Shown: one piece after another, positions 1 to 52,411 of the stretch | How positions within the stretch are numbered: position 1 is the first letter of the stretch | How the letters are laid out: each line of letters opens with the position of its first letter | Assembly (NCBI GenBank): GCA_017449765.1 | Contig: JAFTFE010000017.1 | Span: forward strand, 1 to 52,411 | DNA from: Lachnospiraceae bacterium | GTDB lineage: Bacteria; Bacillota; Clostridia; Lachnospirales; Lachnospiraceae | Length of the DNA: 52,411 nt | Direction: 5' to 3' | Translations under genes and position numbers: made by a program | The notes under the pieces: generated by a model | Database searches by the model: none | What the model was told of the DNA's origin: nothing | Seen by the model: the letters and a program-made list of their open reading frames with translations, nothing else

Positions 1-1943
1 TAAGCTTCAACAAGTTTTGTATCAAGGGTTTCCCGTTCAATGCTTAAATCACTCAATTTTTTTGAGTTGGTTGCATTTTCGGGTGCGTTTATTTCTTCGT
101 CGATTTTGGAAATTTTTTCTTCCAAGTCGGCGATTTCTTTTTCAAGCTTTTTCAAATAGTTTTCGCGTTTTCTGGCTTTTGCCTGTTCTTCTTTGCTTTT
201 TAAATATGCTTCCTTGTTAGAAAGGGTGGAATTATCTGAGGAAGTCTCGCTGTTTGCATATGAAACGGCGGAAGTGTCCGAAATAGGTGTAAATATACCG
301 CCTTTTGTAGTTGAAATGTTTCCATCTGCGGCATATATAATGTCTTTATGACTCTCATAATAATCATAATTTCCTATAAATGAATACAGCTTTTTATCCT
401 TTAATTCCACAATCCTTGTAGATATCCTGTTTATGAAATATCTGTCGTGACTTACGCAGAGTACGGTTCCTGTGTAGCTTCGTATAGCCTCTTCGAGTAT
501 TTCCTTCGAGTGTATATCAAGGTGGTTGGTCGGCTCATCAAGTATAAGAAAGTTTGCGGGAGAGAGCATAAGCTTGGCAAGTGATACACGTCCACGTTCA
601 CCACCTGACAGGTCACCTATCTTTTTAAATACATCATCGCCTGTAAACAAAAATGCTGCCAGAACATTTCTGATTTTAGTGTTCGTAAGGTCAGGGTAGG
701 AATCGGAGATTTCTTCAAATATGGTTTTGTGTAAGGAGAGCACCTGATGCTCCTGATCGTAGTAGCCTGCCTTTACTCTTGAACCGAGTATAATCTGCCC
801 TTCATCCTTTGGTACAAGACGGTTGATTATCTTAAGTATTGTGGTCTTGCCGGTTCCGTTTGCACCTATAAGACATACGTGTTCACCACGTTTTATCTCG
901 AAATTCAAACCATTAAACAGGCTGTTGGGACCAAATGCTTTGCTAAGCTCTTTTATAGTTAAGACATCATTCCCGCTTTCGACAGATGGGGTAAGTGATA
1001 GTCTCATATCGGCATTTACCTCGGTCGGTTTATCCAGTCGTTCGATTTTGTCTAACATCTTTTCACGGCTTTCGGCACGCTTGATGGATTTTTCTCTGTT
1101 AAACTGCTTTAGTTTTTCGATAACTGCTTCCTGATGCTTGATTTCCTGCTGTTGATTAAGATATGCTTTCATCTGCGATGCTCGTATCTTTCCACGTTTG
1201 GCAGAATAATATGTATAGTTGCCGTGATATATGATTGCTTTAGTATTGTCTATCTCAACGATTTTAGTTGCGATTTTATCTATAAAATATCGGTCATGAC
1301 TGACTATGATAACACTTCCCGGATAAGAAGAAAGGAAGCCCTCAAGCCACGCTATGGATACCATATCAAGGTGGTTGGTTGGCTCGTCAAGAATTATTAT
1401 ATCAGGCTTGGTAAGAAGGAGTCTTCCCAATGCGACACGCATTCTCTGACCGCCGGAGAGGGAATTGATATGTCTGTCATAATCCGCTTCGGTAAAACCA
1501 AGACCTTTTAGTACACCGGTAACCTCACTTTTATAGGCGTATCCGTTTTCGTGGTCATACTGTGTGGAAAGTTTGTTATATGTATTCATTATCCTTTCAA
1601 GCTCTTCACCCTCGGCATTCTTCATATCATTTTCAAGGCTGCGGATTTTCTCCTCCATATCAATCAGGTATCGCTTCGTCTCAAGCATTTCCACGTAGAT
1701 GGTGTTGTCAAAGGATATATCCTGATGCTGTGAGAGATAACCGATAGTTGTATCCTTAGCAAGAACTACATGCCCGTCATCTGCGGTTTCTTCACCCATG
1801 ATGATTTTAAGCAGAGTGGTTTTGCCGGAGCCGTTTATACCGACTATGGCGAGCTTTTCTTTTTCTTCTATATGAAATGAAACATCAGAAAGTATCTGAT
1901 TGATTCCGTAGGCTTTACTTATATTTTGAACTGCGAGTATCAT
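1..1943 (-). CDS. ABC-F family ATPase (YdiF/Uup-like), C-terminus beyond window
   Basis: Cytoplasmic twin-ATPase of the ABC-F family, which act on ribosomes (translation factors or antibiotic protection) and have no membrane domain. The first nucleotide-binding domain has a Walker A at residues 35-42 (GINGSGKT) and an LSGGQ signature near 160. The second has GANGTGKTT near 358 and LSGGERGR near 441. Between them lies a Lys/Glu-rich linker, and a charged coiled-coil tail follows. The ATG at 1943 follows AAAGGAG. The frame is still open at base 1 after 647 codons, so only the end of the coiled coil is missing. Length and tail resemble YdiF. No transmembrane segment is present. Whether it gives drug resistance cannot be told from sequence; a 10-codon upstream ORF sits in its leader. 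Confidence 0.93.
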   Translation of the reverse strand, partial: MILAVQNISKAYGINQILSDVSFHIEEKEKLAIVGINGSGKTTLLKIIMGEETADDGHVVLAKDTTIGYLSQHQDISFDNTIYVEMLETKRYLIDMEEKIRSLENDMKNAEGEELERIMNTYNKLSTQYDHENGYAYKSEVTGVLKGLGFTEADYDRHINSLSGGQRMRVALGRLLLTKPDIIILDEPTNHLDMVSIAWLEGFLSSYPGSVIIVSHDRYFIDKIATKIVEIDNTKAIIYHGNYTYYSAKRGKIRASQMKAYLNQQQEIKHQEAVIEKLKQFNREKSIKRAESREKMLDKIERLDKPTEVNADMRLSLTPSVESGNDVLTIKELSKAFGPNSLFNGLNFEIKRGEHVCLIGANGTGKTTILKIINRLVPKDEGQIILGSRVKAGYYDQEHQVLSLHKTIFEEISDSYPDLTNTKIRNVLAAFLFTGDDVFKKIGDLSGGERGRVSLAKLMLSPANFLILDEPTNHLDIHSKEILEEAIRSYTGTVLCVSHDRYFINRISTRIVELKDKKLYSFIGNYDYYESHKDIIYAADGNISTTKGGIFTPISDTSAVSYANSETSSDNSTLSNKEAYLKSKEEQAKARKRENYLKKLEKEIADLEEKISKIDEEINAPENATNSKKLSDLSIERETLDTKLVEA

Positions 1944-2002
1944 TTGTTGTCTCCTTTTATATAGGTATAAACATAGAAGTTGTTGGGTAAAAACGGACTA
2001 GT

Positions 2003-2035
2003 TTAGAAAATGCCTGATTTCACAAAAACCCACAT
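2003..2035 (-). other. Possible leader peptide (10 codons) upstream of the ABC-F gene
   Basis: The ABC-F leader holds ATG-TGG-GTT-TTT-GTG-AAA-TCA-GGC-ATT-TTC-TAA, coding MWVFVKSGIF. Ribosome-protection ABC-F genes are often controlled by attenuation through such a short upstream ORF. The ribosome binding site is weak and no clear terminator follows, so this is tentative. Confidence 0.25.
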
Positions 2036-2077
2036 AAATCTAATCTTTTATCGCCTTAAAAGTGCCCTAATGTGGAC

Positions 2078-2106
2078 AGTATAACAAGGAATATAAAATT
2101 GTGCAA
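2078..2106 (-). promoter_or_regulatory. Predicted SigA promoter of the ABC-F gene
   Basis: On the minus strand TTGCAC (2106-2101) is followed after 17 nt by TATACT (2083-2078). Predicted transcription starts near 2071, giving a leader of about 130 nt before the ATG at 1943. Confidence 0.5.
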
Positions 2107-2143
2107 GTAATAAAAATTTGCAGTTATCTTTGGTAAATTATGA

Positions 2144-2177
2144 TAAGTATTGATTAAGTTTACATAATCAATACTTA
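2144..2177. repeat. Perfect 13-bp inverted repeat between divergent genes
   Basis: TAAGTATTGATTA, an 8-nt spacer (AGTTTACA) and TAATCAATACTTA form a perfect dyad. It lies between divergent genes and has no T-tract, so an operator is more likely than a terminator. The rest of the 422-bp gap (1944-2365) is AT-rich; apart from the minus promoter and leader ORF I see only a weak plus-strand promoter candidate (TTGACT at 2222, TATACT at 2243). Confidence 0.5.
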
Positions 2178-2365
2178 GTTGACATAAAAATGACACAATT
2201 TGTTGCATTTTACTTTTTCTATTGACTTTGATATTGGTATATTATACTTTTGGTTTAAGCAGATATAATTCTTGTTTTCAAACAATCTTATTCATTCGAG
2301 ATTTATCCTGCCAAATACTCATTAAAAAATCAGCTGCCTTTTGTTGGCAGAGAAAGAGGTGTATT

Positions 2366-3154
2366 ATGAATAAAGAATATCAAAATGTGAATGTAGTAAG
2401 AAATTACAAGGACACGGTTTTTCGTATGCTTTTTAATTCAAAAAAGGAATTGCTTTTACTTTATAATGCTCTAAATGATACCAAGTATACGAATGAAGAT
2501 GAACTTGAAATTGTTACACTTATTAATCCAAATACTCCGCTTCGTTTTCTGATGTACATTACCAGACAGCTTGAAAAACTTATTGTTAAAAAAAATTTAT
2601 ATGGCAGTAAGCTTATTGAACTTCCAAATCCGAGATTTTTTGTCTTTTATAACGGTAAAGAAGCACAGCCGGAAAAAACCGAATTGCCTCTTTCGTCATC
2701 ATATAAACATAAGACAGATGATGTAAATCTTGAGTTAAAGGTATTGCAATTAAATATAAATAAGGGATATAATGAGGAAGTAAAAAGAAAATGTCCTACA
2801 TTATTTCAATATATGCAGTATGTTGATGTGGTACATGATTATTTAAAGAGTCATTCTCTTGAAGAAGCTGTACCGTTTGCAGTAGACTACTGTATAAAGC
2901 ATGATATATTGAAGGATTTCCTGTTAGCAAATAAGGCTGAGGTGATATCAATGAGCATATTTGAATTTGATGAGGAGTTATATAAAAAGTCAATTCGTGA
3001 AGAAGGCTATGAAGACGGATATAATGCCGGAGTTGAAGAAAGCAAAAAGACTATAGCCCAAAAAGATGAAACAATTGTGAATATGCAGGCAGAGCTCGAA
3101 AGTCAAAGGGCAGAGATCGAACAACTGAAAAAACTACTTAAAGAAAAACAATAA
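2366..3154 (+). CDS. Rpn/PD-(D/E)XK transposase-like family protein, probably lacking its catalytic segment
   Basis: 262-aa homologue of the Rpn recombination-promoting nuclease (PD-(D/E)XK transposase-like) family that is multi-copy in Lachnospiraceae. The N-terminal YKDTVFRMLF motif, a LELKVLQLNIN block, a KAEVISMSIFEFDEE block and a charged coiled-coil tail (about 205-262) fit the family. From family knowledge, a roughly 30-residue stretch carrying the nuclease Asp and the LYEHQS-like motif normally follows EIVTL; here residue 52 runs directly into NPNTPLR. The start is set at 2366 because AGAAAGAGG lies 7 nt upstream; the frame is open to 2222 without a comparable site. It is a monocistronic unit with its own terminator. 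It may be an inactive remnant or a nuclease-free adaptor. Confidence 0.75.
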   Translation: MNKEYQNVNVVRNYKDTVFRMLFNSKKELLLLYNALNDTKYTNEDELEIVTLINPNTPLRFLMYITRQLEKLIVKKNLYGSKLIELPNPRFFVFYNGKEAQPEKTELPLSSSYKHKTDDVNLELKVLQLNINKGYNEEVKRKCPTLFQYMQYVDVVHDYLKSHSLEEAVPFAVDYCIKHDILKDFLLANKAEVISMSIFEFDEELYKKSIREEGYEDGYNAGVEESKKTIAQKDETIVNMQAELESQRAEIEQLKKLLKEKQ

Positions 3155-3159
3155 ATCAT

Positions 3160-3196
3160 AGCAGTTCTTGAAACAATAATTCAAGAACTGCTTTTT
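3160..3196 (+). terminator. Rho-independent terminator after the Rpn-like gene
   Basis: Perfect 13-bp stem AGCAGTTCTTGAA / TTCAAGAACTGCT with a 7-nt loop, followed by TTTTAGTTTATTT. Confidence 0.85.
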
Positions 3197-3278
3197 AGTT
3201 TATTTACATCAAAAGATGGAAAAAACAGTATATAAGTGGTAAAATAACGAGGTAAAAATATTTAACAAGGAGATACAT

Positions 3279-3509
3279 ATGTTTAATAATAAATCAAAGT
3301 CCGCAAGAAAAGAAGTGGAAGCAATCTTCAATGAGATACAGATTAACCTTGAGAACAATTACAAGGATCTGGCTATCGGTGCGAGAAAAAATGCAGAAAA
3401 AAGGCTGGGCGAATTAAAGGCAGACGGTTCCTTAAGTGATAAGGACTATAACAAGCTTAAGGCTACGCTTGATGATTATACAAAGCGTATGGAGGGGTAT
3501 CATCATTAA
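3279..3509 (+). CDS. Small helical hypothetical protein
   Basis: 76-aa charged, cytoplasmic protein with no Cys, signal peptide or membrane helix. Two predicted amphipathic helices (about 8-45 and 52-72) are joined by GSLSDKDYNKL. ATG follows AAGGAG at good spacing, and a plausible extended -10 (TGG-TAAAAT, near 3237-3245) lies upstream. It may be co-transcribed with the ApbE gene 33 bp downstream. I do not recognise the family; the short helical shape resembles small stress or phasin-like proteins, but that is only shape. Confidence 0.7.
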   Translation: MFNNKSKSARKEVEAIFNEIQINLENNYKDLAIGARKNAEKRLGELKADGSLSDKDYNKLKATLDDYTKRMEGYHH

Positions 3510-3542
3510 AGTCTGTTTTCTGAGATATATGGAAGGATATTT

Positions 3543-4625
3543 ATGAGAAGAAAAATAATTGATTTTTTAAAAATGCTTTCACTTTCCATTGTTCTTATAT
3601 TTGCGTTTGTTGCGTACAAAAAGAGTGATAGTGACAGTGGTGGTGATTATGTCTATCAGACGGTTTATGATTTAGCTATGGGCACGTCGGTGCAGGTCAC
3701 TATCTACGGTAATAAGGATAAGAACTTTAAACCGGATGATATAGTTGATAAGATTAAGGAGCTTGATGAGAAACTGATTTCATGGCGGAGTGAAGATAGC
3801 GAGCTTTATAAGCTTAATCATGAATATAAAGTGGGAGAACCATATTATATAAGCTATGGGCTTATGAAACCGCTTATGGATTCCGCAGTTTTATCCAACG
3901 ACAGCTTCGGGGCACTTGATCTTACCATAAGACCGCTTGCAAATTTATGGAATATCGAAGAAGCAACGTCAGAGAATTTTACCGTTCCTGCGGATAAGGA
4001 AATAAAGGATGCATTAAAATATGTTGATTATGAAGCGGTAGATGTAGTCATGTATGAACATGATAATTATGTCGTGTTTGATAGGGAAGGCATGATGCTT
4101 GACCTTGGCTCGACCGGAAAGGGTTATGCACTTGATGTAGCTTACGAAATACTTAAAGAGCATAATATAAGCGGAGCTATGGTTAGCGTAGGCGGAAGTA
4201 TCTTAATCTACGGAACCAAGGATTCTTATAAGAAAGAGGATAATACATGGAAGGTGGGAATCCGGGATCCGAAGGGGTCTCAGGAGGATATGATAGGTTA
4301 TCTGGAGTATCCGTGTGAGGAAGGCTTTAACAAATACATTTCAACTTCCGGAAACTATGAAAAATATATCGAAAAGGACGGAGTTATTTATCATCATATC
4401 TTTGAAAGTAAGACAGGTTATCCTGCATCTTCGGGACTTGCTTCGGTGACGGTGATTTGCGATAACGGACTTAAGAGTGACGGCTTATCCACCGCCTGCT
4501 TTGTACTTGGGTATGAAAAATCCAAGGATTTGTTAGGGCATTACAATGCGGAAGCTATATTTATAGATGAGGATAATAATGTGACGGTTACAGACGGACT
4601 AAAGGAGATATATAAAGACAATTAA
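3543..4625 (+). CDS. apbE: FAD:protein FMN transferase (ApbE family)
   Basis: 360 aa. ApbE enzymes transfer FMN from FAD onto Thr/Ser of extracytoplasmic flavoproteins such as Rnf/Nqr subunits. The N-terminus is an uncleaved-looking membrane anchor (residues 8-25) without a lipobox Cys. Family motifs are MGTSVQVTIYG, DLTIRPLANLWN, the FAD/Mg loop LDLGSTGKGYALD (usually DxGGIAKGYA), VSVGGS, STSGNYEKY, HHIFESKTGYP and DGLSTACFVLG. The usual acidic residue before the TG is moved (ESKTG instead of DPxTG), a small departure. Flavoprotein substrates are not in this window. It is followed by a gap with no strong terminator. Confidence 0.92.
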   Translation: MRRKIIDFLKMLSLSIVLIFAFVAYKKSDSDSGGDYVYQTVYDLAMGTSVQVTIYGNKDKNFKPDDIVDKIKELDEKLISWRSEDSELYKLNHEYKVGEPYYISYGLMKPLMDSAVLSNDSFGALDLTIRPLANLWNIEEATSENFTVPADKEIKDALKYVDYEAVDVVMYEHDNYVVFDREGMMLDLGSTGKGYALDVAYEILKEHNISGAMVSVGGSILIYGTKDSYKKEDNTWKVGIRDPKGSQEDMIGYLEYPCEEGFNKYISTSGNYEKYIEKDGVIYHHIFESKTGYPASSGLASVTVICDNGLKSDGLSTACFVLGYEKSKDLLGHYNAEAIFIDEDNNVTVTDGLKEIYKDN

Positions 4626-4748
4626 TGATTTTTTGTTTGAGTCCATTTTATTACCTACTTAGTTCGTGTTTGCGATTTTGCTCTGTTATGAATCGATATT
4701 TTGTGGTACAATAACGAGTATAAGTTTTTATTGAAAGGATGCTTTGAC

Positions 4749-5267
4749 ATGGGAAAATTATTGATTGTTGTGGATATGCAAAAGGATTTTATAGATGGTT
4801 CTCTTGGAACAGCCGAGGCAGTTGAGATTGTTGACAATGTGGCTTCGTATATTGAAAAAAGTGAGAAGGACGGTTTTGATATCGTCTTTACAAGAGATAC
4901 ACATGGCGAGGATTATATGGATACGCAGGAAGGAAAGAAGCTTCCTGTAATTCACTGTATAAAGGATTCAGAGGGCTGGCAGATAGATAAGAAGCTTAGA
5001 AAATATGCTGAGGGTAAGCTGATATTTGATAAGCCGACTTTCGGAAGTGTTGAGCTTATGAATTATGTCACGGAAAAAGGATATGATGAGATACATTTGC
5101 TCGGACTTTGTACGGATATATGTGTTATATCCAATGCTATGCTCGTTAAGGCTGCACTTCCTGAAGCAAGGATATGTGTTGTGGAAAGCTGTTCGGCGGG
5201 AGTTACACCGGAAAGCCACAAAAATTCTCTTGAGGCAATGAAGTCCTGTCAGATTGAGGTGATATAG
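4749..5267 (+). CDS. Cysteine hydrolase, nicotinamidase/isochorismatase family
   Basis: 172 aa. The catalytic triad is visible: Asp9 in VVDMQKDF, Lys95 in FDKPTFGS and Cys125 in CTDICVIS, the last preceded by Gly119. Asp50/His52 and His69 match the metal-site positions of nicotinamidase (PncA), and the HC...GW block also favours nicotinamide hydrolysis for NAD salvage, though other amides are possible. The start at 4749 is chosen because AAAGGA sits about 9 nt upstream; a frame extension to 4701 has no site. An extended -10 (TGG-TACAAT, 4704-4712) lies upstream. Its stop abuts the next ATG at 5268. Confidence 0.85.
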   Translation: MGKLLIVVDMQKDFIDGSLGTAEAVEIVDNVASYIEKSEKDGFDIVFTRDTHGEDYMDTQEGKKLPVIHCIKDSEGWQIDKKLRKYAEGKLIFDKPTFGSVELMNYVTEKGYDEIHLLGLCTDICVISNAMLVKAALPEARICVVESCSAGVTPESHKNSLEAMKSCQIEVI

Positions 5268-5861
5268 ATGATTAAGGCTTGGGAGCATTTTAAAACCATT
5301 ACAAAGCATAAGTATGAGGTTATGAAAAACTGTTTTGCCTGCGGACTTTATAAGCAGGGACTTTTACATGACCTTTCTAAATATTCATGGACAGAGTTTT
5401 CCATGGGAGCCAAGTATTATCAGGGAGACAGAAGTCCTAATGATGCGGAAAGAGAAGCTAAAGGATATACAGAGGCATGGCTTCATCATAAGGGAAGAAA
5501 TAAGCATCATCTCGAATACTGGATTGATTACAGCGTGGATAAGTCCAAGGGTATCGTAGGTATGCCTATGCCTAAAAGATATGTTATAGAAATGTTTTGC
5601 GACAGGGTGGCTGCCTGCAAGATATATCAGAAGGAGAATTATGATAAGAAGAATCCTTTGGAGTATTATATGAAGGGCAGGGCAGGAAAGCTTCTGCATG
5701 AGGATACAAAAAAGCTGCTTGAAAAGTATCTTTATATGTGCGCCGAAAAGGGTGAGGATTTTACCTTCAGGTATATAAAAAATAAAGAGGTTATTCCTAT
5801 GAGACGGGATGCTCTAAGTAAGATAGTTGCATTTTTTATAAGATGTAAGGAGAAAATATGA
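5268..5861 (+). CDS. DUF5662 family protein
   Basis: 197 aa, cytoplasmic, function unknown. It is recognised as DUF5662 from the N-terminal HFKTITKHKYEVMKNCFACGLYKQGLLHDLSKYS pattern. Several His/Asp clusters (HDLSKYS, HHKGRNKHHLEYW) look like a metal site of the HD-phosphohydrolase type, which is my inference. It starts 1 nt after the hydrolase gene and its stop overlaps the dnaE start by 4 nt (ATGA), so the three are probably co-translated. Confidence 0.8.
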   Translation: MIKAWEHFKTITKHKYEVMKNCFACGLYKQGLLHDLSKYSWTEFSMGAKYYQGDRSPNDAEREAKGYTEAWLHHKGRNKHHLEYWIDYSVDKSKGIVGMPMPKRYVIEMFCDRVAACKIYQKENYDKKNPLEYYMKGRAGKLLHEDTKKLLEKYLYMCAEKGEDFTFRYIKNKEVIPMRRDALSKIVAFFIRCKEKI

Positions 5862-8800
5862 AATTTACACATTTACATGTCCATACGGAATACAGCCTGT
5901 TGGATGGTTCTGCTAAGATTAAGGAGCTTGTTCATAGAGCAAAGGAACTTGGTATGGATGCTCTTGCAATTACAGATCATGGTGTTATGTATGGAGCGAT
6001 TGATTTTTATAAGGCGTGTAAGGCTGAGGGAATCAAGCCGATTATCGGCTGTGAAGTATATGTAGCTCCCGGCTCAAGATTTGACAGGGAAGCGCAAAGA
6101 GGTGATGAGAGATATTATCACCTTATTTTGCTTGCCGAGACAAATGAGGGCTACAAGAATCTGTCTAAGATTGTTACGAGAGGATTTACGGAAGGATATT
6201 ACTATAAGCCGCGTGTTGATATGGAAGTCTTAAGAGAATTCCATGAGGGAATCATTTGTCTTAGTGCTTGTATTGCAGGAGAGGTAGCTGTAAATTTAAG
6301 GAAGAATGATTATGAGAAGGCGAAGGAAGCTGCGATAAGACACAGAGAGATATTTGGCGAGGATAATTATTTTCTTGAGATGCAGGATCATGGCTTGCCG
6401 GAGCAGAGGATTGTAAATGCCGGTGTTATGAGACTCTCAAATGAGCTTGGCATACCTATGGTAGTTACAAATGATTCACATTACATAAATGCCGAAGATG
6501 CAGAAGCACATGATATACTTCTTTGTATTCAGACAGGTAAGATTGTAACTGATGAGGACAGAATGAGATATGAGGGAGGACAGTTCTATCTTAAGTCTCC
6601 TGAGGAGATGGAAGCATTATTCCCATATGCAAAGGAAGCACTTGAGAACACTAATAAGATAGCTGAAAGGTGTAATGTTGAGATAGTGTTCGGTGAGCAG
6701 AAGGTGCCAAGATATGATGTGCCGGAGGGATATGACGCATTTTCATATCTGAAGGAATTATGCGAGACGGGACTTTCCAAAAGATATTCTCCGGTTACGG
6801 ATGAGCTAAGAGAGAGATTAACATTTGAATTAAATACAATAAAGAACATGGGGTATGTTGATTATTTCCTGATTGTATGGGACTTTATCAAGTATGCAAA
6901 AGATAATGATATTCCGGTTGGACCGGGACGTGGTTCGGCAGCAGGAAGTATAGTTTCTTATTGCCTTGAGATAACGAATATTGATCCGATTAAATTCAGT
7001 CTTCTCTTCGAGAGATTTCTTAATCCCGAGAGAGTTACCATGCCTGATATAGATATAGATTTCTGCGTGGAAAGAAGGCAGGAAGTTATCGACTATGTAG
7101 TAAGAAAATACGGTAAGGAGAAGGTTGTACAGATAGTTACATTCGGAACTATGGCTGCAAAGATGTGTGTACGTGATGTAGGACGAGCACTTGATCTTCC
7201 GTACAGCTTATGTGACAGAGTTGCAAAAACAATACCGAATGATCTTCATATGACTATACCGAAAGCACTTGAGGTAAGCAAAGATTTCAGGGATATGTAT
7301 GAGCAGGAACCGGATGTACATAAATTAGTTGATATGGCAATCAAACTGGAAGGGCTTCCAAGACATGCTTCGATGCATGCTGCCGGTGTCGTAATCGGCA
7401 GAGAGCCGATAGATGAGTATGTTCCGCTTTCAAGAGGAAAAGAAGATGCCATAACCACGCAGTATAATATGACTACTATCGAGGAACTTGGACTTCTTAA
7501 GATGGATTTCTTAGGACTAAGAAATCTTACAGTTATACATGATGCAGTTAAACTGATAAAGGAAAATCATGGAATTGATATTGATATAGACCGGCTTGAT
7601 TTTAATGATAAGGCGGTATATGACCTTATTTCATCAGGAAAGACCGAGGGTGTATTTCAGCTTGAAAGCTCCGGAATGAAGAACTTTATGAAGGAATTAA
7701 AACCTGCCAATATTGAAGATATCATAGCAGGTATATCGCTATACAGACCGGGACCTATGGACTTCATACCTCTTTATATAAAGGGTAAGGAGAATCCTGA
7801 CGGAGTCGTATATGATCATCCTGCTTTGGAGAAGATACTTGCGCCGACTTATGGCTGTATCGTATATCAGGAGCAGGTTATGCAGATAGTTATGGAGCTT
7901 GCCGGATATACACTTGGGCGAAGTGACCTGGTAAGACGTGCCATGTCCAAGAAGAAGGAAGACGTCATGCTTAAAGAACGTCAGAACTTTGTCTACGGAA
8001 ATGAAGCGGAAAACGTACCGGGATGTATCAACAGGGGTATAAGCGAAGATATCGCGAACAAGATATTTGATGAGATGACGGACTTTGCAAAATATGCATT
8101 TAACAAGTCCCATGCAGCAGCATATGCTGTAGTAGCATTTCAGACGGCATATCTTAAGTGTCATTATCCTGTAGAATTCATGGCGGCGCTGATATCATCG
8201 GTAAAAGGAAATAACGGTAAGGTTGCAGCATATATACAGAGTTGTCGTGCTATGGGTATAAAGATACTTCCGCCTGACATAAATTTAGGCAGAGGAGATT
8301 TCTCCACATCAGGTGATGCGATAAGGTACGGACTTTCTGCTGTCAAGAGTGTGGGCGATGGAGTAACTGACATCATAAGAGAAGAAATAGATGCGAATGG
8401 TCCGTTTAAAAACCTTGAGGATTTTGTATCAAGACTTTCGAATAAGGAAGCAAACAAAAGAACTATCGAGAGCTTTATCTTAGCAGGTGCATTTGACGGG
8501 TTCGGATATAACAGAAGACAGATGATGCTTGTCTACCCGAAGATTCTTGATAAGGTTGGTGTTGATAAGAAGAATGCGATGACCGGTCAGATGTCTTTGA
8601 TGGATTTCCTTACGGATGATGTGAAAGAAGATTTTCAGGTCGCATATCCTGATGCAGAGGAGTATTCAACAGAGGATCTGCTTGCGGCAGAGAAGGAAAT
8701 GCTTGGTGTATATATAAGCGGACATCCGTTGGATGATGTCATGGATATAATTGAGGAAAAAGCTACTGCAAAGTCACTTGATTTCATGGCTGATGAGGAG

Positions 8801-9337
8801 ACTGACGGCAGTTTTAATGCGGTTGATAAGATACCATATACGGTGGGTGGACTTATCGAAAATGTAACGGTTAAGACCACAAAGCGCGGCGATGCGATGG
8901 CATTTATTACACTTGAAGACTTGTACGGAAATATGGAAGTAATTGTATTCCCGAAGGACTATACAAAATACCGCAGCAAACTAATTAAAGACAGTAAAGT
9001 TTTGATAAGGGGTAACGCAAACGTATCTGAGACAGAGGCAAAGCTTATACTGTCAGAATTATATACATTCGACGAATTAAAAAAGGATTTAAATGCAGAG
9101 AAAAAAGAGGTATGGATTCGTTTCGAAGATGAAGCACATTATAACGAGGCCGAACATGATTTCCTTGATATACTCAGCCGACATAGTGGCAGAAGTAATG
9201 TATTCGTACAGCTTAATAATCCTCGCTCCATGAAACGTATGGGTAACAGGTTCAGGGTATTGGCTGATGAAGAATTGATTAAGGAATTGTCGGATGCATA
9301 TGGTAAAGAAAATGTTCTGGTGAGAGAGAAGAAATAA
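5858..9337 (+). CDS. dnaE: DNA polymerase III subunit alpha, DnaE type
   Basis: 1159 aa, the normal DnaE length. An N-terminal PHP domain (HLHVHTEYSLLDGSAKI at 5-21) leads into the C-family polymerase core. GPGRGSAAGS lies near 355, and the catalytic acidic triad is in PDIDIDFC around 397-401. A helix-hairpin-helix follows, then a C-terminal OB-fold (near 990-1080, IENVTVKTT...GNMEVIVFP). In Clostridia PolC is the main replicase and DnaE1 extends primers, so this is probably the second alpha subunit. Translation appears coupled to DUF5662 through the ATGA overlap, with AAGGAG upstream. All key motifs are intact. Confidence 0.97.
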   Translation: MKFTHLHVHTEYSLLDGSAKIKELVHRAKELGMDALAITDHGVMYGAIDFYKACKAEGIKPIIGCEVYVAPGSRFDREAQRGDERYYHLILLAETNEGYKNLSKIVTRGFTEGYYYKPRVDMEVLREFHEGIICLSACIAGEVAVNLRKNDYEKAKEAAIRHREIFGEDNYFLEMQDHGLPEQRIVNAGVMRLSNELGIPMVVTNDSHYINAEDAEAHDILLCIQTGKIVTDEDRMRYEGGQFYLKSPEEMEALFPYAKEALENTNKIAERCNVEIVFGEQKVPRYDVPEGYDAFSYLKELCETGLSKRYSPVTDELRERLTFELNTIKNMGYVDYFLIVWDFIKYAKDNDIPVGPGRGSAAGSIVSYCLEITNIDPIKFSLLFERFLNPERVTMPDIDIDFCVERRQEVIDYVVRKYGKEKVVQIVTFGTMAAKMCVRDVGRALDLPYSLCDRVAKTIPNDLHMTIPKALEVSKDFRDMYEQEPDVHKLVDMAIKLEGLPRHASMHAAGVVIGREPIDEYVPLSRGKEDAITTQYNMTTIEELGLLKMDFLGLRNLTVIHDAVKLIKENHGIDIDIDRLDFNDKAVYDLISSGKTEGVFQLESSGMKNFMKELKPANIEDIIAGISLYRPGPMDFIPLYIKGKENPDGVVYDHPALEKILAPTYGCIVYQEQVMQIVMELAGYTLGRSDLVRRAMSKKKEDVMLKERQNFVYGNEAENVPGCINRGISEDIANKIFDEMTDFAKYAFNKSHAAAYAVVAFQTAYLKCHYPVEFMAALISSVKGNNGKVAAYIQSCRAMGIKILPPDINLGRGDFSTSGDAIRYGLSAVKSVGDGVTDIIREEIDANGPFKNLEDFVSRLSNKEANKRTIESFILAGAFDGFGYNRRQMMLVYPKILDKVGVDKKNAMTGQMSLMDFLTDDVKEDFQVAYPDAEEYSTEDLLAAEKEMLGVYISGHPLDDVMDIIEEKATAKSLDFMADEETDGSFNAVDKIPYTVGGLIENVTVKTTKRGDAMAFITLEDLYGNMEVIVFPKDYTKYRSKLIKDSKVLIRGNANVSETEAKLILSELYTFDELKKDLNAEKKEVWIRFEDEAHYNEAEHDFLDILSRHSGRSNVFVQLNNPRSMKRMGNRFRVLADEELIKELSDAYGKENVLVREKK

Positions 9338-9405
9338 GACTGAGAAAAGGATAATTGCTATACTTAGTCGGTCTGAAAAATTGTTAAGCAAAAGTGAGAT
9401 TATAT

Positions 9406-10290
9406 ATGGTAATAACATCATCATCTAATGATAAATTAAAGAATATAAAGAAGCTTTCCAAGTCTTCGAGGGAAAGAAATGAGCAGGGACTATATATTAT
9501 TGAAGGTATAAGAATGTTCAGGGAAATTCCGACGGAAGATATACATTCGGTATACGTATCAGAGTCAGCGGTTGAAAGGTTCGAAGCTGAGTTGACAGAT
9601 GCATTGGGAGAGACTTATGCGGAGGCAGATAATTTCTTCGTTGTGTCAGACAGATTATTTGAAAGCATATCCGATACAGGAACCCCGCAAGGGATACTTG
9701 CCTTGGTTAAGATGAGAAAGCTGTGTATTGATGATGTTTTATATGCAGAAGATATTAACTGTAATGATAAAAAAGTTGGCAAGGGAGATTTAGCTAATCC
9801 GGATAATAAACAGGGTAATAATACTGATTTATTTATTTTAATAATCGAGAAGCTCCGGGACCCCGGTAATCTCGGCACGATAATAAGGACAGCGGAGGGT
9901 GCGGGAGTAACAGGAATTATCATAAGCAGCGATTCGGTTGATATATATAATCCAAAGGTAGTTCGCTCTACTATGGGCTCGATATTCCGCGTGCCGATTT
10001 ATATATCCGATAATCTTGTAGAAGACATAAAAGCTTTAAAAGAAAAAGGCATAACGGTATATGGTGCACATCTTAAAGGAAAGAACATATATGACAAGGA
10101 TTTCACAACTTCCTGTGCATTTCTTATCGGCAACGAAGGAAACGGTCTGTCGGATGAAGTGAGTTCCACAGCCGATGAATTAATCAAAATTCCGATGAAG
10201 GGAAAGGTCGAGTCGCTTAATGCAGCAACCTCTACGGCAGTTATAGCATATGAGGTGCTGAGGCAGAGGAGTTATTATGGAAAAAGTTGA
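9406..10290 (+). CDS. TrmH/SpoU family RNA methyltransferase
   Basis: 294-aa SPOUT-class SAM-dependent 2'-O-ribose methyltransferase. The N-terminal substrate-binding part (ITSSSNDKLKNIKKLSKSSRERNEQGLYIIEG) precedes the knot domain, with motif 1 RDPGNLGTIIRTAEGAG, motif 2 LIGNEGNGLS and motif 3 IPMKGKVESLNAATSTA. A charged Asn/Lys-rich insert (about 110-140) separates the halves. The ATG at 9406 is preferred over an upstream GTG because of the AAGTGAG site 8 nt away and because family members begin MITSSxN. It probably modifies 23S rRNA; the exact nucleotide cannot be assigned. Confidence 0.9.
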   Translation: MVITSSSNDKLKNIKKLSKSSRERNEQGLYIIEGIRMFREIPTEDIHSVYVSESAVERFEAELTDALGETYAEADNFFVVSDRLFESISDTGTPQGILALVKMRKLCIDDVLYAEDINCNDKKVGKGDLANPDNKQGNNTDLFILIIEKLRDPGNLGTIIRTAEGAGVTGIIISSDSVDIYNPKVVRSTMGSIFRVPIYISDNLVEDIKALKEKGITVYGAHLKGKNIYDKDFTTSCAFLIGNEGNGLSDEVSSTADELIKIPMKGKVESLNAATSTAVIAYEVLRQRSYYGKS

Positions 10291-10352
10291 CAATTATATT
10301 TTTTTAGTATAATCTCTTATTTGTTAAAAGAAATGTGGTTTTGTGCCGTACG

Positions 10353-10389
10353 GTATTATGCTTATGCGGGGTAATACGTTTCTTTTTAA
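10353..10389 (+). terminator. Terminator after the methyltransferase
   Basis: GTATTA / TAATAC stem with an outer AAAAGAAA / TTTCTTTT pairing, ending in a T-rich run. The rest of the gap to 10553 is AT-rich with no confident feature. Confidence 0.55.
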
Positions 10390-10553
10390 GGAGAATAAAT
10401 ATTTTGAATATGAGTAAATTTATCGAAAGTCAATTAATAAAAACAATATAAATTTAATCTATTATAGCAAATTTAAGAACATCAAAACTGAGTTAATAAA
10501 TGAATTACAAATATAGGAAGATTAAATTAACTCATCAGAGAAAGGAAAACATT

Positions 10554-13235
10554 ATGAAAATAAAAAAAATCATTACGACAATTCTAAGTATTGCTTTGCT
10601 TATTACAAACATCGGCTTTGTAAGTATAACGACTGAGGCTGATTCGTATGTGAATCCGGCGATATCAGATAATATAAATAAGCATAACTATATTGAAGGC
10701 GGTGATAGCTATTTATTTGGATATTGGGCTTCGCCGATATATTCATATATTGATGGGGTAGATAATGGATATCAGAGATTAGAATATATTGATAATAAAG
10801 GATTATATGTAGAAAACTATAATTGGCAATTTCAATGTACAAAAAGCAATAAAATAACCATGGAACTTCCTTATTTTGGTGGTTATTATTGTGGTGACAG
10901 ATATAATTATATAGTTTTTGGTCAAAGTAATGAAAATATGGATGACACAACTGAGGTGCTTCGTATTGTAAAATATGATAAATCATGGAATAGAATTAGA
11001 AGTGCAAGTGTATATGGTATATATTCAACACATCCATTTACATCTGCATTGCAAATGGATGAAGCAAATGATTATCTTGTGATTCGTAATGGTGTTTCTG
11101 CAGATACAATTCTAATAAATACAGGTGATATGACAGTTGTGAAAAATATAGAGTATACAAATTTATTCTTTAATCTTTTTGTTAAAATGGATGGAGAATA
11201 TATCGTTGCGGTTAATCATGAGGTAGATAATCCGCGTTCTATAGAAATTATAAAATACAAATCAGGAACTACGACAAAAACATTATCAACAGTTTATAGT
11301 AAAAAAAATCTTGTGGAAATACCGGGAGAATCTGGAGATAATTATACAGGTGTGCAGGTTGGTGGATTCGAGATAAGCAGCTCAGGATATTTGGTAGCGG
11401 ATGCCAGACGCGCATATTCAGGTAATACATTGACAGAAAATGATAATACATATAATGTCTATATTCAATACATAGACAAAAATTTAAATAATGCTAATGA
11501 AGTAAAAATAACGGACTATGCTGCTAATAGTGGTGTAACAGCAACGAATCCCTATCTTATAAAAATAAATAATGAACGTTTCCTTGTACTATGGCAGAAA
11601 AAAAGTTCTAAAGGTAGATTGGAAAAAAGTACATCAGGAATATATTTTACTTATATAGATAGTAAGGGGAACAAATTAAGTAATATTGGATATATAAATA
11701 ATGGAGCGCTTTCTGATTGTGAACCTAAATTAATAAATAATAAATTGGTATGGTATGTAACTAATTCATCTGAGAGATATGGTGCTCCGACATTTTATAC
11801 TGCAACACCAAATACTGCGGGTTATACGTTGACGATATCAGAGACAAAGCTGAATGCAACTAATATTTATGCATTTGAAGATATAAGAAATGGAAATAAA
11901 GTGACATTACCAAATGACAGCACACCGACAATATTTATATATGGGCGACCTAATGGTTGTTATAATACTAATGCTGCTGTAAAAACATTTGGAGAGATAT
12001 ATGATAATATGAACTCTGATGTAAAAATAGTATTATTAGATATTGATAATAGGGATGATGCAACACTTATAGATGCAGCAAATCAGCAAAATATATCAAA
12101 TAATATAATTTTGACTACAGTAGGAACATATGGTGATAATTATGAAATATATCGAACAGATCTTAATGATGCTGGAATATCCGGAAGTTTTACTTTGCCA
12201 TTTATTGTTTTTAGAAATAGCAATGGAGACATTGTAGTAACCAGTACAGGATATCAAACAAAATCGGATATCATTAATAATTTAAAGAAAATAAATGTTT
12301 CTGTTAGTACACCTGTATCTAAAATTACATTGAATCAGACAAGTGCAAATATTGAGACAGGTAAAATTGTAACATTAAAGGCTACAGTTATACCTGATGA
12401 TGCAACAAATAAGTCTGTAAAATGGTCGAGCAGTAATACAAATGTTGCAACAGTGGATTCATACGGAAAGGTAACGGCAAAATCGACCGGGGCAGCAACT
12501 ATAACCTGTTCGGCTTCAGATGGTAGCGGAGTATCAGCTAAATGCAGCGTAACAGTTACTAAGCCACAGCAGAATACGAATTCAAATAATAATAACTCAT
12601 CAAACGGAGGAAAGACGACAAACTCAAATAATAATGTAAGTACAAATAGTGGGAAGACAACAAGTTCAAGCAATAATATAGGTACAAGCACAAATAGCGG
12701 AAAGACAACAAGTTCAAGCAATAATATAGGTACAAGCACAAATAGCGGAAAGACAACGAGTTCAAATAACAGTACCGGCACAAATAATGGAAAAACAACA
12801 AACTCGAACAACAGCAAAGTAAATTATGTCTCTATGTATCGTCTCTACAATCCTAACTCAGGTGAGCATTTCTATACTGCAAATGCCACAGAGAGAGACA
12901 ACCTCAGTAATTTAGGTTGGAGATATGAAGGCGTGGCTTGGAATGCACCTGAGATTTCCGATATACCTGTATACCGTCTTTACAATCCGAACGCAGGCGA
13001 CCATCATTATACAACCAGTGCAACAGAGAGGGACAACCTTGTAAGCTTAGGTTGGAAGTATGAAGGTATTGGTTGGTACTCTACAGGTAATGATGGACAG
13101 GCACTTCACCGCTTATATAACCCAAATGCTAAGGCTGCAGGAGCACATCATTACACGACCAATGCTGATGAGCGTGATAACCTCATAAGCTTAGGATGGA
13201 GATATGAGGGCATCGCCTGGTATGGTGGGAAGTAA
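10554..13235 (+). CDS. Exported multidomain protein: beta-rich domain, thioredoxin-like domain, Ig-like (BIG2), DUF5648 repeats
   Basis: 893 aa with a typical signal peptide (MKIKKIITTILSIALL..., cleavage near TEA-DS). Residues about 35-450 are beta-rich, with propeller-like WASPI/ILINTG/YIDSKG strands. Residues about 450-590 look thioredoxin-like (TPTIFIYGRPNGCYNTN...VKIVLLDIDNRDD...LPFIVFRNSNGDIV) but show a single Cys. Residues 590-670 form a BIG2 domain (VSKITLNQTSANIETGK...VKWSSSNTNVATVD). A Ser/Thr/Asn linker (672-755) contains two exact 48-bp repeats. Three C-terminal DUF5648 modules (YRLYNPNxGxHxYT...LGWxYEGIxW) end the protein. The start is chosen by AGAAAGGA upstream. It is probably surface-exposed or secreted; there is no LPXTG. 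AT-richer codon use than neighbours suggests accessory origin. Confidence 0.85.
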   Translation: MKIKKIITTILSIALLITNIGFVSITTEADSYVNPAISDNINKHNYIEGGDSYLFGYWASPIYSYIDGVDNGYQRLEYIDNKGLYVENYNWQFQCTKSNKITMELPYFGGYYCGDRYNYIVFGQSNENMDDTTEVLRIVKYDKSWNRIRSASVYGIYSTHPFTSALQMDEANDYLVIRNGVSADTILINTGDMTVVKNIEYTNLFFNLFVKMDGEYIVAVNHEVDNPRSIEIIKYKSGTTTKTLSTVYSKKNLVEIPGESGDNYTGVQVGGFEISSSGYLVADARRAYSGNTLTENDNTYNVYIQYIDKNLNNANEVKITDYAANSGVTATNPYLIKINNERFLVLWQKKSSKGRLEKSTSGIYFTYIDSKGNKLSNIGYINNGALSDCEPKLINNKLVWYVTNSSERYGAPTFYTATPNTAGYTLTISETKLNATNIYAFEDIRNGNKVTLPNDSTPTIFIYGRPNGCYNTNAAVKTFGEIYDNMNSDVKIVLLDIDNRDDATLIDAANQQNISNNIILTTVGTYGDNYEIYRTDLNDAGISGSFTLPFIVFRNSNGDIVVTSTGYQTKSDIINNLKKINVSVSTPVSKITLNQTSANIETGKIVTLKATVIPDDATNKSVKWSSSNTNVATVDSYGKVTAKSTGAATITCSASDGSGVSAKCSVTVTKPQQNTNSNNNNSSNGGKTTNSNNNVSTNSGKTTSSSNNIGTSTNSGKTTSSSNNIGTSTNSGKTTSSNNSTGTNNGKTTNSNNSKVNYVSMYRLYNPNSGEHFYTANATERDNLSNLGWRYEGVAWNAPEISDIPVYRLYNPNAGDHHYTTSATERDNLVSLGWKYEGIGWYSTGNDGQALHRLYNPNAKAAGAHHYTTNADERDNLISLGWRYEGIAWYGGK
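12654..12749 (+). repeat. Two exact 48-bp tandem repeats in the linker
   Basis: Units 12654-12701 and 12702-12749 are identical and encode a 16-residue KTTSSSNNIGTSTNSG-type block. Degenerate copies flank them (about 12606-12830). The array is coding and in frame, so its copy number can vary without frameshift. Confidence 0.9.
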
Positions 13236-13245
13236 AATTTGACTA

Positions 13246-13295
13246 AATAGAGATGTTGTTTCATAATTATATTTGGAACAACATCTCTATTTTAT
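13246..13295 (+). terminator. Terminator after the exported protein
   Basis: Perfect 15-bp stem AATAGAGATGTTGTT / AACAACATCTCTATT followed by TTATAAGG. Confidence 0.85.
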
Positions 13296-13401
13296 AAGGA
13301 TTACCAAATAGCAAGTCTTGATTGACTTGCTATTCTTATTATGATAAAATACGAATAGTCGAAATATTCTTAAATCACCTCACCAAATATATCTTGTAAT
13401 A

Positions 13402-13430
13402 TTGACACCATATATGACATCATATATAAT
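13402..13430 (+). promoter_or_regulatory. hicAB promoter with embedded operator palindrome
   Basis: TTGACA (13402-13407), a 17-nt spacer and TATAAT (13425-13430) form a consensus SigA promoter. Inside it ATATATGA-CA-TCATATAT (13410-13427) is a perfect inverted repeat placed where a repressor would block RNA polymerase. HicB proteins with a ribbon-helix-helix tail repress their own operon, so this is the likely operator. Confidence 0.75.
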
Positions 13431-13448
13431 ATAAGAAAGGAAAAACAA

Positions 13449-13697
13449 ATGTCAAAATTTGAAAAGTTAATTAATGATTTTTATAATCTTTCAAATGATA
13501 TAAGAATTGATGAAATAAAAAAGATATTAGTTTATTATGGATATACTTTATCATCAATAAAAGGGAGTCACTTTACATTTAGAAAAAATGGCGAGAATCC
13601 TATTACAATTCCCGTACATGGGAAAACGGGAATTAAGAAAAAATATATTGATGAAATAAAGAAAATCATTGAAAAGGAGAATGAAAAAAATGAATAA
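13449..13697 (+). CDS. hicA: HicA-family mRNA interferase toxin
   Basis: 82-aa type II toxin with a double-stranded-RNA-binding-like fold that cleaves mRNA. The catalytic His is His41 in IKGSHFTFRKNG, followed by the typical PITIPVHGK strand and a C-terminal helix (KKYIDEIKKIIEK). The N-terminus has about 15 residues more than the shortest HicA proteins. AGAAAGGA precedes the ATG. It is followed by hicB with an 8-nt overlap, the normal toxin-first order. Confidence 0.9.
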   Translation: MSKFEKLINDFYNLSNDIRIDEIKKILVYYGYTLSSIKGSHFTFRKNGENPITIPVHGKTGIKKKYIDEIKKIIEKENEKNE

Positions 13698-14061
13698 AGA
13701 TTTAGAATATTATTTATCATTACCATATAAAATGGTTATTACTCCTGATATTGAAGAAGGTGGATATACTGTCTCATGTCCTGATCTTCCGGGATGTTTA
13801 ACGTGCGTTGAAAATATAAATGATGTTTTTACGATGTTTGATGATGCCAAGAGGTGTTGGCTTGAGGCAGCTTTAGAAGAAGGAATTGAAATAAAAGAGC
13901 CTTTGTCAGAAGAAAATTATTCGGGACAATTTAAATTAAGAATGCCAAAAAGTCTTCATAAAACATTAGCAGAGCATTCCAAAGAAGAGGGGATAAGTAT
14001 GAACCAATATTGCTTGTATTTATTGACAAAGAATGATGCTATTCATCATATTTCCAATTAG
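13690..14061 (+). CDS. hicB: HicB-family antitoxin with C-terminal ribbon-helix-helix
   Basis: 123 aa. The N-terminal HicB fold (YKMVITPDIEEGGYTVSCPDLPGCLTCVENINDVFTMFDDAKRCW) neutralises HicA. Residues about 75-120 (FKLRMPKSLHKTLAEHSKEEGISMNQYCLYLLT) form an Arc/RHH DNA-binding tail for autorepression. The start at 13690 is chosen because AAGGAG lies 10 nt upstream; two in-frame ATGs (13669, 13681) lie before or too close to that site. It overlaps hicA by 8 nt. Confidence 0.9.
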   Translation: MNKDLEYYLSLPYKMVITPDIEEGGYTVSCPDLPGCLTCVENINDVFTMFDDAKRCWLEAALEEGIEIKEPLSEENYSGQFKLRMPKSLHKTLAEHSKEEGISMNQYCLYLLTKNDAIHHISN

Positions 14062-14101
14062 TATAATCAATAATGTCAGAAATTATAAAAGGAGCCTGCA
14101 T

Positions 14102-14443
14102 ATGAAAATACATGACAAAATATTCAACAGAATAAAAGAACTTGGTATGACTCAGAAAGAATTTTCTGAAAAAACCGGAATACCACAAAGTACGATAAGC
14201 GATTGGAAGGGTAAAGACCTAAACCCTGCGGCTGATAAAATAATGATTATCTGTGGCGTGCTTGAGATGACACCAAATGAGTTATTATCAGAAACCGTTG
14301 ATGAAGGTAAATATAATGCACCAGATAAGTTAATTGTTGAAAGAGGCTCTTATGAATATTCTATTATAGAAGATATAAGACAGCTTAATGAGGAACAAAG
14401 GCAAAGATTGATGGCATATATGAAAGGGTTAAATGATTTATAA
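14102..14443 (+). CDS. XRE-family helix-turn-helix regulator
   Basis: 113 aa. An N-terminal lambda-repressor-type HTH (IKELGMTQKEFSEKTGIPQSTISDWKGKDLNPAADKIMIICGVLEMTPNELL) is followed by an acidic linker and a C-terminal helix (NEEQRQRLMAYMKGL) common in clostridial XRE proteins. A good AAAAGGAG precedes the ATG. It lies 40 bp after hicB, and could belong to the same transcript, but no target is evident. A 32-bp-period direct repeat follows it. Confidence 0.85.
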   Translation: MKIHDKIFNRIKELGMTQKEFSEKTGIPQSTISDWKGKDLNPAADKIMIICGVLEMTPNELLSETVDEGKYNAPDKLIVERGSYEYSIIEDIRQLNEEQRQRLMAYMKGLNDL

Positions 14444-14457
14444 TAGGTAAATAGAAA

Positions 14458-14514
14458 GCAAAATTCATATGAAAAACGCAAATATATTTGCAAAATTCAT
14501 ATGAAAAACGCAAA
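14458..14514 (+). repeat. Two 25-bp direct repeats upstream of the DUF4143 ATPase gene
   Basis: Identical 25-mers at 14458-14482 and 14490-14514 (32-bp period) begin GCAAAATTCATATGAA. Each holds the palindrome TTCATATGAA, and the second lies inside a TTTGC...GCAAA dyad. They lie about 70-125 bp before the ATPase start, in a position suited to an operator. Confidence 0.8.
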
Positions 14515-14581
14515 ATGGCGCTTGATTTTTTGTAAAAACAATAGCATAATTATGTATAATAATTGTGTTGAGGTGATTTTG

Positions 14582-15904
14582 TTGAAGAGAACTATAACTG
14601 ATAACCTATTAAAATGGAAAGATAATAAAAAACGTAAGCCGCTTATTCTGACGGGAGTCAGGCAATGCGGAAAAACATATATTATTCAGGAATTCGGAAA
14701 AACATTTTTTGATAGTGTAGCGTATTTTAATTTTGAGAAAAATCCGGAATTGAATTCAATATTTGAATACAATTATGACGTTGAACGTATATTATCAGAG
14801 CTTGAAAATATTTTTTTGAAAAATAAGATAATAGTTGGTAGTACACTTGTAATATTGGATGAAATTCAGATGTGCCCAAAGGCTATTACATCACTAAAAT
14901 ATTTTTGTGAAAATAAACGAGAACTTCATATAATAGCAGCAGGTTCTTTGCTTGGTGTAGCTTTGAAGTCAGATGAAATTGCATTTCCTGTAGGTAAGGT
15001 TGACAGATTAAAGATGTATCCAATGAGCTTTAGAGAATTTGTAATTGCTGATGGTGGAGAGAAGTATTTGGATGGAATTGAAAAATACGATATATATGAT
15101 GCTTTACCGGAAGCTTATACTATGCAGATGGAAAAATATCTCAAGCTTTACTATATAATCGGCGGTATGCCGGAGGTTGTTCAGACTTGGATCGATACAC
15201 ATGACTTGTCTTTGATTGATGAACTTCAGGACTCAATTCTGCAGGACTATTCCGGAGATTTTTCAAAGCATGCACCGATTAATCAGATACCAAAGCTTAA
15301 TATGATATGGGATTCGATTCCAAAACAATTAGCAAAGGACAATAATAAATTTGTTTTTTCCCATGTAAAAGAGGGGGCTCGTTCAAAGGAATTGGAAGAT
15401 GCATTGGAGTGGCTTGTCGATGCAGGTCTTATATATAGATTGGAGTGTGTGGAGAAACCGGAATTACCGCTTTCGGCATTTGCGGATGCAACATATTTTA
15501 AGGTTTATATGGCAGACATAGGATTGCTTAGGCGAAAAGCAAATGTGTACTATAGGACAATATTAGACGGTTCAGAGGGGTATATCAGATTTAAAGGAGC
15601 ATTGGCAGAAAATTATGTTTTAAGTGAGCTGAATATATTAAACCTGCCCTCATGGTTTTGGCGCTCCGGCAATAGTGCGGAATTAGATTTTATTACGGAA
15701 TATCAAGGCGAAATGTATCCAATTGAAGTAAAATCAGCTGATAATACAAGAGCAAAGAGCTTACAGCAGTTTATCAGTAGAGATACTACGAAGAAAGCAT
15801 TTAAGTGTTCTTTAAAAAATGTAGGTATAAATGAGAACGATAAAGCGGATTTAATCAGTCTGCCGCTTTATCTCTTATATAAGTTAAAGGATTATATGTG
15901 TTAA
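14582..15904 (+). CDS. AAA-type ATPase with DUF4143 domain
   Basis: 440 aa. N-terminal ATPase: Walker A LTGVRQCGKTY near residue 24 and Walker B LVILDEIQ near 95, then the LKYFCENKRELHIIAAGSLLG sensor region. The C-terminal DUF4143 part ends in a PD-(D/E)XK-like pattern (SAELDFITEYQGEMYPIEVKSAD). The family is widespread in gut bacteria and has no settled role. A TTG start at 14582 is chosen because GAGGTG lies 6 nt upstream and the conserved region starts just after; the open frame back to 14501 runs through the direct repeat. A strong terminator follows. Probably an accessory, horizontally mobile gene. Confidence 0.85.
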   Translation: MKRTITDNLLKWKDNKKRKPLILTGVRQCGKTYIIQEFGKTFFDSVAYFNFEKNPELNSIFEYNYDVERILSELENIFLKNKIIVGSTLVILDEIQMCPKAITSLKYFCENKRELHIIAAGSLLGVALKSDEIAFPVGKVDRLKMYPMSFREFVIADGGEKYLDGIEKYDIYDALPEAYTMQMEKYLKLYYIIGGMPEVVQTWIDTHDLSLIDELQDSILQDYSGDFSKHAPINQIPKLNMIWDSIPKQLAKDNNKFVFSHVKEGARSKELEDALEWLVDAGLIYRLECVEKPELPLSAFADATYFKVYMADIGLLRRKANVYYRTILDGSEGYIRFKGALAENYVLSELNILNLPSWFWRSGNSAELDFITEYQGEMYPIEVKSADNTRAKSLQQFISRDTTKKAFKCSLKNVGINENDKADLISLPLYLLYKLKDYMC

Positions 15905-15926
15905 TAGATTATCACCCTGTCGAAAA

Positions 15927-15963
15927 AGCCCGTAATTTGCAGAATTACGGGCTATGATTTTTT
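15927..15963 (+). terminator. Terminator after the DUF4143 ATPase
   Basis: AGCCCGTAATT / AATTACGGGCT perfect 11-bp stem with a 5-nt loop, then ATGATTTTTTTG. Confidence 0.9.
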
Positions 15964-16047
15964 GAATATTTTATCATAAAATTAATTTTCCAAACATATA
16001 TCTTAATGTACACATGATTTGAGATATATAAGGGAGGAAAATTATTA

Positions 16048-16146
16048 ATGACATAGAAAATCTTAAACAAAAATCAAGTAGTAGTAGCTGGAGAAATCGT
16101 ATCAGACTTTAGGTTTAGTCACGAGATATTTGGAGAGGGCTTTTAC
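16048..16146 (+). pseudogene. Disrupted 5' segment of the SSB-like gene
   Basis: Frame-conserved coding sequence with a good ribosome binding site but a TAG as third codon. See the SSB-like entry. Confidence 0.6.
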
Positions 16147-16677
16147 ATGGTCGACCTTGTGGTGAGCAGGCTTAGTGATGCACATGATGTAATACCTCTT
16201 ATGGTGTCGGACAGATTGTTTGATGTTGAGAATTCGCATATAGGAGAAAAGGTTTTAGCAAAAGGACAGTTCAGGTCATATAATAAGCATGAGGAGAACA
16301 AGAACAGATTAATTCTCTCGGTATTTGTCAGAGAGATAGAGATAATTAATGAAACTGATGACAGGGAAAATAAACCTAATCAGATATATTTGGACGGATA
16401 CATATGCAAGGAACCGATTTATCGAATGACACCACTTGGAAGAGAAATTGCAGACATACTCCTTGCGGTGAACAGAGCGTACGGAAAATCTGATTATATT
16501 CCATGTATCTGTTGGGGAAGGAATGCGAGATTTGCCGGTAAGCTTGAGGTGGGAGAACACGTAGCCGTCTGGGGCAGAATCCAAAGCAGAGAATATCAGA
16601 AAAAAGTCGGAAATGATGAAATCGTAAATAAGGTAGCATATGAGGTGTCTGTCAGCAAGATGGAGTGCCTTGAGTAA
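16147..16677 (+). CDS. SSB-like (OB-fold) protein; 5' end interrupted by an in-frame TAG
   Basis: Related to single-stranded-DNA-binding proteins: two OB-like halves, the second with LDGYICKEPIYRMTPLGREIADILLAVNR and KSDYIPCICWGRNARFAGKLEVGEHVAVWGRIQSREY. The first usable ATG is 16147, but homologous-looking coding sequence extends upstream: an AGGGAGG site at 16033-16039, ATG at 16048, then ACA, TAG (16054-16056), then an open frame reading KILNKNQVVVAGEIVSDFRF...FGEGFY into residue 1. Family members start MT-x-KI..., so the stop replaces codon 3. Either it is a nonsense-mutated gene, or translation restarts at a weak downstream site. The full product would be 209 residues. Confidence 0.75.
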   Translation: MVDLVVSRLSDAHDVIPLMVSDRLFDVENSHIGEKVLAKGQFRSYNKHEENKNRLILSVFVREIEIINETDDRENKPNQIYLDGYICKEPIYRMTPLGREIADILLAVNRAYGKSDYIPCICWGRNARFAGKLEVGEHVAVWGRIQSREYQKKVGNDEIVNKVAYEVSVSKMECLE

Positions 16678-16685
16678 ATCTGCCA

Positions 16686-16715
16686 CCGGGGACGGGGGTT
16701 AGGGGCGAAAACTTT
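16686..16715 (-). repeat. GC-rich dispersed repeat (copy 1)
   Basis: 30 bp starting CCGGGGACGGGGGTTAGG, found in reverse orientation with one mismatch at 46172-46201. GGGAC at 16689-16693 can also pair with GTCCC at 16721-16725. The strong G/C bias contrasts with the surrounding AT-rich DNA and resembles REP-type intergenic repeats. Confidence 0.75.
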
Positions 16716-16757
16716 AAGCTGTCCCATAAAATGTATGAAATATTCTTCCATACGTTG

Positions 16758-16786
16758 TTGACATCCATATATTGTAATGCTATAAT
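16758..16786 (+). promoter_or_regulatory. Promoter of the lysine riboswitch/dapA transcript
   Basis: TTGACA (16758-16763), 17 nt, TATAAT (16781-16786), plus an extended TGC just before the -10. Predicted start near 16793, just ahead of the riboswitch. Confidence 0.88.
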
Positions 16787-16799
16787 ATCCAAGAATTAA

Positions 16800-16967
16800 T
16801 GGTAGAGGTGCGATATTTAAGAGTAAGCCATGTGATGACTTAGATCAGATGAAGATGGACGAAAGGAAATGTCGCCGAAGGGGACTTACGTCTAAGCGTC
16901 AGTTTTCCTGGTTGTATAGTTAATAGCTATGCGACTGTCATCGTATGATGGAGCGCTACTGTGAGAT
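16800..16967 (+). promoter_or_regulatory. Lysine riboswitch (L box)
   Basis: The leader has the conserved L-box elements: GGTAGAGGTGCG, AGAGTAAGCC, GGACGAAAGG, CGCCGAAG and the 3' signature GGAGCGCTACTGTG. A terminator follows and dapA is downstream, matching the established role of lysine-bound L boxes in switching off lysine synthesis by early termination. Confidence 0.93.
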
Positions 16968-16995
16968 AAAAATGGATTTATTTCGATTTATTTCA

Positions 16996-17030
16996 GCTGG
17001 CACTTTATCAGTGCCAGCATTTTGTATTTT
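16996..17030 (+). terminator. Riboswitch-controlled terminator
   Basis: GCTGGCACT / AGTGCCAGC perfect 9-bp stem with a 5-nt loop, then ATTTTGTATTTT. Confidence 0.88.
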
Positions 17031-17037
17031 GCGCGTA

Positions 17038-17180
17038 TCTACGAGCGGTGCATGAAGGCGGTGACAATCTGCGAGGAGAGCTTGCTCGCCATAGCGTAAT
17101 TGTCGCTACCGTACTATAGCGCAACAGCGCGACATGAGCATGTAGCAATGCGAAATGAAAATGTGCACAGCGAGACATTA
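17038..17180. other. GC-rich, hairpin-dense spacer before dapA
   Basis: This 140-bp stretch holds several nested inverted repeats (GCGGTGACAAT...ATTGTCGC, GCGAG...CTCGC, TAGCGC...GCGCGA) and is visibly richer in GC than the genes around it. No ORF is supported. It may be a degenerate palindromic repeat element inserted between riboswitch and dapA. Confidence 0.5.
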
Positions 17181-17215
17181 TACATACAATTAATATTTTT
17201 TAGGAGGAAAAAATT

Positions 17216-18103
17216 ATGGCAATTTTTACAGGCGCAGGTGTCGCAATAGTAACACCGTTTAAGAGTGATTTCAGTGTGGATTATGACAAGTTCAGAGAGA
17301 TTATAGAATATCAGATTGCAAACGGAACAGACTGCATCATAGTATGTGGTACGACAGGTGAGTCGTCAACCCTTACACATGAGGAGCACCTTGAGTGTAT
17401 CAGATTCTGTGCAGAGGTGGTAAATCACAGAATACCGGTTGTAGCCGGCACGGGTTCAAATGCAACCGATACTGCAATCTATCTCTCACAGGAGGCAGAG
17501 AAGTTTGGCGTGGACGGACTTCTTATAGTAACGCCTTATTATAATAAGGCAACACAGAACGGACTTATCAAACATTATACAGCAGTAGCCAACAGTGTTA
17601 AGCTTCCGATAATTATGTACAATGTACCGAGCAGAACAGGCTGCAATATAGCTCCGGAGACTGCAGTATATCTTGCAAAGAATGTTGAAAATATTGTGGC
17701 TATTAAGGAAGCAACAGGTAATATATCACAGGTAGCAAAGCTTATGAGTCTTGCAGACGGATGTCTGGATTTATATTCGGGAAATGATGACCAGGTAGTA
17801 CCTATCCTCTCACTTGGTGGAAAGGGTGTTATCTCAGTTGTATCCAATATTGCACCACAGCAAATGCATGAAATGGTTCAGTCATATCTTGATGGAGATG
17901 TGAAGAAATCATGTGATATGCAGCTTAAGGCTATTGAGCTTTGTAATGCATTGTTCTGTGAGGTAAATCCTATACCGGTCAAGAAAGCTGTTGAACTCAT
18001 GGGACTTTGCGAGGGATACTTAAGAATGCCTCTGTCAGAGATGGAACCACAGAATGTTGAGAGACTCAAGAAAGCCATGAAGGATTACGGTATAGAGTTC
18101 TAA
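17216..18103 (+). CDS. dapA: 4-hydroxy-tetrahydrodipicolinate synthase
   Basis: 295 aa, full length. It condenses pyruvate with aspartate semialdehyde, the first committed step to diaminopimelate and lysine. Motifs: GAGVAIVTPF, CGTTGESSTLTHEEH, catalytic Tyr135 in IIMYNVPSRTG and Schiff-base Lys164 in VAIKEATGN. TTAGGAGG precedes the ATG. It sits beneath a lysine riboswitch and upstream of dapB (33-bp gap), so the pair forms a lysine-repressed operon. Confidence 0.97.
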   Translation: MAIFTGAGVAIVTPFKSDFSVDYDKFREIIEYQIANGTDCIIVCGTTGESSTLTHEEHLECIRFCAEVVNHRIPVVAGTGSNATDTAIYLSQEAEKFGVDGLLIVTPYYNKATQNGLIKHYTAVANSVKLPIIMYNVPSRTGCNIAPETAVYLAKNVENIVAIKEATGNISQVAKLMSLADGCLDLYSGNDDQVVPILSLGGKGVISVVSNIAPQQMHEMVQSYLDGDVKKSCDMQLKAIELCNALFCEVNPIPVKKAVELMGLCEGYLRMPLSEMEPQNVERLKKAMKDYGIEF

Positions 18104-18136
18104 TTAAGACACAGGATTAATATGGGAGGAACAAAA

Positions 18137-18892
18137 ATGACAAAGATAATCATGCATGGCTGCAATGGCAGGATGGGGCAGGTTATAACCGGTCTTTGCA
18201 AGGAAGATGAAAATGTAGAGATAGTAGCAGGTATTGATGTGGTTGATAACAGAGACAATGGTTATCCTGTATTCACTGATATAGATACCTGTGATGTGGA
18301 AGCTGATGTTATAATAGACTTTGCGGCAGCAGTGGCAGTTGATAAACTGCTTGATTATGCAAAGAATAAAAATATTCCGGTTGTTCTTTGTACGACAGGT
18401 CTTAGTCCTAATCAGATAAATAAGGTTGTAGAAACTTCAAAGGATGTTGCTATATTAAAATCGGCTAATATGAGTCTTGGAATAAATACTATAATGAAGC
18501 TTCTTAAGGAGGCTGCTAATGTATTTGCGCCTGCAGGATTCGACATTGAGATAGTTGAAAAGCATCATAACCAGAAGGTGGATGCTCCGTCAGGAACTGC
18601 ACTTGCACTCGCCGATTCCATAAATGAGGCAAGGGCAGGCGAATACGAATATATATATGACCGTTCACAAGTCAGAAAGAAGAGAGATAAAAAGGAGCTT
18701 GGTATCTCGGCAGTAAGAGGCGGAACCATAGTCGGTGAGCATGAGGTAATATTTGCCGGAGTGGATGAGGTTATCGAGATTAAGCATACAGCATATTCAA
18801 AGTCTGTATTTGCCAAGGGCGCAATTGAGGCTGCGAAGTTTCTTGCCGGCAAACCGAGCGGCATGTACGATATGGCTGATGTAATCGGATAA
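18137..18892 (+). CDS. dapB: 4-hydroxy-tetrahydrodipicolinate reductase
   Basis: 251 aa. It reduces the DapA product with NAD(P)H. The N-terminal nucleotide motif is IIMHGCNGRMGQVI, and the catalytic/substrate block is EIVEKHHNQKVDAPSGTALALAD. The start at 18137 is chosen because GGGAGG lies upstream, inside a longer open frame that begins at 18122. Co-transcribed with dapA and the DUF6145 gene. Confidence 0.96.
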   Translation: MTKIIMHGCNGRMGQVITGLCKEDENVEIVAGIDVVDNRDNGYPVFTDIDTCDVEADVIIDFAAAVAVDKLLDYAKNKNIPVVLCTTGLSPNQINKVVETSKDVAILKSANMSLGINTIMKLLKEAANVFAPAGFDIEIVEKHHNQKVDAPSGTALALADSINEARAGEYEYIYDRSQVRKKRDKKELGISAVRGGTIVGEHEVIFAGVDEVIEIKHTAYSKSVFAKGAIEAAKFLAGKPSGMYDMADVIG

Positions 18893-18905
18893 GAAAGAGG
18901 ATAAT

Positions 18906-19220
18906 ATGTATCAGGACGAGATTGTGCTGTGCAGTTCATCGAAGTATGCACAGAAATATTATCTAAATGAAGATTTCAACGGATTGCCACAGGCTGTAAA
19001 AGACGAACTTAAGATAATGTGTGTCTTATTTACAGAGGATATAGGTGGGATTATCACTCTTATGTTCGATAAGGACGGCAATCTGAATATTATAACTGAT
19101 GCTGCAGAAGAAGATTTACTATATGACGATATAGGAAGCGTTTTAAAGGTCAAGCAGCTTCAGGAGGAAAAGAAGGAATTATTTGAACAACTTGAGCAGT
19201 ATTTTGAAGCGTTCTTTTAA
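18906..19220 (+). CDS. DUF6145 family protein
   Basis: 104-aa cytoplasmic protein of unknown function. The pattern LNEDFNGLPQAVKDELKIMCVLFTEDIGGIITLMFDKDGNL matches DUF6145, a family I know from Lachnospiraceae genomes. It ends in a Lys/Glu/Gln-rich helix. It lies 13 bp after dapB and 45 bp before coaX and is probably in the same transcript. Confidence 0.8.
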   Translation: MYQDEIVLCSSSKYAQKYYLNEDFNGLPQAVKDELKIMCVLFTEDIGGIITLMFDKDGNLNIITDAAEEDLLYDDIGSVLKVKQLQEEKKELFEQLEQYFEAFF

Positions 19221-19265
19221 TCATTCCGATAATTGACATTTTTGATGAATACAAAAGGAGAAAAT

Positions 19266-20030
19266 ATGTTATTCGCAATTGATGTGGGAAATACAAATAT
19301 TACGGTTGGTTTGTTTGATGATAAGGATTTGAAGTACACATTTCGTATGACGACAGGGATAGCAAGAACTTCTGATGAATACGGAATGTTCTTCTGCGAC
19401 TGGTTAAGTGTAAGAGGTATGAAAGCAGATGATATAGATGCAGTCATCATATCATCGGTTGTTCCTAATGTTATGCATTCATTAACAAGTGGAATTATAA
19501 AGTATTTACACGTAAATCCAATCATTGTTGCACCGGGTATAAAGACAGGAATTAATATCACAATTCCTAATCCGAGGGCACTTGGCTCAGACAGACTTGT
19601 AGATGCGGTGGCGGCTTATGATTTGTATGGCGGACCTGTCATCGTGGTTGACTTCGGTACGGCGACGACATATGATTTGGTACTTGAGGGTGGCAATTTT
19701 AATTCGGGAGTAACCTCACCGGGTATCAGACTTGGTGCGAGTGCGCTTTGGCAGGGTACAGCGAAGCTTCCTGAGATAGAGATAACAAAGCCTGATACCA
19801 TATTGGCAAGAGATACCGTAACAAGTATGCAGGCGGGTGTATTCTTCGGATATCTTGGAAGTACGGAGTATATAATAAAGAGAATGAAGGAAGAGTCAGG
19901 AGTAAAGGATATCAAGGTAGTAGCGACAGGTGGACTCGGTAAGCTTATATCTGATAATACCAAGTCGATAGATATATATGATGCGAACCTTACTCTTAAA
20001 GGACTTAAGCTTATCTATGATAAACAATAA
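19266..20030 (+). CDS. coaX: Type III pantothenate kinase
   Basis: 254 aa. It phosphorylates pantothenate in the first step of coenzyme A synthesis. ASKHA-fold motifs: [13 protein letters not shown] (phosphate 1, Asp6), [25 protein letters not shown] (phosphate 2) and [13 protein letters not shown] at 19266 follows AAAGGAG; a longer frame to 19233 has no site. It likely continues the dap operon or has its own weak promoter. Confidence 0.96.
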
Positions 20031-20106
20031 ATTATAGTGATATTTATTAAGAAGTAATCTGTCATTATTAGTTTATTACGATAGTTAAAGATTAGAGAGA
20101 TTATTT

Positions 20107-21063
20107 ATGATTGATTTTACAGACAAAATAATATTGGCACCAATGGCAGGTGTATGTGACCTGCCATTTCGTTTGCTCTGCAAAGAGCAGGGATGTGACA
20201 TCGTCTATACTGAGATGATAAGTGCCAAAGGTATGTATTATAATAATAAAAACACTGAGCCGCTTCTCATGACGGATGATAGGGAAAGACCGGTCGGAGT
20301 TCAGATATTTGGCAGTGAACCGCGTCTTATGGCGGAACAGGCTAAAAGAATCGAGGACAAAGGATTCGCATTTATTGATGTAAATATGGGCTGCCCTGTA
20401 CCGAAGATTGTTAATAACGGCGAGGGCTCGGCACTTATGAAAAGTCCTGAGCTTATCGGCGAGATTGTAAATGAGCTTGTAAACCTTTGCACGCTTCCGA
20501 TAACAATTAAAATCAGAGCCGGATTCAGCGAGGACAGTATAAATGCACTTGAGGTGGCGAAGATTGCAGAGAAAGCAGGAGTTTCGGCGATAGCTGTTCA
20601 CGGAAGAACAAGGGAGCAGTATTACAGGGGTAAAGCAGACTGGAGCATAATAAAAGAAGTAAAGGATGCAGTAAGTGTACCTGTTATCGGTAATGGAGAT
20701 ATAGCCTCAGGTGAGGATGTTGTAAGGATAAAAGAAGAAACCGGCTGTGACAGTGTTATGATAGGAAGGGCGGCTAAGGGTAATCCCTGGATATTTAACG
20801 AGATAAAGACATATCTTGCTTCGAGAGAAATCAGGAAAAGACCATCTGTAGATGAAATCTGTGATATGATGCTAAGGCATGCGAGACTTATGATAGAGTA
20901 TAAGGGCGAATTCACCGGCATACACGAGATGAGAAAGCATGTCGCCTGGTACACGCAGGGGATGAAGGACTCTGCCAAGCTTCGAGCAAGGATTAATACG
21001 GTTGAAACTTACGATGAGCTTGAGAATATGATAACAGTACTAAAAAAAGAAAATGAAAATTAA
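20107..21063 (+). CDS. dusB: tRNA-dihydrouridine synthase (DusB-like)
   Basis: 318 aa. An FMN-dependent enzyme that reduces uridines in tRNA. The TIM barrel carries LAPMAGVCDLPFRLLCKEQG, the catalytic Cys in NMGCPVPKIVNNGEGSALM, KIRAGF, HGRTREQYYRGKADW and GNGDI, and the FMN-phosphate loop is IGRAAKGNPWIF. A C-terminal helical domain (EIRKRPSVDE...MRKHVAWYTQG) gives tRNA binding. Ends at a bidirectional hairpin facing a minus-strand gene. Confidence 0.94.
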   Translation: MIDFTDKIILAPMAGVCDLPFRLLCKEQGCDIVYTEMISAKGMYYNNKNTEPLLMTDDRERPVGVQIFGSEPRLMAEQAKRIEDKGFAFIDVNMGCPVPKIVNNGEGSALMKSPELIGEIVNELVNLCTLPITIKIRAGFSEDSINALEVAKIAEKAGVSAIAVHGRTREQYYRGKADWSIIKEVKDAVSVPVIGNGDIASGEDVVRIKEETGCDSVMIGRAAKGNPWIFNEIKTYLASREIRKRPSVDEICDMMLRHARLMIEYKGEFTGIHEMRKHVAWYTQGMKDSAKLRARINTVETYDELENMITVLKKENEN

Positions 21064-21097
21064 AATTACAGGTTAATTCCTGTTGAATTAGAAAATA

Positions 21098-21165
21098 TAT
21101 CACACGTTATTATGCTTTTATCACGCAAGAGAATTTGCTCACGTGATTGCTTATAGCGTGTGATA
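21098..21165. terminator. Bidirectional terminator hairpin between convergent genes
   Basis: TATCACACG (21098-21106) pairs with CGTGTGATA (21157-21165), with an inner ATCACG / CGTGAT pairing. It separates dusB from the convergent AP2 gene. Confidence 0.65.
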
Positions 21166-21175
21166 ATTATTTATC

Positions 21176-21967
21176 TTATGCTTTTATCTCAAATATTTTA
21201 TCTGATATTACTACAGCGTTGTATTTCTTTTTATATTCTTCACTTTTTAAAGATATAATATAATTCTTGGTATAGTTTTTTTGTATGCCGTTGTTGTGGA
21301 GAGTATCAACAGCCTTATTATATGCTATTGCAGCTTCTTCTTCTGTGTTATATCTGCCAATTATGTGATTCCCTATTTTGTGTATGACGGCTGTGTATAC
21401 TGACTTGCCGTTTTTTTCTTCAACTAAGACACCGGTGTAGTTATTTATTATTCTTATGTTGGAATATCTGAAATCATATTTGTCACCATTTATCATATCG
21501 TAATCGCGTCCATAGACTGCAAATGGTTTGATGCCGTATCTGGCAAGGATTTTGTATTGGCTTCCATAGTCACTTACAAATAAATAACCGCCCTTTTGCT
21601 GGATTTTATGTGATGCGTAGAAGAATAAGTCATCGCGGTCAAATTTTAATATTTGCTCTTTAGATAAATAATATTCAAAATAATTCCGATATATATATAT
21701 GGGGGTAGAAAAATATATATTGTTATCGCGGAAGTTTAGTATGATGATGAATTTGTCATATGGAAGCTTCATATTATCATTATAGCTGTCGATATTTATA
21801 TCAGAGCTTTCAATTAATGATTTTGCTTCGCTGTATGCCTGGTTGGCATCTGCTTCAAGGTCAAAGCTTCCAAGACTTATGTGCTTTTTCTTATATGTAA
21901 GGGAAGCGCGGTAATATACCTTGCCGTTCTTCTTTTTGGTCGTATAGACACCGGTTTTTGTGGACAT
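21176..21967 (-). CDS. AP2-domain protein with a degenerate HNH-like core
   Basis: 263 aa. Residues about 5-50 (GVYTTKKKNGKVYYRASLTYKKKHISLGSF...AYSEAKSLI) and about 203-255 (GVLVEEKNGKSVYTAVI...GRYNTEEEAAIAYNKAVDTL) read as two AP2-type DNA-binding domains. Between them DYDMINGDKYDFRYSNIRIIN resembles the HNH core (HxNGxxxDNRxxNL), but the first His is Asp/Met and the DNR is DFR, so nuclease activity is doubtful. GGAGAAC precedes the ATG. Codons are AT-rich. Such proteins usually derive from HNH homing endonucleases; this copy may be a DNA-binding derivative. Confidence 0.6.
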   Translation of the reverse strand: MSTKTGVYTTKKKNGKVYYRASLTYKKKHISLGSFDLEADANQAYSEAKSLIESSDINIDSYNDNMKLPYDKFIIILNFRDNNIYFSTPIYIYRNYFEYYLSKEQILKFDRDDLFFYASHKIQQKGGYLFVSDYGSQYKILARYGIKPFAVYGRDYDMINGDKYDFRYSNIRIINNYTGVLVEEKNGKSVYTAVIHKIGNHIIGRYNTEEEAAIAYNKAVDTLHNNGIQKNYTKNYIISLKSEEYKKKYNAVVISDKIFEIKA

Positions 21968-22079
21968 GTTTTTGTTCTCCTTAAAGTGGATTTAATGTAA
22001 TTGTAATATATAAATTGTGATTAATCAACAAAATAATGATGTGATTTTGTTGAATGTTAATAAATTGAAATAAAAACGC

Positions 22080-22108
22080 TTGACCGTTAGGAATTGTTGT
22101 TTTATAAT
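22080..22108 (+). promoter_or_regulatory. Promoter of the 3D-domain gene
   Basis: TTGACC (22080-22085), 17 nt, TATAAT (22103-22108). Start near 22115, about 60 nt before the ATG. Confidence 0.8.
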
Positions 22109-22177
22109 CAGTGTACGTGTGAGATGTAACTTTTTTGTAACAATTTTGAGAAAGAAAATTCACACAGAGGTGAGACT

Positions 22178-22981
22178 ATGAAAAATAACTTTGGTGAAAC
22201 AAAAGAAAAGATAATGAGCGTTACCAAAGAATATGCCGGTAAGTATTACAGGATTGCAGGTGCCGTAATAGTTGTGGCACTGCTTTGTATTGTGTCTGCT
22301 GTTACCTTAGAATCAAGGATAAATAAATCCCATCAATCAGTGGGTATAGTATTATCCTTATCAGATGTATCAAGCGGAAAAGCAGCATTTGCCGGTAATA
22401 CATTTTCAGAGAAGGGTATCACTTATGTTGAAATGCAGTATGCTGCATACGAGACAGAAGAGTTAGCACAGCTTGAAAAAACCGAGAAGCAAGTTGACGA
22501 TATACTTGCAGCAAGAAGTCAGGACAAGAAGGATCAGGCAGCTTTGGCTGAGCTTACTGCTGAGCATTATTCTGCAGCAGATTATAATACCTATGATCCT
22601 ACTGAAGTACAGACTGTTGCGGCGGTTTCAACTTATACGCCGATTACTGAGATTACTTATGCGGATGCAAATGGAAGTTATTCATATCTTGGAGAGTTCA
22701 CTCTTACAGGTTATTGCCCATGTGCGATATGTTGCGGTAAGTGGAGTAACCCAAGCAATCCTATTACATCAAGCGGAGTAACCGCTGTTGCAGGAAGGAC
22801 GATTGCAGCAGATACTTCAAGATATCCGTTTGGAACTAAGCTTATGATTAATGGTCAGATATATACTGTTGAGGATGTTGGTGGAGCCATCAAAGGTAAC
22901 CACATTGATATATTCTTTAATACACATGAAGAGGCGCTTGCATTTGGAAAGCAATACAGTTCAGTGTATTTTGTACAGTAG
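22178..22981 (+). CDS. 3D-domain (RlpA-like) membrane-anchored cell-wall protein
   Basis: 267 aa. A single N-terminal membrane helix (about 27-47) leaves the rest outside. The middle is Ala/Glu-rich helix. The C-terminus (about 168-267) is a 3D domain: GEFTLTGYCPCAICCGKW, AADTSRYPFGTKL and VEDVGGAIKGNHIDIFF, holding the three conserved Asp residues. 3D domains occur in peptidoglycan lytic enzymes (MltA fold, YocH, Rpf-like) and spore proteins. Two or three Cys in CPCAICC may give a disulfide or metal site. Its own strong promoter lies directly upstream. Confidence 0.85.
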   Translation: MKNNFGETKEKIMSVTKEYAGKYYRIAGAVIVVALLCIVSAVTLESRINKSHQSVGIVLSLSDVSSGKAAFAGNTFSEKGITYVEMQYAAYETEELAQLEKTEKQVDDILAARSQDKKDQAALAELTAEHYSAADYNTYDPTEVQTVAAVSTYTPITEITYADANGSYSYLGEFTLTGYCPCAICCGKWSNPSNPITSSGVTAVAGRTIAADTSRYPFGTKLMINGQIYTVEDVGGAIKGNHIDIFFNTHEEALAFGKQYSSVYFVQ

Positions 22982-23070
22982 AATAATTAATTTATGAGAT
23001 TAAAGGGAAGATGAACGTATATTGAATTATGTTTCATCTTTCTTTTAAATTATATACAAGGAGAATTGTT

Positions 23071-24558
23071 ATGGAAGTTATATATAGAAGTACCAGAAAT
23101 GCAGAAGAGACAGCCACAGCATCTATGGCTATATTAAAAGGACTTGCAGATGAAGGCGGCTTATTCGTGCCTGATAAAATACCGGTATTTGATGTATCAC
23201 TTGATGAACTCGCCAAAATGGATTACCGCGAAGTTGCTTACAATGTAATGAAGCTTATGCTTACGGATTTTACAGAGGAAGAATTAAGACATTGTATCAA
23301 TAGTGCTTATGATGATAAATTCGATACTAAGGAGATAGCACCGCTTGTGAATAAGGCAGGAGCTTATTATCTTGAACTTTTTCATGGTTCTACGATAGCA
23401 TTTAAGGATATGGCACTTTCCATACTTCCTTATCTTCTTACCACATCAGCAAAGAAAAATGATGTGCATAATGAGATTGTTATTCTTACTGCAACTTCAG
23501 GTGATACGGGCAAGGCTGCACTTGCAGGCTTTGCAGATGTACCGGGTACAAGAATAATAGTGTTTTATCCAAAGAATGGTGTAAGCCCTATTCAGGAGAA
23601 GCAGATGGTTACACAAAAGGGAGACAATACATTTGTAGTCGGTATAAAGGGTAATTTTGATGATGCACAGACAGGCGTTAAGAATATGTTTTCTGATGTG
23701 GAGCTTAACAGATATCTTAATGAAAAGGGATATCAGTTCTCGTCAGCGAATTCAATTAACATAGGTAGACTTGTGCCACAGATGGTTTACTACGTATATG
23801 CTTATACAAGACTTGTGGCAGAAGGAAAAATCAAGTCCGGCGATAAAATTAATGTGGTAGTTCCTACAGGAAATTTTGGAAATATTCTTGCAGCTTATTA
23901 TGCAAAGCAGATGGGACTTCCGATTAATAAATTCATATGTGCATCAAATGAAAACAAGGTATTATATGATTTCTTTACGACGGGTACATATAATCGTAAC
24001 AGAGAATTCATACTGACGTCTTCACCTTCAATGGACATACTTATTTCAAGTAATCTTGAGAGACTTATATATAAGATTGCAGGCGATAACGCAGTTAAGA
24101 ATAAGGAGCTTATGCTTGCACTCACCGGTAAGGGAGAATACACTATAACTGATGAAATGAAGAAAGAACTTTCGGACTTCTATGGCAACTATGCTTCAGA
24201 GGAAGAGACATCAGCAACAATCAAGAAGGTATATGAGAGTGATAACTATATAATGGATACTCATACGGCGGTTGCTTCTGCAGTATATGATAAATATATT
24301 GCTGAAACAGGGGATAAAACTCCTACAGTAATAGCTTCTACTGCGAGTCCGTATAAGTTTACAAGAAGTGTTATGAATGCGATTGACAGTGAGTATGATA
24401 AGAAGACAGACTTTGAATTGGTTGATGAGCTTAACCGCCTCTCAGGCGTAAAGATTCCGCAGGCTATCGAAGATATAAGGACAGCACCTGTCCGCCATAA
24501 TACAGTATGTGAAAAGACAGAAATGCTTGACGAAGTTAAGAAATTTCTTGGAATATAA
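23071..24558 (+). CDS. thrC: Threonine synthase
   Basis: 495 aa. It converts O-phosphohomoserine to threonine with PLP. The PLP lysine is Lys112 in HGSTIAFKDMALS; other motifs are LTATSGDTGKAAL, PTGNFGNILAAYYAKQMG and ASTASPYKF. Length fits the long thrC class. ATG at 23071 follows AAGGAG; a longer frame to 23029 has no such site. It is probably monocistronic; a terminator follows. Confidence 0.96.
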   Translation: MEVIYRSTRNAEETATASMAILKGLADEGGLFVPDKIPVFDVSLDELAKMDYREVAYNVMKLMLTDFTEEELRHCINSAYDDKFDTKEIAPLVNKAGAYYLELFHGSTIAFKDMALSILPYLLTTSAKKNDVHNEIVILTATSGDTGKAALAGFADVPGTRIIVFYPKNGVSPIQEKQMVTQKGDNTFVVGIKGNFDDAQTGVKNMFSDVELNRYLNEKGYQFSSANSINIGRLVPQMVYYVYAYTRLVAEGKIKSGDKINVVVPTGNFGNILAAYYAKQMGLPINKFICASNENKVLYDFFTTGTYNRNREFILTSSPSMDILISSNLERLIYKIAGDNAVKNKELMLALTGKGEYTITDEMKKELSDFYGNYASEEETSATIKKVYESDNYIMDTHTAVASAVYDKYIAETGDKTPTVIASTASPYKFTRSVMNAIDSEYDKKTDFELVDELNRLSGVKIPQAIEDIRTAPVRHNTVCEKTEMLDEVKKFLGI

Positions 24559-24585
24559 CAAAATAAGACAGTTCATTTGTACCAT

Positions 24586-24693
24586 CCTGTCTATAAACAA
24601 AACCAGGACTAAAATATGATTTTATGAAATCCAAACAAAAACCATAGATGCCCTGTGATATCTATGGTTTTATTTTGCTTTATCATAGACAGG
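24586..24693 (+). promoter_or_regulatory. Possible structured leader of the queuosine operon
   Basis: CCTGTCTAT (24586-24594) pairs perfectly with ATAGACAGG (24685-24693), just before the queD ribosome binding site, enclosing the terminator hairpin. The same segment can instead pair with upstream AGACAG. No known preQ1 class (I, II) consensus was found. Tentative. Confidence 0.3.
24637..24676 (+). terminator. Terminator between thrC and queD
   Basis: AAAACCATAGAT / ATCTATGGTTTT perfect 12-bp stem followed by ATTTTGC. It lies inside a wider foldable region (24566-24693). Confidence 0.8.
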
Positions 24694-24711
24694 TTTAATA
24701 AGGAGGACAAT

Positions 24712-25134
24712 ATGTACACTTTAAAAACAGTTGCCGGCTTTGACAGTGCGCATTTTCTAAAGGATTATGACGGGAAGTGCTCTAATATACATGGACATCA
24801 TTGGAGTGTCGAGGTGATTGTCGGAAACGATGAATTAAATAAAGATAATCAGACGAGAGGAATGGTCGTTGATTTTGCGGAATTAAAGAAGGACTTGCGT
24901 GAACTTACGGAAGAACTTGACCATAGTCTTATAATAGAGAGAGGAAGTCTTAGAGAAAAAACTTTAGAGGCTTTGAAAGAGGAAAATTTCAGGATAATTG
25001 AGCTTGACATGAGACCGACGGCTGAAAATTTCGCAAAGTATTTTTTTGATAAAATGAAGAAAAAAGATTATCAGGTTATAGAAGCAACAGTTTATGAGAC
25101 AAAGAATAACTGTGCGTGTTACAGAGAAGATTAA
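24712..25134 (+). CDS. queD: 6-carboxy-5,6,7,8-tetrahydropterin synthase
   Basis: 140 aa. Converts dihydroneopterin triphosphate to CPH4 in queuosine synthesis. Zinc His residues are His14, His28 and His30 (IHGHHW), and the nucleophile is Cys23 in GKCSNIHG. ATG follows AAGGAGG. It is the first gene of queD-queE-folE-queC. The last residues NNCACYRED are unusually Cys-rich. Confidence 0.95.
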   Translation: MYTLKTVAGFDSAHFLKDYDGKCSNIHGHHWSVEVIVGNDELNKDNQTRGMVVDFAELKKDLRELTEELDHSLIIERGSLREKTLEALKEENFRIIELDMRPTAENFAKYFFDKMKKKDYQVIEATVYETKNNCACYRED

Positions 25135-25206
25135 AAAAGTAATAATTATTGAAAATAGAATCGGTTAATATCATAAGATTTATATAAGTTGGATTCAGGG
25201 AATAAA

Positions 25207-25875
25207 ATGGGAAGATATAAGGTTGTTGAAAAATTCGTCAGTATCAATGGTGAAGCAAGACGTGCAGGTGAGCTTGCCTGTTTCATAAGATTTGCGGGAT
25301 GTAATCTAAATTGTACATACTGCGATACAAGGTGGGCAAATGAGAAAAAGGCTTCATATGAGATACTAAGTGAGGAAGAAATATACGAATATATAAAAAG
25401 TTCAAGCGTAAAAAACGTAACACTTACGGGCGGAGAACCATTGCTTCAGGAAAACATTAAAAGGCTTATCACTATGTTGTCTAAGGATAAGGGGTTAAAT
25501 GTTGAGATAGAAACAAATGGTTCGGTTGACCTCTCAGACTTCATAAACGTAGGAGAAAATGTTACATTTACAGTTGATTACAAGCTTCCGGCGAGTGGCA
25601 TGGAAGACAAGATGCATCTTAGTAATTATGAACTACTAAGAGATACAGACACAGTTAAATTTGTTGTGTCTGATGAAAATGATTTGAATAAAGCAAATGA
25701 GATAATAAGGAAATATAATCTGGACAAAAGGTTACAGGTATATCTTGGGGCTTCGTTCGGAAAGATAAAAAATGAGGATATAGTAAAATATATGATTGAT
25801 CATAAAATGAATTCAGTAAGAATTCAGCTTCAGATGCATAAGTATATCTGGAATCCGGAAAAGAAGGGAGTATGA
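25207..25875 (+). CDS. queE: 7-carboxy-7-deazaguanine synthase
   Basis: 222-aa radical SAM enzyme that rearranges CPH4 to CDG. The [4Fe-4S] motif CNLNCTYC (Cys-x3-Cys-x2-Cys) is intact, preceded by [20 protein letters not shown] and followed by LTGGEPLLQ and [11 protein letters not shown]. The start at 25207 is chosen on the AGGGAA just upstream; an in-frame TTG at 25189 lacks a good site. The stop lies 2 nt before the folE start. Confidence 0.95.
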
Positions 25876-25877
25876 TT

Positions 25878-26456
25878 ATGGCAATAGATAAGGATGCAAT
25901 AAGAGAACATATAAGGGGAATAATTGTTGCACTTGGAGATGATCCTGAACGTGAGGGCTTAAAGGATACTCCTGACAGAGTGGCAAGAATGTATGAAGAA
26001 GTATTTGATGGAATGAATTATACAAATGATGAGATAGCAGAAATGTTTAGCAAATCATTTGAGAAGCCGGCAAGCGATACACAGGATATGGTCTTCGTAA
26101 AAGATATAGAGGTATTCAGTTACTGTGAACATCATCTTGCCCTTATGTATGATATGAAAGTGTCTGTGGCATATATTCCGAAAGACAGAGTGCTTGGACT
26201 TAGTAAGATAGCAAGGATAGCAGATATGGTGGCAAAGAGGTTGCAACTTCAGGAAAGAATAGGAACAGATATATCCTATATTATGAAAAAGGTAACCGGT
26301 TCAGAGGATGTAGCAGTAATAATAGAGGGCTGCCACAGCTGCATGACCGCAAGAGGAATCAAAAATCGCAGTTCCAAAACAATAACAACCACATTTTCCG
26401 GACAATTCCTTACAGATGCCGCACTACAAAACCGATTAATGTTACTACTTAAATAG
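25878..26456 (+). CDS. folE: GTP cyclohydrolase I
   Basis: 192 aa. Makes dihydroneopterin triphosphate, the precursor that QueD uses, so its place inside the que operon makes sense. Zinc ligands Cys83/His86 (YCEHHLAL) and Cys155 (GCHSCM) are present, together with [21 protein letters not shown]. The ATG at 25878 is chosen over 25872 because AAGGGAG is then 7 nt away. Confidence 0.96.
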
Positions 26457-26467
26457 GAGAAACCAGA

Positions 26468-27142
26468 ATGAAAAATAAAAATGAAGCCGTTGTAATATTC
26501 AGCGGAGGTCAGGACAGTACAACCTGCCTGATGTGGGCGAAGAAAGAATACAAAAAGGTTTATGCAATATCCTTTGATTATAATCAGAAACACAAGAAGG
26601 AGCTTGAATGTGCAAAAAATATATGTGATGAGCTTGGCGTGGAACATCATATACTTGATATGAATCTGCTTAATCAGCTTGCACCTAATTCACTTACGAG
26701 AAGTGATATAGAGGTTGATGCTTCTTCACCTGAGGATGGAACACCACCAAATTCATTTGTGGATGGCAGGAATATGGTGTTCATATTATTTGGTGCAATA
26801 TTTGCGAAGCAAAAAGGCGTAACCGATATAATAACCGGAGTGTCACAGAGTGATTTTTCAGGATATCCGGATTGCAGAGATATATTTATCAAGTCTATGA
26901 ATGTGACGATTAATCTTGCTATGGATTATGAGTTTGACATAATTACGCCTCTTATGTGGATTGATAAGGAGGCTACATGGGAACTTGCTGATAATCTTGG
27001 AGGATTTGACTTAGTAAGAAATAAGACTCTTACATGCTACAACGGTATAATGGGCGATGGATGTGGAAACTGCCCGGCATGTAAGCTTCGTAAGAGGGGA
27101 CTGGAGGCATATCTTGGAAAAAAGACTACTCTTCATAATTAA
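26468..27142 (+). CDS. queC: 7-cyano-7-deazaguanine (preQ0) synthase
   Basis: 224 aa. ATP-dependent conversion of CDG to preQ0. PP-loop [11 protein letters not shown] near the N-terminus, [14 protein letters not shown], and C-terminal zinc Cys in [24 protein letters not shown]. It completes preQ0 synthesis; queF and the later tgt/queA steps are not in this window. Its 3' end overlaps the next gene by 29 bp. Confidence 0.96.
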
Positions 27143-28094
27143 TCCAAATGCAGGCAGAACTGCTATAAAAAATGATTTGTTTGAGATAATATTGATATTT
27201 TCAAGGGCGGGATATGAGGTAACAACATATCCTACAAAGGATGCAGGGGACGCAGAAAGAAAAGTTATAGCGGATGGCTCAAAGTATGATTTGATTGTAT
27301 GTGCGGGCGGAGACGGAACACTTGAAAACACTGTAAGCGGATATATGAAGATGGGTGATGATAAAGTTTCGCTTGGCTATATTCCATGTGGTTCTACAAA
27401 TGATTTTGCAAGAACAGTAGCCATACCTCCAAATAAAATCCAAGCAGCGAAAGATATCGTAGAGGGCAGCCCTAAGTGTCTTGATGTAGGTCAGTTTGCA
27501 GATAAATATTTCATATATATAGCATCATTTGGAGTATTTACTGAAGTGTCATATGGTACTGACCAGTCACTTAAAAAGGTGATGGGACATGCTGCTTATG
27601 TGATTGAGGGAATAAAGGATTTAGCAAATATTAAGGCTTACAAATTAGAGGCCGATTTTGATGGAAAATCAGTATCCGGAGAATTTATATTTGGAATGAT
27701 AACAAATTCTTTATCTGTCGGCGGATTCAAACTCAGAGGAAGTAAGCATGTAGTGTTAGATGACGGAAAATTTGACTGCCTGTTGGTTAGAAAACCGGAA
27801 AACGTTACTGATGTGCAGAGAATACTCACACAGGTTCTTACAAATAATATAGAAGACAAGGATGAAATATTTTATATAACAAAGGCTTCAAAAGTAGTAA
27901 TAAAATCAGAGGAAGCAATAAAATGGACTTTGGATGGAGAATTCGGTGGCGAGTTAAATGATGTTACCATTATAAATCACCAAAAAGTATTGAATCTTTG
28001 TCTCAATGGTGAATACTCTCTTGATGAGGCAGAAGAATCTGACGAAAGTACATTTGCTGATTATGGTGATGATTTTGAAGACGGCTGGGATTAG
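27114..28094 (+). CDS. YegS/DgkB-type diacylglycerol or lipid kinase
   Basis: 326 aa. Nucleotide-binding motifs [33 protein letters not shown] and [11 protein letters not shown] identify the diacylglycerol-kinase catalytic family, which phosphorylates membrane lipids. A TTG start at 27114 is preferred because GGAGG lies 6 nt upstream and the conserved domain begins a few residues later; it then overlaps queC by 29 bp. An acidic tail ([23 protein letters not shown]-like) is unusual and probably disordered. Substrate is unknown. Confidence 0.88.
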
Positions 28095-28107
28095 AATATG
28101 AATTAAA

Positions 28108-28151
28108 ACCCTATTATACGCATATAATGTCGTTAATAGGGCTTTTTCTTT
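28108..28151 (+). terminator. Terminator after the lipid kinase
   Basis: CCCTATTA / TAATAGGG stem followed by CTTTTTCTTT. Confidence 0.8.
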
Positions 28152-28177
28152 ACATTTTCCATAATTTGCCGTATAAT
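28149..28177 (+). promoter_or_regulatory. glmM promoter
   Basis: TTTACA (28149-28154), 17 nt, TATAAT (28172-28177); start near 28184. The -35 overlaps the T-tract of the preceding terminator. Confidence 0.75.
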
Positions 28178-28215
28178 TATAATGTTATATTGTGTCGAAA
28201 GGAGTTCTCAGTCAA

Positions 28216-29571
28216 ATGGGAAAATATTTTGGAACAGATGGCTTCAGGGGAGAAGCTAATGTAGATTTAACGGTTGAACACGCATATAAGGTAGGAAGAT
28301 ATTTGGGATATTATTTTTCTAAAGATAAGAAGGATGATGACAGGCCGAGGATTGTAATCGGTAAGGACACAAGACGTTCAAGTTATATGTTTGAATACGC
28401 ACTTGTTGCAGGGCTTACTTCAAGTGGTGCAGATGTATATCTGATGCATGTAACACCTACACCAAGTGTATCCTATATTGTACGTTCAGATGAGTTTGAC
28501 TGTGGTATAATGATATCTGCAAGCCACAATCCGTATTATGATAACGGAATAAAGGTAATTAATTCACATGGAGCTAAGATGGATGCGTCCGTGGAGGCTG
28601 AGATAGAAAGATATATTGACGGTGAGATTCCTGAGATACCGTTTGCAACTAAGGACAAAATCGGAAGAACTACGGATTATTCGATGGGAAGAAACCGATA
28701 CATAGGATACCTTATGACCCTTCCGACAAGAGCGTTCAAGAATCTTAAAGTGGGACTTGACTGTTCCAACGGTGCGGCATCAACCATAGCTAAGGCTGTA
28801 TTTGATGCATTAGGTGCAAAGACATATGTTATTAATAATCAACCTGACGGAACAAATATAAATGATAATTGCGGCTCCACACATATTGAGGTTTTGCAGA
28901 AGTATGTGGTTGATAACAATCTTGATGTTGGATTTGCTTATGACGGCGATGCAGACAGGTGTCTGGCAGTTGATGAGAAAGGAAATTTGGTCGATGGAGA
29001 CCATATATTATACATATGTGGTAAGTATCTTCGTGACAAGGGACATCTTGCCAATGACACGGTAGTAACTACCGTTATGTCCAATCTTGGACTATATAAG
29101 GCATTTGATGCTGAAGGAATAAAGTATGAGAAAACCGCTGTCGGAGATAAATATGTATATGAATGCATGATGGATAAAGGTTATATGCTCGGGGGAGAAC
29201 AGAGCGGTCATATAATATTCGCCAAGAATGCAAGAACCGGTGACGGTGTGCTAACCTCACTTAAACTTATGGAAGTTATGGTTGAGGGTAAATGCGCAAT
29301 GTCAGAACTTTCAAGAGGTCTTACGATATATCCTCAGCTTCTTGTAAATGTGAAGGTCAAGAGCAAACCTGAGGTAATGAAGGATGCAGATGTATTAGCA
29401 GCTGCCAAAGAAGTTGAGAAAACACTTGGTGATGACGGAAGAGTGTTACTTCGTGAAAGTGGTACAGAGCCTGTTATAAGAGTTATGGTTGAGGCAGAGA
29501 CTGATGATATATGTAAAGAATGTGTAGATAAAATTGTAAAAGTTATAAAAGAAAAGGGATATGAGCTATAA
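28216..29571 (+). CDS. glmM: Phosphoglucosamine mutase
   Basis: 451 aa. Interconverts glucosamine-6-P and -1-P for cell-wall UDP-GlcNAc. The phosphoserine is Ser103 in ISASHNPYYDNGIK, Mg loop DGDADRCLAVD and sugar loop GGEQSGHIIF are present, and the C-terminus has the phosphate-binding RESGTEPVIRVM. ATG at 28216 is chosen because homologues begin MGKYFGTDGFRGEAN; AAAGGAG is 11 nt upstream. Followed 20 bp later by surface sugar genes. Confidence 0.96.
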   Translation: MGKYFGTDGFRGEANVDLTVEHAYKVGRYLGYYFSKDKKDDDRPRIVIGKDTRRSSYMFEYALVAGLTSSGADVYLMHVTPTPSVSYIVRSDEFDCGIMISASHNPYYDNGIKVINSHGAKMDASVEAEIERYIDGEIPEIPFATKDKIGRTTDYSMGRNRYIGYLMTLPTRAFKNLKVGLDCSNGAASTIAKAVFDALGAKTYVINNQPDGTNINDNCGSTHIEVLQKYVVDNNLDVGFAYDGDADRCLAVDEKGNLVDGDHILYICGKYLRDKGHLANDTVVTTVMSNLGLYKAFDAEGIKYEKTAVGDKYVYECMMDKGYMLGGEQSGHIIFAKNARTGDGVLTSLKLMEVMVEGKCAMSELSRGLTIYPQLLVNVKVKSKPEVMKDADVLAAAKEVEKTLGDDGRVLLRESGTEPVIRVMVEAETDDICKECVDKIVKVIKEKGYEL

Positions 29572-29591
29572 TAAATATCCAAAGGATAATC

Positions 29592-31016
29592 ATGAAAAGA
29601 AATCTTAGAAAATTAGAAACAAGTATATTATTTATAATAAGGTTAGCGCTTAATTTTCTGCTGTTTTTTGTATTTTACGGTATGTACGCAAGAACCAACT
29701 GGCAGTTGTTTAATCTTTCAAGAACATCTGCAGTAACGATTGCAACATATATTGTAGTATCATATATGTTTGCAAATATTTACGGGCGGTATGATATTGG
29801 TAAAAGAAAAAGCAGACCTATAGTACATTCATTGTTTTTGGCATCGATATTCACTGATTTGCTTACATTACTTATGCTGTCCATAATGAATACAAATGCA
29901 TTGAATAATAAATCCTTCGTGATTGAGCAGCCTTTTTTACTGATACCGATATTGATTATACAGTATATCATAATATGGATATTTGCCTATGGCGGTAATA
30001 AATTATATTTTATGATTTATGAGCCTGAGAAGTGTATGATTATTACTTCTTCACAAAGGAGTCTTAATGAGGTAATTGTCGGAATAAGAAAATATAAGCT
30101 TCAGTATAAAATCAGCATTATAGCGGATTATCGGGATAAAGAACTAAAGAAATATATAAACTGTCATGATACAATATTCATATATGATGTACCGATAAGA
30201 GAACGTACCGAGATTATAGAATTCTGTTATCAGAATATGAAGAATGTATATTTCAACCCGGATATGCATGATGTTGTTGAAAAAAATGCACATCATCTGC
30301 TTTTGGATGATTTGTCAATGTATGGTAATTATTCAAAAGGTCTTACTTTGGAACAAAGGGCAATTAAGAGAGTGGAGGATATAATCATATCGATTATTGC
30401 ATTGGTTGTAACCTCACCGCTTCTTCTGATAGCTGCAATATTAATTAAGACAGAGGATAAAGGAAGTATAATATTTAAGCAGAACCGTGCAACAAGAAAC
30501 GGAAAGATATTCTCTGTATATAAGTTAAGAACGATGCGCGAAGATGTAGAGAATTATTCCGCTATCGAGGATGATGAAAGAGTTACCAAAGTGGGACGTG
30601 TACTTCGAAAATACCGTATAGATGAGTTGCCACAGTTCTTTAATGTATTAAAAGGTGATATGAGTGTCGTGGGTCCGCGACCTGAGATGTTGGCGAATAT
30701 ATTCAATTATACGACTGTACTTCCTGCGTTTGAATACAGATTAAGAGTAAAAGCGGGAATTACCGGATATGCACAGATTGCAGGAAAATATAATACATCA
30801 CCAAGAGATAAGCTTATATTGGATTTAATGTATATTGAAGAATATAGTATGTGGCTTGACATAAAGCTTTTATTTCAGACATTCATTGTAATATTAAAGA
30901 GAGATAGTACGGAGGCATTTAAAGAAGAGAAGCTGCTGTTTAATGAGTACAGCGAAGATAAGGCGATTACTTCTGAAATGATAGAAAAAGAATTAAATAA
31001 AAAGGTGGAAGGTTAA
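29592..31016 (+). CDS. Polyprenyl glycosylphosphotransferase (bacterial sugar transferase)
   Basis: 474 aa. WbaP/WcaJ-type initiator that loads the first sugar phosphate onto undecaprenyl phosphate for exo- or capsular polysaccharide. Four N-terminal membrane helices (about 12-30, 42-62, 78-100, 110-132) and a cytoplasmic middle domain precede the catalytic domain (about 250-465), with a re-entrant helix near 258-278 and motifs FKQNRATRNGKIFSVYKLRTM and YRIDELPQFFNVLKGDMSVVGPRPE. No glycosyltransferase cluster follows, only rfbD one base later. Confidence 0.92.
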   Translation: MKRNLRKLETSILFIIRLALNFLLFFVFYGMYARTNWQLFNLSRTSAVTIATYIVVSYMFANIYGRYDIGKRKSRPIVHSLFLASIFTDLLTLLMLSIMNTNALNNKSFVIEQPFLLIPILIIQYIIIWIFAYGGNKLYFMIYEPEKCMIITSSQRSLNEVIVGIRKYKLQYKISIIADYRDKELKKYINCHDTIFIYDVPIRERTEIIEFCYQNMKNVYFNPDMHDVVEKNAHHLLLDDLSMYGNYSKGLTLEQRAIKRVEDIIISIIALVVTSPLLLIAAILIKTEDKGSIIFKQNRATRNGKIFSVYKLRTMREDVENYSAIEDDERVTKVGRVLRKYRIDELPQFFNVLKGDMSVVGPRPEMLANIFNYTTVLPAFEYRLRVKAGITGYAQIAGKYNTSPRDKLILDLMYIEEYSMWLDIKLLFQTFIVILKRDSTEAFKEEKLLFNEYSEDKAITSEMIEKELNKKVEG

Positions 31017-31017
31017 A

Positions 31018-31863
31018 ATGAAGAAAATTCTTGTAACAGGTTGTAACGGTCAGCTTGGAAGAGCAATAAATAAGGAGTATGAAAATGAAGCGGCGGAGCT
31101 TATTAATACAGATGTAGCAGAACTTGATATAACCGATATTAAGGCTGTTATGGATTTTATTAATGATAAAAAGCCTGACGTGATTATAAATTGTGCTGCT
31201 CATACAAATGTAAATCTATGTGAATCTCAATGGGATCTCGCTTACAAGATTAATGCTATAGGACCGAGAAACTTAAGTATTGCTGCAACAGCTATAGGTG
31301 CAAAGCTAATCCATGTGTCTACAGATTATGTGTTTGACGGAACAGCTGATACACCTTATGATGAATTCGCACCTGTAGCGCCTCTTGGAGCATATGGTAA
31401 GACGAAGCTCGAGGGTGAGAATTATGTAAAGCAGTTTGCAAAGAGATTCTTTATTGTAAGAACTGCATGGCTGTATGGTGATGGTAAGAATTTTGTTAAA
31501 ACCATGATTAACCTGGGCAAGGAAAAGGGCGAGGTTGGAGTTGTTGCTGATCAGATAGGCTCACCGACAAGTGCGAAGGAACTTGCAAAAGCTATTCATG
31601 TTCTTGAACCAACAGATAATTATGGGGTATTTCACGGGACTTGTGAAGGTTACTGCTCATGGGCTGATTTTGCAGAAAAGATATTTGAATATGCCGGAAT
31701 GGATGTAAAGGTGAACAGACTTCGTACAGAAGATTATCCTACTCCTGCCAAAAGACCTGCGTATTCAGTTCTTGACAACTATATGTTAAGACTTACAACT
31801 GATTTCCAGTTCTCTAAGTGGGAAGATGCATTAAAAGAATATTTTGATGAAAATAAATGTTGA
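31018..31863 (+). CDS. rfbD: dTDP-4-dehydrorhamnose reductase
   Basis: 281 aa. NADPH-dependent last step of dTDP-L-rhamnose synthesis. GCNGQLGRAI nucleotide loop, STDYVFDGT and the YGKTKLEGE catalytic Tyr/Lys pair are intact. It is translationally coupled to the sugar transferase (1-nt gap). rfbABC are not in this window, so they must lie elsewhere or this orphan acts with another locus. Confidence 0.93.
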   Translation: MKKILVTGCNGQLGRAINKEYENEAAELINTDVAELDITDIKAVMDFINDKKPDVIINCAAHTNVNLCESQWDLAYKINAIGPRNLSIAATAIGAKLIHVSTDYVFDGTADTPYDEFAPVAPLGAYGKTKLEGENYVKQFAKRFFIVRTAWLYGDGKNFVKTMINLGKEKGEVGVVADQIGSPTSAKELAKAIHVLEPTDNYGVFHGTCEGYCSWADFAEKIFEYAGMDVKVNRLRTEDYPTPAKRPAYSVLDNYMLRLTTDFQFSKWEDALKEYFDENKC

Positions 31864-31888
31864 CTTTTGTTGAATGCGGGCATATAAT
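31860..31888 (+). promoter_or_regulatory. Predicted feo promoter 1, overlapping the rfbD stop
   Basis: TTGACT (31860-31865), 17 nt, TATAAT (31883-31888); start near 31895, inside the first dyad. A second, weaker candidate is TTGAAT (31985)...TATAGT (32010), with 19-nt spacing and the second dyad over its -35. Confidence 0.55.
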
Positions 31889-31892
31889 ATTA

Positions 31893-31936
31893 GCCGAAGT
31901 TAGTTAATTTTAACTAATTTCGGCTTTTATTATTTT
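31893..31936 (+). terminator. Hairpin with T-tract: rfbD terminator, possibly also a regulatory site
   Basis: GCCGAA-GTTAGTTAA / TTAACTAA-TTTCGGC stem followed by TTTTATTATTTTT. It holds operator-like dyad 1. Confidence 0.65.
31900..31917. promoter_or_regulatory. Candidate metalloregulator box 1 (feo)
   Basis: TTAGTTAATTTTAACTAA. It shares TTAGTT-6 nt-AACTAA with box 2. The pattern resembles DtxR/IdeR-type iron boxes. Confidence 0.5.
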
Positions 31937-31978
31937 TAGAATAGCATTTATGCAATTCTAATTTTTTTGAAGATAGGG

Positions 31979-31996
31979 TTAGTTTTGAATAACTAA
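31979..31996. promoter_or_regulatory. Candidate metalloregulator box 2 (feo)
   Basis: TTAGTTTTGAATAACTAA, the same TTAGTT-6 nt-AACTAA form, 39 bp before the feoA start. Confidence 0.55.
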
Positions 31997-32034
31997 CAAT
32001 TTGTATTCATATAGTAGAAATGGAGGGGATAATG

Positions 32035-32244
32035 ATGCCGCTTACATTTGCAGACGAAAGAGAAGAAAAAGAGATAGTAAGGCTTGCGGGAACAAAAGAA
32101 GTCAGACAGCATCTTGCCGATTTAGGCTTCAGTGTGGGAAGTAAGATAACAGTTGTTTCCAAAATCGGTCAGAATATGATAGTGAAGGTCAAGGGCGCAA
32201 GCATTGCACTTAGTAAGGAATTAGCTAATAAGATTATGGTTTAA
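32035..32244 (+). CDS. feoA: FeoA domain protein
   Basis: 69 aa. SH3-like FeoA fold (TKEVRQHLADLGFSVGSKITVVSKIGQNMIVKVKGASIALSKELANKIMV) that works with FeoB in Fe(II) uptake. ATG at 32035 is preferred over 32032 by spacing from GGAGGGG. First of two FeoA genes in tandem, a common clostridial arrangement. Confidence 0.92.
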   Translation: MPLTFADEREEKEIVRLAGTKEVRQHLADLGFSVGSKITVVSKIGQNMIVKVKGASIALSKELANKIMV

Positions 32245-32272
32245 TCTTTAAATATTATAAGGAGGAACAAAG

Positions 32273-32491
32273 ATGGTACTCAAAGATGTTAAGGTCGGCG
32301 AATCTGTTAAGGTTGTTAAGGTAACAGGTGAAGGACCGGTTAGACGCCGTATCATGGATATGGGCATTACAAAGGGCGTTGAAATATACGTTCGTAAGGT
32401 TGCGCCTTTAGGTGATCCTATGGAGCTTACTGTACGTGGTTACGAGCTTTCCGTTCGTAAAGCTGATGCAGAGATGATAGTTGTTGAATAA
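32273..32491 (+). CDS. feoA: FeoA domain protein (second copy)
   Basis: 72 aa. FeoA with GPVRRRIMDMGITKGVEIYVRKVAPLGDPMELTVRGYELSVRKADAEMI, clearly distinct from the first copy. AAGGAGG precedes it. 28 bp after the first feoA and 52 bp before feoB. Confidence 0.93.
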   Translation: MVLKDVKVGESVKVVKVTGEGPVRRRIMDMGITKGVEIYVRKVAPLGDPMELTVRGYELSVRKADAEMIVVE

Positions 32492-32543
32492 TCCTTGGAT
32501 TATTACATGGCTTTTAGTGATTTTGAAAGGAGAAATATAAAAA

Positions 32544-34850
32544 ATGTCAATTAAGATTGCACTTGCCGGCAATCCTAACTGTGGTAAGACTACATTATTT
32601 AATGCTCTTACCGGTGCTAACCAGTATGTCGGTAACTGGCCGGGTGTTACGGTCGAAAAGAAAGAAGGAAAGATAAAAGGTCATAAGGATGTTATACTTC
32701 AGGATTTACCGGGTATTTATTCTTTATCACCATATACATTGGAAGAGGTTGTATCACGTACATATCTTGTAAATGAGAAACCTGACGCTATACTTAATAT
32801 CGTTGATGGTACCAACATTGAGCGTAACTTATATCTTTCAACACAGCTTATAGAACTTGGAATTCCTGTTGTAATGGCAGTTAATATGATGGATTTGGTT
32901 CGTAAGAACGGCGATAAGATTGATACTGCCAAGCTCAGTAAGGAATTAGGTTGTGAGGTTGTTGAAATCAGTGCTTTAAAGAATGATGGAACGGATGCGG
33001 CTATAGAGAAAGCCATTAAGGCTGCTGAGTCCAAGAAGGCCGTGGCTATTCCTGCTACATTTGAGGAAAAGGTTGAGACTGCTGTAAGTTCAATCAAAGA
33101 GAGCATACAGGGAAGCATAGATGATAAGCTTGCACGCTGGTATGCAATCAAGGTATTTGAGAGAGATGAGAAGATTATAGAGTCACTTAAGCTTTCAGAT
33201 TCTCAAAAGAAGAGTATTGAGGATACTATCGTAGCTGTTGAGAAAGAACTTGACGATGATTCCGAGAGTATCATAACTAATGAGAGATATAATTATATCA
33301 GTAAGATAATTACAGGCTCTGTTAAGAAGAAAAAAGGCTCTGACAAGATGACGGTATCAGACAAGATTGATAAGATAGTTACCAACAGAATCTTAGGTCT
33401 TCCTATATTCGCACTTGTAATGTTCCTTATATATGCTATCGCAATGGGCGGTTGGAAGGTTTCAATCGGTACTGCGGCAACAGACTTTACCAATGATGTA
33501 ATCTTCGGAGAATGGGTTCCGAATCTCTTTGATAAGATTTTAAGTGCACTTAATGTTGCGGATGATACATGGTTATACGGTTTGATTCAGGATGGTATCG
33601 TAGCCGGATTCGGTGCGGTTATCGGATTCGTACCACAGATGCTTGTATTGTTCCTGCTCTTATCAATCCTTGAGGATATCGGTTATATGTCACGTGTGGC
33701 TTTCGTTATGGACCGTATCTTCCGTCAGTTCGGACTTTCAGGTAAGAGCTTCATACCTGTCCTTGTAGCAACAGGATGTGGTGTTCCGGGTATCATGGCT
33801 TCACGTACTATCGAGAATGACCGTGACCGTAAGATGACAATTATGACTACAACTTTTATACCTTGTGGTGCCAAGCTTCCGATTATCGGACTTATCGCAG
33901 GTGCGATATTCAATGAGTCACCTGCCATAGCAGCTTCATCATACTTTATAGGTATAGGTTCAATTATTTTATCAGGTATCATACTTAAGAAGTTTAAGGC
34001 ATTTGCAGGCGAGCCTGCACCATTCGTTATGGAGCTTCCTGCATATCATGTACCATCAGTCGGAAATGTACTCCGTGCAACTTGGGAGCGTGGATGGTCA
34101 TTCATCAAGAGAGCTTCATCAGTTATTGTAATTTCATCAATAATTATTTGGTTCTTCTCAAGCTTCGGAAGTATAAACGGACACTTCGGTATGGTTGATA
34201 ATATGTTTGAGGATGAAAGTATAGTAACAGATGCTGAACTTGAGAAAATCGCTGATAAAATGGATATAACAAATGACGCCGGAGAGATTGATGCAGATGA
34301 GGTTACACCTATGGATGCTTCACTTCTTGCTAAGGTTGGTAATGGCGCAGCTGTAATATTCAAGCCGCTTGGATTCGGTTCATGGAAACCTACAGTTGCA
34401 ACAGTAACAGGTCTTGTAGCTAAGGAAGAAGTTGTAGGTACATTCGGTGTACTTTATAACTATGATGATCAGGACGGCGAGGAAGAGCTTGAAGAAAACG
34501 GTGATCAGATCTGGGATAGAGTTGCAGAGGATTACACTCCGCTCTCAGCATTCGCATTTATGATATTTAACTTACTTTGTGCACCGTGTTTTGCAGCTAT
34601 AGGTGCGATAAAGAGAGAGATGAACAATGCAAAATGGACTTGGGCTGCTATAGGATATATGTGCTTATGGGCTTATGTACTTGCACTTATCGTATATCAG
34701 ATTGGCAGACTTATCGCAGACGGCGTATTCGGATTTGGTACTGTAGTAGCATTCGCATTAGTAATCGCCCTTATTTATCTCTTGTTCCGTAAGGGATATA
34801 AGCCGGATGATTCAGTGCATGCAGTAACAAGTGTAGATGCAGCAAAATAA
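32544..34850 (+). CDS. feoB: Ferrous iron transport protein B
   Basis: 768 aa. G-protein-gated Fe(II) importer. The N-terminal GTPase has G1 GNPNCGKTTLFN (9-20), the switch segment VGNWPGVTVEK, G3 DLPG and G4 NMMD. It is followed by a helical domain and two Gate-type membrane regions (conserved CGVPGIMASR and CGAKLPIIGL). Acidic inserts (about 555-590 and 640-660) are typical of clostridial FeoB. A terminator follows. Probably iron-repressed by the upstream dyads. Confidence 0.97.
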   Translation: MSIKIALAGNPNCGKTTLFNALTGANQYVGNWPGVTVEKKEGKIKGHKDVILQDLPGIYSLSPYTLEEVVSRTYLVNEKPDAILNIVDGTNIERNLYLSTQLIELGIPVVMAVNMMDLVRKNGDKIDTAKLSKELGCEVVEISALKNDGTDAAIEKAIKAAESKKAVAIPATFEEKVETAVSSIKESIQGSIDDKLARWYAIKVFERDEKIIESLKLSDSQKKSIEDTIVAVEKELDDDSESIITNERYNYISKIITGSVKKKKGSDKMTVSDKIDKIVTNRILGLPIFALVMFLIYAIAMGGWKVSIGTAATDFTNDVIFGEWVPNLFDKILSALNVADDTWLYGLIQDGIVAGFGAVIGFVPQMLVLFLLLSILEDIGYMSRVAFVMDRIFRQFGLSGKSFIPVLVATGCGVPGIMASRTIENDRDRKMTIMTTTFIPCGAKLPIIGLIAGAIFNESPAIAASSYFIGIGSIILSGIILKKFKAFAGEPAPFVMELPAYHVPSVGNVLRATWERGWSFIKRASSVIVISSIIIWFFSSFGSINGHFGMVDNMFEDESIVTDAELEKIADKMDITNDAGEIDADEVTPMDASLLAKVGNGAAVIFKPLGFGSWKPTVATVTGLVAKEEVVGTFGVLYNYDDQDGEEELEENGDQIWDRVAEDYTPLSAFAFMIFNLLCAPCFAAIGAIKREMNNAKWTWAAIGYMCLWAYVLALIVYQIGRLIADGVFGFGTVVAFALVIALIYLLFRKGYKPDDSVHAVTSVDAAK

Positions 34851-34885
34851 TTTACTCATAAATTTTTAGCCTAACTCACGAGGAC

Positions 34886-34920
34886 TCCGGACTTATCACA
34901 GGATAGGTCCGGAAGTTTTC
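34886..34920 (+). terminator. Terminator after feoB
   Basis: TCCGGAC / GTCCGGA stem with a 14-nt loop, followed by AGTTTTCT. Confidence 0.7.
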
Positions 34921-34999
34921 TATCTAAAAATATTTGCATAATATTCGTTTGAAAGCATAATAATGTTTAGAAATGTTTATATGATTTGGAGTTGATATT

Positions 35000-35188
35000 A
35001 TGGGCACAGTGATTGTTTTTTTAGCAGTTTTATTGATAGTGGGGCTTTGTATATGGGATATCGTTCGTTCTCATAAGAAAGAGTCCTCATGTGGCGGCTG
35101 TGAAGGTGGTTCCTGCACCGGATGCAGCGGATGTGGTGACGGTGAGATATTGGTTACGGTTAAACGCAGAAAAGAAAAAAGTGAATGA
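35000..35188 (+). CDS. FeoB-associated Cys-rich membrane protein
   Basis: 62 aa. One N-terminal membrane helix (about 3-22) followed by a Cys/Gly cluster (CGGCEGGSCTGCSGCG) with 6 Cys and a basic tail. This is the usual small partner of clostridial FeoB, thought to help gate or shuttle iron. Begins an apparent small operon of three metal-related genes. Confidence 0.9.
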   Translation: MGTVIVFLAVLLIVGLCIWDIVRSHKKESSCGGCEGGSCTGCSGCGDGEILVTVKRRKEKSE

Positions 35189-35213
35189 CGAAGCATTTTT
35201 AGGAGATAATAAT

Positions 35214-35468
35214 ATGTATAAGACGACAGCATCAGTTGATGGTATGATGTGTGATATGTGCGAGTCACATATTAATGAAATGATAAGAAAGAAATTTAAC
35301 GTCAAAAAGGTTTCTTCATCACACAAGAAAAATGAGACGGTTATTATAAGTGAAAGCCCTATCACTAAGGATGAGTTAGAGGCAGGACTTTCGGAAATGG
35401 GGTATCATTGTATTGATGCCAAAAGTGAGGAATATACGAAAAAAGGCTTATTTGGATTAGGCAGATAA
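35214..35468 (+). CDS. Heavy-metal-associated (HMA) domain protein
   Basis: 84 aa. VDGMMCDMCESHINEMIRKKF carries a CxxC as in copper chaperones, but MCDMCES departs from the usual GMTCxxC. The ferredoxin-like fold pattern continues with ESPITKDELEAGLSEMGYHC. ATG at 35214 follows AGGAGATAAT. Likely a cytoplasmic metal chaperone or redox-linked sensor. It sits 25 bp after the Cys-rich gene. Confidence 0.85.
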   Translation: MYKTTASVDGMMCDMCESHINEMIRKKFNVKKVSSSHKKNETVIISESPITKDELEAGLSEMGYHCIDAKSEEYTKKGLFGLGR

Positions 35469-35482
35469 CGGAGGGCATTAAT

Positions 35483-35818
35483 TTGAGTAAGATTAAGAGA
35501 ATTTATGCAAGCGAGATAGTTGCCGTACCATATACAGGCAGTGAGATACAAAACTTCGAACAGGGCGAAGCTTTCTGGGTATATGCAGTGGATGGTAAGA
35601 AGGTTGTTCGGACACAGATACTTTCTTTATATCCTAAGAATCTGACAGATGCTATAGACCAGCTTACACAGTGTGCAATAGATGTATTGATATGCAGAAA
35701 TTATGCCACCAAAGCTATGCTTGAGCTTAAAAAAGCAGGCTTTAAAATATATACCTTTGATGGTGGAGCAAAAGCTGCAGTCAATGCCTATGCAGAGGGA
35801 AAGTTGGAAAGCCTGTAG
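35483..35818 (+). CDS. NifX/NifB-type Fe-Mo cofactor-domain-like protein
   Basis: 111 aa. Weak resemblance to the RNase-H-like dinitrogenase iron-molybdenum-cofactor family: LTDAIDQLTQCAIDVLICRNYATKAMLELKKAGFKIYTFDGGAKAAVNAYAEGKL. No nitrogenase genes are near, so it is probably a metal-cluster-binding homologue. A TTG start at 35483 is chosen from CGGAGGG, 7 nt upstream. A terminator shared with the PilZ gene follows. Confidence 0.6.
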   Translation: MSKIKRIYASEIVAVPYTGSEIQNFEQGEAFWVYAVDGKKVVRTQILSLYPKNLTDAIDQLTQCAIDVLICRNYATKAMLELKKAGFKIYTFDGGAKAAVNAYAEGKLESL

Positions 35819-35843
35819 CTTATAAGACTTAAATGCAGACAAT

Positions 35844-35871
35844 AAAAGAAGCGGCATCAGCCGCTTCTTTT
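35844..35871. terminator. Bidirectional terminator between convergent genes
   Basis: AAAAGAAGCGGC / GCCGCTTCTTTT perfect 12-bp stem with an ATCA loop; A- and T-runs serve both strands. Confidence 0.92.
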
Positions 35872-35892
35872 AATTATAAAGCTTTCTTAATA

Positions 35893-36276
35893 TTACTCTT
35901 TCTCAACTTCAACTGCCGGCTCTTCATCATCGCCAAGGGTTTCAGCATATTCATCAAATACGTGGTCATACATGGATGGTAAGCCGATAAACTCACAGCC
36001 GTATCTGTAGCCATAATCACCGATTTGGGTTCTGTACAGAATTTTTACTACTGAGAGTATTATGTATTCGCTATTATCAAATTCAAGTGTGGCATTAAAA
36101 TAGTAATCAGTTGGAAGCTTGCTTACTGACATGAATCCGATACCTGCTTTTGATATATCGAATACCTCTATCTCTGTATCAAGTGCGTCGATGTGTATTC
36201 CATCTTGCTTAAAAAGGTTTGATACTTCTAATTTAAGCTTGATAGGAAGTCTTTTATTTTTTCTTTTCTCGTGCAT
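35893..36276 (-). CDS. PilZ-domain protein
   Basis: 127 aa. c-di-GMP effector family. The RxxxR motif is intact in KRKNKRLPI (about 4-9) and the D-x-S-x-x-G motif in FDISKAGIGFMS. An acidic tail follows. ATG at 36276 is preferred because GGAGG lies upstream on the minus strand; a longer frame reaches 36309. As a stand-alone PilZ it should bind c-di-GMP and act on a partner; none is adjacent. Confidence 0.88.
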   Translation of the reverse strand: MHEKRKNKRLPIKLKLEVSNLFKQDGIHIDALDTEIEVFDISKAGIGFMSVSKLPTDYYFNATLEFDNSEYIILSVVKILYRTQIGDYGYRYGCEFIGLPSMYDHVFDEYAETLGDDEEPAVEVEKE

Positions 36277-36437
36277 ATATAACCTCCAAAAATATATTGT
36301 CTCGTTCAATCATATAGTACATTATAACAAAAATATCTCAAATAATCCATATAAATATTAAATTATTCACAAAAATTGTTTTAAATTGGTTTTATATGGG
36401 TATATAATAGTTTATCAAGATATAAATGGAGGCTTTT

Positions 36438-37220
36438 ATGAGAATCAGACTATCAGCTAAACAGCCGAATGTTGAGAAGTTTATAGATGGTATAATTGAC
36501 AGATATCATTTTGAAAAAAAAGATAAAGAGACACTTATAAACATATATGAGAAGCTTAGTGATGCAATCGCACCTATGGCAGCATACAGGATTAACCGAC
36601 GTGTAACAGGATACAAGGTAATAGATGATAATCCTGCGGCAATTGTCGTACTAACTTTAGGGGATGGACCCGACGAGATTAAAGATAAATATACTAAGGA
36701 TGGTAAGTTGGACAAGTCCTATATGTTGGATTGCATAACTAATGAGATGCTTATGAATATGTATGTGGAATTCAATCAGACTTATGCCAAGTATCACAGA
36801 AGATATGTAAAAAGATATGTATTTATAGGTGATGAAATATCGACTGAGAAAATACCCGAGCTTTTAAATGAAATATACAGTGCCGATAAATCAGGTGCCG
36901 AGAGAAAAATATTTGAAAATATAAAGGCTAATGGTAAAAAATCTGATTTTGATGAAAGCGATAATAATGATGAATCCAATGATAATAATGTATCGGAAAA
37001 GGTATATGCGGAGGAAATTGGACTTATAGAAACACCTGAGATTAAGAAGAAGTCTGATTATGTATCTGCTAACAGCTATGGGGTGATGACACCCACGAAA
37101 AGCGTGGTTTTCTATGCTATTCTTACAGAAAATCCCAACCAGATATGTGAAGGAATATGTGAGAACTGCAATAACAAAAAATGTGAAAATAATCCGGAAT
37201 ATGTTGAGGAGACAGAATAA
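36438..37220 (+). CDS. Possible MetH activation-domain-like protein
   Basis: 260 aa, cytoplasmic. VVLTLGDGPDEIKDKYTKDGKLDKSYMLDCITNEML and the C-terminal GVMTPTKSVVFYAILTENPNQICEGICENCNNKKC resemble the SAM-binding activation domain of B12-dependent methionine synthase and its stand-alone subunits. This match is from family memory and weak. An Asp/Asn/Ser-rich linker separates the halves, and the tail is Cys-rich (4 Cys). ATG at 36438 is chosen over 36426, which overlaps the GGAGG site. Confidence 0.5.
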   Translation: MRIRLSAKQPNVEKFIDGIIDRYHFEKKDKETLINIYEKLSDAIAPMAAYRINRRVTGYKVIDDNPAAIVVLTLGDGPDEIKDKYTKDGKLDKSYMLDCITNEMLMNMYVEFNQTYAKYHRRYVKRYVFIGDEISTEKIPELLNEIYSADKSGAERKIFENIKANGKKSDFDESDNNDESNDNNVSEKVYAEEIGLIETPEIKKKSDYVSANSYGVMTPTKSVVFYAILTENPNQICEGICENCNNKKCENNPEYVEETE

Positions 37221-37275
37221 ATAATATCGTATTTATCGTAATAGGAATTCCCTATCGAATTTTGTAAACTTGTTA

Positions 37276-37304
37276 TTTACTTTAATGAACAAGCATTGTA
37301 TAAT
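37276..37304 (+). promoter_or_regulatory. Promoter of potABCD
   Basis: TTTACT (37276-37281), 17 nt, TATAAT (37299-37304); the leader is about 45 nt. Confidence 0.75.
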
Positions 37305-37353
37305 ATCCTCATTGTGTTAGATTTTCGAGGAATTTTATGCAGGGAGGAAGTAA

Positions 37354-38412
37354 ATGAGCGAAGTTTTGATTGAACTAAAAGGTCTTAGTAAAAACTTTGG
37401 TGAACAACAGGTTTTAAAGGGTATAGACTTAAATATTCATAAGAATGAGTTTCTTACACTTCTTGGCCCATCGGGCTGTGGTAAGACGACAACACTTAGA
37501 ATTATAGCCGGTTTTGAAGAACCAAGCAACGGCGAGGTTATCTTCGATGGTGTTGACGTGTCCAAAATTCCTTCATATAAGAGAGAAGTTAATACAGTAT
37601 TCCAAAAATATTCTTTATTTCCGTTTTTAGACGTGTATGACAATGTTGCTTTTGGTCTTAAGATTAAGAAGATGGACAAAAAGCTCATTGAGCACAAGGT
37701 TAAGAGAATGCTTAAATTAGTCGGTCTGGAGGGGTTTGATAACAGGGATGTTACCAAGCTTTCCGGCGGACAACAGCAGAGAGTTGCGATTGCACGTGCA
37801 CTTGTAAATGAGCCAAAGGTTTTACTTTTGGACGAACCTCTTGGTGCGCTTGATGCAAAGCTTCGTAAAGAGATGCAGATAGAACTTAAGAAGATTCAGA
37901 AGGAAGTCGGAATTACATTTATATTTGTAACACATGACCAGGAGGAAGCATTATCCATGTCCGATACAGTTGTGGTAATGCATGAGGGAATAATCCAGCA
38001 GGTAGGTACACCTGAGGATATATATAACGAACCGGAGAATAGATTCGTAGCAAGCTTTATAGGCGAGTCCAATATAATAGAGGCAACTATGATAAAGGAT
38101 TGTCTGGTTGAATTTGATGGCAATAAATTCGAATGTGTAGACAAAGGCTTTAAGAATAATGAGGCTGTTGAGGTGGTTATACGTCCTGAAGATATAGATA
38201 TAGTTAAGCCTAAGGATGCCAAGATCACCGGTAAGGTTACTTCTATAATATTCAAAGGTGTACATCATGAGATAGTAGTGGAAACTAAGAAAAGAAATTA
38301 TCTTATACATACCACGGATTATTTTGATGTGGGACTTGAAGTTGGTCTTAAATTCGGACCTGACGACATTCATGTAATGTACAGGATGGATTGGGAAACC
38401 GGAGGTAATTAA
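37354..38412 (+). CDS. potA: Spermidine/putrescine ABC transporter ATPase
   Basis: 352 aa. Walker [11 protein letters not shown] (38-47), Q-loop [24 protein letters not shown], Walker [13 protein letters not shown] and a C-terminal TOBE regulatory domain ([23 protein letters not shown]). Powers polyamine import through PotBC. AGGAGG precedes the ATG. Confidence 0.96.
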
Positions 38413-39240
38413 ATGAAGCATTTTAAGAAAATGATTATCCCATATATAATATGGGCTGTAATTATTGTCATTCTTCCGCTTTTTTTGATATTGCTTTATT
38501 CGGTTACCAAGGGCGGAAATGAATTATTAAATATACAATTTACTTTTGAAAATTTCAAAAGAATGACTGAGCCTATATATGTAGCAGTATTCGTAAAGTC
38601 GTTTGAGCTTGGAATACTTTCCGTGGTTATATGTCTTTTACTTGGATATACACTGGCATATCTTATCAGCGGTTTTAGTGAAAAGGTTCAGAGCGTGCTC
38701 ATATTATTTGTCACAATTCCTATGTGGATTAATACGCTGCTTAGAACTTATGCATGGATTTCACTGTTATCAGATAACGGACTTATCAATACCGTACTTA
38801 CTAAACTTGGTTTCGAGCCGGTAAATATGATGTATACGGACTTTGCTGTTGTGCTTGGACTGGTAAGTGATTTGCTTCCGTTTATGGTAATCCCTATTTA
38901 TACGTCTCTTAGTAAAATGGATCATTCTCTTATAGAGGCGGCATATGATTTAGGGGCGAATAAATTTAAGACCTTTTGGAATGTGACTTTTAAGTTGTCC
39001 ATACCCGGAGTTTTAAATGGTGTCATAATGACTTTTTTGCTTTCGATATCAACCTTCGTCATACCGAAGCTTCTTGGCGGAGGACAATATACGCTGATCG
39101 GTAACCTGATAGAGAATCAATTTATCTCCATAGGTGATTGGAATTTTGGAAGCGCAATATCGGTAATACTTGCATTTATAATACTTATATCCATTACCTT
39201 TATGAAGAAGATTGACAAAGATGAGATAGAGGAGGAGTAG
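38413..39240 (+). CDS. potB: Spermidine/putrescine ABC transporter permease PotB
   Basis: 275 aa. Six membrane helices; EAAYDLGANKFKTFWNVTFKLSIPGVLNG is the ATPase-contact (EAA) loop. Starts directly after the potA stop (GGAGG lies in the potA 3' end), so translation is coupled. First permease subunit. Confidence 0.95.
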   Translation: MKHFKKMIIPYIIWAVIIVILPLFLILLYSVTKGGNELLNIQFTFENFKRMTEPIYVAVFVKSFELGILSVVICLLLGYTLAYLISGFSEKVQSVLILFVTIPMWINTLLRTYAWISLLSDNGLINTVLTKLGFEPVNMMYTDFAVVLGLVSDLLPFMVIPIYTSLSKMDHSLIEAAYDLGANKFKTFWNVTFKLSIPGVLNGVIMTFLLSISTFVIPKLLGGGQYTLIGNLIENQFISIGDWNFGSAISVILAFIILISITFMKKIDKDEIEEE

Positions 39241-39243
39241 CCT

Positions 39244-40056
39244 GTGAAGAAAAAAAAGATAGGTGCCATCCTTTATATAGCACTTTGTTTTATATTTTTA
39301 TATTTGCCGATAGTTGTGACGATGGTGTATTCGTTTAATTCATCCAAGTCACTTACGAAATTTAACAGCTTTTCCTTAAGATGGTATCAAAATCTTTTTG
39401 AAAGCAGTGAGATCATGCATGCAGTGTGGGTGTCGGTTTCAATTGCCATATTTGCGACAATTATCTCTACGGTACTTGGAACGCTTACATCCATAGGTTT
39501 GTCAAAGAATCGTAGGATAATTAAAGAACTTGTTTTGAATGTTAATAACGTACCTATAATGAATCCGGATATTGTGACTGCAATTGGACTTATGATACTT
39601 TTTTCGGCTTTTCATCTGGAAAAGGGTTATCTTACTATGTTGCTTGCACATATAGCGTTCTGTACACCTTATGTTATAACGAGTGTGTATCCGAAGGTGC
39701 GGACTATGGACCCCAATCTTGCAAATGCAGCTATGGATTTGGGGGCAACACCTGTCCAGGCGCTTACCAAGGTTATATTGCCGATGCTAAAAGAAGGAAT
39801 ATTTGCAGGAGTTTTACTTGCATTTACAATGTCCTTTGATGATTTTGTAATATCGTATTTTGTAACAGGAAACGGTGTGTCAAATATATCCATAGTAGTC
39901 TATAATATGACAAAGAGAACTAATCCTACGATAAATGCTTTGTCAACGATTGTTATAATAGTTTTGATGATAACCATAATACTTGTTAATGTCATACCGG
40001 CTATAGCAAAAAAAGGAAAGAAGGATAAGGAGGAATTAAGAATTGAAGAAGAGTAG
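39244..40056 (+). CDS. potC: Spermidine/putrescine ABC transporter permease PotC
   Basis: 270 aa. Six membrane helices and an EAA-type loop (NAAMDLGATPVQALTKVILPMLKEGIFAG). GTG start 3 nt after potB, with AGGAGG inside the potB end. Overlaps potD by 14 nt. Confidence 0.95.
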   Translation: MKKKKIGAILYIALCFIFLYLPIVVTMVYSFNSSKSLTKFNSFSLRWYQNLFESSEIMHAVWVSVSIAIFATIISTVLGTLTSIGLSKNRRIIKELVLNVNNVPIMNPDIVTAIGLMILFSAFHLEKGYLTMLLAHIAFCTPYVITSVYPKVRTMDPNLANAAMDLGATPVQALTKVILPMLKEGIFAGVLLAFTMSFDDFVISYFVTGNGVSNISIVVYNMTKRTNPTINALSTIVIIVLMITIILVNVIPAIAKKGKKDKEELRIEEE

Positions 40057-41110
40057 TTTCATTAAGAAGATAACAGGTGCAGCAATGGTTATGGCTCTTA
40101 GTATGAGTCTTCTTACCGGCTGTGGAGGCGGAAGCAAGAAAACATTAAAAGTCTACAATGCCGGAGAATATATTGATACGGAGCTTCTGCATGACTTTGA
40201 AAAGGAGTTTGACTGCAAGGTTGTATATGAAACTTTTGATTCAAATGAATCCATGTATACTAAAGTACAGAGTGGTGAGAAATATGATGTCATAATTCCT
40301 TCTGATTATATGATAGAGAGACTTATTAAGGAGGATGCTTTACAGAAGATTAACTGGGATTTGATTCCTAATGCTTCGGGACTTGATAATAATGTATTAG
40401 GTCTTGCATGTGATCCTAATAACGAATATTCAGTACCATATTTCTACGGAAATGTAGGCATATTATATGATACAACTGTGGTAGACGAGGCAGATTTAAA
40501 AGAAGGCTGGAATATACTGAAGAACGAGAAATATAAGGGAATGATTTATATGTACGACTCTGAAAGAGATTCCTTTATGATTGCACTTAAAGCTCTCGGT
40601 TATTCTATGAATACTACCGACAGAGATGAGATTGACAAGGCTTACGAGTGGCTTGCCGAGCAGAGAGATATTATGGAGCCTGTATATGCGGGTGATGATG
40701 TAATAGATAATATGATATCAGGCAACAAGGCGCTTGCAATAGTATACTCAGGAGACGCAACTTATATCATGTCTGAAAATGAAGATCTTGCATTCTATGC
40801 GCCTGAGGAAGGTACAAATATCTGGAATGATGCAATGATAATCACAAAGGATTGTACGGAAACAGAGCTAGCTCATCAATTCATAAACTTTATGCTGGAT
40901 GCAGACAATGCTTATTCCAATACTGCAGAGGTTGGATATACCTCTCCCGTTATATCAGCGAGAGAGAAAGCAGCAGCAGATGATTATGAGGGAATTGATG
41001 CATATATCCCTGATATGACGCGTGCTAATGATGAGGTATTCAGATATCAGGATTCAGAGACCAAGGCTTACTTTGCAGAGCTTTGGACAAAGATAAAGGC
41101 AGCGAATTAA
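40043..41110 (+). CDS. potD: Polyamine-binding lipoprotein PotD
   Basis: 355 aa. Lipoprotein signal (MALSMSLLTGC; acylated Cys27) and class D (PotD/PotF) periplasmic-type fold (LKVYNAGEYIDTELLHDFEKEF, YDVIIPSDYMIERL, VPYFYGNVGILYD). TTG start with AAGGAGG 10 nt upstream, overlapping potC. It captures spermidine or putrescine outside the cell. Confidence 0.94.
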   Translation: MKKSSFIKKITGAAMVMALSMSLLTGCGGGSKKTLKVYNAGEYIDTELLHDFEKEFDCKVVYETFDSNESMYTKVQSGEKYDVIIPSDYMIERLIKEDALQKINWDLIPNASGLDNNVLGLACDPNNEYSVPYFYGNVGILYDTTVVDEADLKEGWNILKNEKYKGMIYMYDSERDSFMIALKALGYSMNTTDRDEIDKAYEWLAEQRDIMEPVYAGDDVIDNMISGNKALAIVYSGDATYIMSENEDLAFYAPEEGTNIWNDAMIITKDCTETELAHQFINFMLDADNAYSNTAEVGYTSPVISAREKAAADDYEGIDAYIPDMTRANDEVFRYQDSETKAYFAELWTKIKAAN

Positions 41111-41111
41111 T

Positions 41112-41795
41112 ATGGAATATCTTATTACTTTTCTTGAAGGAATAATATCATTTATATCACCCTGTATGCTGCCTATGCTGCCAATATATATAAGTTACTT
41201 TACAGGTGCATCGAAAAATATGAGAGAAGATAATAACAGCCGCAGGCTATCAGCATTGCCTGGGGCTTGTTCCTTTGTTGTCGGCTTTACATTTGTGTTC
41301 TGTCTGCTGGGGGTCTTTGCAGGTTCGATTGGTATGCTTTTTATACGTTATCAGAGAATTGTAAATATAATATGCGGAATTATTGTTATTTTTCTGGGAT
41401 TGTCATTTATGGAGATAGTTCATATTCCTTTTTTCAGACAGAGTAACAGACAGATTGAGATTAGAAGTATTTTTTCAGCTTTTTTATTTGGCATGATTTT
41501 TTCGATAAGTATTACACCCTGTGTAGGAAGCTTCTTAGGCGCGGCACTTATGATGGCATCTACGACAGGAGGTATATGGAAAGGCTTCAGTCTGCTGCTT
41601 GTGTATTCACTTGGTTTGGGGCTGCCGTTTATTGTGTCGGCAGTATTAATCAATGAACTAAAAAATTTATTTGACTTTATTAAGAAACACTATAGAATAA
41701 TAAACATAATATGTGGGATTTTTTTGATCGCGGTTGGAGTAATGATGGCATTTGGATGGCTCAATAAGCTGCTTGCAGTTCTGTCGGTTATTTAA
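41112..41795 (+). CDS. ccdA: CcdA-family thiol-disulfide transmembrane protein
   Basis: 227 aa, about six membrane helices. The two redox Cys are Cys18 in SPCMLP and one near 137 in TPCVGSF, the pair that carries electrons across the membrane in CcdA/DsbD. It begins 1 nt after the potD stop, so it may share that transcript. The partner is the TlpA-like gene 20 bp downstream. Confidence 0.88.
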   Translation: MEYLITFLEGIISFISPCMLPMLPIYISYFTGASKNMREDNNSRRLSALPGACSFVVGFTFVFCLLGVFAGSIGMLFIRYQRIVNIICGIIVIFLGLSFMEIVHIPFFRQSNRQIEIRSIFSAFLFGMIFSISITPCVGSFLGAALMMASTTGGIWKGFSLLLVYSLGLGLPFIVSAVLINELKNLFDFIKKHYRIINIICGIFLIAVGVMMAFGWLNKLLAVLSVI

Positions 41796-41815
41796 AGTCT
41801 TTGTGAGGTGAAGTA

Positions 41816-42475
41816 ATGAATAAATATATAAAGGTGATAATATATGTGTTGATATTAGTGCTGCTGCTATCAGGAGCGGCATTTGGATATCGTTATCTGT
41901 CAGGTAGATACAAGGATAATAAAGCCAAGAAGAATACTGTTGAAACTAAGGATTTAGCAGATGATACAGAAGAATTAAGCAGTCTGCAGGACGTTGTTGA
42001 CGAAGAGGCTTATGATGCACAAGATACAGAACAGGAATATATTGATAATTCGACTGTAATGACTGCACCGGATTTTAAGTTTTTAAATAATGATGGGGAA
42101 GAAGCACATTTGTCAGATTATTTTGGTAAGCCTATAGTGCTTAATTTCTGGGCTACATGGTGTGGACCATGTCAGATGGAGATGCCATATTTTGATACTG
42201 CTTATCAGAAATACGGCGAGGATATAAATTTTCTGATTATAGACCTTACGGATGGAAGCAGAGATACGATTGATAGTGCAAGAGATTTTGTGGAAGAAAA
42301 GGGATTCAGCTTTCCTATAGGTTTTGATACAGAATATGATGGGGCATATACGTATGGAGTATCTTCGATACCTATGACATTTTTTATAGATAAGGATGGT
42401 GTGCCACAGGTTTATCAGATAGGAACTATTGACGAGGCAGTGCTTAATGAACAGCTTGAACTGCTGTTAAATTAA
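41816..42475 (+). CDS. TlpA/ResA-type membrane-anchored thioredoxin
   Basis: 219 aa. N-terminal anchor helix (about 5-24), acidic linker (to about 80), then a thioredoxin domain with WCGPC at 115-119 (LNFWATWCGPC) and cis-Pro loop SSIPMTFF. Faces the outside. In Gram-positives such proteins receive electrons from CcdA and reduce extracellular disulfides. Ends before the ABC giant gene, with no shared operon. Confidence 0.93.
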   Translation: MNKYIKVIIYVLILVLLLSGAAFGYRYLSGRYKDNKAKKNTVETKDLADDTEELSSLQDVVDEEAYDAQDTEQEYIDNSTVMTAPDFKFLNNDGEEAHLSDYFGKPIVLNFWATWCGPCQMEMPYFDTAYQKYGEDINFLIIDLTDGSRDTIDSARDFVEEKGFSFPIGFDTEYDGAYTYGVSSIPMTFFIDKDGVPQVYQIGTIDEAVLNEQLELLLN

Positions 42476-42480
42476 ATTAC

Positions 42481-42509
42481 TTTACTTTTTCTTTATTAAA
42501 TGTTAAAAT
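42481..42509 (+). promoter_or_regulatory. Promoter of the giant ABC gene
   Basis: TTTACT (42481-42486), 17 nt, TAAAAT (42504-42509) with an extended TGT. Start near 42516. Confidence 0.65.
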
Positions 42510-42613
42510 TGATTTTACAAAAGTGAATTGAGCACAATCAAATATGTGCGAATCTTAGTGTAACATATTTGCAATAAAATAATTACAGATATATTTGGAG
42601 GATGGAAAAATTT

Positions 42614-45600
42614 ATGCTTCAGATTAAGAGTATAAAAAAAGAATATAAAACCGGTGGGCGAATACAACTCGCTTTAAATAATGTAAGCCTTGCACTTCGT
42701 GATAATGAATTTGTGGCTATACTTGGTCCAAGCGGTTCAGGAAAGACAACTCTCCTGAATATAATAGGCGGACTGGATCGATATAATGATGGCGATCTTA
42801 TCATTAACGGAATATCTACAAAGAAGTATTCTGACAGAGATTGGGATTCTTATCGTAATCACGCCGTAGGTTTTATATTTCAAAGCTATAATCTGATTCC
42901 GCATCAAAATGTATTATCTAATGTGGAGCTTGCACTTACCATTTCAGGTGTCTCAAAAAAGGAAAGAAAGAAAAGGGCTGAGGAGGCACTAATTAAGGTT
43001 GGACTTAAAGAACATATGCATAAACTTCCGAGTCAGATGTCCGGCGGACAGATGCAGCGTGTGGCTATTGCGAGAGCTTTGGTAAATGATCCGGAGATTC
43101 TGCTTGCCGATGAGCCTACAGGTGCCCTTGATTCGGAAACAAGTGTTCAGATTATGGATTTATTAAAAGAGGTAGCAAAGGATCGTCTGGTTGTTATGGT
43201 AACACACAACCCTGAGCTTGCTGAACAGTATGCAAATCGTATTGTACGTCTTAAAGATGGTGTTATTACTTCCGATTCTAATCCGGTAACTGATGAAGAA
43301 TTAAATGATGGAGAAGCAGTTCATAAGAATATGGGAAAAAGCTCTATGTCATTTCTTACAGCTTTATCCTTAAGTTTCAATAATCTTCGGACTAAGCTTG
43401 CAAGGACTTTGCTCGTAGCATTTGCGGGTTCAATCGGTATAATCGGAATTGCGCTTATTTTGTCACTTTCAAATGGTGTTGATATATACATAAAGACTGT
43501 TGAAGAAGAGACATTGAAAGAATATCCTTTGCAGATTACCAGTCAGGGCTTTGATTTATCAGCTCTTATGCCTGAATATGCAGATACGGAAGATGCAGAG
43601 GAGCGTGATGATGTAGAAGTTCAGGAGATTAAGATGGCATCCAGAGCTTTTGCAACTATTACATCAAATGATTTGGAATCCTTGAAAAAGTTTATAGACA
43701 GTCCTGAAAGCGGTATGGCAGAAGTGACACGTGCGGTGGAGTATTCTTATGGTGTATCTCCGCTGCTTTATCAGATAAATGGCGATACGGTACGTCAGGT
43801 GAATCCCGATAAGACGTTTTCTGCATTGGGATTTGGTAATACAGGAACCATGAGCAGTATTTTATCTTCTGTAAGCAGCACTAATGTCTTTTTTGAAATG
43901 CCTAAAGATACGGATCTTTATGAGGGACAGTATGATGTTATGGCTGGACGGTGGCCGGAAAAATATAATGAGTGTATAGTGGTTCTCACTTCTCATGGTG
44001 CATTGGCAGATGTTGCTACTTATGCTATGGGGCTTCGAGATCCTGCCGAGCTTGATGAGATCGTGGAGGCTTTTACCAGAGGCGAGGAGATTGATATCGA
44101 TACGGAAGAAAATACATATAAGTATGAAGATCTGATTGGTATTTCCTTTAAACTGGTAAATCCGGGTGATCTTTATTCGTATGATGAAAAATATAATCTT
44201 TGGACAGACAAGTCCGGAGACAGTGAATATATGGAAAAGCTTGTAAGTAACTGTGAGGATGTGACTATTGTCGGAGTGGTAAAACCGAAAGAAGATGCGG
44301 TCACTACTATGCTTCAGCTTGGTATCAATTACCCTTATACTTTGTCAGAATATGTACAACAGGAGGCAGGAAAGAGTAAGATTGTACAGGCACAGCTTGC
44401 AGATCCTAAGACTGATGTATTTACCGGTGTAAAATTCGGCGAAGATAAAAAAAGAGAAGAATTAGATTTAGGTGATATGTTTACGATAGATGAAGATAAG
44501 ATGCAGGAGGCTTTTAAGATAGATGAAAGCGCACTTGCTGTCGATTTTTCCGGTATTGATATGACAGGTGCAGATATTTCGGCAGTAGTCAGCTCAAGTG
44601 ATTTCAGTTTGGATTTTCCGCAGCTTTCTGCAACTGAGATAGCAGATATAATGAGTGGCATTAAATTCAATATGTCACAAGAATCACAACAGGAGATGTT
44701 TGAACAGATCCTGACAGGTTATATTATTTATGCTGCAGGCGATCCTTCAACAAATTATATTAATCTGCAATCTGCAATAGGCGATTACTTAAAGACTGAA
44801 AGTGCAAGACAGATTATTACGGAAAATGTCAGGGAGATTATGCAGGCTTCTGGACAGCAGATTATCAGTGCTGAAGAATTAACATCATTAGGTTCAAGTC
44901 TTGTGGCAGGATATTCTGAGTGGGCTATAGCAAACGGATATATTACACCTGAGGATATGCAGTCACATATAGGAGAGTATTTGGCTACAGAGGAGGCACA
45001 GACTATTATTAATCAGGTGGAGAACGAAATGATTAATAATTTAATGTATGTTCCAATAACTGATGAACAGTTGAATAATATGATGGAAAAGCTTTATACC
45101 GGATATCTTGCATATGCTGCAGAAAATAATATGCCTGATCCAACAAAGCTGCTATCATCGTTTTCTGCTTACCTTTCCACACCGGAGGCTTCAGCAATAA
45201 TCTCAAAAGGAGTAGCCGAAAGTTTGGATACATCTGAACTTGAAAGTCGTTTAGCGCAGACTATGGGAAATTATTCGCAGGAGGTTTCGACGACTCTGTC
45301 AAAGGGTATGGAGACTATGTTACAGAGTGCCATGGAGATTCTTGGAAGTCGTATAAAGACCAGTATGGAGAGCGCTATGGGCAATATGGGCGAGAAGATG
45401 GAGAATGCTTTTTCGTTTGATGAGGAAGCATTTGCCGAAGCGATTACATTAAATATGTCAGAACAGGAGATGAGTGAACTTTTCACAGCTTTACTTACTG
45501 AGGAATCTGCCACTTATGAAGGAAACTTAAGAAAACTTTCTTATGTTAAGTCTGAAAATCCGAGTTCTGTTACTATTTATCCTATTGATTTTGAGAGTAA

Positions 45601-46129
45601 GGAGAAAATCAAGGAAATATTAGATTCATATAACGAGCGTATGAAAGTTGAGGATGAGGATAAGGTAATTACATATACTGATATTGTTGGTACACTTATG
45701 AGTTCCGTAACAGATATCACGAATGCCATTACCTATGTGTTGATTGCTTTTGTATCTATTTCACTTGTGGTTTCATCAATTATGATTGGAGTAATTACAT
45801 ATATCAGTGTATTGGAACGTCGTAAGGAAATTGGAATACTTAGGGCTATAGGTGCATCAAAGCACAATATATCTCAGGTATTTAATGCCGAGACATTTAT
45901 AATAGGTCTGCTCGCCGGTATCATGGGTATTGTTGTTACGATAATTTTAATAATTCCGATAAACCATATTATCGCGTCTTTCACGGATCAGCCAATCAGA
46001 GCAATACTTCCGATTACGGGTGGTGTAGCATTAATAATTCTTTCTGTTATATTAACTTTGATTGGTGGTATTATTCCTTCACGTAAGGCGGCGAAAAGTG
46101 ACCCGGTTGCAGCACTTCGTACAGAGTAA
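42614..46129 (+). CDS. ABC ATPase-permease fusion (MacB/FtsX type) with a large outer domain
   Basis: 1171 aa. The ATPase (1-230) has GPSGSGKTT (38-46), FQSYNLIP and [32 protein letters not shown]. The permease has one membrane helix near 265-285, then about 750 residues outside, then three helices near 1040-1165 ending in a conserved RKEIGILRAIGASKHNI and PSRKAAKSDPVAALRTE. The outer part has three related blocks near residues 701, 765 and 828 (GYxxYA...YLxTxxAxxII). MacB-like proteins export or transmit force to cell-envelope factors. ATG at 42614 is chosen because the frame ATG at 42602 touches the GGAGG. Confidence 0.9.
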   Translation: MLQIKSIKKEYKTGGRIQLALNNVSLALRDNEFVAILGPSGSGKTTLLNIIGGLDRYNDGDLIINGISTKKYSDRDWDSYRNHAVGFIFQSYNLIPHQNVLSNVELALTISGVSKKERKKRAEEALIKVGLKEHMHKLPSQMSGGQMQRVAIARALVNDPEILLADEPTGALDSETSVQIMDLLKEVAKDRLVVMVTHNPELAEQYANRIVRLKDGVITSDSNPVTDEELNDGEAVHKNMGKSSMSFLTALSLSFNNLRTKLARTLLVAFAGSIGIIGIALILSLSNGVDIYIKTVEEETLKEYPLQITSQGFDLSALMPEYADTEDAEERDDVEVQEIKMASRAFATITSNDLESLKKFIDSPESGMAEVTRAVEYSYGVSPLLYQINGDTVRQVNPDKTFSALGFGNTGTMSSILSSVSSTNVFFEMPKDTDLYEGQYDVMAGRWPEKYNECIVVLTSHGALADVATYAMGLRDPAELDEIVEAFTRGEEIDIDTEENTYKYEDLIGISFKLVNPGDLYSYDEKYNLWTDKSGDSEYMEKLVSNCEDVTIVGVVKPKEDAVTTMLQLGINYPYTLSEYVQQEAGKSKIVQAQLADPKTDVFTGVKFGEDKKREELDLGDMFTIDEDKMQEAFKIDESALAVDFSGIDMTGADISAVVSSSDFSLDFPQLSATEIADIMSGIKFNMSQESQQEMFEQILTGYIIYAAGDPSTNYINLQSAIGDYLKTESARQIITENVREIMQASGQQIISAEELTSLGSSLVAGYSEWAIANGYITPEDMQSHIGEYLATEEAQTIINQVENEMINNLMYVPITDEQLNNMMEKLYTGYLAYAAENNMPDPTKLLSSFSAYLSTPEASAIISKGVAESLDTSELESRLAQTMGNYSQEVSTTLSKGMETMLQSAMEILGSRIKTSMESAMGNMGEKMENAFSFDEEAFAEAITLNMSEQEMSELFTALLTEESATYEGNLRKLSYVKSENPSSVTIYPIDFESKEKIKEILDSYNERMKVEDEDKVITYTDIVGTLMSSVTDITNAITYVLIAFVSISLVVSSIMIGVITYISVLERRKEIGILRAIGASKHNISQVFNAETFIIGLLAGIMGIVVTIILIIPINHIIASFTDQPIRAILPITGGVALIILSVILTLIGGIIPSRKAAKSDPVAALRTE

Positions 46130-46138
46130 TATGCCCTA

Positions 46139-46208
46139 TCCCCGTTCCCGGGGCAAGAAATATGGGCAAGAAAAGTTTTCGCCCCTGACCCCCGTCCCCG
46201 GGGCGAGT
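46139..46208 (-). repeat. GC-rich dispersed repeat (copies 2 and 3)
   Basis: Two related units: ATCCCCGTTCCCGGGGCAAG (46139-46158) and a fuller one at 46172-46208. The fuller unit matches 16686-16715 in reverse complement with a single mismatch over 30 bp. Lies between the ABC stop and the nitroreductase. Confidence 0.75.
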
Positions 46209-46233
46209 AAAATAAAGAAAAGGAGAATTATTT

Positions 46234-46893
46234 ATGGATATTTTGGAAGCTATTGAAAAGAGACATTCAGTAAGAGTTTATAAGGATGAGCCTATTGCTG
46301 AGGATGTAAAAGAAAAACTTGATGCATTCGTTGAGGAGTGTAGGAAGGAAAGTGGACTTGGTATAAGGATTGCTTATGATTCTCCCGAAATTTTTGGTTC
46401 AGGGATAGCTCATTACGGAAGCTTCAAGAATGCCAATAACGTGATAATTTTATCAGGGAATAAGAATGAGGATATAGATGAGAAGTGCGGATATTATGGC
46501 GAAAAGATAGCATTATATGTTCAGACATTGGGACTTAATACCTGTTGGGCGGCTCTTACGTATAGCAGAGGTAAAGTAAGAAAGATGCTTGATGAGGGAG
46601 AAAAACTCTGTATAGTTATCGCTTTTGGATATGGTGAGACGGATGGTGCAGAGAGAAAGAGTAAGAGTATAGAAGAAGTTGTAGCATCTAAGGGAGAAAT
46701 GCCGGACTGGTTTAAAAAGGGAGTTGAAGCAGCACTTCTTGCTCCGACTGCTGTTAATCAACAGAAGTTTAAGTTTGGAATAAAGGATGGTAAGCCTGTC
46801 GCTGTAGCATCAGGCAGAGGACCTTGTGTTAAGGTTGATTTAGGAATTGCTAAGTACCACTTTGAAGTGGCTTCCGGCAGGAAGGTAGAATAA
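46234..46893 (+). CDS. Nitroreductase-family oxidoreductase
   Basis: 219 aa. FMN-dependent NAD(P)H oxidoreductase; RHSVRVYKDEPI at the N-terminus and LLAPTAVNQQKFKFGI are the FMN-binding landmarks, and the length suits the TM1586-like subgroup. AAAGGAG precedes the ATG. Substrate unknown. It ends before the B12-riboswitch locus. Confidence 0.85.
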   Translation: MDILEAIEKRHSVRVYKDEPIAEDVKEKLDAFVEECRKESGLGIRIAYDSPEIFGSGIAHYGSFKNANNVIILSGNKNEDIDEKCGYYGEKIALYVQTLGLNTCWAALTYSRGKVRKMLDEGEKLCIVIAFGYGETDGAERKSKSIEEVVASKGEMPDWFKKGVEAALLAPTAVNQQKFKFGIKDGKPVAVASGRGPCVKVDLGIAKYHFEVASGRKVE

Positions 46894-46951
46894 AAATATT
46901 CAGGTTAAAATCACTCTTGAATGTGATGATAATTAATTATGTTCAAAAAGA

Positions 46952-46980
46952 TTGATTTATGTCATAAATTGTGCTAATAT
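46952..46980 (+). promoter_or_regulatory. Promoter of the B12-riboswitch transcript
   Basis: TTGATT (46952-46957), 17 nt, TAATAT (46975-46980) with an extended TGC. Start near 46987. Confidence 0.7.
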
Positions 46981-47004
46981 ATGCGAATGAAAATTAGATA
47001 CATG

Positions 47005-47270
47005 CGGTAGTCGGTGCCGATAGACTTGGATTATGATTATATCATTATTGCATGTTGGATATTGCGTACGAAAAGTCTTGAAGTTAAAAGGGAAGCAGGT
47101 GTGAATCCCGCACGATCTCGTCACTGTATTAGAGGAGTATAGGGTATGTGCAATAATATGCGTATTCAAACAGCATATTCTTGCAGCCACTGACAGTTGA
47201 TTTGTTGGGAAGGTATATTCTGTATGATGATTCTTAAGCCAGGAAACCTGCCGATTATTTAGGGTACAGG
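47005..47270 (+). promoter_or_regulatory. Cobalamin riboswitch
   Basis: Conserved elements in order: GGTGCC, AAAAGGGAAGCAGGTG, GAATCCCGCACGAT, CGTCACTGT, GCCACTG, GGGAAGG and the B12 box AGCCAGGAAACCTGCC (47237-47252). A GGTAC/GTACC stem follows. It should turn off the downstream uptake genes when adenosyl- or methylcobalamin is plentiful. Confidence 0.95.
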
Positions 47271-47308
47271 GATAAAATCCCGGATTACGAGGCATTAATC
47301 GTACCGTT

Positions 47309-47340
47309 AAAACACGAATTATTTCGGGTTTCTCTTTTAA
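47309..47340 (+). terminator. Weak terminator following the cobalamin riboswitch
   Basis: AAACACGAA / TTCGGGTTT stem (one A-G mismatch), then CTCTTTT. Confidence 0.5.
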
Positions 47341-47452
47341 TGTCTTTTACTTTTATGTAGGAGACTATTTTATTTTAATGAGAAAACAAACGGATATAAG
47401 TGGATTTTATTTTCGTACTGAATTGTATTACATAGAAGGAGGACATTTATTT

Positions 47453-48493
47453 ATGAAAAAGAAACTTTTGGCACTTGCACTTGCCGGCTGTATGGTACTT
47501 GCTACAGGTTGTGGTAAGGATGATACTGACAAGGAGATTACTACAACAAAAGAGGAGACAACAACAGAGGCAGTTACGGAAGAAGTAACTGAGGAAGCAA
47601 CCGAAGAGGCTACGGAGGAAGCTTCTGATGATGCAGAAGAGGAAGATGAGGATTATACTACAGGTGATGCAAGCCTTGATAATCCTTTGAATCAGGATGA
47701 TATAGGTGAATCAGAGCTTTTGGTTGTAAGCTTCGGTACAAGCTTCAATGACAACAGAAGACTTACAATCGGTGCCATCGAGGGTGCACTTGCTGATGCA
47801 TTTCCTGATTACAGCGTTCGCAGAGGCTTTACAAGTCAGATTATAATCGACCATGTAAAGAGTCGTGACGGTGAGGAAATAGATAATGTAGGAGAGGCTC
47901 TTGACAGAGCTGTGGCAAATGGTGTCAAGACACTTGTTGTTCAGCCTACACATCTTATGGATGGTTATGAGTATAACGACCTTGTTGATGAAATCGGCCA
48001 GTATGCGGATGCATTTGAAACAATAAGTATAGGTGAGCCGCTTCTTACTACAGATGAGGATTTTAAGGCTGTTGCAGAGGCTATTGTTGCGGCTACAAGT
48101 GAGTATGACGATGGCAAGACTGCAATCTGTTTTATGGGACATGGAACCGAGGCTGATTCAAACGGCGTATATGCACATATGCAGGAGATTATAGATGAAC
48201 TCGGTTATGAGAATTATTTTATCGGTACTGTTGAAGCAACTCCAAGCCTTGATGACCTTATAGCTGCAGTAGGCGAGGGTGATTACGAAAGAGTAGTTCT
48301 TGAGCCGCTTATGGTTGTTGCCGGTGACCATGCTAACAATGATATGGCCGGTGATGATGAGGATTCATGGAAATCAACCTTTGAAGCAGAGGGATATGAG
48401 GTTGTATGTGTATTAAGAGGTCTTGGTGAGTTTCCTGATATCCGGCAGCTTTATATTAAACATGCTCAGGAGGCTATAGATAAGCTTAATTAA
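47453..48493 (+). CDS. cbiK: Exported lipoprotein cobaltochelatase (CbiK family)
   Basis: 346 aa. Lipobox VLATGC with acylated Cys20 puts it outside the membrane, on a Thr/Glu-rich linker (about 21-85). The CbiK/HemH-like domain (86-346) keeps ELLVVSFGTSFNDNR, CFMGHGTEADSNGVY (catalytic His in GHGT), GTVEATPS and VAGDHANNDMAGDDEDSW (second catalytic His). CbiK inserts Co2+ into sirohydrochlorin. A Desulfovibrio periplasmic CbiK is known; here B12 control and transport neighbours suggest binding or metalating an imported tetrapyrrole. ATG follows AAGGAGG. Confidence 0.88.
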   Translation: MKKKLLALALAGCMVLATGCGKDDTDKEITTTKEETTTEAVTEEVTEEATEEATEEASDDAEEEDEDYTTGDASLDNPLNQDDIGESELLVVSFGTSFNDNRRLTIGAIEGALADAFPDYSVRRGFTSQIIIDHVKSRDGEEIDNVGEALDRAVANGVKTLVVQPTHLMDGYEYNDLVDEIGQYADAFETISIGEPLLTTDEDFKAVAEAIVAATSEYDDGKTAICFMGHGTEADSNGVYAHMQEIIDELGYENYFIGTVEATPSLDDLIAAVGEGDYERVVLEPLMVVAGDHANNDMAGDDEDSWKSTFEAEGYEVVCVLRGLGEFPDIRQLYIKHAQEAIDKLN

Positions 48494-48499
48494 TTTTTA

Positions 48500-48724
48500 T
48501 ACATAACATGTGAGCAAACAGCTAACAGGTGTCTTTGCAACTTACCAACGATTTGTTAAATCAGGGCATATGCCATCTCTATATTAGCACGAAATCGATA
48601 AACTCGCTTCGCTCAGACATATCGATTTCTGAGCTAATATATTCGATGCCATATTGCTGATTTTACACAAATCGGGTAAAATGTTGCAAAGACACCTGTC
48701 GCTGCTCGCTCACATGTTGCATAA
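48500..48724. repeat. 225-bp imperfect palindrome
   Basis: Arms of about 100 bp, 48500-48599 and 48619-48724, with matching blocks ACATGTGAGC/GCTCACATGT, AGGTGTCTTTGCAAC/GTTGCAAAGACACCT, GATTTGT/ACAAATC, ATATTAGC/GCTAATAT and GAAATCGAT/ATCGATTTC. The loop (AAACTCGCTTCGCTCAGAC) is near 48600-48618. It lies between the CbiK lipoprotein and the next lipoprotein and can form a very long hairpin. Confidence 0.9.
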
Positions 48725-48755
48725 GTTAGAAATAATGATAAAAAGGAAAGTTATG

Positions 48756-49739
48756 ATGAAGAAAACATTTGGTAAGATTATAATTGTTTCATATATCATG
48801 GTATTGGGATTGACCGGATGTACTGATAAAAAGAAGGATGATACCACTGCTGTAAGTGAGACGGAAATAGTATCTGAGGATGCGACTGAGGAAGTTACTA
48901 CAGAGGAAGCAGTTGAAGGAGATAAGGAAGCTGATACAGATGAGGCAACGTCTTCGGATTCTTCGGATAAGGTTGCAGATGCTTCTGAGATGACAACTAT
49001 TGATGAGGTTGTAGAAGAGGGTATGGTTCCTGTATATGCTGACCAGGTTAATGATGGTGTATATGATGTTACTGTATCTTCCAGCTCGTCTATGTTTAAG
49101 ATTGTAAGCTGTGAATTAACTGTTGAGGATGGCAAGATGACAGCGACTATGCATATGAGTGGTACAAGCTATCTTTATCTCTATCCGGGAACAGGTATAG
49201 AAGCAGTAGATGCAGATGAAGCTGATTACATCCCGTTTGATGAAGCGGAGGACGGTTCACACAGCTTTGAATTTCCAGTAGAAGCTTTAGATGAGGGTAT
49301 ACCTTGTGCTGCATACAGCAAGAATAAGGAAAAATGGTACGACAGAACCATACTTTTCCGTGTGGATTCACTTCCTATAGATGCCTTTAAAGAAGGTGTA
49401 TTTACAACTGTTGATTCTCTTGGGCTTTCAGATGGAAATTATTCTGTAGAGGTAAGTCTTGCAGGCGGTTCAGGTAAGGCAAGTGTTGATTCACCTGCTG
49501 ACATTAAGGTAGAAAATGGAGAATGTATCGCAACTATCGTATGGAGCAGTCCTAATTATGATTACATGGTTGTAAACGGTGAGAAATATCTGCCTGTTAA
49601 TACAGAGGGTAATTCTGTATTTGAGATACCTGTAACCATATTTGATAAGAACATGAAGGTTATAGCAGATACAACTGCTATGAGTGAGCCTCATGAGATA
49701 GAATATACACTTTATTTTGATTCGATGACAATTAAGTAA
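48756..49739 (+). CDS. Two-repeat lipoprotein of the corrinoid/tetrapyrrole cluster
   Basis: 327 aa. Lipobox VLGLTGC, acidic linker (about 23-85) and two similar beta-sandwich repeats, about 99-215 (DGVYDVTVSSSSSMFKIVSCELTVEDGK...) and about 225-327 (DGNYSVEVSLAGGSGKASVDSPADIKVENGE...). Each has a YDY/YLY...P block and a final Phe-Asp strand. Shape resembles NEAT-like heme or iron-uptake domains, but I cannot assign a ligand. ATG at 48756 is favoured; 48753 is also possible. It follows the long palindrome. Confidence 0.75.
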   Translation: MKKTFGKIIIVSYIMVLGLTGCTDKKKDDTTAVSETEIVSEDATEEVTTEEAVEGDKEADTDEATSSDSSDKVADASEMTTIDEVVEEGMVPVYADQVNDGVYDVTVSSSSSMFKIVSCELTVEDGKMTATMHMSGTSYLYLYPGTGIEAVDADEADYIPFDEAEDGSHSFEFPVEALDEGIPCAAYSKNKEKWYDRTILFRVDSLPIDAFKEGVFTTVDSLGLSDGNYSVEVSLAGGSGKASVDSPADIKVENGECIATIVWSSPNYDYMVVNGEKYLPVNTEGNSVFEIPVTIFDKNMKVIADTTAMSEPHEIEYTLYFDSMTIK

Positions 49740-49861
49740 TTTTAGGATTTTGATTTATCAAATATATAAAAATAAAATTAAATATACATATCATGATGAA
49801 GTGATAGTGATTTGAAATTAAATAATTAATACTAATAGATAACAGTTATAGGATAATAGTA

Positions 49862-51049
49862 ATGATTAATTATAAGAAAAAAAGTATTAATTTAATATTA
49901 TGCATTCTGTTGATTTTTTCGCTTATGTTGACAGGCTGCGGAGCAAATAAAAAAAGTAATAACGAAGTAAGCAGTGACACAGATGCAATTAATGAAGAAG
50001 CCCCTTTGATAGAGGGGCTTCATTTTAAGGAAATTGTTCCGCTTGATTATGCGGAGTGTTTTACTATTTACAGATATGAGGAAGGTTATTCTCTTATCAG
50101 TATAAGTGACGGAAGAAATTATCTACTTGTGCCGGAGGGTAAGGATGTACCTGAGTGTGCTAAGGATTATTATATAATTAAAAAGCCTGTATCTGATATA
50201 TATCTTGCTTCAACCTCAACTATGGCACTCTTTAACGCTATGGATGCGCTTGATATGGTAGGAACCACATCTCTTAATGCTGATGACTGGCATATAGATG
50301 CCGTAAAGGAAGCTATGGAGGAGGAAAGGATTGTCTTTGCAGGTAAGTATTCGGAGCCTGATTATGAGTATCTGATGGATGATGAATGTAAGCTTGCAAT
50401 AGAAAATACAATGATTCTTCATACCCCTGAGGTTCAGGAAAAATTAGAAGAGCTTGGGATTACTGTTTTTATCGACTGCTCAAGCTATGAGGATCATCCT
50501 CTCGGAAGAAGCGAATGGATAAAGGTTTATGCAGAGATAACAGACAGACAGGACGAGGCAGATGCATTTTTTGCAGAGCAGAAAAAATATGTTGAGGAAC
50601 TTTCGGATTATGAAAGCACAGGAAAGACAGTAGCATATTTTTATATAAATGAATCCGGCTCTGTTGTCGTGCGAAAGACCTCTGACTACATACCAAAGAT
50701 GATTGAGATAGCAGGCGGAGATTACATATTTGATGACCTTGGAGCTGATGATGAAAAGGCATCATCAAGTACGAATATTACTATGGAAGAGTTTTACAAT
50801 ACTGCGAAGGATGTAGACTATCTAATATATAACGCCACTATAGATAATCCGCTTCACAGTATAGATGAATTAATTGATAAAAATGCACTTTTTGCAGAAT
50901 TTAAAGCAGTTAAAAATGATAATGTGTGGTGTACGGAAAAGAATATGTTTCAGGCTACGGATGTTATAGGAAATATAATCGGTGATTTCCATACTGTTTT
51001 TACCGATGATGATGCCGAAACTCTTGAATTTCTTTATAGGATACATTAA
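49862..51049 (+). CDS. Class III substrate-binding lipoprotein (BtuF/FepB type)
   Basis: 395 aa. Lipoprotein with LMLTGC near residue 26. Two lobes joined by a long helix: SDIYLASTSTMALFNAMDALDMVGTTS in the N-lobe and AYFYINESGSVVVRKTSDYIPKMIEIAGGDYIFDDLG in the C-lobe, typical of vitamin B12, heme and siderophore binders. B12-riboswitch control favours corrinoid or a related tetrapyrrole. The permease gene is 237 bp downstream, after the second palindrome. Confidence 0.9.
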   Translation: MINYKKKSINLILCILLIFSLMLTGCGANKKSNNEVSSDTDAINEEAPLIEGLHFKEIVPLDYAECFTIYRYEEGYSLISISDGRNYLLVPEGKDVPECAKDYYIIKKPVSDIYLASTSTMALFNAMDALDMVGTTSLNADDWHIDAVKEAMEEERIVFAGKYSEPDYEYLMDDECKLAIENTMILHTPEVQEKLEELGITVFIDCSSYEDHPLGRSEWIKVYAEITDRQDEADAFFAEQKKYVEELSDYESTGKTVAYFYINESGSVVVRKTSDYIPKMIEIAGGDYIFDDLGADDEKASSSTNITMEEFYNTAKDVDYLIYNATIDNPLHSIDELIDKNALFAEFKAVKNDNVWCTEKNMFQATDVIGNIIGDFHTVFTDDDAETLEFLYRIH

Positions 51050-51080
51050 ATGTGTTTTGATTAATCGAGAGTGTTTTGAC

Positions 51081-51221
51081 AAATTGAGTGTGTAGACAAG
51101 TTTCAACGCAAACACGCTCTCGCTCGATTTTTTACGTAGCGGTACTAAGCTCGAAAATACCTCGCTAAGTACCGACGTAAAAAAGACGGTTTGCTTATGA
51201 AACTGTCTACACACTCAATTT
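51081..51221. repeat. 140-bp imperfect palindrome
   Basis: Outer arms AAATTGAGTGTGTAGACA / TGTCTACACACTCAATTT, then GTTTC/GAAAC, GCAAAC/GTTTGC, TTTTTTACGT/ACGTAAAAAA and CGGTACT/AGTACCG, with a loop near 51150-51160. Perfect over most of each arm. Placed like the 225-bp palindrome but different in sequence. Its last bases run into the -35 of the next promoter. Confidence 0.92.
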
Positions 51222-51248
51222 GATTTACACAGTGAAAAGAGATATAAT
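51220..51248 (+). promoter_or_regulatory. Possible promoter of the permease gene
   Basis: TTGATT (51220-51225), 17 nt, TATAAT (51243-51248), directly after the second palindrome. This would let the permease and ATPase genes be expressed separately from the riboswitch transcript. Confidence 0.55.
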
Positions 51249-51286
51249 TATTTTTGATATGTACTATTTATTTGAGGATATGAAGT

Positions 51287-52339
51287 ATGGTAAAAAAAGA
51301 TAATTCGATTAATTTTGAAAAACATAGTACGAATAGTAAAATTAGATATTCTTTTTTCTTTGTTTTTATGTTTATTCTCTTTATAATTATTACTATTTTG
51401 AATATTAATATCGGTTCGGTTGATATTTCAGTACCGGATATTTTTAAGATTATTTTTTTGAGAGAGGGAGAAAAGGGTTATTATAATATTATCTGGCATA
51501 TCAGACTTCCGAGGATTTGCATGGCTGCGATTTTAGGAGGAGCACTTTCTTTGTCCGGACTTTTGCTTCAAATATTTTTCAATAATCCTATCGCAGGCCC
51601 TTATATACTTGGTATTTCTTCAGGTGCTAAGATGGTGGTTGCGCTTACTCTTGTTTTCTTTCTTGAGAGATTCGGAAGAGTTTCATCCATTTCTCTTGTA
51701 ATTGCGGCATTTGCCGGTTCTATGCTCTCGATAGCATTTATTCTTGTTTTATCCAGATACATTAAGTCTATGTCGGTTCTTATAATCGGCGGTATAATGA
51801 TTAATTATATCTGCTCTGCTATTACGGATTTTATCATAACCTTTGCAAGCGATTCGGATATTATAAATCTTCACGGCTGGTCACTCGGAAGCTTTTCGGC
51901 TTCTAATTGGCGGGATGTTTTTATAGCATTTGTTATAGTAACGATTACATCGATTATTATATTTATACTTGCAAAGCCGATAAGTGCATTTTTGCTCGGA
52001 GAAGCTTATGCAAAAAGTGTAGGTGTAAATATAAGGGTATTCAGGGTTGTGCTTATTCTTTTGTCGAGCGTTCTTTCAGCATGTGTGACAGCTTTTGCAG
52101 GCCCTATATCCTTTGTCGGTATTGCGGTGCCTCATCTTATAAAGAGAGGGCTTCGTACTTCCAAGCCGATAATTGTTATACCGGCTTGCTTTATAGGTGG
52201 AAGTATATTCTGCATGGTATGTGACCTTATAGCGAGGACTGCATTTTCACCGACAGAGCTTAATATAAGCACGGTTACGGCGGTATTTGGTGCACCGATA
52301 GTTATTGCGATGCTGATTAAGGGCAGCAAGAGGGAGTAG
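51287..52339 (+). CDS. FecCD-family ABC transporter permease (BtuC-like)
   Basis: 350 aa, about ten membrane helices. HIRLPRICMAAILGGALSLSGLLLQIFFNNPIAGPYILGISSGA is the FecCD signature and GPISFVGIAVPHLIKRGL the ATPase-contact region. Probably imports what the class III binding protein captures. Its start codon has a weaker site (GAGGATATGAAG). The ATPase starts 3 nt after its stop. Confidence 0.94.
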   Translation: MVKKDNSINFEKHSTNSKIRYSFFFVFMFILFIIITILNINIGSVDISVPDIFKIIFLREGEKGYYNIIWHIRLPRICMAAILGGALSLSGLLLQIFFNNPIAGPYILGISSGAKMVVALTLVFFLERFGRVSSISLVIAAFAGSMLSIAFILVLSRYIKSMSVLIIGGIMINYICSAITDFIITFASDSDIINLHGWSLGSFSASNWRDVFIAFVIVTITSIIIFILAKPISAFLLGEAYAKSVGVNIRVFRVVLILLSSVLSACVTAFAGPISFVGIAVPHLIKRGLRTSKPIIVIPACFIGGSIFCMVCDLIARTAFSPTELNISTVTAVFGAPIVIAMLIKGSKRE

Positions 52340-52342
52340 AAA

Positions 52343-52411
52343 ATGGATTATTATTTAAAGACATCGAAGCTTTCAGTCGGATATAACGGCAAGCCGATTG
52401 TAAAGGATATA
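52343..52411 (+). CDS. ABC transporter ATP-binding protein (FecE/BtuD type), partial
   Basis: Only 23 residues (MDYYLKTSKLSVGYNGKPIVKDI) before the window ends. The SVGYNGKPIVKDI beginning is typical of iron-complex/B12 ABC ATPases, and position after the permease fits. Confidence 0.8.
   Translation, partial: MDYYLKTSKLSVGYNGKPIVKDI

Follow-up and report, generated by a model that had tools for sequence, protein, structure and literature searches.

A gene cluster with a cobalamin riboswitch and an exported CbiK chelatase as a candidate front end for making vitamin B12 in Lachnospiraceae

We put at roughly 60% the probability that the gene cluster described here forms the opening stage of vitamin B12 synthesis for a cell unable to make the ring precursor. 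The case is built on gene order, a riboswitch, export signals, catalytic residues, gene fusions and genome-wide co-occurrence. The DNA analysed, hereafter the window, is the whole of contig JAFTFE010000017.1 (52,411 nt) of a Lachnospiraceae bacterium (GCA_017449765.1), a draft genome of 191 contigs with a contamination of 5.29%. Lachnospiraceae are Gram-positive.

Results

The cluster lies on the forward strand and opens with a cobalamin riboswitch aptamer at 47040..47269 (RF00174, 67 bits against a gathering cut-off of 31.5, full model 1-189), the sole one found in the window's genome. It is followed by an exported CbiK-type class II chelatase (47453..48493; PF06180, E 2.5e-81), a two-repeat NEAT-like lipoprotein that is a probable tetrapyrrole carrier (48756..49739), a class III substrate-binding lipoprotein of BtuF/IsdE-like type (49862..51049; PF01497, E 3.9e-37) and a BtuC/FecCD-type ABC permease (51287..52339; PF01032, E 1.2e-76). 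The last two are both over their cut-offs and correspond to the binding protein and permease of a BtuCDF importer. A BtuD-type ATPase begins at 52343..52411 (frame MDYYLKTSKLSVGYNGKPIVKDI, read by eye), and only its first 23 codons are seen because the window is the entire contig; an ATPase-like ORF, also named by eye, occupies the same place in loci L210 and L204. This order had been read from the sequence in the original prediction, and the RF00174 and Pfam matches bear it out, with a PF05031 (NEAT) match that is weak (27.7 bits, Pfam cut-off 32.8). For riboswitches we used Rfam results alone, since a home-made regular expression missed many Rfam-found sites and was dropped.

The chelatase scores 273 bits against PF06180 (cut-off 26.2), and 47453 (MKKKLL..., with AGGAGG upstream) is a more likely start than 47378, where the longer ORF begins. 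Its N-terminus is a signal peptide ending in an LATGC lipobox, followed by an acidic Glu/Thr-rich linker and, from about residue 89, the CbiK domain. The match to the NCBIfam SiroCoChCbiK equivalog NF047852 reaches 227 bits, below the curated cut-off of 400. The nearest solved structures in a single-sequence search are FetB (PDB 9b86), which comes first and which we take to be IhtB of the Porphyromonas gingivalis Iht system (IhtA-E), CbiK (1qgo) and 2xvx, presumably the periplasmic CbiK of Desulfovibrio vulgaris; a profile search puts CbiK 1qgo nearest and FetB second. Cytosolic CbiK loads cobalt into sirohydrochlorin. The Salmonella sirohydrochlorin cobaltochelatase (PDB 1qgo, 2xwp) belongs to the same Pfam family and has the same catalytic residues, as His230, Glu261 and His293 of the window protein align with its metal ligands His145, Glu175 and His207. 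It differs in being cytosolic and supplied by a complete precursor pathway, as opposed to the window protein with its signal peptide. Both catalytic histidines, His145 and His207, are named in the available text of PMC7689651. The original prediction had hinged on retention of the catalytic His and Glu, and all 29 aligned proteins, including 23 exported ones, have kept the triad unchanged.

This exported CbiK is the only PF06180 protein in the window's genome. A PF01903 search for CbiX there matched only CbiK itself, so that we rejected the idea of an overlooked CbiX acting as the true chelatase of this genome. The corrin genes of the genome comprise CbiL, CbiC, CbiD, CbiF, CbiG, CbiH, a CbiJ-E-T fusion and CbiA, and searches of it gave no match for HemC, HemB or CbiM, no CobA over the cut-off and no SirC at 75 bits or more. 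It thus has the pattern of a tetrapyrrole-precursor salvager, with the corrin pathway present and the early steps searched for (HemC, HemB, CobA and SirC) absent. A CobD-like ORF is the only nucleotide-loop gene that we saw. In a congener (G180; 100% complete, 0% contaminated), which encodes CbiD, the sole PF06180 protein is again an exported CbiK, and the same searches found no HemC, HemB, CobA, SirC or CbiM there.

The AlphaFold2 model of the NEAT-like lipoprotein is beta-rich with two repeats (mean pLDDT 82.6). Among 20 aligned members of its family, 17 match NEAT (PF05031) at E<=0.01, and the family profile matches the solved NEAT chain 4h8q no better than at E 0.014. The profile of the binding protein, built from 24 homologues, matches four solved chains, none of them a BtuF; the first is Lmo2184 (5joq, E 7.5e-9), and IsdE (2q8p, E 5e-4) is also reached. 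For the permease, the best NCBIfam match is the BtuC model NF003001, at 202 bits against an equivalog cut-off of 334. The arrangement resembles Isd-type NEAT heme uptake, in which a lipoprotein with such repeats likewise stands beside an IsdE-like binding protein and a FecCD permease. It differs by its B12 riboswitch, its linkage to corrin genes and its second repeat, which carries HEIxY instead of YxxxY, the motif of heme-binding NEAT domains.

Relatives of the NEAT-like protein are encoded in at least 586 stretches of a one-genome-per-species collection, some of them from cultured strains; Evtepia gabavorous and Agathobaculum desmolans are examples of cultured commensals that carry the cluster. 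At 79 of the best 80 of these at least 586 loci in other genomes, the stretch also encodes a CbiK, either immediately upstream or as a fusion, so the association is not due to chance, and a loose signal-peptide pattern precedes this CbiK in 75 of the 79. Natural fusions across the family loci join NEAT to BtuF and CbiK to NEAT. The combination of a lipobox-bearing CbiK, BtuFCD and a B12 riboswitch, for which a genome search had been proposed, recurs in part: among the 34 exported-CbiK loci fetched from the family, 31 have the riboswitch (the three misses are at contig edges), but a BtuF and/or BtuC match is absent from the stretch in 7 of the 34, including that of the congener. All nine loci picked from titled records have the riboswitch too; L210, one of the nine, and L042 are a single contig. 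In 28 of the 53 genomes that have exported CbiK only and both positions listed, CbiD follows the CbiK gene on the same strand at a distance of up to 30 kb.

Exported CbiK occurs in 98 of 299 family genomes, its status having been judged by the N-termini of the fetched loci, where a lipobox pattern identified 86 of 99 frames and inspection by eye the other 13, 2 of these cut by a contig edge. CbiD is encoded in 96 of these 98 genomes versus 75 of the 201 others, and thus the exported protein is associated with synthesis of the corrin ring, not with B12 salvage. We divided the 171 CbiD-positive genomes by their CbiK complement and tallied HemC, CobA and CbiM in all 299 genomes, and HemB and SirC in 80 (the 62 with exported CbiK only and 18 of the 65 with cytosolic CbiK only). 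In these classes, matches without a listed place in 63 genomes, together with 29 listed places at 42-47% identity, were counted as cytosolic with their N-termini unread, and an exported CbiK among them would shift its genome's class. Matches without a listed place score lower than listed ones, as cytosolic CbiKs do, and the 63 include the window's own genome simply because its row was left out.

The 62 genomes with exported CbiK only include 15 with HemC, 18 with CobA, 9 with HemB, 19 with SirC and none with short-frame CbiM; all four ring-precursor enzymes are missing in 43 of them, including the window's genome and the congener. HemB is a soft marker, since 4 of 18 HemC-positive control genomes also lack it, and SirC was counted at 75 bits or more because weak matches occur in all 80 genomes. 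HemC and/or CobA are present in 18 of the 62, which could therefore make sirohydrochlorin inside the cell. Where CbiK is cytosolic only (65 genomes), HemC and CobA are each found in 62 and short-frame CbiM in 42; HemC and CobA are both missing from G062, G149 and G186. The 34 genomes with both an exported and another CbiK all have HemC, and 8 have short-frame CbiM. In these 34 the exported protein is indeed a spare copy, yet it is the sole CbiK in the 62. Ten CbiD-positive genomes have no CbiK; HemC occurs in one, and nine lack both HemC and CobA, which must mean that these use a different route or that genes are missing there.

The CbiM counts rest on our own frame-length rule for PF01891 proteins, by which frames of up to 330 aa are cobalt-type (CbiM) and longer ones nickel-type; in its support, CbiD is missing in 1 of 52 short-frame versus 28 of 62 long-frame genomes. 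The long-frame proteins of 13 exported-only genomes are read as nickel-type, and with no length split PF01891 is found in 17 of 62 exported-only versus 48 of 65 cytosolic-only genomes.

Kinship was taken into account on a CbiK tree rather than a species tree. Within the exported clade, HemC status switches 23 to 24 times (shuffled mean 33, minimum 26), and is thus clustered but not the property of one clade. A paired test in that clade of genomes with and without a further CbiK against HemC had 6 supported pairs only, with about 4 concordant, 0 discordant and a median p of 0.125. The paired test of exported versus other CbiK against HemC is uninformative because it has a single pair.

Discussion

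We propose that low B12 would lead the riboswitch to permit expression of the cluster, and that on the outer side of the membrane the tethered CbiK would then load Co(II) into a sirohydrochlorin-type ring that the cell has scavenged, either metal-free or after another metal is stripped. The NEAT-like lipoprotein would capture or relay the product, and the binding protein would hand it to BtuCD for import. Imported Co-sirohydrochlorin would be the substrate of CbiL, the first cytosolic pathway enzyme present, and this entry point just before CbiL suggests sirohydrochlorin as the likely substrate and Co-sirohydrochlorin as the likely product of CbiK. Ring and cobalt would enter the cell together, which would explain both the missing precursor enzymes of most exported-only genomes and the lack of short-frame CbiM in all 62. 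In this scheme four points are inferred: the activity of CbiK, precisely which substrate it uses, which way transfer runs and where the ring comes from. The idea that a tetrapyrrole is caught outside, metalated and given to BtuF-like uptake was the core of the original prediction; it fares better than its rivals on the comparative evidence (the invariant triad, CbiD linkage and fusions) and is here narrowed to sirohydrochlorin, although precursor genes are missing in most, not all, exported-only genomes. The trimming of captured rings that the prediction also allowed for gained no support.

It is unlikely that the cluster is an importer of cobamides or cobinamide in which exported CbiK only binds or passes on corrinoids, with no metal insertion. 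Riboswitch control and the BtuC-like permease fit such a role, and Rodionov 2019 treats BtuFCD homologues of gut genomes as B12 uptake (PMC6593275, available text). However, CbiD-negative genomes, where import would matter most, have exported CbiK in only 2 of 128 cases, the catalytic residues are invariant, and the solved chains reached by the binding-protein profile include no BtuF. Since exported CbiK is nearly confined to CbiD-positive genomes, we rejected plain B12 uptake as the principal interpretation.

Somewhat less likely still is heme or siroheme iron acquisition, with exported CbiK stripping iron from a metalloporphyrin as proposed for IhtB/FetB. FetB being first in the single-sequence search would agree with this, as would the NEAT-like carrier and the IsdE-like binding protein, and the available text of PMC10913741 has IhtB as thought to remove iron from heme. 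Against it stand the B12 riboswitch, the close association with CbiD, CbiL and further corrin genes, and the profile search, which favors CbiK 1qgo over FetB.

We are just as doubtful that exported CbiK performs transmetalation, exchanging Fe (of siroheme) or Ni for Co in rings from dead cells. Siroheme-bearing cells are common and, to our knowledge, free sirohydrochlorin in the gut is unproven, but we know of no efficient removal of tightly held metals by class II chelatases. FetB exchanges metals in porphyrins according to a review, the available text of which question-marks FetB as an iron remover (PMC13402209). Transmetalation is a variant of our best explanation with another substrate.

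That the signal stays unprocessed and CbiK works in the cytosol as an ordinary pathway chelatase is very improbable: Ala at lipobox position -3 in the window is less usual and the exported CbiK is the genome's only one, but most exported frames match the lipobox pattern, the NEAT-like fusions and the operon's binding lipoproteins place CbiK outside, and most such genomes lack ring precursors in the cytosol.

The extracellular cobalt insertion that we favor has partial counterparts. The CbiK of D. vulgaris is likewise exported, and others have reportedly suggested a link to heme transport for it. In Desulfovibrio, cbiK-cbiL and btuCDF stand under one B12-element, and cbiK-bearing delta-proteobacteria have no known cobalt transporter, a new one, cbtX, being predicted (PMC545781). 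The available text of that description does not specify which Desulfovibrio cbiK is exported and makes no mention of a NEAT-like lipoprotein, and these organisms differ in being Gram-negative. The P. gingivalis Iht system also combines an exported CbiK-like lipoprotein with a binding protein, permease and ATPase (PMC10913741), in an organism without the steps to precorrin-2 (PMC6461909, PMC10913741). It differs in its TonB receptor and is described as heme/iron uptake, with FetB as a manganese porphyrin maker; the available parts of these descriptions propose no role for it in B12 metabolism. By the same logic, both the Iht system and the Desulfovibrio cluster may be recast as Co-tetrapyrrole uptake. 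The tetrapyrrole-precursor salvagers of Shelton et al. (2018), mostly Firmicutes, show the same corrin pathway without early steps, and their classes include precorrin-2 (PMC6461909, PMC8123684). They are a phenotype category, with experiments on ALA, and the available text names no transporter or exported chelatase (PMC6461909).

Exported CbiKs and predicted precorrin-2 salvagers are thus already known. In the open-access literature we found no description of a Gram-positive system that joins exported CbiK with precorrin-2-type salvage, nor of B12 synthesis that starts with cobalt insertion outside the cell followed by import. The earlier statement that no system of this form had been described therefore holds for Gram-positive organisms, with Iht and the Desulfovibrio cluster as kin elsewhere.

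The cluster is a concrete, testable candidate, given an exported chelatase in about a third of the family genomes (98 of 299). We consider the odds even that what are probably hundreds of species of clostridia start B12 synthesis outside the cell, with a tethered chelatase and a NEAT-like/BtuFCD relay importing Co-sirohydrochlorin. If this is true, one step of an intracellular cofactor pathway happens outside the membrane, and the scavenged Co-tetrapyrrole is these cells' cobalt route for B12. The gene list for B12 prototrophs in the table of Rodionov et al. starts at CbiK/CbiX (PMC6593275, as available), and genomes scored as prototrophs from that point onward may need neighbors for the ring. 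Besides B12 itself, a metallated tetrapyrrole intermediate would in that case be common property in the gut and rumen.

Exported CbiK and its gene cluster

The window is one entire contig from a draft assembly of 3.4 Mb in 191 contigs (completeness 100%, contamination 5.29%), and all parts of the cluster lie on its + strand from 47040 onward. A cobalamin riboswitch (from 47040, 67 bits) comes first. Behind it lie genes for a CbiK-family protein (PF06180, E 2.5e-81), whose signal peptide closes with LATGC and which has an acidic linker; a lipoprotein built from two related repeats that matches NEAT below threshold (27.7 bits against a cut-off of 32.8; "NEAT-like"); a class III binding protein (49862-51049); and a FecCD permease for which BtuC models are the closest. 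The contig end cuts off an ATPase gene after its first codons. The original prediction had described this arrangement correctly; the chelatase start is here shifted to 47453. The stretch between riboswitch and gene (47265-47380, +) folds better than shuffled sequences (z -2.93) and carries a hairpin ahead of a T-rich run, a possible candidate terminator. Immediately upstream of the riboswitch is a TM1586-type nitroreductase gene (46234-46893, +) with no known link to the cluster, and a lysine riboswitch (16795-16966, +, 109.7 bits) occurs elsewhere in the window.

The closest solved relatives of the chelatase by phmmer are Porphyromonas gingivalis FetB (9b86), Salmonella CbiK (1qgo) and 2xvx; a profile search instead ranks CbiK first. 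The protein scores 227 on the NCBIfam cobaltochelatase equivalog, below the cut-off of 400; it therefore falls outside that equivalog and is classed more broadly, as a class II chelatase in the CbiK family. In the window protein the counterparts of the CbiK ligands His145, Glu175 and His207 are His230, Glu261 and His293, and these three, together with His167, are invariant across 29 aligned proteins (23 exported, 6 not). Judged by its residues, the chelatase looks active.

Conservation and gene fusions

CbiK was exported in 34 of 40 loci fetched out of 299 genomes of the same family, and matches to the NEAT-like, BtuF-like and BtuC-like proteins were all present in 27 of the 34. A BtuF and/or BtuC match was missing from the fetched stretch in the other seven (L043, L055, L060, L061, L066, L067 and L072), which include the locus of a congener (genome G180). 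According to Rfam, a cobalamin riboswitch precedes the exported CbiK at 31 of the 34 loci, separated from it by a further reading frame in L072; none was found at L053, L058 and L059, all at contig ends. The riboswitch was present at one of the six loci whose CbiK has no recognized export signal, and at all nine loci chosen from titled records, mostly of named strains (Agathobaculum desmolans, Evtepia gabavorous, [Clostridium] clostridioforme). L066 carries a tandem pair of exported CbiK genes (14808-18412), each with its own riboswitch, and L037 has a NiCo riboswitch (15521-15605, -) about 2 kb past the permease gene. A NEAT-like profile run against titled genome records gave at least 586 confirmed relatives; among the best 80 of these, the same stretch encodes CbiK in 79, BtuF in 69, BtuC in 66 and at least one corrin-ring gene in 30.

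Going by gene fusions, the components of the cluster form a single machine. In L038, L052, L054 and L073-L075 one protein carries both NEAT-like and BtuF-like domains, and a NEAT-like domain (>40 bits) lies within 15 of 99 exported CbiK reading frames, either behind CbiK or ahead of it (L091, and L086 by eye). Reading frames over 480 aa (26 rows) were taken to be fusions; on the exported-CbiK tree this state switches 18 times. Some cytosolic CbiK proteins (L015, L032) are preceded in-frame by an ABC ATPase-like stretch; we read these by eye as CbiO-CbiK fusions, a cytosolic counterpart in which cobalt uptake would be coupled to insertion.

Association with corrin-ring synthesis

Gene content indicates that exported CbiK goes with B12 synthesis, not salvage. 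Among the 299 genomes, sampled nearly one per genus, CbiK and CbiD each occur in 171 and together in 161; CbiD is present in 96 of 98 genomes with exported CbiK versus 75 of 201 others. In 29 of the 53 exported-only genomes with both positions listed, CbiD lies within 30 kb of CbiK, downstream on the same strand in 28. One of the nine chosen loci, L210 (Lachnospiraceae bacterium XBD2001; the same locus as L042), reads CbiK, NEAT-like, BtuF, BtuC, ATPase-like frame, CbiD, CbiF, CbiG, CbiH, CbiJ-E-T. In L204 the next + strand gene past the ATPase-like frame is a CbiL relative (33% identity).

Early pathway steps appear to be absent from most exported-only cells. As raw counts of CbiD-bearing genomes, with kinship ignored, exported-only genomes (62) encode HemC in 15, CobA in 18, neither in 44 and short-frame CbiM (PF01891, 330 aa or less) in none; cytosolic-only genomes (65) encode them in 62, 62 and 42 (CbiM), genomes with both kinds (34) in 34, 34 and 8, and genomes without CbiK (10) in one each. 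SirC (at least 75 bits) was found in 19 of 62 exported-only versus 18 of 18 cytosolic-only control genomes, and HemB in 9 of 62 versus 14 of 18, which makes HemB a soft marker. All four enzymes searched (HemC, HemB, CobA and SirC) are missing from 43 of the 62, and from 28 of the 41 that are at least 95% complete. The 43 include G180 (100% complete, 0% contaminated) and the window's genome. In the latter, none of the enzymes searched for ahead of the chelatase step is present, and the cytosolic part of the ring pathway is encoded from CbiL through to CbiA (CbiL, H, F, G, D, J-E-T, C, A). This genome's top CobA match falls short of the cut-off (on the CobA model its CbiF gives E 2.9e-47), and a PF01903 search found no CbiX apart from CbiK itself. 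Ahead of its corrin operon is a sub-threshold CobW/P47K-like GTPase (L004, 1596-2615; 54 bits against 180), possibly a cobalt chaperone. In a control genome, Bacteroides ihuae, CbiK, CbiD and a cobalamin riboswitch were matched and HemC and HemB were not; Bacteroidota may share this pattern.

Exported CbiK forms one clade (one change) on the CbiK tree. Within that clade HemC status switches 23 to 24 times, against a mean of 33 for shuffles; the association is therefore not owed to a single clade. A paired test inside the clade had only six supported pairs, about four concordant and none discordant (median p 0.125).

A proposed model of extracellular cobalt insertion

The simplest reading is cobalt insertion outside the cell followed by import of Co-sirohydrochlorin. 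Exported CbiK would make Co-sirohydrochlorin, the CbiL substrate, outside the cell, and this would then cross the membrane; such import would explain why no exported-only genome has short-frame CbiM, read as a cobalt importer. The ring could come from neighbors' sirohydrochlorin or from siroheme stripped of iron. With the binding-protein profile, weak matches were obtained to Lmo2184, IsdE (a heme binder) and two other chains, and none to a BtuF chain, a result that would suit a planar ring ligand. Cys176, Met184, His187, Arg216 and Trp219 of the binding protein are invariant in 24 aligned sequences and are candidate ligand contacts. Repeat 2 of the NEAT-like protein has a conserved HEIxY at the position of the YxxxY motif of heme-binding NEAT domains; we conjecture that its histidine is perhaps a ligand suited to cobalt. 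An AlphaFold2 model of this protein is beta-rich (mean pLDDT 82.6) and confident except for the first 70 residues.

Several observations fit the model poorly: HemC and/or CobA in 18 exported-only genomes (including G049, the genome that carries the L210 contig), the 34 genomes that keep both CbiK kinds, the absence of HemC and CobA from nine of the ten CbiD-bearing genomes without CbiK and from three cytosolic-CbiK genomes, and the seven loci, the congener's included, without adjoining BtuF and/or BtuC.

Relation to known systems

Tetrapyrrole-precursor salvagers, mostly Firmicutes, were predicted by Shelton et al. (2018) and ALA dependence was tested (PMC6461909), with precorrin-2 salvagers quoted at 0.6% in a review (PMC8123684). 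In P. gingivalis the Iht system pairs a CbiK-like lipoprotein with an ABC importer, and its described role is heme/iron uptake (PMC10913741); FetB is reported to produce Mn-porphyrin (PMC13402209). In Desulfovibrio a single B12-element governs cbiK-cbiL and btuCDF, and cbtX is the predicted cobalt transporter of cbiK-bearing delta-proteobacteria (PMC545781). We found in the open-access literature neither a Gram-positive system combining exported CbiK, NEAT-like protein and BtuFC nor a proposal of extracellular cobalt insertion for B12 synthesis. The cluster is a variant on kinds of system already known; the combined mechanism would, if shown, be new.
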